Shown here one piece after another: positions 1 to 64,000 of a stretch of DNA of 64,000 bases. The notes under the pieces were generated by a model. It worked only from the letters and a program-made list of their open reading frames with translations, was not told where the DNA came from and did no database searches. The stretch's first letter is position 1. Every line of letters starts with the position of its first letter. The DNA comes from Tetraselmis striata (Eukaryota > Chlorophyta > Chlorodendrophyceae > Chlorodendrales > Chlorodendraceae): the NCBI GenBank assembly GCA_006384855.1, contig VCJN01003596.1:186001-250000 (forward strand). The letters run 5' to 3'. The position numbers and the translations under genes were made by a program.

Positions 1-3000
1 GCGTAGGGCGATGCTCTACTATGGGGGCGCGTGGTGGAATGCCAGCTGCACCGTTTCGTGGGCGGGGTGGTGCGGTAGGGGCGTGGAATTTAATTAATAT
101 GAAATTCCTTGAAAAATGCTGTGGAAAATGGCATTTTGGCTGGTAGATGTGTGTATCGCTAGGAGGCGGCACATGCCCAGCGTTGGTGGTCCGTGGTCAT
201 CCACACACATAACGCTCTCGCACAGCCGAGTATGGGGCTTAGACACGCACTTGGCGCAAAGCCACGCGCCCGACATGGGTGGGCACATGAGGCAGTGAGG
301 GGCAACTTGGATGATCATCTTTGGGGAATTTTTCCGGGGCCCCAAAAAATCGAATTTATGATTTTGAAAGTTGTTTTCGACGCAGATTTAAACGAGCAAT
401 TGCGTGGTATTTTTAAAACAATTTTCTGAGCAAACCCTGAGAAGTTATAGCGTTTTAAAGTCAAGGTGGTGTTGCTGAGCGTGCCCGACACTGATGCCAT
501 GCCAGTACCGCAACGCGACATGTACTAGCCGCCGCCCACACGGCTGCACCCCAACCAAATGCACCCGAGCCCCTCGCCAATGTGTTTCCTCACGCGTTCA
601 TGGCCATCCCGCCGTTTGGTTGCCTATGCACGCGCGTCGGCGTGTGCGTGATACCGACCCTGGTTTTTGTGCAGTTGCAGGCGACGCCCATCCACGCACC
701 AAGTGCAGCGTGACACCCTAGTCAAAGGTCTTTAAGCTTCGATTTGAGCCACTCGTCACGCAGATTTTATAAAACCCTCTGAGATTCCAGGGTTTCAACT
801 CATGTACCCTACGTTCAGGTACCCTAGACCTCTGAAGTCTTGAGACTGCCAAAAAGGGACCCCAAACTTATGTGCAGGGGTGTGCTAGCCATATGTCATT
901 CGGCCATATACGGCCGACGCGGCATGTTTGAATCACCCCAATGTTCCTACTGGCTGCATATGCCTATGACGCATCCACATGCGAGCCACGGGCTCGAAAG
1001 GGCTCACTGTCCTAAGACGCCTTATTGCGACCTCGTCGAGCGCGCTTGGTGCGGCGCACACCCCTCCACATAAGTCCGGGTTTTGCATTTTCGATCGCAA
1101 AGCGCATGCATGGGCGAGGATAACGCCGGCTGCATGTGCATACATGCTAATTACAGTAGGAATAGTTCGGGCGAACGCCTATCGCGCGCTTTATACCCAC
1201 CCGCGCGACAACACGACCATTTGTGGGCGCCCTTAAAAAAACGCGAAATCAGTGCATGATGCGTTGGCGCCGGAAAATTGTGGGTTGCGCCAACCGTCCA
1301 AACCTATGGAAAAAGCGGCACTCGTCGCACCAAACTCGGTGAATACGCCCCTCGGCACAAGTTGCACACACCGTGCGTGTAGGCCACTGAAAGCATGTCG
1401 CTATAGGCACGACGCGACACCCCAACGACAAGTTGGCCACTGTGGGGAGCAATTTTGGGGTGAAAATGCTGCTGTTTCTGTGGCGAACGCACGTAGGAGA
1501 GGCGCTCGATGGGACCCTTGGCGTAGGGCGATGCTCTACTATGGGGGCGCGTGGTGGAATGCCAGCTGCACCGTTTCGTGGGCGGGGTGGTGCGGTAGGG
1601 GCGTGGAATTTAATTAATATGAAATTCCTTGAAAAATGCTGTGGAAAATGGCATTTTGGCTGGTAGATGTGTGTATCGCTAGGAGGCGGCACATGCCCAG
1701 CGTTGGTGGTCCGTGGTCATCCACACACATAACGCTCTCGCACAGCCGAGTATGGGGCTTAGACACGCACTTGGCGCAAAGCCACGCGCCCGACATGGGT
1801 GGGCACATGAGGCAGTGAGGGGCAACTTGGATGATCATCTTTGGGGAATTTTTCCGGGGCCCCAAAAAATCGAATTTATGATTTTGAAAGTTGTTTTCGA
1901 CGCAGATTTAAACGAGCAATTGCGTGGTATTTTTAAAACAATTTTCTGAGCAAACCCTGAGAAGTTATAGCGTTTTAAAGTCAAGGTGGTGTTGCTGAGC
2001 GTGCCCGACACTGATGCCATGCCAGTACCGCAACGCGACATGTACTAGCCGCCGCCCACACGGCTGCACCCCAACCAAATGCACCCGAGCCCCTCGCCAA
2101 TGTGTTTCCTCACGCGTTCATGGCCATCCCGCCGTTTGGTTGCCTATGCACGCGCGTCGGCGTGTGCGTGATACCGACCCTGGTTTTTGTGCAGTTGCAG
2201 GCGACGCCCATCCACGCACCAAGTGCAGCGTGACACCCTAGTCAAAGGTCTTTAAGCTTCGATTTGAGCCACTCGTCACGCAGATTTTATAAAACCCTCT
2301 GAGATTCCAGGGTTTCAACTCATGTACCCTACGTTCAGGTACCCTAGACCTCTGAAGTCTTGAGACTGCCAAAAAGGGACCCCAAACTTATGTGCAGGGG
2401 TGTGCTAGCCATATGTCATTCGGCCATATACGGCCGACGCGGCATGTTTGAATCACCCCAATGTTCCTACTGGCTGCATATGCCTATGACGCATCCACAT
2501 GCGAGCCACGGGCTCGAAAGGGCTCACTGTCCTAAGACGCCTTATTGCGACCTCGTCGAGCGCGCTTGGTGCGGCGCACACCCCTCCACATAAGTCCGGG
2601 TTTTGCATTTTCGATCGCAAAGCGCATGCATGGGCGAGGATAACGCCGGCTGCATGTGCATACATGCTAACTACAGTAGGAATAGTTCGGGCGAACGCCT
2701 ATCGCGCGCTTTATACCCACCCGCACGACAACACGACCATTTGTGGGCGCCCTTAAAAAAACGCGAAATCAGTGCATGATGCGTTGGCGCCGGAAAATTG
2801 TGGGTTGCGCCAACCGTCCAAACCTATGGAAAAAGCGGCACTCGTCGCACCAAACTCGGTGAATACGCCCCTCGGCACAAGTTGCACACACCGTGCGTGT
2901 AGGCCACTGAAAGCATGTCGCTATAGGCACGACGCGACACCCCAACGACAAGTTGGCCACTGTGGGGAGCAATTTTGGGGTGAAAATGCTGCTGTTTCTG

Positions 3001-3923
3001 TGGCGAACGCACGTAGGAGAGGCGCTCGATGGGACCCTTGGCGTAGGGCGATGCTCTACTATGGGGGCGCGTGGTGGAATGCCAGCTGCACCGTTTCGTG
3101 GGCGGGGTGGTGCGGTAGGGGCGTGGACTTTAATTAATATGAAATTCCTTGAAAAATGCTGTGGAAAATGGCATTTTGGCTGGTAGATGTGTGTATCGCT
3201 AGGAGGCGGCACATGCCCAGCGTTGGTGGTCCGTGGTCATCCACACACATAACGCTCTCGCACAGCCGAGTATGGGGCTTAGACACGCACTTGGCGCAAA
3301 GCCACGCGCCCGACATGGGTGGGCACATGAGGCAGTGAGGGGCAACTTGGATGATCATCTTTGGGGAATTTTTCCGGGGCCCCAAAAAATCGAATTTATG
3401 ATTTTGAAAGTTGTTTTCGACGCAGATTTAAACGAGCAATTGCGTGGTATTTTTAAAACAATTTTCTGAGCAAACCCTGAGAAGTTATAGCGTTTTAAAG
3501 CCAAGGTGGTGTTGCTGAGCGTGCCCGACACTGATGCCATGCCAGTACCGCAACGCGACATGTACTAGCCGCCGCCCACACGGCTGCACCCCAACCAAAT
3601 GCACCCGAGCCCCTCGCCAATGTGTTTCCTCACGCGTTCATGGCCATCCCGCCGTTTGGTTGCCTATGCACGCGCGTCGGCGTGTGCGTGATACCGACCC
3701 TGGTTTTTGTGCAGTTGCAGGCGACGCCCATCCACGCACCAAGTGCAGCGTGACACCCTAGTCAAAGGTCTTTAAGCTTCGATTTGAGCCACTCGTCACG
3801 CAGATTTTATAAAACCCTCTGAGATTCCAGGGTTTCAACTCATGTACCCTACGTTCAGGTACCCTAGACCTCTGAAGTCTTGAGACTGCCAAAAAGGGAC
3901 CCCAAACTTATGTGCAGGGGTGT
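1..3923. repeat. Satellite array, 1520-bp unit, about 2.6 copies
   Basis: The sequence repeats with an exact period of 1520 bp: position 94 matches 1614 and 3134. The array is cut by the window start, so its true length is unknown. It stops abruptly near 3923, where the third copy diverges into unrelated sequence. Copies differ at only a handful of bases, for example near 1151/2671, 1205/2725, 3128 and 3501. Open frames within each unit (up to 147 codons) occur on both strands, overlap one another, have Cys/His/Pro-rich composition and match no family I recognise, so I treat the unit as non-coding. It is more AT-mixed than the flanking transposon sequence and contains a TATA-like stretch near 769 and its copies. 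Confidence 0.95.
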
Positions 3924-4204
3924 ACATCAGGGCTTAAACAAATGCGCACTACAAACGGAACTAACAGCAACAATTAAAGGTTGCCAGGAAGAGAGATTAT
4001 GTACATGACATCGGTAGCCAATAGTAAGGCGGGAGGGTCCTATTGGATGTTGATTACATGCGCTAGACGCAACATTCAAGAAATCCACACAGAAATCCAG
4101 AAGGAAATCCAGCTATGGGATCATATGTAATCATATTTATGTTCCATGCTTCCATGTAGTTAGCATATCGTCGACATTCGGCCTATACATCCATCTTCTG
4201 GCCT
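3924..4204. other. Unassigned sequence beside the satellite
   Basis: No coding region, structured repeat or regulatory site could be recognised between the satellite edge and the retroelement fragment that follows. Confidence 0.6.
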
Positions 4205-4206
4205 GT

Positions 4207-4423
4207 GTGCGTGTGGCTACCTTTTGCGAGCTCCATCATGAAGGCCTCGGCGTGCGGGGCCAGCGAGCCGAACTCGGAGACGGCGAAAGGAACAAAGCGA
4301 ATGAAGCATGCCGGCGGCGTTTCGGACACCCTCGTCATACTTTTGGATTTTGTGGCGCTCTGCGGCCCGCAATGCAGTCGTTAAAGGATATATATGCAAT
4401 AGTACATGTAATGCTTTCAGCAA
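4207..4423 (-). pseudogene. Fragment of non-LTR retrotransposon C-terminus
   Basis: Read on the minus strand, two frames together give a stretch with AAERHKIQKYDEG, then VPFAVSEFG, then PHAEAFMMELA. This resembles the C-terminal tail of LINE polyproteins in algae, in which a K..KY segment is followed by PF.vE..G and a short helical region. A frameshift separates the halves and nothing of the reverse transcriptase remains nearby, so it is a small relic. The assignment rests on recall of the motif, not on a search. Confidence 0.4.
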
Positions 4424-4432
4424 GGGTACTAT

Positions 4433-4618
4433 TCTAAACTAGTTTATGGGGTTTCCTCCTTTCCTAACTGCTTTCTGGCTACCGTTGCTGCTAAGTGGTA
4501 CGAGTTACTAGTTCACCCGTCGTTGGCCCCTTTTGGGGGCAGCACAAGTAGAAATAAAAACAGTTGTAACATCTGACGAGCCTGCCATCTTCCATCTTTG
4601 CTGTGTTAACACACGCCG
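4433..4618 (+). repeat. Terminal repeat A1 of RT-less element copy 1
   Basis: Begins CTAAACTAGTTTATGGGG and ends in a degenerate hairpin (GCTGTGTTAACACACGC). It matches 7349-7524 in direct orientation, and the 186-bp repeats at 57717-57902 and 60633-60818 in inverse orientation. Confidence 0.8.
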
Positions 4619-4727
4619 ATTAACTGTCTCGTAATCTCTTTCGAGCAAGGTCACAAGCTCTTTCAAAACCACACCCGGCTCACCATCCGTGTGTGAAATT
4701 ATCATCATACTACGCCCGTGCGTTACC

Positions 4728-5622
4728 ATGCCAAATAATGGAGAAGAACTACCCGTCGCCGAGCCGACGCTTGAATCGCTACAAGCAAACATGCATGCCC
4801 AATCTACATTGTTGGGCGAGCTCAAATCGACGTTGGCCCAATTGAGGGCTCATGATCGTGTCGTTGATGGAGACGGAGAACATGGCTCTAGTAGTTCCGG
4901 GCAGCGCGTCGCGGGACAGCCGACATGCAACGGGGGAGACGCAATGTACCCCGACTTGCTTTAGCTATGCCAAAGCGGCCGTGTCGGAGCATAATCCGCG
5001 AGTGACGACTGACGAAGACGACTACCTCGCAGTACCAGAATTACTGCGGCGAGCAGAGTCTGGTTACGATGACGCTCGACCGGTGAGCCGAGCCGAGTCG
5101 GAGCGACAAAACGAACGAGTACCTCAAGCAGGATGACCGGGGTCTGCCGGCCTAGGAGGAGTACCATTGTATGACGCTCTTTGTGGGCTCTTTGGGGCTC
5201 ACATTATGACTGCTCTTGTCGTGGCCCTCGACGAGTTTCTACCTTACGTCCATGCTACTATTCAAGACTTCACCCCCTTCCTCGCGCACCCCCGGAATCG
5301 CTACGCCGAGGCCATCAAAAAGGCGTTTTGCTGTCGTCTAGCCTTCCTGCGGAGGCTTAACGAGATCAAGCGTGTGCACGGTGACCAAGGTGCGTTGGAC
5401 GTACTGCGGGCACAACACTTTTAGCCTGCCGCTGATCATTTGGGCTATGCGGTTTTCGGGGACCCGTTGAAGGACTACGAGCGTCGCGTCTTTGATGCAA
5501 CGGTCACTAACAACGCAAAAAACTACCGCTACTGCTCGGGTGGCGGCGGCGCTCGCTGGACGCGGGCGTGGACGTGGACGTGGCGGCGGTCGCGGGCGTG
5601 GCCGCGAGATGAGAACGAGTGA
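4728..5622 (+). pseudogene. Broken Gag-like gene of RT-less element copy 1
   Basis: Homologous along its length to the intact 291-residue ORF at 59644-60519. The reading frame starts with MPNNGEELPVAEPTLESL, matching MSDGEEPVAEPTLQSL in the intact copy. It is broken by in-frame TAG codons near 4961, 5151 and 5422 and by a frame change. Two of the TAGs stand where the intact copy has CAG, and one where it has GAG. A conserved middle block (ALDEFLPYVHATIQDFTPF, then RLAFLRRLNEIKRVHGDQG) is still readable. The C-terminal end encodes the Arg/Gly-rich tail in a shifted frame, an RGG-box-like tail of the kind that binds RNA in retroelement Gag proteins. Confidence 0.8.
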
Positions 5623-6081
5623 CGGCGTGGGGCGCCTTTCGTCGGAAATGCTGGCGCTTTGCGAGGTCACCTTTCGGCGACCGCTGCACAACGAAACTTG
5701 GAAGCTCTACGGCGGGATAAGCGCGGTGTGTCCGGACAGGACCCCCCTACCCTACAGACTTGATTTTGACCTTCTTCGGTGCGGCCCTTCTCACAACCAC
5801 AACCCAGTGCGGCTCAACCATCCGCACACATGCACATGGCGGCTCAACAATCCGCCTTCCGCTCATCACATCACTGCGCCCGTTGGTTCTTACTCTACGT
5901 GTTACACATGGTTGGCAACGACAATCTTTCGGATGTGTACGTTACGCGCGTGACAGGCGCGCAGGGCGGCCCTCCTACCTAAACCTTGCCCCGCAAACCC
6001 GTACTGCTGCCATGACTAACCCGTCCAGCAACTACCGACCAACCGCCGGCAACCTAACCGCCGCGGCCGAGATTTGCTGAA

Positions 6082-7260
6082 ATGAACCGGGCCCCTATTA
6101 GTCCGCCGTCGGCCAAGCGTCGTACTTACGTAATTGACGAGCCCGAAGCTGTCGCCCCTTGGGCTGCTTCACTTTGATCTCGTTTACAAGAAGCGTTCGG
6201 CTGCGACGACGAGCTGGACAACATGCCCTCGATCTACTACTCTACAGCTCCTCACCGCTCAGACGCTCAAGAGCTACGCCGGCAGGCTGTCTCAGTTCGC
6301 GGACTCCGAGAATATCCACGACTCCGAGAATATCAGCCCGCTTGAAGCGACTACTGCCACTGTCGTCTCGTACGTCGCTTGGATTGGTGAGCGGGGCCAT
6401 ATTGCCGGGGCTAGGTTGTCACAACCCCACTTGTCAACAATCAACACGTTCTTCGAACTGCACTACAACATCGACCCCATCGTTAAGGACAGCTTGCACT
6501 TCACCGCGGTGCGTCGTGGTATGCTACTGAGGAAACGCCGCATGGAGGCTGCCCCTTTGCGAGTCCCGCTGCATGTTGATGTCGCTTACAGCTCCGTTGA
6601 GCGGCCCGAGTTGATTGTGTCAGCTCCCCCCCCCCCCCCCCCCCCCGCCCCCGAGTAATAGTACCACTTCCGAGCCCTCATGGCCTGGGTTGTGAATTTC
6701 ATGGTCTTTGCCATGGGACTTAATGTCGTGTCCTGCCGAGTGCGGGGCATGCATGTCGACGGCTACAACGTCAACCTGCATGTGTGCCGGGAGAAGGGGC
6801 GCGCCAGGCGGCGCGGCCCCAACGACCTATGCGTGCTACTCCTTCCAATGACGGAGCGACCCCGCGTCGCGCATCTCTTGCACCACTTCATCTACAACGT
6901 ACAGTCTGCCCCCTGGCCTTTGCTGCCTTGGCCACTAATCTGGGTGGTCACTAATCTTGGACTGCCGCTACGCTCGCGGATTGGCTCCCTACGGCCGTTC
7001 GTCTCGTCGGTGCTGCCCCTCCCGCTGGCACTTCTTGGAGTTCGCACATCCTTCGCAAGGGTGCAGCGTCCGCTGCTAACGCCATCGGAGTTCCTTTGTC
7101 CCACATTGGCCACACTCGGACGTCGTCTGGACTACATCGACCCTAACGTCCTCCCTTCACATGGCGCGTGGTTATGCTTCGGCCACATCGCGCCCCTTCG
7201 CCATTTTCAAGTTCAACAAGACTCCGCAGCGGCGGCTTTCCCGGTGCCGCCTTTGCGACT
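6082..7260 (+). pseudogene. Broken tyrosine recombinase of RT-less element copy 1
   Basis: Starts at an ATG with MNRAPISPPSAKRRTYVIDEP and continues through the core-binding region (AQTLKSYAGRLSQFA) and catalytic region. The motif SHILRKGAASAANAIGV near 7045-7100 is the arginine box, and DYIDPNVLPS near 7128 carries the likely nucleophilic tyrosine of the DIRS/Crypton-type recombinase family. An in-frame TGA lies near 6177, a 21-bp C tract at 6626-6646 interrupts the frame, and further frame changes follow. Copy 2 at 57982-59113 is the homologue and has a single clear frameshift. The product would catalyse integration of a circular DNA intermediate. Confidence 0.8.
6626..6646 (+). repeat. C21 homopolymer inside recombinase pseudogene
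   Basis: Twenty-one consecutive C within the recombinase coding sequence, followed by in-frame stops. The homologous place in copy 2 encodes SAPYPESHLDYRALL and has no run longer than three C. Confidence 0.95.
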
Positions 7261-7348
7261 ACCTGGCGCTAACCCTTTTTCGTCAATTTACACTCTCTAC
7301 TCCGCCGTTCGCTCATCACTAGCAAAACCAGACTCAACTTTGAAATAT

Positions 7349-7524
7349 TCTAAACTATTTCATGGGGTTTCCTCGTTTTCTCCGGCTGCCGATGTTGCTA
7401 AGTGGTACGGGTTACTAGTCCATCCAACGTTGCGCCCCTTTTGGGTGCAGCACGAGAAGACTTAAAAGCAGTCGTAACGGTTGAGCATGCCATCTTCTAG
7501 TTTCGCTGTGTTTCACACAGCCCC
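7349..7524 (+). repeat. Terminal repeat A2 of RT-less element copy 1
   Basis: Second copy of the terminal repeat, preceded by the B motif GCAAAACCAGACTCAACTTT at 7322. It ends in the hairpin GCTGTGTTTCACACAGC and is followed directly by a 20-bp C tract. Confidence 0.8.
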
Positions 7525-7540
7525 CCCCCCCCCCCCCCCC
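7521..7540 (+). repeat. C20 homopolymer after terminal-repeat hairpin
   Basis: Twenty consecutive C directly after the hairpin closing A2. Copy 2 has a run of only seven at the equivalent place (57710-57716, read as C on the minus strand). Confidence 0.95.
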
Positions 7541-7706
7541 GCGCCTTACCTCCACGCTTCATTCACTCAACCTTCCTGCCAATATTGGCAACCGAAATAT
7601 TTCGGCTCTTGTCCGTGTAAAAATGCCTGCGCTACCTTTTTGGAAAAACTTGACAAGTTGCTACTTTACTGGTCATATTGGGAGTTATGGAGGTTCGAAT
7701 TACACG

Positions 7707-7860
7707 GGGCTAAGTACGACGGGTGTTACCCGACGTTACAAATTCCGCCGTACGCGGCTAGGACGCTACTGCCCACGTCCATCCATCACCCCTGTATGAC
7801 GCCCCGCGACGCGGCGGTGTCTCCACCTCCTGCCTTTGCGCCAACTCCCAACTAGCGCAA
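7707..7860 (+). repeat. Left terminal repeat of DIRS-like element
   Basis: Matches 17237-17406 in the same orientation with small indels. Shared landmarks are GGGGCTAAGTA, CGTACGCGGCTAGGAC and CCCCGCGACGCGGCGGTGTC. It ends CTAGCGCAA in both places. Confidence 0.8.
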
Positions 7861-7961
7861 CGGCATCGAGACTTTCGCAGTCACGCAGGGTGACACGATC
7901 TCACGACGACGTTCGACGCCAACCGCTTGCTGCGACTGCAACAACGACAGCATGCCGTACT

Positions 7962-8976
7962 ATGGACGACACACGGTTGCCTTACGACATGTACGATTCG
8001 GAGGGGTGCGGTGGAGGCAACGCCGCAAGTTCGACAACTGATACCGCTAGCCTCACTGCGCTGGTGCAGCGGACGCTGCTGCGACTCGACGAGCTAGGCT
8101 CCCGCACCTCTTCAATTCAACAACCACCGTCACATAAACCTATTCCCGCGACGCCAGCCGACGGCCTCGGGGGTGGCAACGAGGAGGACGACCCTCCCCC
8201 CGGTTCTCTACAAAGTCTACATGCCACGTACGCGGCGTTCATCGACCCGCGGGACTGGATCGACTACCTGCCGCGGGCATACGCCGAGTCTATGCCCCCG
8301 TAGGACTCGCCACCCCCGGGCTGTGGAACTCACTCAACGACGAGTGGGACCGCTACCTCACCGACGAGAAGAAGCACGCGACGCGCGACGAGTATCGCCA
8401 CCTACTGTGTTATGGAGTTTTTACCGCCTCTGCGCACGCGGCGCTCACGGACGTTGTGGCAACGCTTCGCGCGCAAAACGCCACCGCTCGCGACACCGCG
8501 GACGCCAACGACCTACTCGACTCCGCGATTCGCACGATTGCGACGTGCGGGCAGGCTGCTGAAGACCGGCTCACCTACCTCCGGCGGTTCGACTGCAATA
8601 AGGCGCTTACCGGAGAGTAGCGAGTCGCCGAGCGCCTCGTCTACTCCCGCTTGTTCGACACCACCGCCGCCGAGCCCTCAGAAATGGCGTCGACGGCCTC
8701 CTCAACGCCATGGACGATAAACGACTCCAGGTTAGCCTCCGTCATGCGGCCAAGGCGCAGGCCGCCGCGCGGTTCACGGGCAGCCGCAGCGGAATGAGCG
8801 GAGGCGGCAGCGGCGGTAACATCCGCATCAAGGATCAGGAGCGCGCAGAACACGCAAACCGAGCTACTAAGGAGACGAGGGCGGACAAGAACAAGGACAA
8901 AGACAAGATCAAGGGCAAGCCTCAGCGCGGCGGCAGCCATGAGAGGAAGACTACTACCCCGCAGGCCAAGAAGTAG
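7962..8976 (+). pseudogene. Gag-like gene of DIRS-like element, frameshifted
   Basis: The start MDDTRLPYDMYDSEGCGG opens a 113-codon frame to 8303 that reaches IDPRDWIDYLPRAYAESM. The reading continues in a second frame (LNDEWDRYLTDEKKHATRDE ... LTYLRRFDCNKALTGE, then an in-frame TAG and RVAERLVYSRLF) and in a third frame ending in a Lys/Arg-rich tail (KETRADKNKDKDKIKGKPQR) at 8976. A basic tail suits a nucleic-acid-binding Gag. At least two frameshifts and one stop make it non-functional. The Gag label is inferred mainly from its position before the reverse transcriptase. Confidence 0.6.
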
Positions 8977-9079
8977 AACTGACGGTGTGCCCCGCCGTTC
9001 CGAGTCATGCTACCCACGTTCAAGCTACATGCGACACCGCATGCGGCGGCAATGGCGGCATGGCAAGATTTCGGGGCGA

Positions 9080-10738
9080 GCGATCAAGCCCTACAGTGGA
9101 TCTAGAAGGGCGTCCAGATCCCCTTCAAGCACAACCGCCCCCCATTTAACTTCCACAGCGGCACCAACTAGCATGCCGCTATTCCGGCGCAGCTACTCAC
9201 CATCCTCGAAGGCGAGCTTGCCCGCTTCGTGGAGTCCGGCGCGAGAAACTTTGGCACCTGCCGCAAGTGGGTGTTAAGCCAGTTTTTAGTGCCCAAGCCA
9301 GGCGTCAACCAGTGCCGTTGCATAATCGACCTCCGCGTGCTCATCTCCTACTGTGTGCGCAAGCGGCTCAAGATGGAGACCCTACCGGGAGTGCGCCACC
9401 TCACCAAAAAGGGAGATTACATGCTCTCCTTCGACCTCCAAGATGGCTTCTATGGTCTAGGCGGATCGAGAGTACTTCATCGTGGACGTAGTCCGAGGTC
9501 GGCTTTGCATGCTCGTAGGTATGCCAATAATGGGCTAGAGCCTCTCGCACTTTTACTTCGTTACGCTCACTCAAGTATTCATCATCACCCACCTCGGGAA
9601 ACCCAAGCCCGAGCCCCCCTCATCGTCTACACAGTCCACACGGAGCAAGCGCTACCTCCGGCGGACCAGGTGGAGGGGGGGCGTGCATCCCTGCTTACGT
9701 GGATGACTTTCTCTTCTTCTCCGCGTCGATGGAGCAGCGCTCCACCTCTGTTAGCGGCTCGACAGCCTCCTCGAAGCCTTGAAGCTGCAGCGGAACCCCA
9801 CAAAGCACCTAAAACCGGGAGCCATGTTAGTTCGGCATGCACCTGGGCGTGGACATCCACTCGGCGTCCGGCATGTTCTACGCACCGTTTGACAGACAAG
9901 CTGGACCGGCTCTCCCGGCAGGCCACCCGGCTATTCGGCCGCGCCGCGTGGAACGCCAGGTGGCTCCCGGTGCGCGAGATGCAGTCGCTGGCAGGGCAGG
10001 CGCGGTACCTCTTTTTGGCGATCCCGGCCGCAAGATTCTTCATGCGGAACTCCACTCCGTGGTCGGCGACCGGTGAGGCGGGCGCGTCCGGATGACGCCA
10101 CAGCCCCGCCGCGACCTATATGGGCGGACATCGATTTCCGGTCAGTCCAACGGCAAGCCTATCCATCGCCCGGTGGAGAGGGCTTATATTTGCACACCGA
10201 CAGCTCAGGCTACGGGTGAGGCGGGGTGTTGAACGGCAGGCTTGAGGCGCAAGGATTCTGGAGCTCCGCGGACGAGCGCCAGCACATCACATGGAAGGAG
10301 CTCAAAGCGGTCCGACTTTCAGTGGAAAGCTTCCTCCCCACTTCGCCGGGCGCAACGTCCTCCTGCACAAGGACAACCATGCGGTATGTCCCCTTCTGTC
10401 GGGCCTAACCTCACGCTAGCCCGAGAAGATGGCCGAGCTTCGACGACTTTGGTGCTTGCTGGACTCGCACGGCATCCAACTGCGCGCCCAGTACATTCGC
10501 TCGGCAACGAATGTCAGGGCGGATCATCTAAGCTGGCACCTCGACAACGACGATTGGCACCTCGACCCCCTACTGTTCTCGGAACTGGAGAGCCGGTTCG
10601 GCCCTCACTCCATGGATCGCTTCGCGTCCGCCCTCAACACCCTGCTCCCCCGCTACAACGCGGCGTGGTTGGACCCGACATGCGAGGCGGTGGACTTGTT
10701 GCACTTGCTGGATGCGGACTGGTACCGAGAAAACAACT
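9080..10738 (+). pseudogene. Reverse transcriptase-RNase H of DIRS-like element
   Basis: The reverse transcriptase fingers and palm are readable near 9229-9470: CRCIIDLRVLISYC is followed by GDYMLSFDLQDGFY, which carries the first catalytic Asp of the family. Frames then change several times. RNase H begins near 10190 with LHTDSSGYG, interrupted by a TGA where a Trp codon would be expected, and continues with QHITWKELKAVRLSVESF. The end, near 10429-10740, reads IRSATNVRADHLSW and MDRFASALNTLLPRYNAAW, typical of the DIRS RNase H tail. Several frameshifts are present, so no active enzyme can be made. Confidence 0.8.
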
Positions 10739-11148
10739 GATGCAACGCACCATTTGGCCCCTGCTACCCGACCTCGTACAAAATTTGCAGTAGAGTGGCG
10801 CATCAGCGGCGACCGTCGTCGCGCCGCAATGTTAGGGCAAGGCGTGGCACTAAGAGCTCACCGAGATGGCATTGGAGGAGCTCACGGTGGCGCCGCGTGG
10901 CGGCTTGTTCCGGTCGGGGCGACGGGACGGGCGAGGTATGATCGGCATGCCTCACTGACCCGTGATTGTATCCCGCGTTCCCTTCCGGCATGGGTCCACC
11001 TGCGCCGAGGGGCCGTGAGTGCTACGCGCTATCCATGTTTCCGGGCAGCGGCCACCAACTACCGGTTGTATGTGCGGCACCAGTACAAACAACATCGGTG
11101 AAGTACCGCGTCTAGGTCGCAAGTTGTACGGCACCATGAGCTGATTCG

Positions 11149-12197
11149 ATGCGCCCGTACATGACACGGGTGCTAGGGTCGGACACCCTGGGCGCCCAAA
11201 CCCTGGAGTTTCTATCAGCTGCGTGGACGCCGGCCACTGCCGCGTCGTATGCCAGTTGCATGAAGCAACATTTCCGTTTCTGCGAGGAGGAGCGGCGACT
11301 GGGCTTGGCTGCCGACCCCGGGACTATGGCACGGCACGTCACATGGTTTGGCAACCTGGGGATGATCAAGGCCTCAAGCAGTCGAGCTTGCAGCCTTACA
11401 TGTCGGCCGTCAACAACTTCTTCAAGGACTAATGGACCACGGCCGGGAGCCGATGGCTATGGGCAATCTGGTGAGCGGGGTCCGCAAGGGCCTTGCGGCG
11501 TCACAAGTGACGCTACACCCCGAGCTGATGCGGGCCACATTGCCCACGTGTGTGGTGTTAAAAGCTCTGACCCTGGCAAAAGTCCTACGGTTGGGGCTGG
11601 AACTTACCTGGGGCACGGACCCGGGTACCGTGGTGCGCGTGGAGCTATTCCGTGCTCTATGTGTTTTTTCTGCCGCGGAGGAGCGGGGGTGGAGCGTCGT
11701 ACGGGAGATCTCACGGTCGGTCCGGACGGCGGAATCCTCCTATACCATCGTAAGTTCGTGACCGGAAAGGCTAGCGTGGCGCGGATGCAAGCAAGAAGTT
11801 GTTGTGCCAGCTGCCAACGTCAGCGCATGCCGACATCGCGGAGCTACTGCACTACTTTGATGCCGCCCGTCAAGTGTCCGCCGGCGGGCGTGTTTTAGCG
11901 GCACGATGGGCCATCAACCGGCGCGAGGGGCATGCAAAATGGACGGCAGACACCCTCACCGGTTGCCTGCAACGGGTGATAACAGCCGTGCAAAAGCCCC
12001 CCCCCCCCCCCTCCCGCGGGTTCGCGTGGACGTCCAACTCCCTCCGGAAAGGGCCCACTGCAGCCGCGTGCATGATCGGCGTGAGGATGCAGAAGATCAA
12101 GTACTTCGGCAGCTGGGCGATGGAGTCCAGCGTGGTGCTCGACTACATCGACCCAACAGTTCTGCCGTGTCCGGCGACATGGCACCTCTTTGGTTGA
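11149..12197 (+). pseudogene. Tyrosine recombinase of DIRS-like element
   Basis: The N-terminal core-binding part (FLSAAWTPATAASYASCMKQ) opens at 11149. SLQPYMSAVNNFFKD follows in a second frame and VRKGLAASQVTLHPELMRAT in a third. The C-terminal catalytic part at 11799-12197 contains the arginine box (WTSNSLRKGPTAAA) and SVVLDYIDPTVLP with the likely active tyrosine. A 15-bp C run at 11997-12011 lies immediately before the arginine box, encoding a run of prolines, at the same place where copy 2 of the RT-less element is frameshifted by a C8 run. Two or more frame changes inactivate the gene. Confidence 0.8.
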
Positions 12198-12639
12198 ATG
12201 ACCCCCTGGGGCGGTCAACCAAACATGCTGCCACGCCAAGTGGCGACATGATGGCCAAAGCCCCCTGCTTTGCTAAAGGTCATATTGAGAATATTCGCGG
12301 CGCACTTAGCGACCCCCGAATGGAGGTTTTAGCGCAATATAAATGTACGAACCATGTAATAACCAAATTCTCAGTACTTTACGCATTATTATACACGTTG
12401 ACGGCGTAGACCGCGGTCATGCGACTACCATGTTCAGCACACATTGATCAACGCCCCGGTGATACGCGGTCTTCCTACTTCAAGCAGATACTAGGCGTCG
12501 CGAAAGTTTTCTTGCGCGAATATTAGCATGCATGCCAGTCCCATCCAGTAGCCAATAACAACGCTGGCGGTCGGGTGGGTCGAGACGACGAGACGACCGC
12601 TGTGCAGCATGCCCAAGACTGCGAGACCATCTACGCCAT

Positions 12640-13380
12640 CGGCGGCGTATGACAAGCGGGAAAAATGGGAGGTGGGCGGGGGGGGGGGGGGGGGGGGGGG
12701 AACACATGACGAGCCGGCGCGGGCGAAGCGCAGCAGCCGCTCGACAACTCCGCGGCTGCTGGCGCCCATGCGGCAGCGGACGCGGGAGCCGAGCCACCCG
12801 AAGGAACGAAAGGGGCGACAGAGGAGGGAGAGGCCGATGCTATCCAGGAGCTACACGCGGCGACTTGTGGAGCGGGCGATATCGACGAGATCTGGCCGCA
12901 GTAGGACAGCTGGGATGTGATAAAGCTAAAAGGCAGTGTCGCATCGTTACATGCCGCGCTCGCGCAGCAAAAGACCAAGACCGCGGCGCAGCTCAACAAG
13001 CTCAAAGGAGTTACATGCGTATTATTACGGGGAGCTCGTGCTCACCGTTGAGGCGGAGGGCAGCAAGTGGCGGAAGCTTTATATATGTCGCACCAAGCAG
13101 CGCAAATACAATCGGGTGGCGGAGCGCGGTTTCGGGATTGCTACGACAGAGCTGACGGATGCCGAGGAAGAAGCCGAGAGAGAGCACCAAGCCAACTAGC
13201 ATTTGCATGAGAACAAGTCTCTCCTCTTGGCTGTCGCTAGGATATTCGCGGCATCAGTTTCCGGGGACGCATATGAGGAGGAGGCCGAGGGCCCCCAGAT
13301 GGAGAGACCGGTCGGCAGGCGCCCTCGTCGTCCTAACGGCCGGCAATCCGCATGACTATCGGACGGCCTCGGCGTGAGGA
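12640..13380 (+). pseudogene. Unrecognised broken gene with coiled-coil-like segment
   Basis: A plausible coding trail runs through three frames: ADAIQELHAATCGAGDIDEI, an in-frame TAG, then VIKLKGSVASLHAALAQQKT and AAQLNKLK, then, after a frame change, ELHAYYYGELVLTVEAEGSK and acidic DAEEEAEREHQ. A 23-bp G tract (12678-12700) sits near the beginning. Composition and helical character suggest a protein, perhaps a Gag, but no family is recognised. The longer minus-strand open frames here are Pro/Ala-rich shadows. Confidence 0.35.
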
Positions 13381-13574
13381 GCGCTGCAATTCCCGTTGGC
13401 GAGGCCAATGCGAATGCTGTTGCTGGCGCCGGTGGCGCTGCGGCTGGTGCACCGGCAGATGTTGGAGATGGGCGGCAAGGCGTACGCCCTGGACAGCCTA
13501 CGATCATGCTCACTGGGGGCCGCGCGGCTCGAACATGCAAGCCCATGGATGCCAGCAAGAATGAGGATGGCACG

Positions 13575-13594
13575 CCCCCCCCCCCCCCCCCCCC
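13575..13594 (+). repeat. C20 homopolymer
   Basis: Twenty consecutive C, bounded by CACG and GCCATACC. Confidence 0.95.
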
Positions 13595-13599
13595 GCCAT

Positions 13600-14560
13600 A
13601 CCAGCCATGGATTAGGCGGCGGGGGCGTGATCTCCAGACCAGATTTACAATGAACTCTCTATGGCCACCAATGGGCTGTAAAGTACCCAGCTATGATCGC
13701 ACAGACTAGGCACCTGCATTTTCAGCGGCAGCAGCGGTAGGTGCAGCGCACAAACTGTTGAGCAGTCGCTTGCGGTTGTCAGCGATGAGGACGTTCTCGC
13801 CATCCTCGTGTCGTTCTTCAAGACACATCGCAGCATGTGGACAGCCATTTAAGCACAAAGATTGATCCCAAGGTGGCGGTTCAGGCGGAGAAGGATGCGG
13901 TGGCAATGATACAGGAGCACATGCCAATGCCATGCATGCTGCGCGCTGGGCGATCTATGTGGCCAGGCAGGGCCGCACCTTCACCCCGCCGTGCGCCTTT
14001 GATTAGCTGCCTCCGTCGCTTCCTCGACTGCTCCCCTCGCTTCCTAGGTTGAACTTCGTAGTCCGGCGGTAACGGGATGTAGGCAGCGCCGCATTATTGC
14101 TCTTGCGACAATTCTGGATGCATTGCATGCAAGCAATCAATGCAGCACATGTTATTAGACTGGCATGTGACAGAGACTGCCATGCATCGCTATATATCAC
14201 AACATGCTATCATGGATAGCGCCGTGTGTGTGTTGGAGAGGGGGTGGGCGGCAGCACTAGACACAACTAGGCATTGGCGACACACCGGCGGGTAGCAGCC
14301 ACTGGGAGGGTCGTGTACTCCTCTTTGTTTGCAATCGCCATGATGATGGCTGATATATAATCGGTAGTCCGTGTTGTCTGGGTATTCACTGCGCAAAGAA
14401 CCCTCATAGAGCCGCAGTCCTTTTGCAATCTGGAACTAATATCATAGTTACACGTCAGTATGTCTTCACCGCTATCACATCAATGGATGCACACACGCGC
14501 ATGGCACATTTGCCTGACCTCGTGGAAGGCGTACTCATCATAGTTGTTGTTAGATGGCAG
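13600..14560. other. Unassigned non-coding stretch
   Basis: Only short, mutually overlapping open frames on both strands. No known motif, repeat or RNA gene was recognised. Confidence 0.5.
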
Positions 14561-15242
14561 GACAGCGAAGGTGTCGGCTGAGATGCTTGCCATTGGCAAG
14601 GGATATTGACCCGATAATGGTCAAACACGCGTTGCAGCCTTGGATAGTGCTGATATGGTAGGTTGAAATCGGATTCCAGGAGGCGGGTCGTGTAGCGGTG
14701 CCGACGGCGCGGCGAGTTGACTCGGCATGCGAAGAGCTATATTGGTGCGACAGCGGGCGGAGACGAGGGACGCGGGGCGGGCCATTTGGGTGTGCCGTGG
14801 GCGAGACGCAATCATGGAGCCCAAAAAAGCAACAACACACCCACACACAAAAACCTCTCCAGATATAGGTCCAAGCTGCTCATATATACCTTGAAACTTA
14901 GTTGGGGTGGGCTGTGGAGGGTGCTTATACCACCCCCGCGGCGGTTGGGCAGTTGAAGCTCATAGAAACAAGATTGCGGGAGGAGCGGTAGCTAGCTTCG
15001 CAAGGCATAGTAACCCGATAATGGTCAAACACGCGTGGCAGCTTTGGATAGTGCTGATATGGTAGGTTGAAATCAGATTCCCGGAGGCGGGTCGTGTAGC
15101 GGTGCCGACGGCGCGGCGAGTTGACTCGGCATGCGAAGAGCTATAATGGGTGCAACAGCGGGCTGAGACGAGGGACGCGGGGCGGGCCATCTGGGTGTGC
15201 CGTGGGCGAGACGCAATCATGGAGTAACCCACAAAAGCAACA

Positions 15243-15322
<80 letters not shown>

Positions 15323-15790
15323 CAATGTCTCCAAATATAGGTCCAAGCTGCTCATATGGACCTTAAAACTTAGTTGGGGTGGGCTGTGGAGGGTGCCCAA
15401 ACGATCACCGCGGCGGCGGTTGGGCAGTTGAAGCTCATAGAAACAAGATTGCGGGAGGAGCGGTCACCAGCTTCGCAAGGCATAGTGACCTGATACTGGT
15501 CAAACACGCGTGGCGGCCTTGGATTAGTGCTGATATGGTAGGTTGAAATCAGATTCCAGGAGGCGGGTCGTGTAGCGGTGCCGACGGCGCGGCGAGTTGA
15601 CTCGGTATGCGAAGAGCTATATTGGTGTGACAGCGGGCGGAGACGAGGGACGCGGGGCGGGCCATCTGGGTGTGCCGTGGGCGAGACGCAATCTTGGAGC
15701 CCAAAAAAGCAACAACACACCCACACACAAAAACCTCTGCAGATATAGGTCCAAGCTGCTCATATGGACCTTGGCCTGCATGCCAGAGGC
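14561..15790. repeat. Three tandem units of about 370-470 bp
   Basis: Three head-to-tail units share the block from CCCGATAATGGTCAAACACG through GTGCCGACGGCGCGGCGAGT to GGTCCAAGCTGCTCATAT, at about 14610-14890, 15010-15360 and 15490-15775. The middle unit is longer because a short CA-rich motif present in all three has become a long CA tract. Minus-strand open frames recur in each unit but share no recognisable protein family, and I do not call them genes. Confidence 0.9.
15244..15319 (+). repeat. (CA)n microsatellite, about 38 repeats
   Basis: Uninterrupted AC dinucleotides inside the middle tandem unit. The same site in the neighbouring units (near 14835 and 15714) is CAACACACCCACACACAAAA. 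Confidence 0.95.
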
Positions 15791-17236
15791 AACGTGGAGG
15801 GTGTCCGAGCTTCCCCGTCGAAATGGGTCGAGCTAAATGTGTCGCGGAAACCGACGAAAACCGACGCCGCTCGGCTGAACGTGCAGGCTGCCGTGGGACT
15901 TTGCGGGCGTTGTCCGAAATGACACAACCGGAAACTGGGCGACGGGGGGACTTATATGGGGTACAATGGTTCAGGGGGTTCATCTCGGAAAGACGGGCAA
16001 CACGCGTGGGTGGGCGAGGGTGACAATGGAATGTCGGTGGGCAGGTGAGATGTGCCAGAGGTAGTAGTGTTGGGTGCCTGCAACGGTATCGCGCCGCGAC
16101 GCGCATAAGTGATGAGACGGCAAAACGTAGAAATAACGTACGGGTACGGTAGATCCGTATATTCGCTAAACTCACTATTACAGTTCCCTCGTAAAGTCTT
16201 GCTATGTACGTATCTGTCCATAACGCCACGTCAGGACCGGCGGCGCCGACCGCCAAGTGGTACAGTGGCGCATTTTTATGATATAATTAACTTAGGATAT
16301 TCATCAACATATCATATGCTAGCTCATGTAAGTAAAATTCATCAACAACTTGAGATGTGACAGGTGGCGGGGGGGGGGGGGGGGCTGCCTGTTACGCTCG
16401 TGATTTCGCTCTGCGTTGGTTCGAGCGATGCCGGGCCCCTCCGGTGGAAATACAAGCGAGGGGGGTAGGGGGCCCGATGCAAATAGTTTTAGGTTTTCCT
16501 ACAAACCCTAGTACAGTGGCTTACCGCGCGACCCGCATCTCGATAAAAAGGCGATGTACTCGCCCCGCGCGGGCGGATTTTCCCCGCTTAGGAGCCCGCT
16601 AGGCGCAGCCTAATAGCAGAATATGAGAGCCATACTCTGGACGATGCCCTAGCAGGTGACCATATGGACCCACACGCTGACTCGGGGGTTGCACCCCTAG
16701 GCAATATGGGCTGACACCCGGCTCCTCCAAGGGCGCATTGAATGCGGACAGCAGCTATAGGTAGGCTAGCTTTGGAGCAAGCCTTAATCGCAGTATTGGC
16801 CGTTTTGCGGGAATTGCTCACTTTCTTGCATGCCGACGGTGGGGAGAGCACGCCTGTGTGAATGTGCTCTACGATGTTAGAGCTAACTCTTGGCGTGCAT
16901 CCGTACAGACAGAACGCATATACGTGCGATATAAGAATTCGTGCCCTCGTGACATTGGGTTATCAAATTCACTACTAACCCTGAACAATGACACGCACAC
17001 GTATGGCTTTTACAACGAGAGCGCAACAAACGCCACTTAGGGCTCCCCCCACGGTCGCATGGTGACGTGTTCACGTAGTATGACACATGGAAGGGCGCGG
17101 CCGGAAACGAAGGTGAGGGCTCATAATGGGCCAATGTACAACAATTGATGCTTGACAAAACGGGCAAGACTTTTGTGGGCAGGTGTATTTACAGCACCGC
17201 CGTGCGGGTGCGCCGTGATAGAGGTTTGAAGTAAAT
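15791..17236. other. Unassigned stretch with one G16 tract
   Basis: No gene is recognised. A run of 16 G lies at 16369-16384. Open frames on both strands are short and lack family signatures. Confidence 0.5.
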
Positions 17237-17530
17237 GGGGCTAAGTAAGATGGGTGATTATGTCACCCGACGTTACAAATTCTGCCGTACGCGGCTAGGA
17301 CACTGCTGCCGTGTGCCCACGTCCATCCCTCACCCCTATATGATGCCCCGCGACGCGGCGGTGTCTCCACCTTCTGTCTTTGCGCCAGCTTCCAGCTAGC
17401 GCAACCTACCCTGCTTCCCAACATTTTCGTGCGTGCTATGGGGCCTGAGCCCATGTGCCAAAAGTTGTAAGAGATCTGAAACGTTTTGGCAAAAATGAGA
17501 GCCCCCTGCTTTGATTACCCCGCTTCATCC
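17237..17530 (+). repeat. Lone terminal repeat of DIRS-like family plus right-end motif
   Basis: 17237-17406 matches the left terminal repeat of the DIRS-like element at 7707-7860. About 90 bp further on, GCCCCCTGCTTTG near 17496 matches the sequence after that element's recombinase (about 12259). This could be an A2-B2 right end separated from its element by rearrangement, or a solo remnant of a second copy. A further block at about 17672-17702 (CAAAGGGCAGTTCCCCAGAA) recurs near 48099. Confidence 0.6.
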
Positions 17531-17845
17531 ACGACGGTGGTTTTCTTACTGAGCTTTATGTAATTCCACACCAGTCGCTCCAACAATCGCACAGCGGCAG
17601 CGCGCAGCAGGCGGTGTTGTCGTTGCGGCGACGCTGGTGATGGTAGCGACTATCTAATGGTATTAATTTGTTGTGAATTACACAAAGGGCAGTTCCCCAG
17701 AATTAGAAAAACAACACAGCAAGCCGCCTAAAAGCGGCCCGCATCCCGCATAAGGCGGGATGGATGAGTGATGCGCACGCGGTTCAAAGTCCGGGTCACG
17801 CGTGCACGTGTGTGTGTGGGTGATCCTCGGACGTGCTGTGCAGCT

Positions 17846-20260
17846 TCAGAAACGGGATGGCAAACGAATCTGCGCCGTCTGATGAGGCAGCGAGCACGCT
17901 CTCGAGCGGCCACCAAGCTCAAAAACCGCGAGGAAATCTTTTGCGAGCAAGGCCTCCTGGTGAGGCCGGGTGATGCACCGAGTGCCCCGCGATGAGAGGG
18001 CGCCCCGATCCGCAGCCAAGCATGCGATACTACGCACTGTGCGGTGCATCCCCTTGCTCACCTCACCCAATGTGCCGAAGACCATGCCCGTGTAGTCCGA
18101 CATATCCATGATGTCTCGAGAAGGTCCCTTCTGTCCGGGCTCCGTGTTGTGCCACGCCGCATCTCGCGCAGCCAAGCCCCGTTGTATGTCGCCCAACAAG
18201 GAGCGCTCAAACCGATCCACAGCCGTGGCCCGGGGCACTGCATTGTACTTGACCCCGTACCGCATAGTCTTGAACTCTAGCAGCGTGGACTTCAAGCTCC
18301 GGGGGATCATAACTCCCGGTCACGACGTTGAACGCCGGAAGGGAGAGCTCTGCGTCCGGCACTAGGTTCTTGAGTTCATCCATGGGTACGGTGTTGCCGA
18401 GAGGCCTGCCTGCTGGAACAAGTCATCTACCTCCCGCCGTACCGCGATACATAGGTCGTGGAAACAATGATCGCGGAAGGCATCTGTGATAGCATCGTGA
18501 CGCCTGGAGGCGGCCCCACGCCTCGCGCATCTCCGCGGCGTAGCTGTCCGACCCATGAGCATCGTTGAGGAAGTGGTCATGCTGGCGGGCGGAAGAATTT
18601 GCGTTGAAGCTGCCTCGGCCAATCAAGTACGGACCCGAGCTGTGGGTCGAAGAAACCAGGGGTGGGGGTGTTGGTGCCGGAGTTCCTAGTCAGGAACCTT
18701 TGGAGGATGGCATTCATGCAACCGATGAAGGCGGCATCCCGAACGGTAGCCATGCGGCGGATGCCGGCTCCCTTCAACCGAGTGGGGAGGTGAAGCCTGT
18801 TGCACGCCCTGCGCTGGCCACTGCATCCTCGCTCAAGGTAGCCACCTCCGCTGCCATGGGGTCGGGGTCGTGCAAAAGCTCCGCCAAGAAATCGGTGACC
18901 ACCGGATTGGTGTTGGTGCCGTACGTGGAAGGATCAAAAGAGACCCCTAGCACCCGTTCGACCGCCGCGAGGATGGTGGCATCCACCGCCTCCGCAAAGG
19001 CCTCCACCTCGGAAGGAAGCCAATTACGGAGCCAATACCCCGCCTTGTGTTGCATGCAATGCTTGAGCAGGGCCCATGCGTGGTGATGCAAGGCGTGGGT
19101 GTATGTACCGACGGTTGGGCTTGGCAGACAAGAGCTTGCTCAGGTTAGCGTCCACCTCCTCTCGTAGCTCCTCCGCCTTGCCGCGCATGTACGCCTGCAC
19201 ATACTCAGGCGATCCGAGCGGCACGTTGAGGACCGCGATGCCGTGATGGCCATCTAGCTCGGGCCACTCAATGTCGGCCGGAGCCTCACGCCGCGCGGCC
19301 TCCATGTCTGCGCTGTACGCCTGCATCTTGTCGAAGCGCACCTCAAGCCCCACAGACGCCTTGATTGATGACGTGCGGAAGGCGTGAAGAGCCGGCCAAA
19401 CGTGCTCCGGAAGGCCCACCAAAAATCCATCGTCGGCGTTGAAGCGCCTCGCCCCGTCATTGACCTCCAACGTGGTATCACACTGCCGCACCTCGGGGTG
19501 AATCGCGACGCAAAAGGAAGTCGTGGCCAAAGGTGCGCCCTGTTGCGCGCGGTCCTCCGACCGCAGAGGGGCGGACCGGTCGTCCACGACCAGATACGAA
19601 TCCGTGGAGAGGGAGGCTAGGAGCCCAGGGATGACAAGGTGTAGTGGAGAGCAATCGATGTGGCGTTGGATGATGGTGCGGCGCCATGCCTCGTTGTAAG
19701 CGTTGCGAAGGTCTGTGTGGACGATGACGGCACGTGGGCCAAGCTTCTCGGCGATGAGCCGGACGCCGTGGATGAGCACAGAGTCGCCCGCGGGAATGCC
19801 AACGCCGAGCTGAGATGGAGCGAGCACCGACACGTATGCCTCCTTCATGTTGTCCACCACTGCCCGCTCCGCTGCGCGCCGCTCCGCCTCCCCGACTGCC
19901 ACATGCCGCACGTCCGGGGCCCTCCCCTCGCCTAGCTTCTTGACAGGTGCCACGAGCCTAGGAGAGGCGAAGAGCCGGTTGAACCATCCGGGCAAGCGAC
20001 CTTGGAAGTATATGGAGGCAACCTCCGACATGGCGCGGACTGCCGCGGGCCCGGACGCCGGGGCGTATTCGCCCACCAAGCAGCGGAGATACTCGTTGCG
20101 CATGCCTGAGGGCCCCGCCGCCACGTGCTGCTTGAGTTGCTGGTACGGCACGCGCATGTCCACCGTCAGGGCGGCCTCGTCCACCGGAATGGCATACGCG
20201 GCGTTTGGGAACGGGTGGCTACGGGACGGGTGCTTGTCGCGCAGAATCGCGACTATCTGC
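17846..20260 (-). pseudogene. Non-LTR reverse transcriptase, frameshifted
   Basis: The longest open part (386 codons, 20184 to 19024) shows GPSGMRNEYLR, LVAPVKKLGEG, VIVHTDLRNAYNEAWRR (first catalytic Asp), QQGAPLATTSFCVAI (the QG.PL motif) and RRFNADDGFLVG, a variant of the YADD box with its two Asp retained. After a frame change the tail continues with WLRNWLPSEVEAFAEAVDA, then in another frame GAGIRRMATVRDAAFIGCMN, and a final 154-codon open part ends at 17846. These are features of LINE-type polymerases and their downstream region. The upstream end dissolves into a GGTACC-rich repeat. At least three frame changes make it a pseudogene, but the polymerase core itself is uninterrupted. Confidence 0.75.
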
Positions 20261-20265
20261 TACAG

Positions 20266-20342
20266 CTACAGGTACCGGGTACCGTACCTGTACCTGGTAT
20301 ACGCGCGCGGAGCCGCGTACCTGTAGTACCCGTACCAGTAGG
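20266..20342. repeat. GGTACC-rich simple repeat
   Basis: Irregular repeats of GGTACC/GTACCTG-type words. The related words GGTACTGGTACT occur at about 48040-48150. Confidence 0.7.
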
Positions 20343-20671
20343 GAATCAAGCAGCGGGCGCGGCTTGCGCGATCGTCCGCTTCTCCGCTGATGGTTCTACT
20401 TGTTTTCGAGATGGTTTGCAAAGCTCGGCGCAGCATTGTCTGATATCCCCAAGGCTGTGTCAGGAGGAAGGAGCGTGGCCTTTTAAACCTTGTGGCAGCT
20501 CTTTTCAGGAGGTATCGCGGCGACGAAAGTATACGGCGCAGTCCCCTCCCCCCGGCCCCTTCGCGCAAAAAATATAGGGTTTCCCCTGCGATACGTTTAC
20601 GGAACCACTGCACCCCTCTGCGAGTGAGCCGAATAAATACTCGCGTCCATCCGTCGGGCGTAACCCACTCC

Positions 20672-20672
<1 letters not shown>

Positions 20673-20704
<32 letters not shown>
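20673..20704 (+). repeat. C32 homopolymer
   Basis: Thirty-two consecutive C, the longest such tract in the window, about 320 bp upstream of the succinyl-CoA ligase start codon. Confidence 0.95.
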
Positions 20705-20709
<5 letters not shown>

Positions 20710-21027
20710 ACTAGTCTGTGAAATGATACGGGGTTTGGATGTGCAGTGTAAAGCTTAATGGGCAAGGTTTCCGCAGCTTCGGCGCCGGAAGCTGGGCACG
20801 TCAGATCGCATCCTCGGCCTTCGTTGCGCCACCGATCATCCGTCCCACCGCCGCCCTTGAGTTCCTCCGCCGACCAGCTGCGCCCCAAACCGCTGCAGGC
20901 ACATTGTGCAAGGGGGGCGATCTTGCCAGAAATCTTCACCGTAGGCAGCATAGTCGCAGGGCGGAATTTTGACGTCCCCGATGCCCAGCCCCCGCTGCAC
21001 GTGACGACAGGCTCCGTGCTCGCAGTT

Positions 21028-23271
21028 ATGTGGACGTCCGTGCTCAGGGCGGCGCGCCAGCGCGGCATGCCCAGCAGCGCCCAGCTGCAGCAGCTGCGAT
21101 TCCTGAATATCCATGAGTATCAGGTGCGAATGCTGGAATGGCCGCCACTGCAGACAGGCAATCTCACATTGTTCCGTGTTCGCTCAAGGGGGGTGGGGGG
21201 GGGGGGGGGGGGGGGGGGGGGGGGCTCAGCGCTGACCGCCGATGCTTCCGCGTCGTGACGCAGAGTGCCAAGCTCATGGAGAGCTTCGGCGTCAATGTTC
21301 CCCCTGGGATCGCATGCACAACCCCGGATGCGGTGGCGAGTGCTGCCAAGCAGCTCGGGGGGGACGAGGTGATCCACGTATACATGGCACTACCTGGAGT
21401 GGCCTCCCCATCCTGCAGACGGTGTTTTCAGCGCTGATCCGGTGGGTTCAATGGGTTTGCGCTTTGCAGGTGGTGGTGAAGAGCCAGATTCTGGCCGGTG
21501 GCCGCGGCCTGGGTACCTTCAAGAGCGGCCTCCAGGGCGGGGTACACATCGTGCCCTCCGCAGAGGCGCCCACCATTGCGGGAAAGATGCTCGGGGAGGT
21601 GCTAGTCACCAAGCAGACGGGCGAGGCCGGGAAGCCGGTGAACACGGTGCTGGTGGCCAAGAAGATGCAGTTCACCAAGGAGATGTACTTTGCCATCCTG
21701 CTGGACCGCGCGTCCGCGGGGCCCGTCATCATCGCGTGCAGCGAGGGCGGCACCAGCATCGAGGACCTCGCGGAGAAGTTCCCCGACAAGATCCTGCGCA
21801 TGCCGGTGGACATCCGCGCCGGCATCAGCGACGCGCAGGCCCTGGAGGTCGCCACCGGGCTCGGGGTCACCGGCGACAAGGACGCGGCCGCGGAGCAGGT
21901 CAAGGCGCTGTTCAAGCTCTTTGTGGAGCGCGACTGCACGCTGGTGGAGGTGCGCCGCCATGCCACTCCCCGCCTCCCCGGCACAGTATCTGCAACACAC
22001 CTGCCGCTTGATCTTAATCACTGCGAATTTGTGCAGTTCTAGAGCACATCCGGTGTTTTCTCCCGTAACCACGCTCTGGGTTTGCCGTATATTGTTGTCA
22101 TACATCCCCCTCCCATAGAGAAAAACACAGTATTGTCTGGAAATCTATCAAAATATAGAACAAGACCCAGAACGGGAACACGGCATAGAGCATGCGACTG
22201 GGTAGTGCAACACAGTTCCTTGTTTAGGGTTTTGAAGTTAATGAAATGTCACGGCATTGACGACACTGGGTGTGTGTGGGGGACTTTTTAGGTTAACCCC
22301 ATGGCGGAGGCGACCGACGGCAAGCTGTACTCGGCTGATGCCAAGCTCGGGTTTGACGACAACGCGGAGTTCCGGCAGGCGGCGCTGTTTGAGATGAAGG
22401 ACGAGACCCAGGAGGATTCCAGGTGGGAGCGAAGAATGTCCAGAAACGAGCGGTTGGGGTGTGGGGCCCCTACATGCGCGGCCGCTGAGCGCGGTGCTGT
22501 TGGGCCGTGCTCACAGGGAGGTCGCAGCCGCCAAGTTTGACCTGAACTACATCGGCCTGGACGGCGAGATTGGGTGCATGGTGAACGGCGCCGGCCTGGC
22601 CATGGCGACCATGGACATCATCAAGCTGCACGGAGGGACTCCCGCCAACTTCCTAGACGTCGGCGGCAACGCCTCGGAGGAGCAGGTAAGGCCCGGACAG
22701 AACATCTGCGTCGCCCGGCCCGCATGTCAGCGCGCTGCCGGTGCTCTGGGCTCCTGCGTTCGCGGTACAGGCATTGACGGCGTGGGCTGTGTGATGCGTA
22801 GGTTGTGGAGGCCTTCAAGATTCTCACGGCTGACCCCAAAGTGAAGGCCATCCTCGTGAACATCTTTGGTCAGCGCCGCCCCCTCTCCCGCTTGGCTCTT
22901 GTGATGGCCCAGCTGCAGGCGGTAGCTAATGCGACCCCCCTGTGTGTGCCATGCAGGCGGCATCATGAAGTGCGATGTCATTGCCAGCGGCGTTGTCAAT
23001 GCCGCCAAGCAGGCAAGTCTCTTTCCGACAACACCGGACGTGCGGCTGCCCTCCTTCATGTGGCACGTGGACCGCGCCATGCCAGAGACTTGACTCACGG
23101 ACGTTGCTGTGCCCTGCGTTTCTCCAGGTTGGCGTCAACGTGCCCCTCATTGTGCGCCTGGAGGGCACAAACGTGAAGGCGGGGAAGGAGATCCTGAAGC
23201 AGCTGCCGGTTGTTATCGCTGCGGACGACCTGGATGACGCAGCCATGAAGGCCGTCAATTCCCTCAAGTAG
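21028..23271 (+). CDS. Succinyl-CoA ligase beta subunit, mitochondrial (8 exons)
   Basis: Joining 21028-21123, 21264-21368, 21470-21949, 22292-22422, 22517-22685, 22802-22868, 22957-23012 and 23128-23271 gives 415 residues in a consistent frame. The enzyme is the ATP-grasp beta subunit of the citric-acid-cycle ligase that interconverts succinyl-CoA and succinate with nucleotide phosphorylation in the mitochondrial matrix. The chosen ATG gives an Arg-rich, acid-free leader ([13 protein letters not shown]) before the family's mature start LNIHEYQ. Conserved blocks are [74 protein letters not shown] and [19 protein letters not shown]. Length fits the family. Introns are GT-AG except intron 7 (23013-23127), which begins GCAAGT. 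Intron 1 contains a 30-bp G tract. An in-frame ATG at 20758 would add 90 poorly conserved residues and is less likely. This is the clearest host gene here. Confidence 0.95.
21195..21224 (+). repeat. G30 tract inside succinyl-CoA ligase intron 1
   Basis: Thirty consecutive G (extended to GGGGT on the left) within the 140-bp first intron, ending 39 bp before the acceptor AG at 21263. Confidence 0.95.
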
Positions 23272-23352
23272 GGCGGCGCCTGAGCGCTCACGGGCGGAGT
23301 GGGGGCATCCGGGCTGTCATCAACTTCTGCACACCAAGCTTGCTTTTATCTT

Positions 23353-23357
23353 TGTAA
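23353..23357 (+). terminator. TGTAA polyadenylation signal of succinyl-CoA ligase gene
   Basis: TGTAA lies 82 bp after the stop codon. This pentamer is the usual polyadenylation signal of chlorophyte algae, which is known from Chlamydomonas and relatives. The match is short, so it is supportive rather than decisive. Confidence 0.55.
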
Positions 23358-23371
23358 AATTGCATCACAAC

Positions 23372-24063
23372 AAGTGACACTGGGCACCGCTCCTCTGGTG
23401 AAAAACTGCACGTTGGGAACTGTTTTTGCCCACCCGCTGCAGTGAACGAGGGTTGCACCCGCACACAATACTTTAAAGGCACACACGCCGTCATCGTTTC
23501 TTGTGCGGATTCGTATGACATCTGATGGTATGTATTCATTGTGACACCACTAGCCCAACATCACCCCAAACTGCTGCTGAAAGCAATATCCAATATATAT
23601 TTCCGAAATGAAGCATTACAAATCAAACGTACAGCAAGCCTGGCATAATTAGGCCACATCCTGAAAACCGTACCACTGCAGCATTATTCGTCTTACCATC
23701 GGGCATTTGGTATCTGTATGTATGGGGATGTGGAGCAAGGACGCTGTGTGCTGATGTGTGATGTGTTATGTCCGTGTCAGCGCCATCCAGTACATAGCTT
23801 CCCTGTGCACACTACTTTGGTAAAGTACTGAGACAATGTCCGAGCAGATGAAATATGAATATGTGTTGTCTCCCCTGCGCGGCTCCGGGCTCTGCCCTCC
23901 GCGCCGGCACATGCTTGTCAAGACGCAGCAAAGACGGACATAATAATGCGGAGACTGTGGCGCATATCTTGGTCCCATCTAGATCTTCCGCCTTACATGA
24001 AGGCACGGTACATGGCAGTGGCGGTAGATGACGATGAAGGCGGTGATGTAATCGCTCATAAAG

Positions 24064-24094
<31 letters not shown>

Positions 24095-24340
24095 GCCCCC
24101 CGCGCCTGCGCTCGCATCCTCATCCTCACCGCCAGCAGCAGCAGCATAACCTCCATGAAAGCACCAGTATCTGCCGGCAGTATATGTTTGGCAAAGCTCT
24201 CACAATAGCCCGTCGGTCTTTGTCCAGGATGGACATAACATGTGGCGGTTAAAACATGCAACATAGGTAACAACGCCGCACCCCTCCAAGCTGACACTGC
24301 CCTGCCCGCAGTTAAGCAGCAACGACAACGCCGGCCCTGG
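23372..24340. other. Unassigned intergenic stretch with one C27 tract
   Basis: No gene or repeat family recognised. A 27-bp C tract lies at 24068-24094. Confidence 0.5.
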
Positions 24341-26060
24341 GAGCCATCGCAGGAATCAGCCCGCCATCCTCAATTGCGGCGCCGACTGGCTTGCTTTAGA
24401 CAAACAACATAATGTGCCAGCCCGCTGGGCGTCAGCAGCGAAGGACTGTGGGACTGCTGGAGTCCCAAGCGGGAGGGGGGGGGGGGGGGGGGGTGCAGCG
24501 AGCACGCGCACCGTGTCGGTGCCCTGCCCTTCCGCCAGGCCGGCGATGTTGGCGGTGCTTTGGTTGTGCAAGAAGGAGACGCGGTCATCGCCGCCGATCC
24601 TGGAAGTATAGGGGCATTCCCTGGGTCAGTCGCGGCCAAGGTAGGTAGCAAGGGCCCCGCCTCCAGTGGAGAGGAAAGGTGTGTGTTGGTGGGTGTGTAT
24701 TGCGGCAGTGGGGGGGGGGGGGGGGGAGGGGGGGCACCTGAGGCGACCCCAGTGGGAGCGGTCCACCAGCACCACGCTCTGCCCCGCGTTATCTGTGGCG
24801 GCGCTCAGCAGCATGTGCATATCAGGAGCAACTTCGGGCGCGGGAAAATTCAGCCCTCTGTCCTCAGCGGCATTGCACAGGGTCCCACCCCCGAAACCAT
24901 CGTCATACTCCCGCCCGGAAACCACAGGCTGTGCGGCAGTACTTCGTCCGACGTCTTCAGCAGCGGCACCCAGCTGCTGGCCTCCAACATCACCATCCTG
25001 CTCCCGCCTGCTGCCCACAGGCGGCGTGGCAGCAATCGCCCAGCGTCCTCAGCGGTGGCGCCCTGCAGCTTACCTCTTAACAACAACGTCATACACCCGC
25101 CATGTGGCCACAGGTGGCGCCTCGCAGCTGGCCTCCGACAGAAAAAACATCATGCGCCAGCACTGGGCAATATGCGACGTGGCAGCAATCAGCCCACCAT
25201 CCTGAGTAGCGGCGCCCAGCGGCTCGCATCGATCAACAACATCATCCGCCAGCGCTGGACACAATGATAGCGCATGGCATGCTTCCCGGTTACTTCCAGC
25301 ATCTACAACAGCACGAGCAAGCCCCGAACCCTTAACGTGCCGCCAACCACACCATTTTGTTCTTGTGTGGGCCCCATAGGCGGCACAACAGCAGGCACCC
25401 GGCGTTCTTGGTGGCCGCGACCAACAACTCGCCTTCAACTACAACACCACACGGCAGCCTAAAAGCCACCGTTGGCGAGGCAGCGATCAATCCACTGTTC
25501 TCACCGGTGGCGCGCGCCAGCGTCTGACATATGGCAAACACACCATGCGCAATCGCTGGACACATTGATGGCGCAGCACTAATCAGCCCTCCGCCCTCGT
25601 TGGCGATGCCCAGCCTCTCAGCCCGCCTCCAACATCAACAACACCATGTAAAGATCCGGGGCCAATAGCTGCACCGCAACAATCAGCCCGCCTTCCTCTG
25701 CGGAGGCGACCAACAGCTGACGTACGACAAACAACATCATACGCCAGCTCTAAATATGATGGCGTGCCAACAGTCTGCCAGCCGTCCTGCGTGGCGGTGC
25801 CCGGTGGCTTGCCCCCCCAAACCAACATTGTACGCCAACACAAGGCCACATGCGGCGCGGCAGCAATCAGCGCGCCGTCCTCAGCGGTGGCGCTCGACAA
25901 CGGACCTCCAACAACATGCGCAGGCCCGAAGGTCATCAGAGGCGAAGCGGCAATCATCCCGCGGGACTCGCCGGCGGCGCGCCTAGCACCTCACCTCCAA
26001 CATCAACACCATGATGCGCTAGCCCCAAGGCCAATCCCTGATGCCAGGCAACCATGAGGC
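24341..26060. repeat. Imperfect tandem repeats of about 93 bp
   Basis: A degenerate unit resembling GGCAGCAATCAGCCC followed by TCCTCAGCGGTGGCGCC recurs near 24353, 24845, 24935, 25027, 25180, 25475, 25575, 25668, 25765, 25860 and 25950, mostly 90-105 bp apart. About 480 bp of other sequence with two G tracts (24475-24493, 24710-24726) separates the first unit from the rest. Because 93 is a multiple of three, long open frames persist on both strands, but they overlap one another and contain no recognised domain. I treat this as minisatellite DNA; a degenerate repeat protein cannot be excluded. Confidence 0.7.
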
Positions 26061-26560
26061 TGCCGGTGGTGGTGGTGCTGGTGGTGGCGTGCGGCCCAGG
26101 ACCACACTGGTTTTCTGCAGATGAAGGATGAGGCAAGAGAAGATCAAGACCAAGAATTAGGAAAAATAGTAACAATGATTAGTTACATGGATTAGTAATA
26201 GGCAGATGGATTCGCGAGGGAATCCAACTGCCAGCAGACCTGGGACTGTGCCCGGGGCTGTCTAGAAATGATTCGCGTTTGTTAGAAACCAGAGGGGCAG
26301 CCGGGGATGTTCCTCACAACAGCCAGTTCTTTTCAGCATAATAAAACCTTGTGTATCAAGTCACCCTGAAACTACTGCGCCCTTGCACCGCTACACGAGC
26401 CCGCTCCATCTGCACTGCTCCATGGCTTCTGGCTCAGGCGGCGTGGCTGCCAAAAAGCGTCCCCTTGTGCACCACATCATCTACCATCATTGCGGCCATC
26501 TCCCTCTTCACCTCATCAACTTTGGGCTTGAGCATGTGGGGCTGAAAACGACTCCGGGGC

Positions 26561-26578
26561 GGGGGGGGGGGGGGGGGG
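26561..26578 (+). repeat. G18 homopolymer
   Basis: Eighteen consecutive G beside the 3' end of the unrecognised minus-strand pseudogene. Confidence 0.95.
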
Positions 26579-26779
26579 CGTGCATATCACTATGGTGTGA
26601 TCATCGTGCTACTACGCTTGAGAGCCTGGCCGGTTTGGGGTAGCGTCACCTTGCCGCTCCTCAGCATGCACTGCGGCTGGTGGTTGGACCCCCGAACGGA
26701 AGCCTTGCTTGATCTCCCACTTGCAGCAGTGTTCCATGCACTGGCGTTGTAGTGGTCGATGCAGCTGTGCAGCTCCATC

Positions 26780-29040
26780 CACCTCGGGGAGTGCTAATCC
26801 ACTCCATGCATGTAGGGTGTGACGTCCTTCGCCGTCGCACTGTCCAGGAAGACCGCAACAAACTGCTCGATAGCGTCCCGTGGTGCCCCTGATGCACGCT
26901 TCCTGTCATCAATGTCCTTTCGAGGATCCACCCTCCACAACGTTGTCATAGCAATGTAGGCGTCCCACACCTTCTTCAGCTTGGGCTGGATAGGATAAGA
27001 GCTAGAGATGACTGCATCCATCGCCACCTCGTGACCTTCGATCATCCTCTTCACCTCAGGTCCACTGAGGGCAGATGGGTCAGCCTTGATGATTGCCTTG
27101 CCCTTGCCGCTCTGTGTCTTCACCTCCCTCCCCGGCAGTCCGATGAGCGCCGTCACGTCTAAAAAGGCTGCCTGCGCGGCTTCCTTGTTCTTGCACCACT
27201 TGTTGATGGTATGCCACACCACATGCGGGAGGATTTGGATGCCAGCATGCATTGTGTCGCCGATCATGTCATCTGGCTTAACCATCATGAACCCAAGTGG
27301 GCACTTAAGGCGTTGTCCGAAGTGTGAGTACAGGTAGTCTTGTCTCGCTTCCGGGGTGTTAGCGAGGGGTAAGTCGCCATGGCAACGGATGGCCTCACCG
27401 CAACTTGGGCATAAACGGTCTCTGTCAGGCCATATTCCTCTCTCATCGCATGCGCCAACATGGCTGCATAGACGGTAATCCTGGTCATTTGCTCGGTCAC
27501 GCCCTTCCGCTCGTAGTCAGTCTCCATGAGACGCATGTAGTGCGCATGCATATCACAGATGGAGCAGAAGAAGGTTGATGTTGACCCGACATGCCCGTGG
27601 ATCCCAGACTACCGTGCCATGTCGCCCCCGAGGACCATCCTGAAGGTGTAGATATACTTCATCATGCAGCTTCATCCCGGATCAGTCGCAGATGTCCATA
27701 GTTGATCCTTGATTGCCTCCATCTGTGTGATGAAATGGCCGTACTCGTCCTGCCCCTCGTACAACATGATCTTCACAGCATTGTAAATGTTGTCAACAGA
27801 CCACCCTTACATCACATAGCCATCGAAGTCCACCCTCATCAACAGTGCCTTCAGGATGGCAAGCACAACTCTTTGACGGCCGAGCTTGAAGGCAGTGCGT
27901 GCTGCCAGTAGCTACACACAAAAATAAAATCCGTGAAGCACATATAATATACGTTACATGTAACACCATTGTAACACGAGACCACCTCACTGCAAAAATG
28001 AATGACGATATGTCTGTCCTCCTGCAGTCGGTCTTTCGGAACCTGCGACAGCCGAGTTCGCATAGCTTGCATGGCGTCGATGATGGCTTGCTTGCCGTCC
28101 GACATCTCCAGCCCTGCCATCTGTGCCACTCGACCTTCGCACTCCCACACGTCGTTCTTGCTCGGTAGCAGGCACATTATTAGACTGCCGTACGGCACCT
28201 CGTGCGGCTCGGCTTTGTCCTCGACCCACGCTTTCGACAAGGCATGGATGAGGTACTGGTAGCATCGCCATGTAAGCTTGGATGTAACACGTGTGTATAA
28301 CGCCCGCCCTACGTTCCAGTGCTCGCGGATGGCGGCGATGACATGCTACTCCACGGTGCTCTACAACCCGCGCCGGCGGCAAACCGCGTCGAAAATCTCC
28401 GGTTAGTCGTTGAAATGTCAGTCAACGAGTTGCACGACGGTATCGCCTTCGATGCCACCCTCGTAGTGGACATTGAGGTACTCCGTTAATCTCGCGGCGT
28501 TTGAAGCCGCGGTATGCCTTGGCGTCGCTTGCCGGTGGGGGCTTGATGCGCTTCAGGTCTTGGCGCAGAGAGCCAAAGGCCCGCCGCACTTATTTCCGCT
28601 CCTTAACGGCTTTCAACGCTGCCGACCGAGCCTTGTTAGCGCCCGAGCGGTTGAACTCAAGCTTGGCGTAAGCCAGCCGGATGGCTGCTTTAACTGACTC
28701 GCGTTGCGTGAATACCACAGCAACATTCGCCGCGTACTCCGCCTCAGCCGCTATCGCCTCCGAGGGGAGCGTTTTCACCTGCGTCTCCTTACCGCGTGAC
28801 CGTTGGCGCTCCGCCTCTAATTGTCCTTGTAAGTCCGTCACGGTCTTTCCTAGCTTCTCGTTCCTCCTCGCCAGCTGTTCGACCCGTGCTCTGGCGCCTC
28901 CTCCTTCCAGCAGGATACAAAAATAATATTCACGAGACCATGCCTCGTCTCGTAGGAAGGCCGTAGGGCGGCAGGACTCATGATAGCGGTCCGCAAAGGT
29001 GCATACGCCAGCACGGAGGTGCTTCCGATGCCGGCCCACC
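26780..29040 (-). pseudogene. Unrecognised multi-part gene, broken
   Basis: A plausible protein trail runs right to left. First comes a coiled-coil-like segment (RVEQLARRNEKLGKTVTDLQ ... KAVKERK, 28590-28920), then VRRAFGSLRQDLKRIKPPPA after a TAA. Next, with further stops, come YLNVHYEGGIEGDTVVQLVD and PEIFDAVCRRRGL. An open part at 27851-28240 reads SKAWVEDKAEPHEVPYGSLI, and one at 26794-27288 reads MHAGIQILPHVVWHTINKWC ... TAKDVTPYMHGVD. Stops stand where Gln or Trp would fit (TAA, TGA, TAA, TAG, TAG). The last block recalls proteins in large algal repeats that are probably mobile, but I cannot name the family. Gaps between blocks may include introns. Confidence 0.45.
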
Positions 29041-30493
29041 CTACCCCGTACGTCCTTATTGTCCCTCGCCTAACTGTCACAAACAACCGGACCACATACT
29101 TGACGGGGACCTGCTGCCTCCCGCAGCTCCGCACGACGCCCGAGAAATCCAAATACGATGAAGTTATATGTTACATCGTCTCCACCAACGAGGCTGCCAC
29201 GAAGGCTGCCCCCCGCATGTCGTAGGAGTAGGAGACTTCCAACTCCCGATCACAGCCACGAACCCAAACAAAAATCATATACAGCCCTTGGCGGACGCCG
29301 GCATGATGCCACGGCACCACGAAGTGTCCACGTTCATTCCAGCGAACACGCCCATCGGCCCTTGGCTCATTGGGGGCGCGCCCCCACCCCCACCCGCCTC
29401 ACAGCAGAAACCTTTGAACCGGACTTCTGCAGCTACCACAAAAGCCTGACGATTAAGCCCGATAGCGCCCTTCTTCATCTCGAGCCGCGTGCGGCACCCC
29501 CGCCACGGGGACATATCACGCGCAAATATCGATTTATACACTCCCGATAACCCCCGAGGCAGCAGCGGAGTACCAACATGGCACTGCCGAAACCGAACAA
29601 CTCGCCCAACAATTCACGAAATCCTGGTCGGGGGCCTCAACGGATTACACCGCAACAGATATCGATGACCTGGCGGCCGACCTCATGGCCCTCAATCTAC
29701 ACCTCGACCACGCGGCAACAATTTGGCCAACAAAGCCAACCCCGGACCCCTCCGCCGCCCCTGAACCGCGCCTCCCCGGCGGACCCCTCCACTCTCCCCA
29801 TCAAACACAAACGCTTAATCTGGCGCCTCCGCAGACTCACCCGAGACGCGCGACGCCTCACGGCTCCGAAACCAGACACCCCGGACGCCGTAATCAACGA
29901 CATATGGGCTTCGGTGTGCGGCAGAGCCCGGGGCATTCTCAAGCCTGACAGCGGAGACGTATCCCATACCCCTCACGCCGGACGCCATACTTACCGAGTG
30001 TCGCAAACGCACGAACCACGAGATAAAAATCACCGGAAGAAAGTAGGACGCGTACCGAAAAATAAAAAAACAACAAATCATACGACGCTAACCCCCGTAT
30101 GTTCCACAGCCGCCTCATAGCACGAGCCCAAGGACAAAAGAGCACCACCTCCCGGATGACGCATGTAGACACCGCAACAGCCAAAGGCCTCACTGACGAC
30201 CCGACGAGGGTTGCCATAGAAAGCGATTACGCCGCACAACTCGCCAAAGCCACCCCCGACATCATCCTAGTGACACCCCCTTGGGAACTTCCAACCCGAC
30301 CCATTCAAGATCGAACCAAAGGGCGACCCCAACGTCCGTCTCTCCTCCGAGTACTCCCGCTCCCTTCTACACGAGACCAAACGCTTCCTCAGTACAGGAA
30401 AATCACCAAGCCTAGTCTCAATCCCGAACGAAATCCTGAAGTGGCTGCCGGAAAGCGCCACCTCAACCCTCCGTGTGAGTCCTCTTCGAACAC

Positions 30494-31055
30494 ATGGCTA
30501 GCCACTTGTACACCCCCTTAGCCTGGTGCACTAGCGTCGCATGTCTACTATACAAACGGGGCTCCCCGGCTGAATGCGGCAACTATAGACCCATTGCCCT
30601 CATGAACTGCGTGCTAGACCTACTAACAGCCTGCCTACACAAGATTGGGGCTGCGTACGCTGGGGAACACGGCATTCGATGCGGCACGAACGATGGCTTC
30701 GTCCCAGGCATATAGTTGCACGATGGTCTCACCACAATCATGACCGCGTATGCAAAGGGACACCACGAGGACATATATACGGTATATGTCGACTTCCGAC
30801 ATTCCGACTTCCGACTTTTTTTTCGCCTTTGACTCCACCGACCACGAGATACTCTTCAAAACCTTGACGAACATGGGCATGCCCACGGAGTACACCGCTG
30901 TGTGCAGGGACATATATGCCAAAACGACCACCTCATATCACACCCCATGGGGGGGGGGGGGGGTTGAAGCAAAGGTCCAAGTGGACAGAGGCACCCTACA
31001 AGGAGACTCTCTATCCCCCTTCATGTTCATACAACCCCTCCTGCAGTGGCTCTAG
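30494..31055 (+). pseudogene. Reverse transcriptase domain of the LINE
   Basis: Shows CLLYKRGSPAECGNYRPIAL followed by a fingers region, a degraded first palm motif (VYVDFRHSDF, then AFDSTDHEILFKTLTNMGMP) and RGTLQGDSLSPFMFIQPLLQ. The catalytic YADD box is not recognisable after 31055, where the frame is lost (YGFAEYISITTSTIADM may be its relic). An insertion of a few codons splits the DF..AFDS motif, and a 15-bp G tract at 30949-30963 adds a Gly run. Known as the polymerase of target-primed retrotransposition; this copy is inactive. Confidence 0.7.
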
Positions 31056-32975
31056 GTCGGTCGCCGGGGCTACCCTCTCCACTGCATGCGGGAGGACACC
31101 GACCCCAATCGACGAACCTACGGCTTTGCGGAATACATAAGCATTACCACATCCACAATAGCGGACATGAAACTCCAACCCACCAAAGTCTCCGAGTTCA
31201 GTAAATACACATAAATGTTGATAGAAGCCTCCAAATGCAAGGCCACCGGAGCCCTATGGAGTAGATAAAAACCCCTCCCCCCCGCGAACCGGGCGGCCTT
31301 CTCCCAACAACTTTTCCACTTGCGCCTCCTCGGAGTATTAGGCCATCTCGAACCCAAGACCGCCGCCCCCCGGACGAACCGTATAAAATCCCAGGGGTCC
31401 CCACCACAATGACACTAAACTTGCGGCACACCACTTTGCTCTGCTCCGTGAACTCCGACCCATAGGCCGGGCCATCTCCACATTGCGCCTCTCCTCCACC
31501 AGGAAGACCCGTATAGTCGAGTCCCTCATGAAGGGGAGGCTCTTCTCGCTGCAACTAGGCCTTTCCTCCACGGAAAAACTCCGCCAATTCGATGCCATGC
31601 TCGGCACGGGTTCCCGCAACGCTGTGTCCGCCATGAAGTCCCTTCCGCGACAAGACTTGCAGCGCCCCTCATACCAACTTGGCCTCGGCTTCCCCTCCAT
31701 CCGTGCCAAAACCATCTCAATGACAGCAGCACAAGTAAGGAACACACTAACCGCACCCGGCCTAAGGGGGGCATGTACATGGTCCACATCAAAGACGTGG
31801 TCACTAGATACGCCAAGTGGCCGGAGGAATGCACAACATCGACCCACTCCTACCCGGCACTGAGAAGCCTCACGAACATTCACCGCGACTTGCACCTCCA
31901 CATCACGGGGTACTCGTACGTTGACACACAACTCGCCAACTCCACCCGCGAGGCCTTCAACTGCCGGCACGAGTCAGCAGCACGGACCAAACTCTCGGAA
32001 CACCTACCCCCCGCTGATAGGACCATCACGTACAAGCAATACGAAGCCAAACCTAAAATCGCGGCCATATAATGCGCAGATTGGCCCCGTTCTGGGCAGT
32101 CGGCGTTAATAAGACATGGGGGCAAACGCCATGGGAAACCGCCGACGAAACAACGCCCCCATATACCGCCTCAAAACGGTCGCAAAGACTACCAGAGCCG
32201 CCGCTGTCCACATCCCAGCCGCCATCCGATCCGTTCTCCCGAAGGTATAATACATATCCTATCGCAAGTTCGCACCCTACCAAGAGGTACCGTACCCCCA
32301 CCGCGCTACCACTCCCCCAACATGCGTCAGCTCTCCGTACACAACACTACATGGTTGTCTGTCCTTCCGCGCACCGCACGCCGCCCACAACTCGCCACGC
32401 CGGTCCTACACACCGAGCGCGCCCCGGCTCAGGCCCGCACGGCCCAATTCCGCACGCAACCCCTCACGGCCCATGCAACCCCCCTGCCAGCCAGCGACGT
32501 GCCCCGCATCACCTCCACAGCCCGAGCACCAAATGGCGTCAAGCAATACCTCGTCCAGTGGGCCCCGGAAATCCTTAATCTTGCGGAAATCAACGCCCAT
32601 AAGCACATGGGCTTCATCCCAGCCACGTGCACACCCATTACACAAGACTGCCTTCCGCCGCGAGTAGAAGTAAAAAACGCCGATCGACGTCACTGTACCC
32701 ACTGCCACCTCCCCGCCGCATGCATAGTCCGGACTTGCCCGGTCTCATGGTGCCATACGTGGTCCACCTTGCATGCGCGTCCTCGCCGCGGATATGCCAG
32801 ATGTGCCAAATGCGTCCTTAAAGACAACCATGCCTACACCACCCACCTATTCGAGGTCCAATGGGAACCAGCATGGCAACTAGTCGAATCCATTATGGAT
32901 ACGAAAATTAATCCGGACTGCGCGCACTCAGTGCAACAAGGCATCGCATTCGAACCACACTCGAAATCCCGGAAT

Positions 32976-33046
32976 CCCCCCCCCCCCCCCCCCCCCCCCC
33001 GCTCAACCGGCTAGGCCGCGCGGCACCCCCCCCCCCCCCCCCCCCC
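32976..33046 (+). repeat. Paired C25 and C21 homopolymers
   Basis: C25 at 32976-33000 and C21 at 33026-33046 are separated by 25 bp, followed by an A-interrupted C-rich stretch to about 33070. Confidence 0.95.
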
Positions 33047-33469
33047 ACCCCACCCCCCACACCCCACCCCCAAACACCAAGTGGAAATCAGACTCGCCAC
33101 CATCTATCCGGACCTGGACTCCCTGCCTACGCGGGGGTATTCTACTTCAGCGTCCGGGACGCACACCAAATAGTGCTCAGCAAGCCGGACGGCACAACCT
33201 CCCGTACCCTCGACCGCCGAAGCGTCGAACACTTTCACTTTCTTTTCAGACCGGACTGCACAAATAAGACGTTTGCAGCGGAGGTTTATGCGCTCGTGGG
33301 CAGAGTGGGCACCTTTACGAGCACCGCAAACTCGCGTATATATGAGACAATCCTCGCATTTTAACTGTGCAAACACTTGTACTTTGCGGTACATCGCTAT
33401 AGCGGGTGTTTTGCGGTATGGATTAGGTATCATTCATTTTATATTGCGCAGGTTATAACCATATGCCGG

Positions 33470-34389
<920 letters not shown>

Positions 34390-34712
34390 TATATAATATA
34401 TCACATGCTGCGGTAACTTTCGCGCCCTTTCCCAGAATTATTGACAGCGTGGAGGTCTGCGGAGCTGTACAGCCTAGCAAGTGAGCAGTATCTAAACCAT
34501 TTTGTCGGCGAGTGTGTGTGCGACCTGACGGCGCACCGTCTTAATAGTACCCGTCACAGTACCCGTGGTTTGGAGTCCGCTTCATGGCAGCAGTATGATG
34601 AGCCCTATCTGCCGTCAATGATTTAATTAATAGCCCAAATAGTACACATATTAGCTCTCGACACGAGGTTCCGCGATATCTCCGCGTGTAGTCGCGAGTT
34701 CGCGGTGACTCG

Positions 34713-35057
34713 GTGAGTGCCGACGACAATTCCAAACACCAAATCCGAAGAAACAGATGGGCCACGGATGACCGCTTTACACTAGCAATCATGACCGCCC
34801 TCCATGCCCGTACAGAACTTTTCAGCGACCCCCTCAACAAGTCCATCTACACCTCCCAGCATTATAGCATGTACCCCAAAGATGTAGTTTTCGGCGCTAG
34901 ACCCCCCCAACGACATGTACTTGTAGGCTGAAACGTCCCGCGCCAACCCCGAATATGACGAGAAATGTATGTTGAAAGCGGTGCACCACGCTCAGAGGCA
35001 CGAGTCTACCGCCACAGTGCTCATCCTCCCCGAGTGGATAGACGCGTCCTACAAGTA
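34713..35057 (+). pseudogene. Fragment resembling a PCIF1-type methyltransferase region
   Basis: The stretch reads HARTELFSDPLN, then SMYPKDVVFGA, and after a stop or frame change NPEYDEKCMLKAVHHAQRHE and TATVLILPEWIDASYK. The pattern FGA ... NP.Y ... A..hA ... vLiLP.W resembles PCIF1-like proteins that are often found in algal repeats. The stop codon after DASYK lies a few bases before the left inverted repeat of the large transposon, so the insertion may have landed beside or inside an older element. Confidence 0.35.
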
Positions 35058-35061
35058 AGCT

Positions 35062-35088
35062 AACAGTAATTTAACCTATTTTGCGCCG
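35062..35088 (+). repeat. Left terminal inverted repeat of the 9.3-kb element
   Basis: 27 bp, 25 of which match the inverted right end. Similarity weakens beyond GCGCCG, although both sides carry TGCA/GGGTTT words a little further in. Confidence 0.75.
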
Positions 35089-35251
35089 TGGAATTCATTT
35101 TGCACCGTAGGGTTTGTTTATACCCTAGTTCCCGGGTTTACTATCAGTACTTAAGACTCACTGGTGATGTAGCTTGGGTTTGTAGACTTGGGTGCAGTGC
35201 AGCATTCAACAGCATGAAGGCCAGCCGCGACGCATATCCAATGTTGGTTTT

Positions 35252-36012
35252 GGAGCATTTTGTCCAAAATGGGACAAGATGAGGCAATGAAATCAATATT
35301 TATTATGATTATTACATCCAGCGGCTAGCTAGCCACAAGACGTTGCTGATAGTTTATTCGTTGAGCATCCCCAACTCAAGCAAGTCCTTCTTCGTGGCTG
35401 CGTTAAACTTGACGACTCCGCCGGGTTTGCGTTGCGCTGGGGTGGTTGACATGACGTGGACGCAGTTGTTTCGTGGCTGGCTGATTTGCCACCCAGTTTG
35501 CGCATATGTCTTCACGACTTGGACGCTTTTACCGTACCACTTCTTTCTGACCATGGTGCCGTCCTCGTTGAACACCTCTCGACTTCCCGACGCGTCGTGG
35601 ATGGCCTTCGCGTACGATAGGGGGACGGCTTCAACAAGCTTCCAAGGAAGCGTCAGGCACTTCTCCCAGCTTGTGTCAACTGGCTTCTTCCCTCCTTTTG
35701 TCTGCGCGTACAACCATAGGGGCATGAGGGGTTTGCCCTTTGCATCGGCATGGAAGGGCTCGTATACGGCCACGGTCAACGTGTCTTCGGTAGTCTCGCG
35801 CGACTTCACAAGCCCGATGACGAATCTCGACTCCCAATCACCAAGAGTTTCAGGACACTTGTCTTCCTCATGCACCTAACGATGACCAAGACCGCGAGCT
35901 ATGTTAGTCCCGAGCGAGACGCCACGCCATTTTTGTCCCAGCTGGGACAAAATAACAAGCAAGGTAGAAGAACCAAATTGTTTTGTCCCGTAAAGGACAA
36001 AAATGACAAACA
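35252..36012. promoter_or_regulatory. Left-side TTTTGTCC/GGACAAAA palindromes
   Basis: Three inverted motifs occur: TTTTGTCC-AAAAT-GGGACAAG at 35258-35279, TTTTGTCCCAGCTGGGACAA at about 35930-35950, and TTTTGTCCCGTAAAGGACAA at about 35980-36000. The last two lie in intron 3 of the DUF7869-type gene. They share the words TTTGTC and GGGAC.AAA with the 24-bp intron arrays. A role as transposase-binding sites is a guess. Confidence 0.5.
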
Positions 36013-39000
36013 ATGGGACTCACATCGGAGACGTCGATGACAACGAGGTTCGAGCCCTTTGCATCGCTGGGCGATGTGTTGTCATGAAGCCTCTCCTTGG
36101 CGCCGGCGTGAACTCCCCGGAAGGCGCTGTCATCTTGAAGCACTTGAGCACGAACCTCGGCTTCAACGCGAGCGGCTTCGGCATTGTTGAGGTCTGCGTT
36201 GGTAGCCATCGTGTGACGTGCCTCAGCAGGCGCGGTCTGCCCGTGCTCGCGCAAGAAGTCGTCAACTTCCTCTTTCCGTTGCGGCCAGAACCCGGAGAAA
36301 GCTGCCGAAGGAGCAGTTTGCATCTCATCCAAGTCGTCGAGCAGATTCTTCCAGCTCTCGCGCTCGACTGGGGAGAAGTGCCACTGGACCGCCAGGTCCG
36401 TGATGTACGACCTGACCTTCTTGAAATCATCCAAGTACCTCTGGACCTTCACCGCGTCGGGCTTCTTTTTGTCGCAGAGAGCGTACAAAAGGGGCCGGCC
36501 CGCACGAATCTCGGGCGTCCCAGTTGGCGCGCTCTTCAAGATCTGCACGGGCTCAGAAAGCGGTGTGTTGGACCACAAGGCGGTGCGCAACGAGCCGCCA
36601 GACGCGGCGGCGTCGTCACGGGTGAACTCGAATTTGTGCGGCTTACTGATGTCCTGAATGTGGTCTTGGAAATGGGGCCTTAACCACTCAGAGAAGTCGA
36701 GGGAGAATGAGAGCTCAGCAATCTCCGGAGTGGGCGAGAATGCCTTCGCCACCAAGTCAAGAAAGGCCTCGATTGTGTAGGCGGAGCTGCGAGATAGCGC
36801 AAGACTGATGCGGCTGAAGATCTGGTCAACCCGTTCGTGAGTGTGCCCGACAGGCAAGAAGACCAAATGAATGACGTCGCAGATGCCGATAGACACAAGC
36901 CAATTGCAGAGGGCCGCCACGTTCCTATTCTTGTTCTCCCTGACGGTGTTGTCCATCTGGATTCTGATGTACGGAATCTTTCTACCACGGTGTTGAATTT
37001 CCTGCATCGCAGACCAGATTTCATCAGTCCATGGCTACCGGACAACCACGGCGAACCTATCGGGAGGCTAACGAGCTCACCTTCATGATCGTGATCCATA
37101 TCAGAGTGCACGTCGTGGACGAATCGTGGGGGATGGTGTTGGTGTAGTAGTAGATGTCGTCCGGGCGGTATCCGTCGTACTTCACACAGGTGAGGTGGTA
37201 CTTGAGGAGCATGTCGGGCTTCACAGTCTTGGGGATGCGAACCCAGTGAGGCAGCAGGGTCTTCGCGGAGTCCATGCTATCAATTTCGAAGAAGAAGAAG
37301 TTTCCATGGCCAAGGCGCGACTGGAAGACGGCGTTGTTCAGATCCCTTCGTTCCTGGCGCACTCTCTCGAGGTGTACCTTCTGCTCAGCTCTGACCTGAC
37401 GCCTCACCAGCTGCTGATGTTGACGGTGCACTTGACGTTCCTCTGGCGTCATGTCCTTTGTGCAAATCTCGCGAGCTTGGTCTCTGAGTGCTTTGCCCGC
37501 CGCGCATATGGGACAGTGGCTGAATCGCTTCACCTTCGGCGTGGTGACATCCGGGAAGTCTTCCTTCCAAGTCCGGCGGAAAGTGTCGAACGATGCGAGC
37601 TTCACTTCGCTCTCGGTAGCCAACTCTACAAAGGGGCAGGGGCATGATAGGTCGGTATACAAATATGGTCTCATAATGCGAGACAGAAAAGTTCGGTCTA
37701 AAGTGGGTCGAAATAATTATATCGGTAGTGGGTGAATAATTCTGTAATCAGCTTGGCAAAACAATCTGTCATCAGTGTGACGAAACGGTATGTCAGTAGT
37801 GGGACAAAACCGTCTCTCAGCAGTGGGACAAGACGTTCTCTCTGCAGTGGGACGATATCGGCTAATTATGTGGGACAAATACTTTTGTGGTCGGTGGGAC
37901 GAAACGGTATGCCATGAGCGGTGCGAAACGTTCTGTCATCAGTGGGACGAAATCGGTCCGGCGTCGGTGGGACTAAACGTTCTGGCGATAACGGGACGAA
38001 ACGGTTTGTCATCAGCGGGACAAAACGGTTTGTCATCAGCGGGACAAAACGGTTTGTCATCAGTGGGACGAAACGGTTCGTCATCAGTGGGACAAAACGG
38101 TCTGTCAGCAGCGGGACAAAACGGTTTGTCATCAGTGGGACGAAACGGTTTGTCATCAGTGGGACGAAACGGTTTGTCATCAGTGGGACGAAACGGTTTG
38201 TCATCAGTGGGACGAAACGGTTTGTCATCAGTGGGACAAAACGGTATGTCATCAGCGGGACAAAACGGTTTGTCCTCAGTGGGACGAAACGGTTTGTCAT
38301 CAGCGGGACGAAACGGTCTGTCGTCAGCGGGACGAAACGGTATGTCATCAGTGGGACAAAATGGGCCTCACCACGGAGAATGACGTTGTCGTCCTCGGCC
38401 CACGACTTGTAGTAGTAGTAGACGCAAATCTTGGTCATCCAGGGAGGTAGGTGCTTCTTGAAGGTCTCGCTGTTTCCGTCATGAAAAGGCATGATCTCGA
38501 CGTGACCGAGGTCATCCGAGAAGAAGTGCTCGAGAAACATGCGCACATGCTCCCTCGGTCCGGTCTGTCTGCTCTCGTATTGCTTGCGCTGCTTGATGTA
38601 CGTGGGTTCGTTATCCACCACCGACCGCTGGATCACGAGACGTCTGTGTTTCGAGACCTGATGCAAGACCTCCCACGCACGCCCACACGTGTAGATGGGG
38701 CCGCGATGATCGAAAGATCGCAAGTAGCCACCGTGATCGAACATGTAATCGAACTTGTCGGATGCCGACTCGTAGCCACCCCTGAGAACCTGAGCGAGCC
38801 GGTCAAAGGAGCGGTTCTGATTGCCAGAGTATACGGTCAACGCACGGTCCAACACGGCATCAACGAGGGCCTCTCCGCACTGTGTGTATAGCTTCTGCAC
38901 GCACTTGCGCGAACAGCATGGCGACTGCTCGCTAGCCTCCTTGGCGAGCATGAGGCGGATACAATCGCGAGAGGTGCGCTTGCTGATCAGAGACGAGACC

Positions 39001-39197
39001 TTGCCATTACCGCTTTCGGCGACCTCATCGCAGCCCTTGCCCCACGTGTACTTCCTTTTCTCAGGCTCCTTACGATCACTCGCACGCGCGTCGCAATCAC
39101 ACGAGTACCCACTGCGGCACGAACACAGCGGTAATGTAACTGTAGTGTCCGACGCGCCGGATCCTGGAGAAGAGGCCATGCTTTCGACCGCCGCCAT
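35354..39197 (-). CDS. DUF7869-type protein, candidate transposase (4 exons)
   Basis: Exons 39197-38372, 37625-37081, 37001-36024 and 35875-35354 join in frame to 956 residues with no internal stop. The splice sites are canonical: CGTG|GTGAGG, ATGAAG|GTGAGC and CCGAT|GTGAGT as donors, TAG, CAG and TAG as acceptors. Residues 1-60 are low-complexity and Cys-containing. A CCSRKC motif lies near 115, and a CPIC motif near 314 precedes a Lys/Arg/Gln-rich helix (PEERQVHRQHQQ). The core has FFFFEIDSMDSAKT (Asp about 391), RIQMDNTVRENKNRN (Asp about 474) and FLPVGHTHERVDQIFSRIS (Asp about 516). That arrangement typifies DUF7869-type proteins of algae and other eukaryotes and looks like an RNase-H-fold D-D-D set. 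Intron 1 (746 bp) is a 24-bp repeat array. The open frame, 956 codons across four exons, suggests recent activity. The family name is from memory, and the transposase function is inferred. Confidence 0.8.
37676..38364 (+). repeat. 24-bp tandem array in intron 1 of the DUF7869-type gene
   Basis: The unit is close to GGTTTGTCATCAGTGGGACG-AAAC. About 16 regular copies occupy 37985-38364, and about a dozen degenerate copies extend to 37676. The unit has imperfect dyad symmetry (GTTTGTC against GGGACGAAAC). Because 24 is divisible by three and the unit lacks stops, several frames stay open on both strands; these are not genes. Confidence 0.95.
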
Positions 39198-39735
39198 GCA
39201 GCGCGGGGCGAGTGGGTGGGGGGGGGGGTGAAGGACTGTGATCTGTGGTGAGGAAGAGTGACGGCCGATGACCGTTCTCGGACGGGCCGTTCACCGGGGT
39301 GCATAATATCCAGGTACGGGTCAAAATAATTGATGACTCAAATACCGTGTTATTTCGTGCTTCTTTCGTATGTCGGAAATAGTTCTATACTAGTAAGTAC
39401 ACCCGAATCCAATCCAAGGAATATATCATCCCATGAAGGAATATTATTGCCACGCCACTGTACTCTCGTACCGTTATGACTCTCGAGTAGGGAATATTTT
39501 ATCTTCCAGTAATAGTAATATATAGTCGCAGTAGTTAGCCTTGTATATTCGTCGCGGTGCAAAATACATGAACCTGATGACGACGACGAGGTACACTATA
39601 GTGTGCGCACGCGCGCCGTTGGTCCAACAGGGGTCAGAGCGGCGGCAGACGGAAACCACGTCATTTCCACCTCTCCCTCACCGCTTCCCACCAAGAAACC
39701 CGCTCATCTACCGCGTCAACCTACCTACCGCCAGA
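39198..39735. promoter_or_regulatory. Shared promoter region of the two divergent genes
   Basis: The 538 bp between the two start codons must hold both promoters if the starts are right. It is more AT-rich than its surroundings and contains TATA-like words such as AATATATAGTC near 39517. No specific factor site can be named. Confidence 0.45.
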
Positions 39736-41832
39736 ATGGCGCCGAAGAAGAACGAGCCTGCCAAGGACAAGGAAGACAAGGACGACGCCACCCCAGGTGA
39801 GTTGCGCGCGCGTACAGTAGCTGCCTGCCTGCTCGACGCGTGATACGGCCAGATCTAGCGAGTTCGGCCGAACCCTAACCGGTTAGGGTTCACTGTAGAA
39901 GCGGTGTAATCTAGGACCACTCGAGGTGTAGGCAGACGAGTGGCAGCGTACAGTAGCCGCCTGCCTGCTCGACGCGTGATGCGGCCAGATCTAGCGAGTT
40001 TGGTTAGGGTTCCCTGTAGAAGCGGTGTAATCTAGGACCGCTCGAGGTGTAGGCAGACGAGTGGGAATAGAAACCCAAACGAGACGAGCGGCATCAGGGT
40101 CATGTAGGGTGGTATTACGTCCCGTCGAGGCAGCTGTTGCAAGCAATAAGGATGCTAATTGGTGGTGGGAGGGGGTGGGGGTGAAGAGCGGCCAGGGGGA
40201 ACCTCTGCCTGTACTCCGCCGTAAGGAGTGGTTTAATATTAGTGTGAAGCGCAGTACTTAAAGACATAACATTATTAAACCGCAGTACATAATGTATTGA
40301 AAATAGATTTGTCATCAGTGGGACAAAACGGTTTGTCATCAGTGGGACGAAACGGTTTGTCATCAGCGGGACGAAACGGTTTGTCATCAGCGGGACGAAA
40401 CGGTTTGTCATCAGTGGGACGAAACGGTTTGTCATCAGCGGGACGAAACGGTTTGTCATCAGCGGGACGAAACGGTTTGTCATCAGTGGGACGAAACGGT
40501 TTGTCATCCGTGGGACGAAACGTTCTGTCATCAGTGGGACGAAACGGTTTGTCATCAGCGGGACGAAACGGTTTGTCATCAGTGGGACGAAACGGTTTGT
40601 CATCAGTGGGACGAAACGGTTTGTCATCAGTGGGACCAAACGTTCTGTCATCAGTGGGACGAAACGTTCTGTTATCAGTGGGACGAAACGGTCTGTCATC
40701 AGTGGGACGAAACGGTTTGTCATCAGTGGGACGAAACGGTCTGTCATCAGTGGGACGAAAAGTTCTGACAGGATATGATGTTTATAGGCCGAAGGTCCAA
40801 GCGGACATCAAAACCTACCGAGAAAGCAAAAGAATTCGATGCGCTCGGAGCGCTAGTAGGGAGAAAACACAAGGCGTCATCTTCTGTGCCAGAGCAGCCG
40901 GCGGCGAAGAAGAGCCGTGCAGCCTCAGCTTCTGCAGCTGGAGCCGGCGCTGAGGCATCAGGTAACCCCTGGAAACCGAGCCTTTTAAGAGGTAGGGTGC
41001 CGGCTTACGGCACGCACTCGCAAGGAGAAAGATCGGCCGCCTTGCTTTTGAGGGCCCGAATCAAGAGCGGCCAGGTCCTCTCAGATGCTCAAATGCAGAC
41101 AGCGCGAAGGCTAATGGATTACGAAAAGCTCATGCAAGCTTACTATGAATCAGGTCCTTGCCTCTCCAATCATATGATTTTTGTGAGTGCACAGTGTCAT
41201 ATTGACATTGTTTGAAATCATGTGCGTTGACGGGTTCGAAAGGACGCGCACATGAGACAGTAGCGACTAAAGCTTCAAAGGAATCCAAGGGGAAAGAAAA
41301 GGTTTCAGAGACGATTGTGACTCCAGGTAATTGTGACTGAAAGTATCAATCCCTGCCTTTGTGAGTGCACTGTGTCATATTGACATTGTTTGAAATCATG
41401 TGTGTTGACAGGTTCGAAAGGACGCGCACTTGAGCCAGTAGCGACTAAAGCTTCAAAGGAATCCAAGGGAAAAGAAAAGGTTTCAGAGACGATTGTGACT
41501 CCAGGTAATTGTGACTGAAAGTATCAATCCCTGCCTTCTCAGTCCCTTCGATTACTTTCTCGTCAATGAGTTATCTGACGTTCCAACAGGTCGTAAATTG
41601 GCGCAAGCAACCGCGTCGGAAGCAGCTGGTAAATCGGGATCCCCAGGTAAGAAAAATTACGCTTGGCTTTGATGGTGTATGGCGATACCGTTCAGTAGTT
41701 AATCGTGATGCCCACTGCAGGTGTGTTGAGTACTCTCTACTCATTCTTTACAGGTACCCCGAATCAAGCCTCTTCTTTGTCTAAAGGCCCATCTCAAATA
41801 CCGGAAACAGAGCCTGAGCCTGAGCCATGGAG
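39736..41832 (+). CDS. Basic Lys/Ser/Ala-rich N-terminal part of second transposon gene
   Basis: Proposed exons are 39736-39796, 40788-41153, 41412-41504, 41590-41646 and 41754-41832. All internal junctions use the same phase (a lone G before GT donors), which makes the exons interchangeable cassettes. The start is MAPKKNEPAKDKEDKDD; exon 2 adds RRSKRTSKPTEKAKEF and PAAKKSRAASASAAGAGAEA, with stretches like nuclear localisation signals. Later exons are short and rich in Lys, Ser and Pro (KASKESKGKEKVSE; ETEPEPEPW). The donor at 41154 is weak. Intron 1 (991 bp) holds a two-copy repeat and a 24-bp array. The join to the next exon (41921) is off by one base in my model, so this could be a separate gene or an N-terminus whose junction I have misplaced. 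No domain is recognised. Confidence 0.5.
39811..40064 (+). repeat. Two-copy direct repeat in intron 1 of second transposon gene
   Basis: 39811-39944 and 39948-40064 share CCTGCCTGCTCGACGCGTGA, GCCAGATCTAGCGAGTT and GTGTAATCTAGGACC. The first copy has an extra 17 bp or so around an ACCCTAACCGGTTAGGGT palindrome. Confidence 0.9.
40305..40768 (+). repeat. 24-bp tandem array in intron 1 of second transposon gene
   Basis: Nineteen copies of the same 24-bp unit as at 37676-38364, in the same orientation on the plus strand. It ends 20 bp before the exon 2 acceptor at 40787. Copies differ mainly at AGCGGG/AGTGGG and GGTTTG/GTTCTG. Confidence 0.95.
41183..41538 (+). repeat. 178-bp tandem duplication containing an exon cassette
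   Basis: 41183-41360 and 41361-41538 are near-identical copies. The downstream copy carries exon 3 with an intact acceptor (GTTGACAG|GTTCG). The upstream copy has GTTGACGG at that place, so its acceptor AG is lost, although the 93-bp reading frame (GSKGRAHETVATKASKESKG) is preserved. Confidence 0.85.
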
Positions 41833-41920
41833 GTAAGTTGTGACCGACCCCAGTGTCTTAATCATATGGAATACTATCATTGATTCCTTTCTCCGTACTG
41901 AAGTTTGTTTTTCGACCCAG

Positions 41921-44079
41921 GATGTCGGCTTTGGACCCCATGCGCCCTGGCTAGACGAGCCGTCTCTTGCCAAGCAGAGCGACAGCGCGGATCTCCCTGT
42001 GGGCCAGATGTACCTGGTGGTTGGACTGCTCATCCAAGGCGAGCACAGTGTGACCCCGAGCCTCTACGAGCTGGTGGATGACATTAAGCACGCCGGCGAC
42101 AATGGCCCCATGGCTGTTACGCACACCAACGCGGAGTGGCTCGCGATGATTGAGACCTGGAGGTTTCGCGATCTCTTGCGTCGAGCAAGCATCAAGCTCA
42201 TGAATGTCATTGACACGGCCAAGGGCAGGGAGACAATCCAACTGCTGACGCCGGACGAACCGGCCAGGAATTGGGGGAAATATCTCTCGGACCACATCAT
42301 CGATTGGGATGTGCAAGACAAAGTGTCGGATGAGCAAGCCGCCGCTCGCCTTGACGCCATCACCAAGTTCCGAGCCAATGTTGATGACCTCGGCCCAACA
42401 GGCTTCCCCAGAAAGTTCCAGGATTTGCTCAAAGGTGCTCATCGCTCCGGTCCGTTGATGGTCTTGCTGACCCCTCCTGCCAAATGGGGGGACATGAAAT
42501 CCGCCGATTGTCTCACACCACTACCGGTTCGAGAGCATATCGCGGCCACCAACACCACCATCAGGAGTGAGGCGTATCGCATCAAGAATCAGATGCCGGA
42601 CTTAGTCATCTCCTTCTTCACATAGTTTGCTCTTCTGGCATGTGCGCCGGAGCTTATCGCGGTTTCCGCTCCGAATGTTTCTAATGAGCTGTGGATATCG
42701 ATGAAGGTAACTAAGATCTTGTGCAACCACAAATGCTCTTCTGAATTTTCGTTGTGAGCTATTAACCCGAATCTGTTTTCTGACACACACAGGCCGAGGA
42801 ACTTCCGGTGATGCCCAAGGGAGAAGGGGTCGACAAGGATGACAAGGGTAAGGTGTGGTTGAACACGGAGCTTTGCAAGACTTGCATTGTGGAGGGGAAC
42901 TTCAAGGCACCCGCGACAAAACAATTCGTCGCGGACGCCATGTCGGCAGTTCGTGCCAAAAAGGCAACAGTCTTCATTGCCGACGCGCTTTTCGGAGCTG
43001 GTTCGCACACATGGGACTCGAAGGATGCTGCGTGGGGTACGGACGACTTCAACGACGTGTTTGCTTTCGCCAGGCAAGACAACCCCCACAACCCCGGTGC
43101 GTACTAGATGACTGTGCTTTCATTTATCCCATTCCCGATTTACCCCCGCGCAGGCAGTTGAATATCCATACTGGATCTTCTGACGTCCACACTGCTCTCG
43201 ATGGGTGCCATTTCTTCATTCACCTCTCGGACCAGCAACTTGGATCCGCAATCACAGCCGTTCAAAAACAAGCTGAGGACCTCATCTATCACGTCCTGAC
43301 TTGGGCCAAGGATTGCGGGATGAAGATGGGCAGCTCTCTGCGTCACGACGCTGAGTACTACCTCTACGTCAGGAAGCCCCCGCCAAGCATCATAGCTGAC
43401 AACATCCGTTTCGATGATCCCCGAAGGTGAGATTTGATCCGTGGAAAATAGCCGGCTTGTATATTCTACTCGCTAAGCCGGTTGTGCCTTTCCAGATTCT
43501 CTACATCCATCATATTGGGTCACTTCAAAGACAGTTCGAAATTGAAGGACGAGAACAGACAGACGGTGAACAAGTACCAAAAGCCTATCGCTCTCTTCGC
43601 CAAGCACCTTAAGATGGCGGCAACAGACGGGACAACAATCGTCGACGTCACAGCCGGAACCGGGACAACCGCGGTGCGTGAGGGGTGCAACCCGGGTGAG
43701 TTTCTTAATGGATCAGCATAAAAAAACTAACGCCTTGTGCGGTTTGCCACGCCTTTTCCAGGTCGCTGCGGCCTTTTCCGTGTGGTGGGACCATATGGAT
43801 CATACCTACTCGTTCACACACAGGAACTTGAAGATTATCCTCATTGACAACCAGAAGACGCAAATCGCTGGGATGAAGTCCAGGATGACCTCATGGTTCA
43901 AAGAGAAGCCATGGGACGAGACTCAAAGACTGCGTCCAAGTGACTTCGAGAAGTGGCCGGGTCTACCCCATCCAATGACCGAGTTTGAGGAGCAGATAGA
44001 GCGTGTAGCGGCGGATAAGAGGAGGCAACAGGCGGCAGAGCGCCGAGGGGATTATGTGATCGAAGATGATGATGTGTAG
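41921..44079 (+). CDS. DNA methyltransferase-like gene, possibly disrupted
   Basis: Proposed exons are 41921-42706, 42793-43073, 43154-43426, 43496-43673 and 43762-44079. The last four join in frame and read like an N6/N4-type amino-methyltransferase: IADALFG stands where DPPY is expected, followed by TWDSKDAAW; then LIYHVLTWAKDCG, EYYLYVRKPPP, KYQKPIALFAKHL and the cofactor loop IVDVTAGTGTTAVAA with RNLKIILIDNQ. Intron 43074-43153 has a GC donor (CAG|GCAAGA). The first exon contains an in-frame TAG at 42622-42624 between SFFT and FALLACAPELI, and no ATG starts it, so either a splice is missed or the gene is damaged. The catalytic DPPY is altered to DALF, so activity is doubtful. The tail is acidic (YVIEDDDV). 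It would act on DNA in the nucleus if functional. Confidence 0.6.
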
Positions 44080-44111
44080 TACAATTCCGCAAAATTAGCC
44101 GCTCATATGTT

Positions 44112-44290
44112 TTGTCCCGGACGGCACAAACTACTTGTAGCCATCACGGCCCCCGCTCTTTTTTGTCCCAGTTTGGACAGAGTTTCAGCCCCCGATGGCG
44201 CAAACTTCTTGTAACGATCCCGTTTCCTTCAATCTTTTGATTTGTCCTTGCTTGGACGAAATTGGTTTCCCCGACTTGGCACAAAATGAA
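44112..44290. promoter_or_regulatory. Right-side TTTTGTCC/GGACAAA-type motifs
   Basis: Four spaced pairs occur: TTTTGTCCCGGACGGCACAA, TTTTGTCCCAGTTTGGACAG, ATTTGTCCTTGCTTGGACGA and a final GACTTGGCACAAAAT. They echo the left-side palindromes and the 24-bp intron repeats and lie within 300 bp of the right terminal repeat. Confidence 0.5.
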
Positions 44291-44373
44291 CCAACCGGCA
44301 TTCATATTAGCTTGCAATCCCACTGCTGCCCCCAAACCCTAATTTAGACCTAACCACAATGCACCGCGTGCCT

Positions 44374-44400
44374 CGGGGCAAAATAGGTTACATTACTGTT
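44374..44400 (-). repeat. Right terminal inverted repeat of the 9.3-kb element
   Basis: Inverted match of 35062-35088 with two mismatches in 27. Confidence 0.75.
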
Positions 44401-44538
44401 CTCAGTGATTAAGGTCACGTCTTACGGCATAGAGGAGAACGCCTCCTGAAAGGCGTCCTCGCGGAGCTGGGTATGATACTCGGCGGACAACATCCGAAGG
44501 CGGTCCGCAGCCCAACGTCTTCGCACGAGACTAAGTTC

Positions 44539-45549
44539 TCAAAGCGTTGCCCTAGTGACCGCAAAGCCTGCCGTCAGCCTGCCATCGAGCATAGAGAGCG
44601 TCCCACCGCAGCACAGCCCGAGGAAATGGTCGATGACGAGAGCATGAGGAAGGGTCACCAGGCCCACGGTCTGAAAGGACGGAAGCTCCAGGGCGGACGC
44701 GAGGGGTGCAGCGACAGTTGTGAAAGCCAATGCGGATGGCGCACACATGTCCATGGTTGCGGCGCAGCCAGCCGGAGTCGCAGGGCCCGTGACCGGTGAG
44801 TGATGATCGATGGCGGGTCGCTCCAAGTGTAGTGACGCGCCTTCAAGGGCATGCTTGCAAAGTGAGGAATGGGCACATGGGCGGAGTGGACCAACTGCAG
44901 ATGGGGCATCGGTGTGGAGAGAGTAGCGACGCCCACGATTTGCGTAATCGATGAGTGGTGAGGCAGATCCACGTAGAGCACATGTGTCGTGTTGACCGCC
45001 ACGCCCAGCCAGGCCAACGCCGCCACTCCGCGCGGCCATGGTGTCAGTTAGGTAACCGCAGTTACCACATCCAGTGTAGGTGGCACACTCAACGCCCTCT
45101 CCGCCAGCACACGGTCCATCCATCACGTCGAGCAGCTCATCGAATCCATCACAGCCAACCGAGATGGAGTAACTGCGCCGTCCTTGCGGGGGCTCAGTAG
45201 GTGAAGGCTCGACGACGGTAGGAGAGGGCGCATTGAATCCGTCGCAGACGGGAAGGGAGAGCGGAAAAGCAGGGGCGTGAGCCATGCAAACGAAACCATC
45301 CCCAGGCAACTCCACGATGGGAGGGACGTTCGCGATAGCACCAGTGGGCAGCCCGCCATGCAACACGGGCGGCTGAGACTTGACAGGGTTCGATCGGGCG
45401 TGCTCCCGCTGGAGTGCGAAGGCCACCGCTGGCAATCCACGCAGGTTTCTACGCCGGTGGGGAATGAAGGAGCATGGAGCCGTTGACGTGCCGCGTTTGC
45501 CAGCAATACGGTGCTGTGTGACGGGCACGACCGCAGCGACTGCACTCAC
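44539..45549 (-). pseudogene. Unassigned 336-codon open frame downstream of a gag relic
   Basis: Directly follows the gag-like frame on the minus strand, offset by a frame change at about 45548. It is Pro/Ala/Cys-rich and reads PTEPPQGRRSYSISVGCDGF, then CGNCGYLTDTMAARSGGVGL and HALVIDHFLGLCCGGTLSML. Its position suggests the start of a retroelement pol (protease region), but no catalytic D-S/T-G is visible in this frame and an alternative frame at 44655-45026 reads comparably well (VLYVDLPHHSSITQIVGVAT). I treat it as a degraded retroelement region of uncertain content. Confidence 0.35.
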
Positions 45550-46315
45550 GGTCGGGGCGGGACTAGGTAGGGAGCGACGCCGACATCGCCACTGGTGGTG
45601 GGTTGACGCACGGGAGCAGGAACACGAGGGAGGTCAACATGCGGTGACAACGACGGACCCCTGGCGGCCTCACGAAGAGCCTTGATCATGGCTTTGCCGC
45701 GAAGCGCTGCGTATTCGCAGTGGATGCCGTCTGCCCGTAGCTCCTCCAAGTCGTCCCGCAGTTTCTCATAGCGCTCGTGGATACCGGGAACAACATAAAG
45801 ATCCATAAAGTCGTCGTCCGTAAGCTTCGCCAAGGTGGTACGCAAGGTACGGCGCGCAGTCTCCATGCGAAAACGGTAAGCGCCTAGGTCTTCATGCGCG
45901 AGTTGACCACGTCGCAGGCTGTCCATTACCGTCTTCACATGCCTATGCTTGTGTTGCTGAAACAGGTTTAGCACCGCTCCCCACGCAGCCGCGCCATCAT
46001 GGTTGTTGATAGCAAGGACATCGTTGTCAAGAGGGGTACAAGAATTGACCTCCGTAGTGGCAAGAGGATTTTGTTGAACGGCTGCCTCCACGCACGCACT
46101 CGAAGAGAAGGTTTTGACGCAGGTAGCCACTGCCCCCGGCAGCGCCTCAGCGAGGCCGTTCTGGCGGCCCATGATGTAAAGGACTTGCGCCATGTGATAA
46201 AATCTTCAATGTTTGCCCGGTCCGCAAGTTTGGGAGCGCGTTGTGGCTCGACACGTTGCATGGTGCTCTCCTCTAGAAGGACAGCGGAGGACGCGCCGGA
46301 GGTCGCCGAGGTCAT
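45546..46315 (-). pseudogene. Retrotransposon gag fragment
   Basis: Starts MTSATSGASSAVLLEESTMQ and continues to ANIEDFITWRKSF, where the frame changes near 46195. The second frame carries AAAWGAVLNLFQQHKHRHVK, VMDSLRRGQLAHEDLGAYRF and DDFMDLYVVPGIHERYEKLR. This helical pattern (aW..L...f, l+.....l..Y, D....Y.v.Gi...Y..l) is that of the gag segment of LTR retrotransposons. One frameshift breaks it. No LTRs were found around it. Confidence 0.5.
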
Positions 46316-46401
46316 GTTCACGTAAAAAAATGGGCTGAAAGGCGTCCGGCTGAAAAGGGTTGATGGCTGAAAGGGCTGAAAGGTTGAAAGGCGTCCTGCC
46401 A

Positions 46402-47228
46402 TTGGCAGTAAATGTGATGACAGGAAGAGGTCGGTGATGATGTTGCAGAATTATATATTTTTAGCGAGCTGAGATGATGACGACCACAAGCTTGTAGAGG
46501 ATGAGCAAGGAGAAAGCCAAAAGCGTTGAGGCCGAGGCAGACACGAAGTGGCAGAAAGTAGGGACGGCGTCTGAAAACGTTGTCGACACGAGGGTGTTGA
46601 AGTAGGTGTCCAAACGAGAGGTAAGGGGGAAGGAAGGCAGGTCGATCAGTTCCGAGCTGTTTTTCAGGTCGGCTCGCTTGTTGGCAAGCAGCTGGAGCGG
46701 CCGAGATGGTGCAAAAAGGTCAAGGAAGTCGGTGGAGTTCACTCGATGCTGGCGAGGAAGTCTACCAAGTGAGAGGGCCCATAGCATGATGAAGGGATGG
46801 CTCAGGAACTGGAAGCAGAGAAGGAAGGAATGATTACAATTCCGGAATTCCGGACTATATGTCAGGGTCGTGCGACTGATGAACGGTCGCACCTCGGTCA
46901 TCCTCGCCCGTACTCTTGCTGGATACGGGTAGTTGGCCGGTATCTCTAGAGTCTCTAAGTGGAACTACTAGAACTGCTAAGCGTTGCCCCCGTATGAGGG
47001 AGGGGAACCGCCAGGTCGCCGAACGGTCACCTGACCTGATGATGATGGTGATTTAACTGTCGGGTGTAGGGTATGGCAAAGCAGGGCTAGCCAGGGTCTG
47101 ATTAGCCAACAGTGAGAGTAGCGTTCATATAATATATATTTTAACGAGTCGGCGACTTAACCCTTAAGACAAGTGAGCTGCGCCCAGCGGACCGCTTGCG
47201 GCCGTCAGATTTGACGCTGGCGGGGTGG
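46402..47228. other. Unassigned stretch between retroelement relics
   Basis: No convincing gene. A minus-strand open frame (46461-46901) has a hydrophobic end but no recognisable family. GGCTGAAAGG-type short repeats lie at 46332-46395. Confidence 0.4.
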
Positions 47229-47250
47229 GGGGCCCGGCGAGCGATTATAC

Positions 47251-47708
47251 ATGATTGATTTCGCGTGCGTGCCCTCCACGACACCCACTTGGGGCAACGA
47301 CCCCCGCTGGTGGACCCCGGAGATCGCGGCGACCGAGGCGGAGCGCAACAAGCAGGCGGCGGACCGGGCGTCTTCCGCCCCGGTGCAGGATGTTCACCGG
47401 TACTACCCTTTTGTGGTTGAGGACCGCGGTTGCCTCGGAAAATCCGCTTTAACGGTGGTCTACATCTTCGCGGTGTTACTTCATGTGCGCAACTTCCTGG
47501 CGGTCCTTCCGCCCCGAATTCATGCTCCCTTCGTGGTCAGTCCGTTCAGGCTTTTCGAAACTTTGTTGCCAGCCAACCCGCTGAGTTCCGCCATCAGCTG
47601 TCGCGCACGCGGCGGGGGTTGTTGCAGCGAGTCTCAGCTTGCGTGCATGGTACCTTGAGCGGCATTCTCTCTCCCGGAGTGCATACGGCCAAGTATGATG
47701 CGCCCTAA
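47251..47708 (+). pseudogene. C-terminal fragment of a LINE polyprotein
   Basis: Reads NDPRWWTPEIAATEAERNKQ, then VHRYYPFVVEDRGCLGKSAL in one frame, and after a frameshift AFRNFVASQPAEFRHQLSRT and RRGLLQRVSACVHGTLSG. The sequence PFVVE..G.LG.sA followed by R.al..LS...RG...l........sG is the tail that follows the reverse transcriptase in many green-algal LINEs. The polymerase itself is absent. The 3' flank contains C-rich and GGTACT repeats. Confidence 0.5.
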
Positions 47709-47939
47709 CCGCCCGTGCTTATTCCGCACGCTCTTCTGGTGCTGCTTCCACCGCGCAATTGTTGTAGTGGACGTTTTTTATTGCCTTTTAGGGTGCTTTC
47801 CTGACCGTCTTTTGCAGCTAGCTCATGTAATTATCCAGCGAAGCGTCGATTTTTCGGCGGTGAGCTTTATAGCCGTACGGGTATACGTATAGTGCAGCGG
47901 GTCTGGCCTATAGGTGCATGACTAAAGCGCTTATCTACT

Positions 47940-48260
47940 GGCATGCACTACTAAGTACTATAATCCACCCACCCGCCCGCCCACCCACCCACCCACGGTC
48001 CTTAATTACACAGCCGTCGGATTACGATCTCACGGTTGGGAGGTACCGGTACTGGTACTCGCTACTCGGTGCAGATACTGCTGGTACTGGTGTGAACTAC
48101 AAAAAGGGCAGTTCCCCAGATTTGTTGGTACTGGTATTGGTACTCGCTACTCGCTGCCGGTAATGGAAAAAAAACTATGGTACTTCAAAGCGCTGGCAAT
48201 GCAAACGCTCGGTGCTGGTACTTCAAAGCGCTGGCAATGCAATTCATGGAACTGTGGGCC
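47940..48260. repeat. Simple repeats: CCCA/CCCG tract and GGTACT words
   Basis: 47967-47998 is a CCCGCCCACCCA-type tract. 48040-48150 has repeated GGTACT/GGTACTGG, and a 32-bp direct repeat (GGTACTTCAAAGCGCTGGCA...) lies at about 48179 and 48218. The word AAAGGGCAGTTCCCCAGA near 48102 recurs at about 17684. Confidence 0.7.
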
Positions 48261-48299
48261 AGTGATATAGAGCCCGTTCTTTTAGAATTTTCTGAAAAA

Positions 48300-49050
48300 C
48301 AACACCCACTCTCACCGCAGCCACCCCCACCATGCCCCTGAAACTGATTGGTGGGGTTCTGTCAGTAAGCGTCAGCATCGACGACGTGCGTCAGTTCAAG
48401 CCGTCGTGGAGGAAAGTGACGGAGTTCGGCTCGACAGCGACATGTTCGGAGGGTATGTTGACTGTGTGACAATTCTACGGTACATAAGGCCATTCCGATA
48501 AAATGACATGGTTTATGTCACACCCCCTCTCCAATCATTTATTGAGCCCCCCCTCCGGTTTGTTCGCAATGATTTTCTAGTACTTGATGTACTGCGGCAT
48601 ACTATGTAATTCATTGTGACATGTGGCATGCACTTCCAACAACAACGCGATGCACCATGCCTCTCCCCATCCCAACTGACTATGGTAAGCCACTAACATG
48701 CGGAGGGGTGGGGGAAAATTTGAGAGAACAAACGTTGAGTAGTGCTCTCGCGACCCAGCGGAGGGCACCTGGCGGTGCTACGAGCTTGGTGCGGCTGTTG
48801 TACTGCTGTTTTGGGATAATAACTCTGTTGAGAGTTGTCCCGGAAACGCATGAGCGGTCTTGCGGTGCGCTGCGGTGGCGGTTCCATCATTCCGTGTAAT
48901 GAATTCTTGATGCCGCATCAAATTCAGTGTGCAACACGCATCGCCGCTTGTTGCCGTCGAGCTGTTGCCCCGCCACTATTAACCCTTTGCACATGCCGAC
49001 AGCATACCCACTGGGTGATGTCCCGGCGACGCAGCGGTCGTGCGGGGCTC
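48300..49050. other. Unassigned stretch
   Basis: No gene recognised. The last 200 bp weakly resemble the tandem units that follow (words such as GCATGAGCGGTCTTGCGGTG). Confidence 0.4.
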
Positions 49051-49915
49051 GGCGGCGACGGTTTCAGCACTGGTTTCGGAGCATTTTTTGGAGCTGCATT
49101 GTTCCCGGCGAGCATTCCCTTAGCCCCCCCCCCTCCCCCAAACTGATTGTATGTGCTGATATGCAGTCATATATATAGTCTAGCGATCTCCAGAGCGAGA
49201 ACATATTATGCGCACTTTTGGGTTGGTGGTATACATGCATTGCCATATTCTGCGGTACATAACACCGCGGTGTACGCTACGGAGCGGCAGCAAATATATA
49301 CTCGGATAGTAATCGCCACGTTTCGAGCTGCAAATCATACCATGTGCAGGCTATATATAGTCCTTTGTGCCACCGTGATTTGAGCTGGAATAGCCACCAT
49401 ATTGGGCAGCATCCGGGCGTTGCGGTGACGGTTTCAGCACTGGTTTCGGAGCATTTTTTGGACCTGCGTTGTGCTCGGCGAGCATTCCGTGTGTGGGGGG
49501 CCCTAGCTGCCCCTTAAACTGTTTGTATGTGCTGATATGTAGTCATATATATATAGTATAGCGATCCCCCGCGCGAGAACAGATTCTGCGCACTTATTTG
49601 GGTTGGTGGTGTACATGCACTGCCATATTGTGCGGTACATAACACTGCGGTGTACGCTACGGAGCGGCAGCAAATGTATACTCGGATAGCAATCGCCACG
49701 TTTCGAGCTGCAAATCATACCACGTGATGGCTATATATAGTCCACTATACCACCATGATTTGAGCTGGAATAGCCACCATACTGGGCAGCATCCGGGCGT
49801 TGCGGCGACAGTTTCATCACTGGTTTCGGAGCATTTTTGGACCTGCGTTGTTCCCGGCGAGCATTCCGTGTGTGGCGGCCCTAGCTCCCCCCCAAACATC
49901 TTGTATGCTGTGCTG
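49051..49915. repeat. Tandem repeat, period 370-380 bp, 2.3 copies
   Basis: GTTTCAGCACTGGTTTCGGA occurs at 49061 and 49431 and, with one change, at 49811. The shared unit continues through GGGTTGGTGGT and GTGTACGCTACGGAGCGGCA to ATTTGAGCTGGAATAGCCAC. Open frames recur at equivalent places on both strands without family signatures. Confidence 0.9.
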
Positions 49916-50575
49916 ATGTGCAGCATGCGCACCTCGCGCTGTACCCGTGCAGCTCACATGAGAATAACAAAAAGAACGGCGGGGTATGGGCGCATATGCG
50001 GACCCCCCCCCCCCCTCCCCCCCCCTCCCCCCCGACGACTGTCTGGAATGGCTCTTCGGCGGCAAGTATGAAATGGGCAAGCACGCAGACGAGCCGGATC
50101 CCGCTAAAGCTGCGAATAGACTACACAAGCTGCTCCGCGGCAACGGCAGGTGGACGACGAAGGGCAGGTCGCCCATCATGTTCGCTTATCCCAGCGCCCT
50201 CGAAACTGCGATGTCGGCATACCATATATATCGTACATATATCTTGAGAATATCTCCTCACATCCCCCCCCCCCCCCCCCTGAAAGGTAGGTGTATGGTT
50301 GGCATTGTTAGATGACCATGGTGTGATATGACGAACCCCAGGTCGGGGTGGGTCATATCATGGTATTCGTGATCTGGCATTGTAAGTCATATCATATCGT
50401 TGGTAAATAATGTGTGGCATCATCTGCGAGCCGTCCAACACCGGGAATCGATCTGTGGACTCCGCGCGTTATTGCAAGGTGGTAGCTTTTGACAGCCACC
50501 GGTATCAAAAGCGCGGAGGATCCGTGGATAACACACGAGAGTGTATCGTATGTATATAATATATGTATATATAAT
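49916..50575. other. C-rich stretch and unassigned sequence
   Basis: 50005-50033 is an almost pure C tract with two T interruptions; 50264-50280 is C17. No gene is recognised. Confidence 0.5.
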
Positions 50576-50577
50576 AA

Positions 50578-50579
<2 letters not shown>

Positions 50580-50621
<42 letters not shown>
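50580..50621 (+). repeat. (TG)n microsatellite, 21 repeats
   Basis: Uninterrupted TG dinucleotides preceded by AT-rich sequence. Confidence 0.95.
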
Positions 50622-50622
<1 letters not shown>

Positions 50623-50640
50623 GATATTCTCATACTCTTG

Positions 50641-50813
50641 ACAGGGTTCAAATCTTGCGAGCACGGAGGTGCGCGCACCGTTGCGATGTTTGGAGCTGCG
50701 GCCCGAGCGTTTATTTAAGCGGCGCTCTTTGTACGCGCTCCAGCCCGTCCGCAGGTTCGATTCGTCGTCGGCACATTTCCTCGTATAGTGACGCGGGCCC
50801 GCCGCACGCAAAC
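50641..50813 (+). repeat. tRNA-like repeat (SINE candidate), copy 1
   Basis: Contains GCTGCGGCCCGAGCG ... TTTAAGCG (A-box-like) and CCGCAGGTTCGATTCG (B-box-like) about 55 bp later. The same arrangement at 52915-53040 shares CGCAGGTTCGATTCG, CGGCACATTT and GGCGGGCCCGCCGC after it. Stems do not close into a functional tRNA. An upstream block (GGGTTCAAATCT ... GCACGGAGGTG) recurs near 51251. Confidence 0.45.
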
Positions 50814-51214
50814 TGTGACAATTATACGAGTACGATATACTACGAGTTAGTACCTGTGTGTAATAGTACAATGTGTACCTGAGACTACGAATATATGTAC
50901 TGTATAATGCTGCCGTGTGGTAAGCGTTGTGTTCAACAATTGTTCTATGCTGAAAAACACTGTAGCCTCTCGCCTCTCCGAAACCAGTGCGGCAGTCTCA
51001 ACAGGAAAGAGACTGCAAGGACAAACAAAGGTGGTGTGCAGTGGTGGTGCAGAGGCGAGAGGCTACAGTGTTTTTCAGCATAGAACAATTGTTGAACACA
51101 ACGCTTACCACACGGCAGCATTATACAGTACATATACTCGTAGTCTCAGGTACACATTGTACTAGTACACACAGGTACTAACTTGTAGTATATCGTACTC
51201 GTATAATTGTCACA
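50814..51214. repeat. Foldback element, two 164-bp inverted arms
   Basis: 50814-50977 and 51051-51214 are inverted copies with three mismatches and no indels, around a 73-bp centre. The centre contains a smaller hairpin (GCAGTCTC ... GAGACTGC). The transcript would form a very long near-perfect hairpin. The centre and arms have no coding signature; identical open frames on the two strands simply reflect the palindrome. It could be a foldback or MITE-type transposon, or a source of small RNAs. Confidence 0.9.
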
Positions 51215-51639
51215 AAACCACGGCGCGTGGATATTGTGGGATTGCCATATGGGTTCAAATCTGGGAAGCACGGAGGTGTGCACGCCACTGTGATGATGTG
51301 CGGGGTTTTTTGCCATGCCAACTTTGTTAATTTTTTGCCCTATGCGAAAAGGCGCCGTCTTCATAGAGCGTGAACGGTTGCTCGCCAAAGAGCCGCGCAC
51401 ATTCAGGAACGAATAGATTCTCAATAACATTGCAGTATTCTTATTTCGCACCCACACCTTCTGTCTTGCATTCCTTGCGCGCTGTGGTTTCCGTGACTGC
51501 ATACAAGCTAGACACGCCATTTGAATGCCAACGCATTGTACATGTTTGCTTGGTTTGGATGCTTGACTACCTCTTGCTTCACTGATGGTTTGCCGCGGCG
51601 TTGCCACCCGCTCCGTCTCCCCGAGTGCTTTTGCTGCCG

Positions 51640-52103
51640 AAATGTCTTAGAATATGAGAATACCCAGTTTTATCTATATGTCTGACTTTTTGTTCTTTTT
51701 TTCCCCATACCACTCGTTGCTGCTCGTGACTCTTAGTGCGTCGTCCCCTCTTATCCATTGACTTGAACTGCAACCCCTCCGCCGCCCTCGCTTCAAAGCG
51801 CGGCAAACATTGCTCATCCTGACCGTCTTTGCCGTATGGCCACGCGCCCTCAGCCAGCAAGCAATAGTGGCGCCCCCTAGGCCTCCTTTCCCTCGGCCAT
51901 TCGCCTCGCCGCCGAAGCAGCCTTGTTGCTGACGACGCGCGTCTCCCTTGCCGAGCGCGGTTTCCAAAGCCTTCTCCCGTTTCAGCGCGCCGAGCCCACC
52001 GGCGGATGGAGTTCTCGCTGCGGCCCATCGCCCTCGATGTTTCGGCAATGTTTCCGCCATTCTTCCGGAGCTTTATTGGCGCAGCCTCTCTATCCTTAAG
52101 CAT
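51640..52103 (-). pseudogene. Tc1/mariner- or IS630-like transposase N-terminus, broken
   Basis: The N-terminal helix-turn-helix reads KLRKNGGNIAETSRAMGRSE and NSIRRWARRAETGEGFGN, as in Tc1/mariner transposases. In other frames the trail continues LLARGHTAKTV-type sequence (RARGHTAKTVRMSNVCRALK) and MDKRGRRTKSHEQQRVVWGK. The catalytic DDE part is not found. Two frame changes make it a relic. Confidence 0.5.
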
Positions 52104-52914
52104 GGTGCTTGTTGCCGTGATCGTGCGAGTTGCGTCGACAATTCTAGACGAGCGTGTCGGGTGAGTTTTTGCTGAGGGGCAGGGCGGCCGACAGAGAAAA
52201 GTGTCGGTTTTGTGCCGCTGCGGGAGCCTGATGACCTAGGACGAAGCCCGATGGGCGTGCATATGCATCGGAATTTCCGAGAGTGTCCGCAAAAAAAATC
52301 GGCGTGTTTAGTAAAATACATATCTTGATTCATGGATAAGTCAGTATATACTACGTTATACACTTGGCCCCACGGATGCAGTAGTGATAATAGATACTGC
52401 AAACCACAACCAATCGATCACATACAAAATCAATAAGGCGCACACCATCGGGACTCGGGAGCAAGTGCACATGGAAATGCCGCCAAGTAGAGGTATCCAA
52501 AAAGGAAAATGAAAGTAGTGCCAACAGTAGTATTTTTACTTCCCACATAAGTCTAGGATTTCGGGCGCCCCTCTTACAATGTACAATATGTAAATGCGCT
52601 AATAGAAAGCGCAATTTTATGACGCGCCATCGATCGGCTTCATAACCCGCACTTGAATTGATTGATAAATAACTTCGCGGCCGCTATAGCAGGCGCTCAC
52701 GCAAGGGGTGAACATACCAAATACATCCTTGTAGCACGATGTATGTCATGCAAGTGGCGCGAACACAAAGTCTAAAGTTGGCCAAATTGCGTAACACCCC
52801 ATCCCACTACATGAGTCAAAAGTAATGAACGGGTTTTTAACAGCTGAATAACTTCGAATCGGTGCCCCATGCAATACAGCGAGCCGTTCGGTACCGGGTA
52901 TATGTAACAAAACA
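52104..52914. other. Unassigned stretch
   Basis: No gene, repeat or RNA recognised; only short overlapping open frames. Confidence 0.4.
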
Positions 52915-53040
52915 AAGCGAGATTGCATATTTCGGGCTGCGGCCTGAAAGTTTAAGCGACTCTCTTTGTACGCGCGCACACCCGTACGCAGGTTCGATTC
53001 GCTGTCGGCACATTTACTCATAGCGAGGCGGGCCCGCCGC
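52915..53040 (+). repeat. tRNA-like repeat (SINE candidate), copy 2
   Basis: Shares with 50690-50810 the block GGGCTGCGGCCTGAAAG ... TTTAAGCG, TCTTTGTACGCG, CGCAGGTTCGATTCG and CGGCACATTT, then GGCGGGCCCGCCGCGCG. Too degenerate to be a working tRNA gene. Confidence 0.45.
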
Positions 53041-53546
53041 GCGCGGACCACGGTGCGCGGACTTAGCGGGCGCGGGTGCGGGTGCGATTAAGTACCGCGC
53101 ACACAGTTTACAGCCACACTATGACTTTATGTACTGCGCGCTTATTTTCGGTTTTTGCGCATTTCATTGATGACCGGCAATTTCCGTTTTTCCGGCGCGC
53201 ACTAGCCGGCAGGTATCGCTGAGTTTTGAAGCGCATAGGCCAAGCGTGGAGATGGGCTCGCGACACAAGATAGCCGCAACATCACGCCGCAGGTTCTCAG
53301 AGTAGGAAATCGAAATACCCTAGATAACCCTCGATGCACACCGCGTACATGATTGCGATGTAACGTATTTACATCTGGCAAGATGAGCATTTCACCAATG
53401 CTAGATGTAAATGCGTATACGGCTACCCTACGCCATCCGCAGTTATTGTGCGACTACTAGGGCCGGCTAGCTCGAGGGAAATGAGGATATCTGCCCACAG
53501 GGCAGCAATCGGTTTGGCGACATGTGGCGTGCAAGATGAGCACGGA
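53041..53546. other. Unassigned stretch before copia element A
   Basis: No gene or repeat family recognised. Confidence 0.4.
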
Positions 53547-53551
53547 TTAAG

Positions 53552-55228
53552 TATTAAAGTGCGGTAGTACCCGCACAACGACAACATGGTACTCGTATCC
53601 TAAGCGCCCGCCACGCGCGCGCGCCGCCATATAGCGGCGCGGGTGCTGCGGCGGGCAGCACACTTCCTTAAACCTCACCACGTTCTGCAACCTCTCCCAC
53701 TCGGTTGACCCCTCGCCAGGGGCCCACGCCCGTGCCCCGCACCGGGCTATAAGAAATTATGATGCCCTCCTAGCCGCACAACGTCGCTTCCCGTTGTGTG
53801 CTCCTTCTCGTCGCGCCGCGCCCGCCTGCACGGCGCGCCCTCCCGGCTATGTCGCCCGGTTTCTCCGTGAGCGTCCATATGTCCGACCCCACGCCTCCCC
53901 CGCCGCCGCCTGGCACCGGCGGATCCCCCAACTAGTGTCCCGCACTCGGCCAATTCTTTGGCCCCCTATCCCCTGCCTCATGGGGACAATTCAGCTGTGC
54001 AGCGGCGCAACACGCCGTGAAAATTCAGCAAGCTGCCTCAGTCGAGCTGATGTCTTAGCTGCCTGCGCTGATGCGGGACATCGCGCACGATGCGATGATG
54101 CCACGGCCGCCACCCGCGCGGTTCTGCAGGCACTGGACCAGCTCCGGCTCGCTCTCAAGCACGAATATGCCACCTCTACGCCCGCCGCTACGCCGCCGCC
54201 GCGGCCACCCGCGCAGCCGCAGCCCGTGCCTCCGCCGCCGCCGCCGCCGCCCGCGCAGCCGGAGCCCGTACCTGCCGCCGCCACCCCAGCGCCCGCCGCT
54301 ATCTCGCTCGCCCATTCTCCACCACCTGTCTCTTTGTGATGTGCCCCGCTGCCCTTGGCATTATATACCGGGCTTCGGGCGGCACACCACCGCCGGCATC
54401 TCCTCCAACTCTCCCTCAGCTGGCTCGCCATGCTATGCCCCCTGGCACACCACCGCCGGCATCACCGCCAGCTCTCCGTTATCTGGCTCGTCAAGTTGTG
54501 CCCCCTGGCACACCACCACCGGCGTAACCGCTAGCTCTCCGTCGACTGGCTCGTCATGTTGTGCCCCCTGACACGCCAGCGCCGGCATCTTCGCCAGCGC
54601 CATCGCCGCCGACAAGGCCCGGCTCTTCCGAGAGGACCATGAATCCTCGGCTCAGTCAACTCCTCACGATGCGCACCCAACCGAACCTCGCTTTTGACGA
54701 TACCCGCGTGCTCAGAAGATTTTATCCACCTCATGCAGCTCAAGCGGTGCTCCGCTATCTCAAAGGCACCCCTAGCCTGAGCATCACCTACGGGGCCACT
54801 GAACCGGGGGGGGGGGGGGGGGGGGTCTCGCCTCAAAGTCAACTCCGACTCCGACTGGGCACCTGACACGAGCAACCGTCGTTCTCAGTCCGGTGACATC
54901 ATCATGCGCAATGGTGGCGCCATTTGGATGGGCTCACCAAAGCCATGCCAGAACCTACTCACACCCTGTTGTTTAGACAATGCGTGGGCACTAAGTAAAC
55001 TGTATGACCGGCCTATGCTTGAGAGGGGCTATTGCTGTAGTACGGTAGTACCCGCACAACGACAGCATGGTACTCGTATCCTAGGCGCCCGCCAGGCGCG
55101 CGCGCCGCCATATAGCGGTGCGGGTGTTGCGGGGGGGCAGCACACTTCCTTTAACTTTCTCCAGCCCCTCCCACTCGGCTGCCCCTCGTCAGGGGCCCAC
55201 GCCTGTGCCCCGCACACGGGCTACAAGA
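53552..55228 (+). mobile_element. Non-autonomous Ty1/copia element A
   Basis: LTR-like ends at about 53552-53754 and 55030-55228 are similar to each other and to those of element B, in opposite orientation. A 5-bp target duplication TTAAG flanks it (53547-53551 and 55229-55233). Inside are a degraded Pro-rich gag-like region ([20 protein letters not shown]-type, 54170-54340) and the 3' end of copia pol: AVLRYLKGTPSLSITYGATE near 54747 and, after a G20 tract, SDSDWAPDTSNRRSQSGD, the RNase H end. Everything between is missing. A polypurine stretch (GAGAGGGGC) precedes the right LTR. Confidence 0.75.
54806..54825 (+). repeat. G20 homopolymer in copia element A
   Basis: Twenty G interrupt the RNase H coding sequence after TEP. 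Element B has eight G at the same place (read from the minus strand, 55747-55754). Confidence 0.95.
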
Positions 55229-55349
55229 TTAAGATCCACCCGTTCATTAATTTTGACACATGTAGTATCATACAGCGTAACACAGCGGATGTAACGCGCC
55301 TACTCCGGTACAGGTACGCTGTACGGTGGTTAATGCCGGAATCGTCACG

Positions 55350-55543
55350 TCTTATAGCCCTGGTGCAGGGCACGGGCGTAGGCCCCTGACGAGGGGCAGC
55401 CGAGTGGGAGGGGCAGGAGGATGCGGTGAGGTTAAAGGAAGTGTGTGGCGCCTGCAGCGCCCGCGCCGCCATGTAGCGGCGCGCGCGCCTGGCGGGCGCC
55501 CAGGATACTGCTATCGCTGCGCTAGTACTACTGTACTATAACA
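55350..55543 (-). repeat. 3' LTR of copia element B
   Basis: 194 bp, starting TGTTATAG and ending CTATAAGA on the minus strand. Identical to 56868-57061. Confidence 0.9.
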
Positions 55544-55714
55544 GCCCCTCTCAAGCATAGGCCGGTCATACAGTTGACTAGTGCCCATGCTTGTCTAAGC
55601 AGCAGGGTGTGAGTAGGTTCTGGCAGGGCTTTGATGAGCCCATCCAATGGCGGCACCATTGAGCATGCTGATAGCACCGGACTGAGAGCGCCGCCGGTTG
55701 CTGGTGTCAGTTGC

Positions 55715-56824
55715 TCAGTCGGAGTCTGAGTAGACTACGAGGCGAGCCCCCCCCGGTTCAGTGGCCCCGTAGGTGATGCCCATGCCAGGGGTGCCTTCGA
55801 GATGGCAGAGCACGCATGAGGTGGCAGGGTGTTCTGCGGGGCAGACTGAAACCTTCTGAGCACGCTGATAGCGAAGGCGAGGTCCAGTCCGGTGCACATC
55901 GTGACGAAGTTGACAGAGCCCAGGGAACCAGCACCGATACGGTTCATAGTCCTCTCGGGAGAGCGGGGCCTTGTCGGTGGCGCTGGCGCTGGCGAGATGG
56001 CGGCGATTGAAGGGATGGCTGGGTGCTGGATAGCGGCAAGTGCTGAGGTGGTGGCGGCAGATACGGGCTCCGGATGCGCGGGGGCGGCAGGCGGCGGAGG
56101 CACGGGCTCCGGCTGCACGGGGGCGGCAGGCGGCAGAGGCACGGGCTCTGGCTGCGCGGGGGCGGCAGGCGGCGGAGGCACGGGCTCCGGCTGCACGGGG
56201 GCGGCAGGCGGCAGAGGCACGGGCTCTGGCTGCGCGGATGCCGGCGTGCCGGATAGCGGCGGGCGCTGAGGTGGGGGCGGCAAGTACGGGCTCCGACTGC
56301 GCGGGCGGCGGCGGCGGCGGCGGAGGCACGGGATCCGGCTGCGCGGGGGCGGCAGGCGGCGGAGGCACGGGCTCCGGCTGCACGGGGGCGGCAGGCGGCA
56401 GAGGCACTGGCTCCGGCTGCACGGGGGCGGCAGGCGGCGGAGGCGCGGGCTCCGGCTGCGCCGTTTGGTGCTGGAGAGAGAGCCGGGGCAGGTCATGTGC
56501 CTGCAGACCCGCGCGGGCGGCGGCCGTGGCAGCATCGTGCGCGATGTCTCGCATCAGCGCGAGCAGCTGAGACTGCAGTTCGGCTGAGGCAGCTTGCTGG
56601 ATCTGCACGGCGTGCTGCGCCGCTGCAAAGCTGACTTGTCCCCAGGAGGCAGGGGATAGGGGGCCAAAGGATTGGCCGAGTGCGGGCCACTGGTAAGAGG
56701 ATCCGCCGGCGCCTGGCGGCGGCGGGGGCGGGCTGTCGGACATACAAACGCTCACGGAAAAACCGGGCGACATGGCCAGGAGAGCGCGCCGTGCAGGCGG
56801 GCGCGGCGCATCGAGACGGAGCAC
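55715..56824 (-). CDS. Gag-like / truncated pol fusion ORF of copia element B
   Basis: A 369-codon open frame. The N-terminal part (PGFSVSVCMSDSPPPPPPG, then SWGQVSFAAAQHAVQIQQAA) is probably Gag. The middle is a run of about ten near-identical Pro/Gln/Glu units (PVQPEPVPPPPAA-type) that slips into an Ala/Arg-rich frame part-way, a sign of frameshift. The end reads GMGITYGATEPGG and LVVYSDSD, the start of copia RNase H. The intervening integrase and most of RT are absent; the RT tail (SLGSVNFVTMCTGLDLAFAI) is readable in another frame. The mixed frame means the encoded protein is unlikely to match an ancestral one throughout. Confidence 0.5.
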   Translation of the reverse strand: MLRLDAPRPPARRALLAMSPGFSVSVCMSDSPPPPPPGAGGSSYQWPALGQSFGPLSPASWGQVSFAAAQHAVQIQQAASAELQSQLLALMRDIAHDAATAAARAGLQAHDLPRLSLQHQTAQPEPAPPPPAAPVQPEPVPLPPAAPVQPEPVPPPPAAPAQPDPVPPPPPPPPAQSEPVLAAPTSAPAAIRHAGIRAARARASAACRPRAAGARASAACRPRAARARASAACRPRAAGARASAACRPRASGARICRHHLSTCRYPAPSHPFNRRHLASASATDKAPLSREDYEPYRCWFPGLCQLRHDVHRTGPRLRYQRAQKVSVCPAEHPATSCVLCHLEGTPGMGITYGATEPGGARLVVYSDSD

Positions 56825-56850
56825 ACAGCGGGAAGCGACGCTGTGAGGCT

Positions 56851-56867
56851 AGGAGGGCACCATAACC
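56851..56867 (-). promoter_or_regulatory. Primer-binding site of copia element B
   Basis: Directly inside the 5' LTR. GGTTATGGTGCCC differs by one inserted T from the complement of the conserved initiator-tRNA anticodon-loop sequence, consistent with priming from a tRNA half. Confidence 0.55.
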
Positions 56868-57061
56868 TCTTATAGCCCTGGTGCAGGGCACGGGCGTAGG
56901 CCCCTGACGAGGGGCAGCCGAGTGGGAGGGGCAGGAGGATGCGGTGAGGTTAAAGGAAGTGTGTGGCGCCTGCAGCGCCCGCGCCGCCATGTAGCGGCGC
57001 GCGCGCCTGGCGGGCGCCCAGGATACTGCTATCGCTGCGCTAGTACTACTGTACTATAACA
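56868..57061 (-). repeat. 5' LTR of copia element B
   Basis: 194 bp, identical to 55350-55543. Would carry the element's promoter. Confidence 0.9.
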
Positions 57062-57066
57062 TCACG

Positions 57067-57595
57067 CGGTACGTAATGTACGTTTATAACAGTTTTATCA
57101 AGTTCCACTCTGTCAATGACACAGCGGAGCGGTTAAAAACCGTGAAACCCGTACTGGTACGTTTACGCGCGAGTGCTAATATACCGTACAAGCATGAACC
57201 TGGTACGATGACGATGCGCACTACCACCGGTATAGCACTTATTGTAGTCGCTATAAATGATACAGTCGCTATGATATGAAAAATATAAACATGACACATA
57301 AACCCGTAGCAGGGGCTACACACATATATTAGGATAGTCAGCATGTAGCGACGCTAAATGTTTTGGTATATTTACATCGGGGCTTTCACAAAAACGCTAA
57401 ATGTTTCGCGAGTCTTGTATCCACTATACTGTACATACTGATATGTAGTCCTGCAGTATATCGCGCATATATGTAAATGCCCGTAGCCGGTAGTACATAC
57501 CAGTAGTATATACCCGCATGCAGCGTAGAGCCGTAGTAGATACGGACTGGGAACTGTGTACTGGTATTAATGATAGTACTGTACTGCAAATTGAG
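57067..57595. other. Unassigned AT-richer stretch
   Basis: No gene or repeat recognised between the copia insertion and the RT-less element. Confidence 0.4.
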
Positions 57596-57623
57596 CATTT
57601 CAAAGTTGAGTCTGGTTTTGCCA
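57596..57623 (-). repeat. B2, right terminal short repeat
   Basis: 28 bp identical to B1 at 57901-57928. On the minus strand it starts TGGCAAAACCAGACTCAACT. Confidence 0.85.
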
Positions 57624-57716
57624 AAAAGGTCGCGCAGGCTGTTTTACACGGTCAAGAGCCGAAATTGGCAGGAAGGTTTAGCGAAAAGCGTGGAGGGAAA
57701 ACGGAGTCAGGGGGGG

Positions 57717-57902
57717 CGCTGCGTGGAACGCAGCGAAAACTGGAAGATGGCAGGCTCAGCTGTTCTGGCTGCTTTTATGTCTACTCGTGCTGCACCCAAC
57801 AAGGGCGCAACAACAGTTACTAGTTCCCGTACCACTGCGCAGCACTTGTAGCTGAAAAGCGGTTAGGTCAAGGATGGAAACCCCATAAACTAGTTTAGAT
57901 CA
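57717..57902 (-). repeat. A2, internal copy of the 186-bp repeat
   Basis: Identical to 60633-60818. Ends in the hairpin CGCTGCGTTCCACGCAGCG, followed on the minus strand by a run of seven C. Confidence 0.9.
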
Positions 57903-57928
57903 TTTCAAAGTTGAGTCTGGTTTTGCCA
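57901..57928 (-). repeat. B1, internal copy of the 28-bp repeat
   Basis: Directly abuts A2, sharing its last two bases, as expected of split direct repeats in circularising elements. Confidence 0.85.
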
Positions 57929-57981
57929 GTCTTGAGCGAACGGAGAGAGCGGTGGATTGACGGAGAAGGGGTAGCGCCAAG

Positions 57982-59113
57982 TCATGAAGGAGGCACTGGG
58001 AAGGCCACCGCTGCGGAGTCCTGTTGGACTTGGAAGTGGCGGAGGGGGGCGATGTGTCCAAAGAAGAACCACGCCCCAGGAGAAGGAAGAACGTTGGGGT
58101 CGATGTAGTCCAGAACGACATCAGAGTTAGTGGCCCAACCGCCCTGGTAGCGGATGTGGGACAGTGGCGCTCCAATGGCGTTTGCTGCAGAGGCTGCGCC
58201 CTTGCGTAGACTGTGTGAAGTCCAGGAAGTGCCAGCAGGGGGGGGCAGCGTTGACTAGGTTGACTGCTGTAGACAACCAGTCTGACATCGTAGTAGCAGT
58301 CCAAGGTTTCGACTGCTCAGCCACATTGACAGCCCAGAAGTTGGAGGTAGCCAAGCCAACAGTAACCAGGGGAACAGACTGGACGTTGTCGATGAAGTAG
58401 CGCAAGAGACGTGCCACTCGAGGGTGCTCGGACACTGGAAGGAGAAGTACGCGCAGGTCGTCAGGTCCCCGCCGGCCGGCGCGACCCTTCTCGCGGTAGA
58501 TCTGCAAGGTGATGTTGTAGGTGTCGACATGCACATCTTGCACTCGACAGGAGACGCCAGTAAGGCCCCTGGCAAAGAACAGGAAGTTGACAACCGAGGC
58601 CAAGAGGGCTCGGTAGTCGAGGTGGGACTCTGGGTAAGGAGCAGACACAATTAGCTCGGCCTTCGAGACGAAGCGGTAAGCTACATCCGCAGGCAGAGGG
58701 ACACGCAAAGGGGCAGCGTCCAGTCGACGCTGACGTAACATTAACCCACGTCTTGCCGAAGTGAGGTGTAGGCTGTCCTTGGCGATCGGGACGAGGTTGT
58801 GCAGCTCGAAGAAGGTGTTGATGGCAGACAGATAGGGCTGTAGCGACTTAGCTGCGATATGCCCTCGCTCCCCGATCCAGGCAACGTACCGAACAACAGT
58901 AGCAGTAGTCGCCTCTAGCGGGCTGATGTTCTCGGAGTCGTGGCAAAACTCAGCGAACTGAGCCAACCTGCCGGCGTAGCTCTTGAGGGTCTGAGCGCTG
59001 AGGGAGCTGGAGAGCAAGTCGAGCGTCCGCTGGCCTAGCTCGTCTGAGCCGAACGCGTCCTGTAGTCGAGATCGCAGTGACGCAGCCCACGGAGCGACAG
59101 CTGCGGGCTCGTC
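57982..59113 (-). pseudogene. Tyrosine recombinase of RT-less element copy 2, one frameshift
   Basis: The readable protein runs KRRTYVIDEPAAVAPWAASL, LSAQTLKSYAGRLAQFAEFC, SLQPYLSAINTFFELHN and YREKGRAGRRGPDDLRVLLL (beta-hairpin region), then in a shifted frame TSHSLRKGAASAANAIGAPL (arginine box) and GGWATNSDVVLDYIDPNVLP with the probable active tyrosine, ending at a TGA (57984-57982). The shift falls in a run of eight C (58238-58245); seven would restore the frame. The ATG used by copy 1 is missing because GTAAGTGCGTCGTTTTACTG is duplicated (59117 and 59159). A first Met at 59017 remains. Otherwise intact, so loss is recent. Confidence 0.8.
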
Positions 59114-59643
59114 GATTACGTAAGTGCGTCGTTTTACTGACAGAGTGCCACCGGCTGCCGTAAGTGCGTCGTTTTACTGGCAGCAGCGGTTAGGTTCCCG
59201 GCGGTTGGCCGGTAGTTGCTGGACGGGTTTGCAGTAGCTTCAGTACGGGTTTGCGGGGCTAGGTTCAGGTAGGCGGGCCGCCCCGCGCGCCCTTCGCGCT
59301 CATAGCGCCTGTCCCGTGCGTAACGTACACGCGCGAAACTTGGTCGTTGCGAACCGGTTGTAACTCGTAGTGTAACAACCGACGAACGCAGAGATGGGGT
59401 TGTAAGAAAGGCGGATGGTTGAGCCGCCATGTGCAGGTGTGCGGATGGTTGAGCCGCACTCGGCTGTAGCTGTAAGAAGCGCCGCACCGAGGAAGGTCTA
59501 AGTGAAGTCTGTAAGGTGGGGGGGTCAGGTCCTGACACAGGGCGCTCATCCCGCCGTTGAACTGCAAGGGTGCGTCTTGCGGCGGTCACCGAAAGGTGGC
59601 CTCGCAAGGCTCCTGCAGCTCCGACGAACGGCGCCCCACACCG

Positions 59644-60519
59644 TCACTCGTGCTCACCTTCGCGGCCACGTCCACGTCCGCCGCCACGTCCTCGCCCACG
59701 CCCGCGACCTGCAGCTGCAGCCGCCACTCGAGAAGTAGCGGTCGCCTTGGCACTGCTGGCGACGGTCGCCTCGAAGACACGACGCTCGTAGTCCCGCATG
59801 AGGTCCCCAAAGATCGCGGAACCCAGATGCTCCGAAGCAGGCTGAAAATGCTGGGCTCGCAGCACATCCAGAACACCTTGGTCACCGTGCACACGCTTGA
59901 TCTCATTGAGCTTCCGTAGGAAGGCCAGACGAAACCGAAACGCCTTGTCGATGGCCTCGGCGTGGTTCCGGGCTCTCGCGAGGTAGGGGGTGAAGTCTTG
60001 GTTAGTGGCGGGGACGTAAGGTAGCAGCTCGTCGAGCGCCACGAAAAGGGCGGCCATGTGGGCCCCGAAACACGACATCCACAAGTACTCCTCCTGGGCC
60101 GGCAGACGCCGGTCATCCTGCTTGAGGTACTCGTTCGTTAGGTCGGTGCTCAAAGGGAAAAGTCCAGGCACTCGGCTGACCGGTCGAACGGCCTCGTAAC
60201 CAGACTCTGCTCTCTGCAGTAGCTCTGGCACCGCGAGGTAATCATCCTCGGCACTCACGGATTTTGCTCCGACACGGCCGCTCTGGGCTAGCTCTAGCAA
60301 GTCGGGGCGCTCTGCGGCTCCCCCGCTGCCTGTCGGCTGTCTCGCGAAGCGCTGCCCTGAGCCGGAGCCATGTGCCCCTTCTCCATCAACAACGCGATCA
60401 CGAGCCGTCAATTGTGCCACAGCTGTAGCCAGCTCTCGCAGTAATGAAGACTGGGCCCTCATATCTGCGTTCAGCGACTGCAACGTCGGCTCAGCGACGG
60501 GTTCTTCTCCATCTGACAT
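59644..60519 (-). CDS. Gag-like protein of RT-less element copy 2
   Basis: An intact 291-residue frame from the ATG at 60519, matching the start used in copy 1. N-terminal half: helical (LQSLNADMRAQSSLLRELAT) followed by a Ser/Gly-rich linker. Middle: PELLQRAESGYEAVRPVSRV, LDELLPYVPATNQDFTPYLA and RLAFLRKLNEIKRVHGDQGV, conserved in copy 1. C-terminus: an Arg/Gly tail (GRGRGRGRGGGRGRGR) of RGG-box type, which in other proteins binds RNA or single-stranded DNA. No zinc knuckle. Position as first gene and basic tail suggest Gag; the family has no name known to me. Confidence 0.65.
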   Translation of the reverse strand: MSDGEEPVAEPTLQSLNADMRAQSSLLRELATAVAQLTARDRVVDGEGAHGSGSGQRFARQPTGSGGAAERPDLLELAQSGRVGAKSVSAEDDYLAVPELLQRAESGYEAVRPVSRVPGLFPLSTDLTNEYLKQDDRRLPAQEEYLWMSCFGAHMAALFVALDELLPYVPATNQDFTPYLARARNHAEAIDKAFRFRLAFLRKLNEIKRVHGDQGVLDVLRAQHFQPASEHLGSAIFGDLMRDYERRVFEATVASSAKATATSRVAAAAAGRGRGRGRGGGRGRGREGEHE

Positions 60520-60632
60520 AGTAACGCACGGACGTACGGACGAGAATATCACACTCGGATGGCGAGCCGGGTGTGGTCTTGAACAACCTGGGGTGACCTT
60601 GCTCGCAACGGGTTACGAGACAGTTTTTACAT

Positions 60633-60818
60633 CGCTGCGTGGAACGCAGCGAAAACTGGAAGATGGCAGGCTCAGCTGTTCTGGCTGCTTTTATGTCTAC
60701 TCGTGCTGCACCCAACAAGGGCGCAACAACAGTTACTAGTTCCCGTACCACTGCGCAGCACTTGTAGCTGAAAAGCGGTTAGGTCAAGGATGGAAACCCC
60801 ATAAACTAGTTTAGATCA
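60633..60818 (-). repeat. A1, left terminal 186-bp repeat of copy 2
   Basis: Identical to 57717-57902. Likely carries the element's promoter since it precedes the Gag-like gene by about 110 bp. Confidence 0.9.
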
Positions 60819-61415
60819 ATATATCGTTGCGCGCGCACCGCGCGTCGGCGCGGCCCGCGTCCCCTGCAGTACCAGGCGGTAACCGGTAGCGGCGCCCAAA
60901 CCCGCCCCGTCGGCAGGACAACTCGATCCGGATCCGTGCCCTCCGTAGGCATGCCGCAGCATGCACACGCGTATCTCTCACAAACACACGTCTGCGGTCG
61001 GCGGCAAGAGATAGCGCCAAGGCTAAGATAGCGTTGAAGCAAGCTGCGAATAAGCTGTCGACCGTGGCAGGGTATAGTGCTCGCGGATAACGTGCGGTGC
61101 CGGTGGCACGAGCGTGATCAGCGCCGTCAGTCCGTGCGATACCTGCCGTGGCAGTTGGTGACGCTCCGGCAACGACATCATTGCGCGCTTCTCATAGCAA
61201 ACATCCGGGAATACCCACTCGCCGCCTTCTCTTTACCACCCGCCTGGGCGGTGGATAGACTACGCAACTAAGCAAAATTTGTGGATACAGTCAGCGCAGC
61301 ACCCAGCTGAGGCTGCTGAGCTTACCCCGACTGGGTGGCCCGCCCGCCTGAGGGCCCCCGAGCCACGCTGTCCCCGGGCCGCGGCCTTTGCTGACGTATT
61401 TTCAAGGACGGCGAC
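60819..61415. other. Intergenic stretch upstream of membrane protein gene
   Basis: No gene recognised. Probably contains the promoter of the membrane protein gene; no specific site can be named. Confidence 0.4.
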
Positions 61416-63936
61416 ATGAATCCAAGACCCGCTACACGAGCGTTCGTGGCCGCGGTGACCCTGGTCACCGTGATAGCCGCGTGTGGCCTTGCTGGTACGA
61501 TTCCCCCGGCTACCTTTCAATACTCTGTGCTCGTCGCTGCCCTGCCGTTGCGCTCTGAGGCCGCCGTTGGCCCGCGCGTGGCTCCCTGTGTCGTCGTCCA
61601 ACACTATCCTCCCATTATGAACCCACCACCTACTGGGACTTCGACGTATAGCCGAAAGGTTTATCGCAGAGCCAAGCGTGTCGACCCGTGCTATTAATCA
61701 TTTGGCAGTTATCACTTGCAACCCGGCTACCACGCCGGCGCTGACTCTCGTTCCCCTTTCGCGAACAGTGCGTCGCTACCAGAGTTCTTCGCTGGCAAGC
61801 GCCCACGTCGACGTTGCTGGCTTCGGCGTGAAAGAGCTGAACAAGTTCTCCACAGAAGTCGCAGCGCTACTGCGCAGCAAGTCGGGGCGCGCTTCCGGCA
61901 GTGTTGCTGCCCGCAAGTCCGGCCCTCAGCCTACACTGTGGGCCAACTCTGTCGACTCCGTTGACCTCCGCCGGTCTCTCTACGAGTACGAGTATGAGTA
62001 CGAGTATGAGTACAGCGACTACGAGTCCAACGGCACCCCGCCACCTTTGCCAGGTCCGTCCGACGACGTTACGCCGACTCCAGACACCACCCCGGAAACC
62101 GATCCAGAGCCCACGCCGGATGCCACAACGGCGCTACCTTCTGAGGTTGACCCCGAGCCCACGCCGAACGCTACTCCGTCTCCTTCTGAAGGCACGGAGC
62201 CGACCCCGAGTCCTACCGACGCCACAGGCACAGAGCCGACCCCGAGCCCCACCGTGATGACAGGCACGGTCTACGACGGATACATCGGCAGCGCGGATAT
62301 TGTTTTGCAGACGAGTCAGGGGACCTCCTCCATCAGCACAACCGATAAGGCTGGCAAGTTCGATTTCGCGATGCCCGCCGAGGCCTCGGGTTTTCATGAC
62401 CTCGTCGCGAAGTCTGGCGGCCGCGACAGCTTCACGGGGCGGGTGTTTCCGTACTCTTTGGCGCTGCCTTTTGCTGAGCAGGTCTCTGGCAGCGAGGTGA
62501 CCATCAGTCCCTTCACCACACTGGCGTACTTCACGCGCTACGGCATGGCCTCCCCCACAACATCGCTGCCAGCTCTGATGAGCCGCGTTGCTGATTCTCT
62601 GGAGCTGACACTCCCGGAGGGCATGCAGCTCGCAGCATTTGATGCCATCAAGAACGTGGCCCGGAATGCAGCCCCTGGGGCACCTGGCCGTCTCGCAGCC
62701 ATCCGCAGCATGCTGGCAAGCAACAACATCATGTCGGTGGTGTCTACCACCGCCAGCCTGTACGGGTCCGTATGTCGGGTTCCCAGGGCTACTTCTGGCG
62801 ACTGGGCATTCAAAGCAGTTGCGGACAATGGCCCTGCAGTTGGCGCAAAGCTGATGCTCACGGACGTGGAGGCTGTTGCCGATATCATTGGCTCTGACTG
62901 GCTGATCGACCTTTGCTTGTCAGCGATCGACGCTAACCAAGCAGCGCGCAAGAGGTCTCTCCTGCAAGGCACGCGAGAGGAGATCACCGCCCAGCTCAAG
63001 AGCCACGCTGGCACAGTGGCCAAGGCGACCGCAGAGCTGAACCAGCGCATGGAGACTGCGGCTGCCAGCGACTCTGCAAGCTCTGAGGAGTTGATCACCC
63101 TGATCGCCACATACAGCTATGTGAGCCAGGGGAAGCTGTCGGAGGAGGTAGAGCATCTTGGCGCCGGTGACATCACGCCTGAGGTCTTTGTGGACACGGT
63201 AACTGGCACCAAGCTGGCTGCTGCTATCGCACTTGTAGAGCTGCCGGAGGACGCAATTAGCGCCATCAACGGCGTCGTTAAAGTCAATCTGGCCGGCGAA
63301 CCGGTCCCCACAGAGACCCCCATTGACCTTCCCGTGGTCGCGTCAGAGCCGCGCAAGTACAGCGCCGCTGAGATTGTGGGCATCTCCATTGGCCCGCTGA
63401 TCGGGGTCGCTGCTATCAGCGTGACTGTGTTCCTCGTGCTGATTCTGATGAAGCGCCGTGCTAGCCGCAAGGTGACAAACTTCAACAATGAAGACACTGA
63501 GACCGGCCTCATCGATAACGAGGAGGGCAGACCTACGGCCGACGCTGCCAGCCCTGCTCCTGGCGCTGATGAGAGCACCTACTACACCATGCCGGCACCC
63601 CAGCCCCCACGCAGCCCCGTGCGCTTCCCAAGCAAGAAGGACCCCCTTGCACCTGCTGCACCCCGCACCTCCAACACGGACCAGCAGGAGATGGACATCG
63701 TCAGCCAAGCAAAGAAGATGGAGCAGGAGCGCGCCCGCCAGGATTTTGAGAGCATTCTCAAGGCGCAGCAGGACTACATCTCCAAGGCCTCCGCTTCTGC
63801 CTCCAGTGGGACAGCCCCACCTGCGCCGCCAGCGATGCCTGCTCAGGAGGAGGAGCCGACACCGCCCCCACCCCCACCCCCGCCACCCGCAGTGGTGGAC
63901 GACACGCAGGATGAGCAGCCGCCTGCACCACAGTAG
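61416..63936 (+). CDS. Type I membrane glycoprotein-like protein (2 exons)
   Basis: Joining 61416-61494 and 61769-63936 gives 748 residues. Exon 1 supplies a signal peptide (RPATRAFVAAVTLVTVIAAC) and splices GCTG|GTACGA to GAACAG|TGCG in frame. Residues 98-107 are five Glu-Tyr repeats. About 115-190 is a Pro/Thr/Ser-Pro linker (PEPTPNATPSPSEG), likely glycosylated as in algal wall proteins. About 190-285 has GTVYDGYIGSADIVLQTSQG, STTDKAGKFDFAMP and TISPFTTLAYF, the pattern of repeat-carrying bacterial surface proteins. A helical region with KRSLLQGTREEITAQLK follows. A transmembrane helix (IGPLIGVAAISVTVFLVLIL) lies near 568-587, then a basic MKRRASRK stop-transfer. The cytosolic tail has an acidic, Pro-rich and coiled-coil part (MDIVSQAKKMEQERARQDFE) and a Pro run. 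A surface receptor or adhesin is plausible; function is unknown. Confidence 0.7.
61984..62013 (+). repeat. Coding GAGTAY microsatellite
   Basis: Five alternating Glu-Tyr codon pairs (GAGTAC/GAGTAT) inside the membrane protein gene, in frame and likely length-variable. Confidence 0.8.
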
Positions 63937-64000
63937 CGGCAAGCCTGCCATTCGGCATGTCCGGTTCGGTCACTTTGGGGTTGATGTCCGCGGCAGTTTT
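63937..64000. other. 3' flank of membrane protein gene
   Basis: Too short to show a polyadenylation signal; the window ends here. Confidence 0.5.

Follow-up and report, generated by a model that had tools for sequence, protein, structure and literature searches.

A multicopy cut-and-paste transposon family in Tetraselmis striata, probably of the Sola superfamily, pairing a putative DUF7869 transposase with a methyltransferase-like protein

The Sola superfamily has been described as DNA transposons with a DDD-transposase, 4-bp target-site duplications and terminal inverted repeats of 11-1124 bp, mostly 2-9 kb in size with some members above 15 kb (PMC10741241). In one survey, Sola elements were limited to bivalves among the molluscs analysed (PMC10294476). 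In the brown alga Ectocarpus, the Sola1 element Sola1-1_Ec32, published in 2025, carries a ParB-methyltransferase gene on the opposite strand (PMC12477816). For green and red algae, that paper cites Iyer et al. (2011) and Petroll et al. (2025) on ParB-methyltransferase proteins carried by transposons. Here, a 64,000-nucleotide stretch of Tetraselmis striata DNA, called the window, whose protein matches also point to this host, was analysed around a damaged member of a multicopy cut-and-paste transposon family. We consider Sola (Sola1 group) its likely placement, judged by fit to the published descriptions, with DUF7869 as the probable DDD transposase and the second protein as a possible accessory. 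The pairing of a transposase with a methyltransferase-like protein is already reported for the Ectocarpus Sola1 element (PMC12477816), and T. striata provides a green-algal case of it with many closely similar copies.

An earlier sequence-only reading of the locus claimed matched ends with 25 of 27 bases identical, which was confirmed, with 27 of 30 positions identical overall. The ends begin AACAG, and a 23-base end pattern with up to two mismatches occurs 578 times (298 forward, 280 reverse) in the 224-Mb T. striata genome. The same pattern reversed, used as a control, occurs 0 times in this genome, so the ends are not a chance match. The two ends, whose failure to co-occur elsewhere had been named as an argument against the transposase reading, do co-occur in other copies, and family members range from 9.3 to 14.8 kb. 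Among the 17 end pairs that were pairable among the matches listed, a non-random sample, 13 are flanked by an exact 4-bp target-site duplication, against 2 of 272 in a mispaired-flank control, and 4 are missing it. Four of 13 rebuilt junctions (C821, C2865, C586 and C140) were found uninterrupted elsewhere, whole and at 98-99%, in a search in which 40 of 3910 candidates were scored. The genome-wide search that the sequence-only reading had suggested thus returned other copies, target duplications and empty sites alike. Because the ends are multicopy and both 4-bp duplications and empty sites were found, the data support a real, mobile, cut-and-paste-type DNA transposon that is multicopy in T. 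striata.

The copy in the window was rejected as a complete element, its second gene being broken. All seven end-to-end copies compared with it carry 2.7-4.4 kb more at a single internal point, and the gene also contains a premature stop (Table 1). Two divergent genes had been claimed; the divergent pair was borne out, with the second gene no longer intact in this copy. This copy is a defective member of the family, in which the putative transposase gene is still open and part of the second gene is lost. A 4-bp target-site duplication was looked for at its flanks and was absent, and a search for its empty site found none; the left and right flanks are different repeats. Both the loss in the second gene and the missing target duplication probably stem from a later rearrangement.

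Table 1. Features of the window copy, in window coordinates.
Feature	Position	Strand	Comparison with other copies
Left terminal inverted repeat, AACAGTAATTTAACCTATTTTGC...	35062..35091	+	end comparison and genome-wide copies
Palindrome TTTTGTCC...GGGACAAG near left end	35258..35279	.	same place in 8/8 copies
DUF7869 exon 4, C-terminus and stop	35354..35875	-	
Two palindromes TTTTGTCCC...GGACAAAA, third intron of DUF7869 gene	35929..36002	.	in 8/8 copies
DUF7869 exon 3, second and third Asp regions (QMDNTVRENKN, GHTHERVDQ), most of DUF7869	36024..37034	-	
DUF7869 exon 2, first putative catalytic Asp region EIDSMDSAK	37081..37625	-	
24-bp palindromic tandem array, first intron of DUF7869 gene	37757..38361	.	
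DUF7869 exon 1, Cys-containing N-terminus	38372..39197	-	
Second-gene remains, methyltransferase-like putative accessory protein, broken (internal deletion and premature stop)	39736..44079	+	
24-bp palindromic tandem array, first intron of second gene	40308..40760	.	
Deletion breakpoint	41823..41826	.	comparison with 7/7 end-to-end copies
Premature stop, second gene	42623..42625	+	C2683 copy reads through at same place
Open stretch, last part of methyltransferase-like protein	43570..44079	+	
Three degenerate palindrome copies near right end	44110..44261	.	loose matches at similar places in other copies
Right terminal inverted repeat, AACAGTAATGTAACC... read inward	44371..44400	-	end comparison and genome-wide copies

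The minus-strand DUF7869 gene is open, with 967 codons when spliced at one acceptor. With the acceptor used in the JGI Tetstr1 models, exon 3 starts near 37001 and the 956 codons claimed earlier are reproduced. Exon 3 alone matches DUF7869 (PF25273, 1.1e-37). Across 57 distant homologues, four Asp positions are nearly invariant (D336 in 56, D339 in 57, D415 in 55 and D457 in 57; P0142 numbering), which upholds the RNase-H-like Asp pattern of the sequence-only reading at the level of pattern. Because the gene is open and the D...D...D set is near-invariant, the DUF7869 protein is very probably the transposase of the element, the role that had been proposed for it and for which the pattern and the mobility of the element make it the best candidate. 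As a DDD (RNase H-like) enzyme, it would bind the ends and insert the element into 4-bp staggered cuts. With this, a widespread domain of unknown function gains a well-supported putative role as a DNA-transposon transposase.

Sequence searches of solved structures gave no match to the catalytic core of DUF7869, and profiles A4 and P0003 returned nothing below 0.07. The matches of profile A1 were a Nipped-B-like protein (1.1e-9), stathmins and a single short peptide; the idea that the Nipped-B match reflects mere composition was rejected by alignment and a single-sequence search, and the match is real but lies in the C-terminal domain, not in the catalytic core. In an animal DUF7869 protein, the C-terminal domain matches the cohesin loader NIPBL at its C-terminus. 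DUF7869 occurs in echinoderms, acorn worms, amphioxus, bivalves, corals, sponges, a liverwort and metagenomes. One Branchiostoma DUF7869 protein is fused to a Ulp1 peptidase, a domain found in several transposon families. A search of 14 control genomes found no relative, and neither did a narrow probe of viral contigs and of one-per-species prokaryote genomes, each searched with an alignment of five animal sequences and with two peptide patterns.

The same T. striata genome contains a second DUF7869 family, most matches of which share 46-53% identity with P0050. Its left end, AACATTCGTTCATT, is sharp and multicopy, a right end was not found, and it carries arrays, probably intronic, of another palindrome. 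In C1567, a fragment of the window family interrupts an element of this second family.

The fuller second gene of the C2683 copy, the one copy modelled, encodes 1570 residues, at whose C-terminal end lies an N6_N4 methyltransferase-like domain (PF01555, 1.2e-7; 32.4 bits, cut-off 26.7). Three Tetstr1 models, P0044, P0082 and P0083, score just under this cut-off (25.7, 25.4 and 24.8), and the second protein also matches a PHROG DNA methyltransferase at 3.7e-9; the N6/N4 methyltransferase-like end noted by the sequence-only reading is real, though weakly scored. The exon with motif I, DVTAGTGTTA, is found inside the last open stretch of Table 1, in another frame and ahead of the last intron. In active beta-class DNA methyltransferases, motif IV is (D/N/S)PP(Y/F/W). 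At the place that we assigned to this motif, ADALF, not DPPY, is read in all seven covering rows of the eight aligned. The catalytic motif IV looks degenerate, and it is doubtful that the second protein still methylates DNA; more tentatively, it may act as an accessory DNA-binding factor. The sequence-only reading had suggested that the DNA of the element may be marked by its own enzyme, which this motif and the broken second gene of the window copy make uncertain. By eye, a stretch reading DGSHRREAKRM looks ParB-like to us; searches against Pfam, PHROGs and solved structures found no ParB domain.

Association of the two genes was examined among 150 listed DUF7869 matches and the 135 listed methyltransferase rows matching the first part of the query, leaving aside those matching only residues 209-274. 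A divergent methyltransferase exon lies within 15 kb of 65 DUF7869 loci, where about 0.7 would be expected by chance. Within the same distance, 2 loci are convergent and 3 same-strand, and the other 80 have no listed methyltransferase match, some of their contigs being short. The two divergent genes travel together as one unit. It is very unlikely that the roles in this real mobile unit are the other way round, with the long second protein as transposase and DUF7869 as accessory. In favour of this are the size of the second protein and its middle, which is uncharacterised since, of 62 relatives found, every one is a Tetstr1 protein apart from one metagenome cluster; against it, its end is a methyltransferase-like domain and the conserved D...D...D set sits in the DUF7869 protein. 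Moreover, the second DUF7869 family has its own sharp multicopy end, yet 0 of its 65 compared matches (58 contigs; 65 of 117 listed) have a listed methyltransferase match within 20 kb.

The sequence-only reading suggested a distinct superfamily. This is unsupported because the features fit Sola, the 4-bp duplication, terminal inverted repeats and DDD pattern (as a pattern, not a fold) all being present in the T. striata family, and because a comparable Ectocarpus Sola1 element with a ParB-methyltransferase gene is in print (PMC12477816). A superfamily of DUF7869 transposons apart from Sola, with the 4-bp duplication and DDD core arisen by convergence, is unlikely in our judgement. In its favour are the separate Pfam model of DUF7869, a core matched by no solved structure, the spread of the domain across animals, a liverwort and metagenomes, and the lack of any mention of DUF7869, PF25273 or IPR057191 in the literature searched. 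Against it, the 4-bp duplication, DDD pattern, size and divergent methyltransferase gene all match Ectocarpus Sola1 and the Sola description, as published (PMC12477816; PMC10741241). Circumstantially, the distribution in molluscs also favours the Sola placement: Sola was limited to bivalves in one survey (PMC10294476), and every mollusc named in the DUF7869 match lists, in which part of the rows carry names, is a bivalve. A Ginger-like or KDZ-like transposon seems extremely improbable. Ginger elements likewise give 4-bp duplications, but they end in TGTNR rather than AACAG, and their transposase is a Gypsy-type integrase, whereas the Pfam integrase core PF00665 matched 1 of 91 aligned DUF7869 homologues, below the cut-off. 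Fungal KDZ elements bear DNA-modifying genes and algal KDZ can be giant, but Zisupton duplications are 8 bp against 4 bp here.

One type of palindrome, TTTGTC...GGACAAA, is common to the end-proximal sites and to the intron arrays of both genes, a new detail that provides specific DNA sites for tests of binding or modification. For the likely Sola element, the second protein may recognise these palindromes near both ends and in the intron arrays, regulating or marking the element. There is a considerable chance, somewhat short of even, that the 24-bp arrays and the shared palindromes are merely expanding minisatellites with no binding role. Copies differ in array length, which is usual for minisatellites; the sites at the right end are degenerate, and four further matches to the loose pattern lie in the window outside the element. 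Against this reading are a palindrome that 8 of 8 copies keep at three shared positions towards the left end, in addition to the arrays in the introns of both genes, the lack of the strict form in the remaining 54.7 kb of the window, and the different palindrome in the arrays of the second DUF7869 family. More speculatively, and rather improbably, the methyltransferase-derived partner would read a family-specific palindrome and mark or coat the element, by which the transposase or host silencing could tell complete elements apart, a form of self-recognition. Families would then carry their own code, because the palindrome of the second family is a different one.

Among the systems described, the T. 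striata element most closely recalls Sola1-1_Ec32, as presented in PMC12477816: both are giant DNA transposons with a second gene on the strand opposite to the (here putative) transposase, the product of which has an N4/N6-type DNA methyltransferase domain. The Ectocarpus partner has been proposed to bind and modify the DNA of its own element, an idea similar to the one raised here. They differ in size (21.5 kb and 1104 aa, versus 9.3-14.8 kb and 1570 aa in one modelled copy) and in the ParB-like domain, which is present in the Ectocarpus partner and undetected by profile in T. striata, the two being likened by description (PMC12477816). Compared by description, the Sola superfamily as a whole is alike in 4-bp duplications, DDD pattern, size range and short terminal inverted repeats (PMC10741241). 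The ParB-methyltransferase transposons of green and red algae, as cited in PMC12477816, likewise place a methyltransferase gene on an algal transposon, whereas motif IV looks degenerate in T. striata. Fungal transposons carrying TET/JBP genes, including KDZ, also hold a DNA-base-modifying gene inside a DNA transposon, but the enzyme is an oxidising dioxygenase and Zisupton duplications are 8 bp, in place of a methyltransferase-like protein and 4 bp (PMC12730594). DIRS1-like elements also carry a methyltransferase domain, described as of unknown role, but they are retrotransposons with a tyrosine recombinase, a mechanism unrelated to that of the T. striata element (PMC3266345).

Both ends of the element, which agree at 27 of 30 positions and enclose two divergent genes, were searched against the 224-Mb host genome. 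Allowing up to two mismatches, the end pattern occurs 298 times in the forward and 280 times in the reverse direction, with 0 occurrences of a reversed control, and ends paired on one contig lie 7 to 24 kb apart. Among 17 copies paired from the listed coordinates, 13 carry an exact 4-bp repeat directly outside the ends, one carries 2 bp and three carry none; mispairing the flanks of different copies gave 4-bp identity in 2 of 272 cases. The flanks of the 13 duplication-bearing copies were joined with a single copy of the duplication kept, and the genome was searched for these rebuilt junctions. Four of them (from copies C821, C2865, C586 and C140) are present whole elsewhere at 98-99%, and the other nine had no whole match among 40 scored of 3910 candidates. 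The element is mobile and its 4-bp target duplication is established; further copies, target duplications and empty sites, which the sequence-only reading had proposed to look for, were all found. Beside the C2683 copy lies a diverged right end, perhaps of a related older subfamily, and base order in the joined flank suggests that it terminates at the same 4-bp duplication. The flanks of C586 sit within the LINE-like repeat of locus L082.

Coordinates of the features in the window and in contigs of the host genome (C-numbers)
Feature	Location	Strand	Remark
Element ends	window 35062-35091 and 44371-44400		
DUF7869 gene, four exons	window 39197-38372, 37625-37081, 37034-36024, 35875-35354	minus	splice model
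178-bp tandem duplication	window 41180-41537		2.0 copies, 96% matches; doubles one exon of the second gene and its intron; also in C2683
Position of the extra block of longer copies	window jump from 41823 to 41826		
Premature stop, second gene	window 42623-42625		
Right flank	window 44401 onward		repeat
Long (CA)n microsatellite	window 34281-34386		outside the element
Diverged right end	C2683:40889-40974		88%
LINE-like element (L082)	C541 from 4174		reverse transcriptase by eye; at least 39 other copies
Second DUF7869 family, left end AACATTCGTTCATT	C1345:54583, C782:117646, C875:22043 (L068, L069, L067)		sharp end
Window-family fragment (L085)	C1567:361200-363500		nested inside a second-family element

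The window copy itself is damaged. Its second gene has a premature stop, and all seven copies read end to end (10.6-14.8 kb) hold an extra 2.7-4.4 kb at a single position of the window copy. No 4-bp duplication is present at its ends. Among 40 scored matches, the left flank matches four other places and the right flank 34, never both at one place, so the flanks have probably been rearranged.

Pairing of the two genes was counted for the best 150 of 548 DUF7869 exon candidates against 135 of the methyltransferase matches listed. The nearest methyltransferase within 15 kb is divergent for 65 exons, against about 0.7 expected by chance, convergent for 2 and on the same strand for 3; the remaining 80 have none within 15 kb among the matches listed. 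Two JGI Tetstr1 gene models, P0044 and P0046, each match both proteins; they possibly reflect genes fused in annotation, or else copies with a deletion.

Using the Tetstr1 acceptor, the DUF7869 gene encodes 956 residues, which confirms the open gene of 956 codons read earlier. The protein is closest to Tetstr1 proteins (about 97% identity), and with Tetstr1 read as Tetraselmis striata, a chlorodendrophyte green alga, this species is taken as the host. The aligned exons are stop-free in all eight copies, the window included, and copy C914 lacks residues 1-151. Pfam PF25273 (DUF7869) is matched by every member of alignments A1 (34) and A4 (57), whose members were selected as homologues. Relatives, named in part from the best 120 of 154 matches, come from echinoderms (sea urchins, sea cucumbers, starfish, brittle stars and a feather star), acorn worms, amphioxus, bivalves, corals and anemones, sponges, a ribbon worm and the liverwort Riccia; one Branchiostoma protein is fused to a Ulp1 peptidase. 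In 57 homologues, D336 is conserved in 56, D339 in 57, D415 in 55 and D457 in 57 (P0142 numbering), and the neighbouring E454 in 41. The aspartate spacing, 76 or 79 and then 42 residues, is in keeping with a DDD transposase. The Pfam integrase core matches 1 of 91 aligned homologues, inside DUF7869 and below cut-off, and a sequence comparison of the DUF7869 core with solved structures gave no match. We strongly infer that the DUF7869 protein is the transposase of the element.

Residues 693-778 of P0056, an animal DUF7869 protein, match the C-terminus of the Nipped-B-like protein NIPBL (6wge chain E 1541-1626) at 2.2e-8 as a single sequence, and profile A1 does so at 1.1e-9; neither profile A4 nor P0003 of Tetraselmis gave such a match. 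The NIPBL tail and the animal C-terminal domain may descend from a common ancestral domain, perhaps a captured part of a transposon.

In copy C2683, the extra stretch completes the second gene in 15 exons and 1570 codons, with splice sites chosen in this analysis and partly unlike those of Tetstr1 model P0082. The C-terminus of its protein matches PF01555 (N6_N4 methyltransferase) at 1.2e-7, above the curated cut-off, and also a PHROG DNA methyltransferase at 3.7e-9; three Tetstr1 models fall just under the Pfam cut-off. Motif I reads DVTAGTGTTA. At the expected place of motif IV, assigned in this analysis from eight aligned rows of one genome, all seven covering rows read ADALF, not DPPY, by which the idea that the partner protein marks its own transposon DNA is weakened. 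All 62 relatives found are Tetstr1 proteins except one metagenome protein cluster, P0114, and profile searches detected no ParB domain.

Counted from the left end, 8/8 copies have sites resembling TTTTGTCC...GGACAAAA at distances of 197-198, 868-869 and 917-918 bp, and 24-bp tandem arrays of this palindrome occupy the first introns of both genes. The seven longer copies have an array also in the extra block, where it lies in a second-gene intron in the C2683 model. Outside the element, the remaining 54.7 kb of the window has no site of the strict form. At the right end, loose matches (up to four substitutions) occur at 139 and about 213-218 bp in all eight copies; these are weak evidence, since the loose form also has four matches in the window outside the element and chance-like matches at a few places inside it. 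A second DUF7869 family in the same genome, with a probable divergent second gene, has arrays of a different palindrome, GCGTCCAT...ATGGACGC. An intron of its DUF7869 gene probably holds one of these arrays; the right end of this family was not located.

A literature search for DUF7869, PF25273 and IPR057191 found none of them mentioned in the papers searched. Sola transposons, as described in PMC10741241, have a DDD transposase and 4-bp duplications. A Sola1 element of 21.5 kb from Ectocarpus, described in PMC12477816, has on the strand opposite its transposase a gene for a protein with ParB-like and N4/N6 DNA methyltransferase domains; the paper cites Iyer et al. 2011 and Petroll et al. 2025 for ParB-methyltransferase proteins in transposons of green and red algae, and gives the idea that such proteins modify their own transposon. 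The earlier proposal is thus largely in print for another alga. Compared with the published descriptions of Sola, the element in the window is classed as Sola-like, and probably as Sola1.
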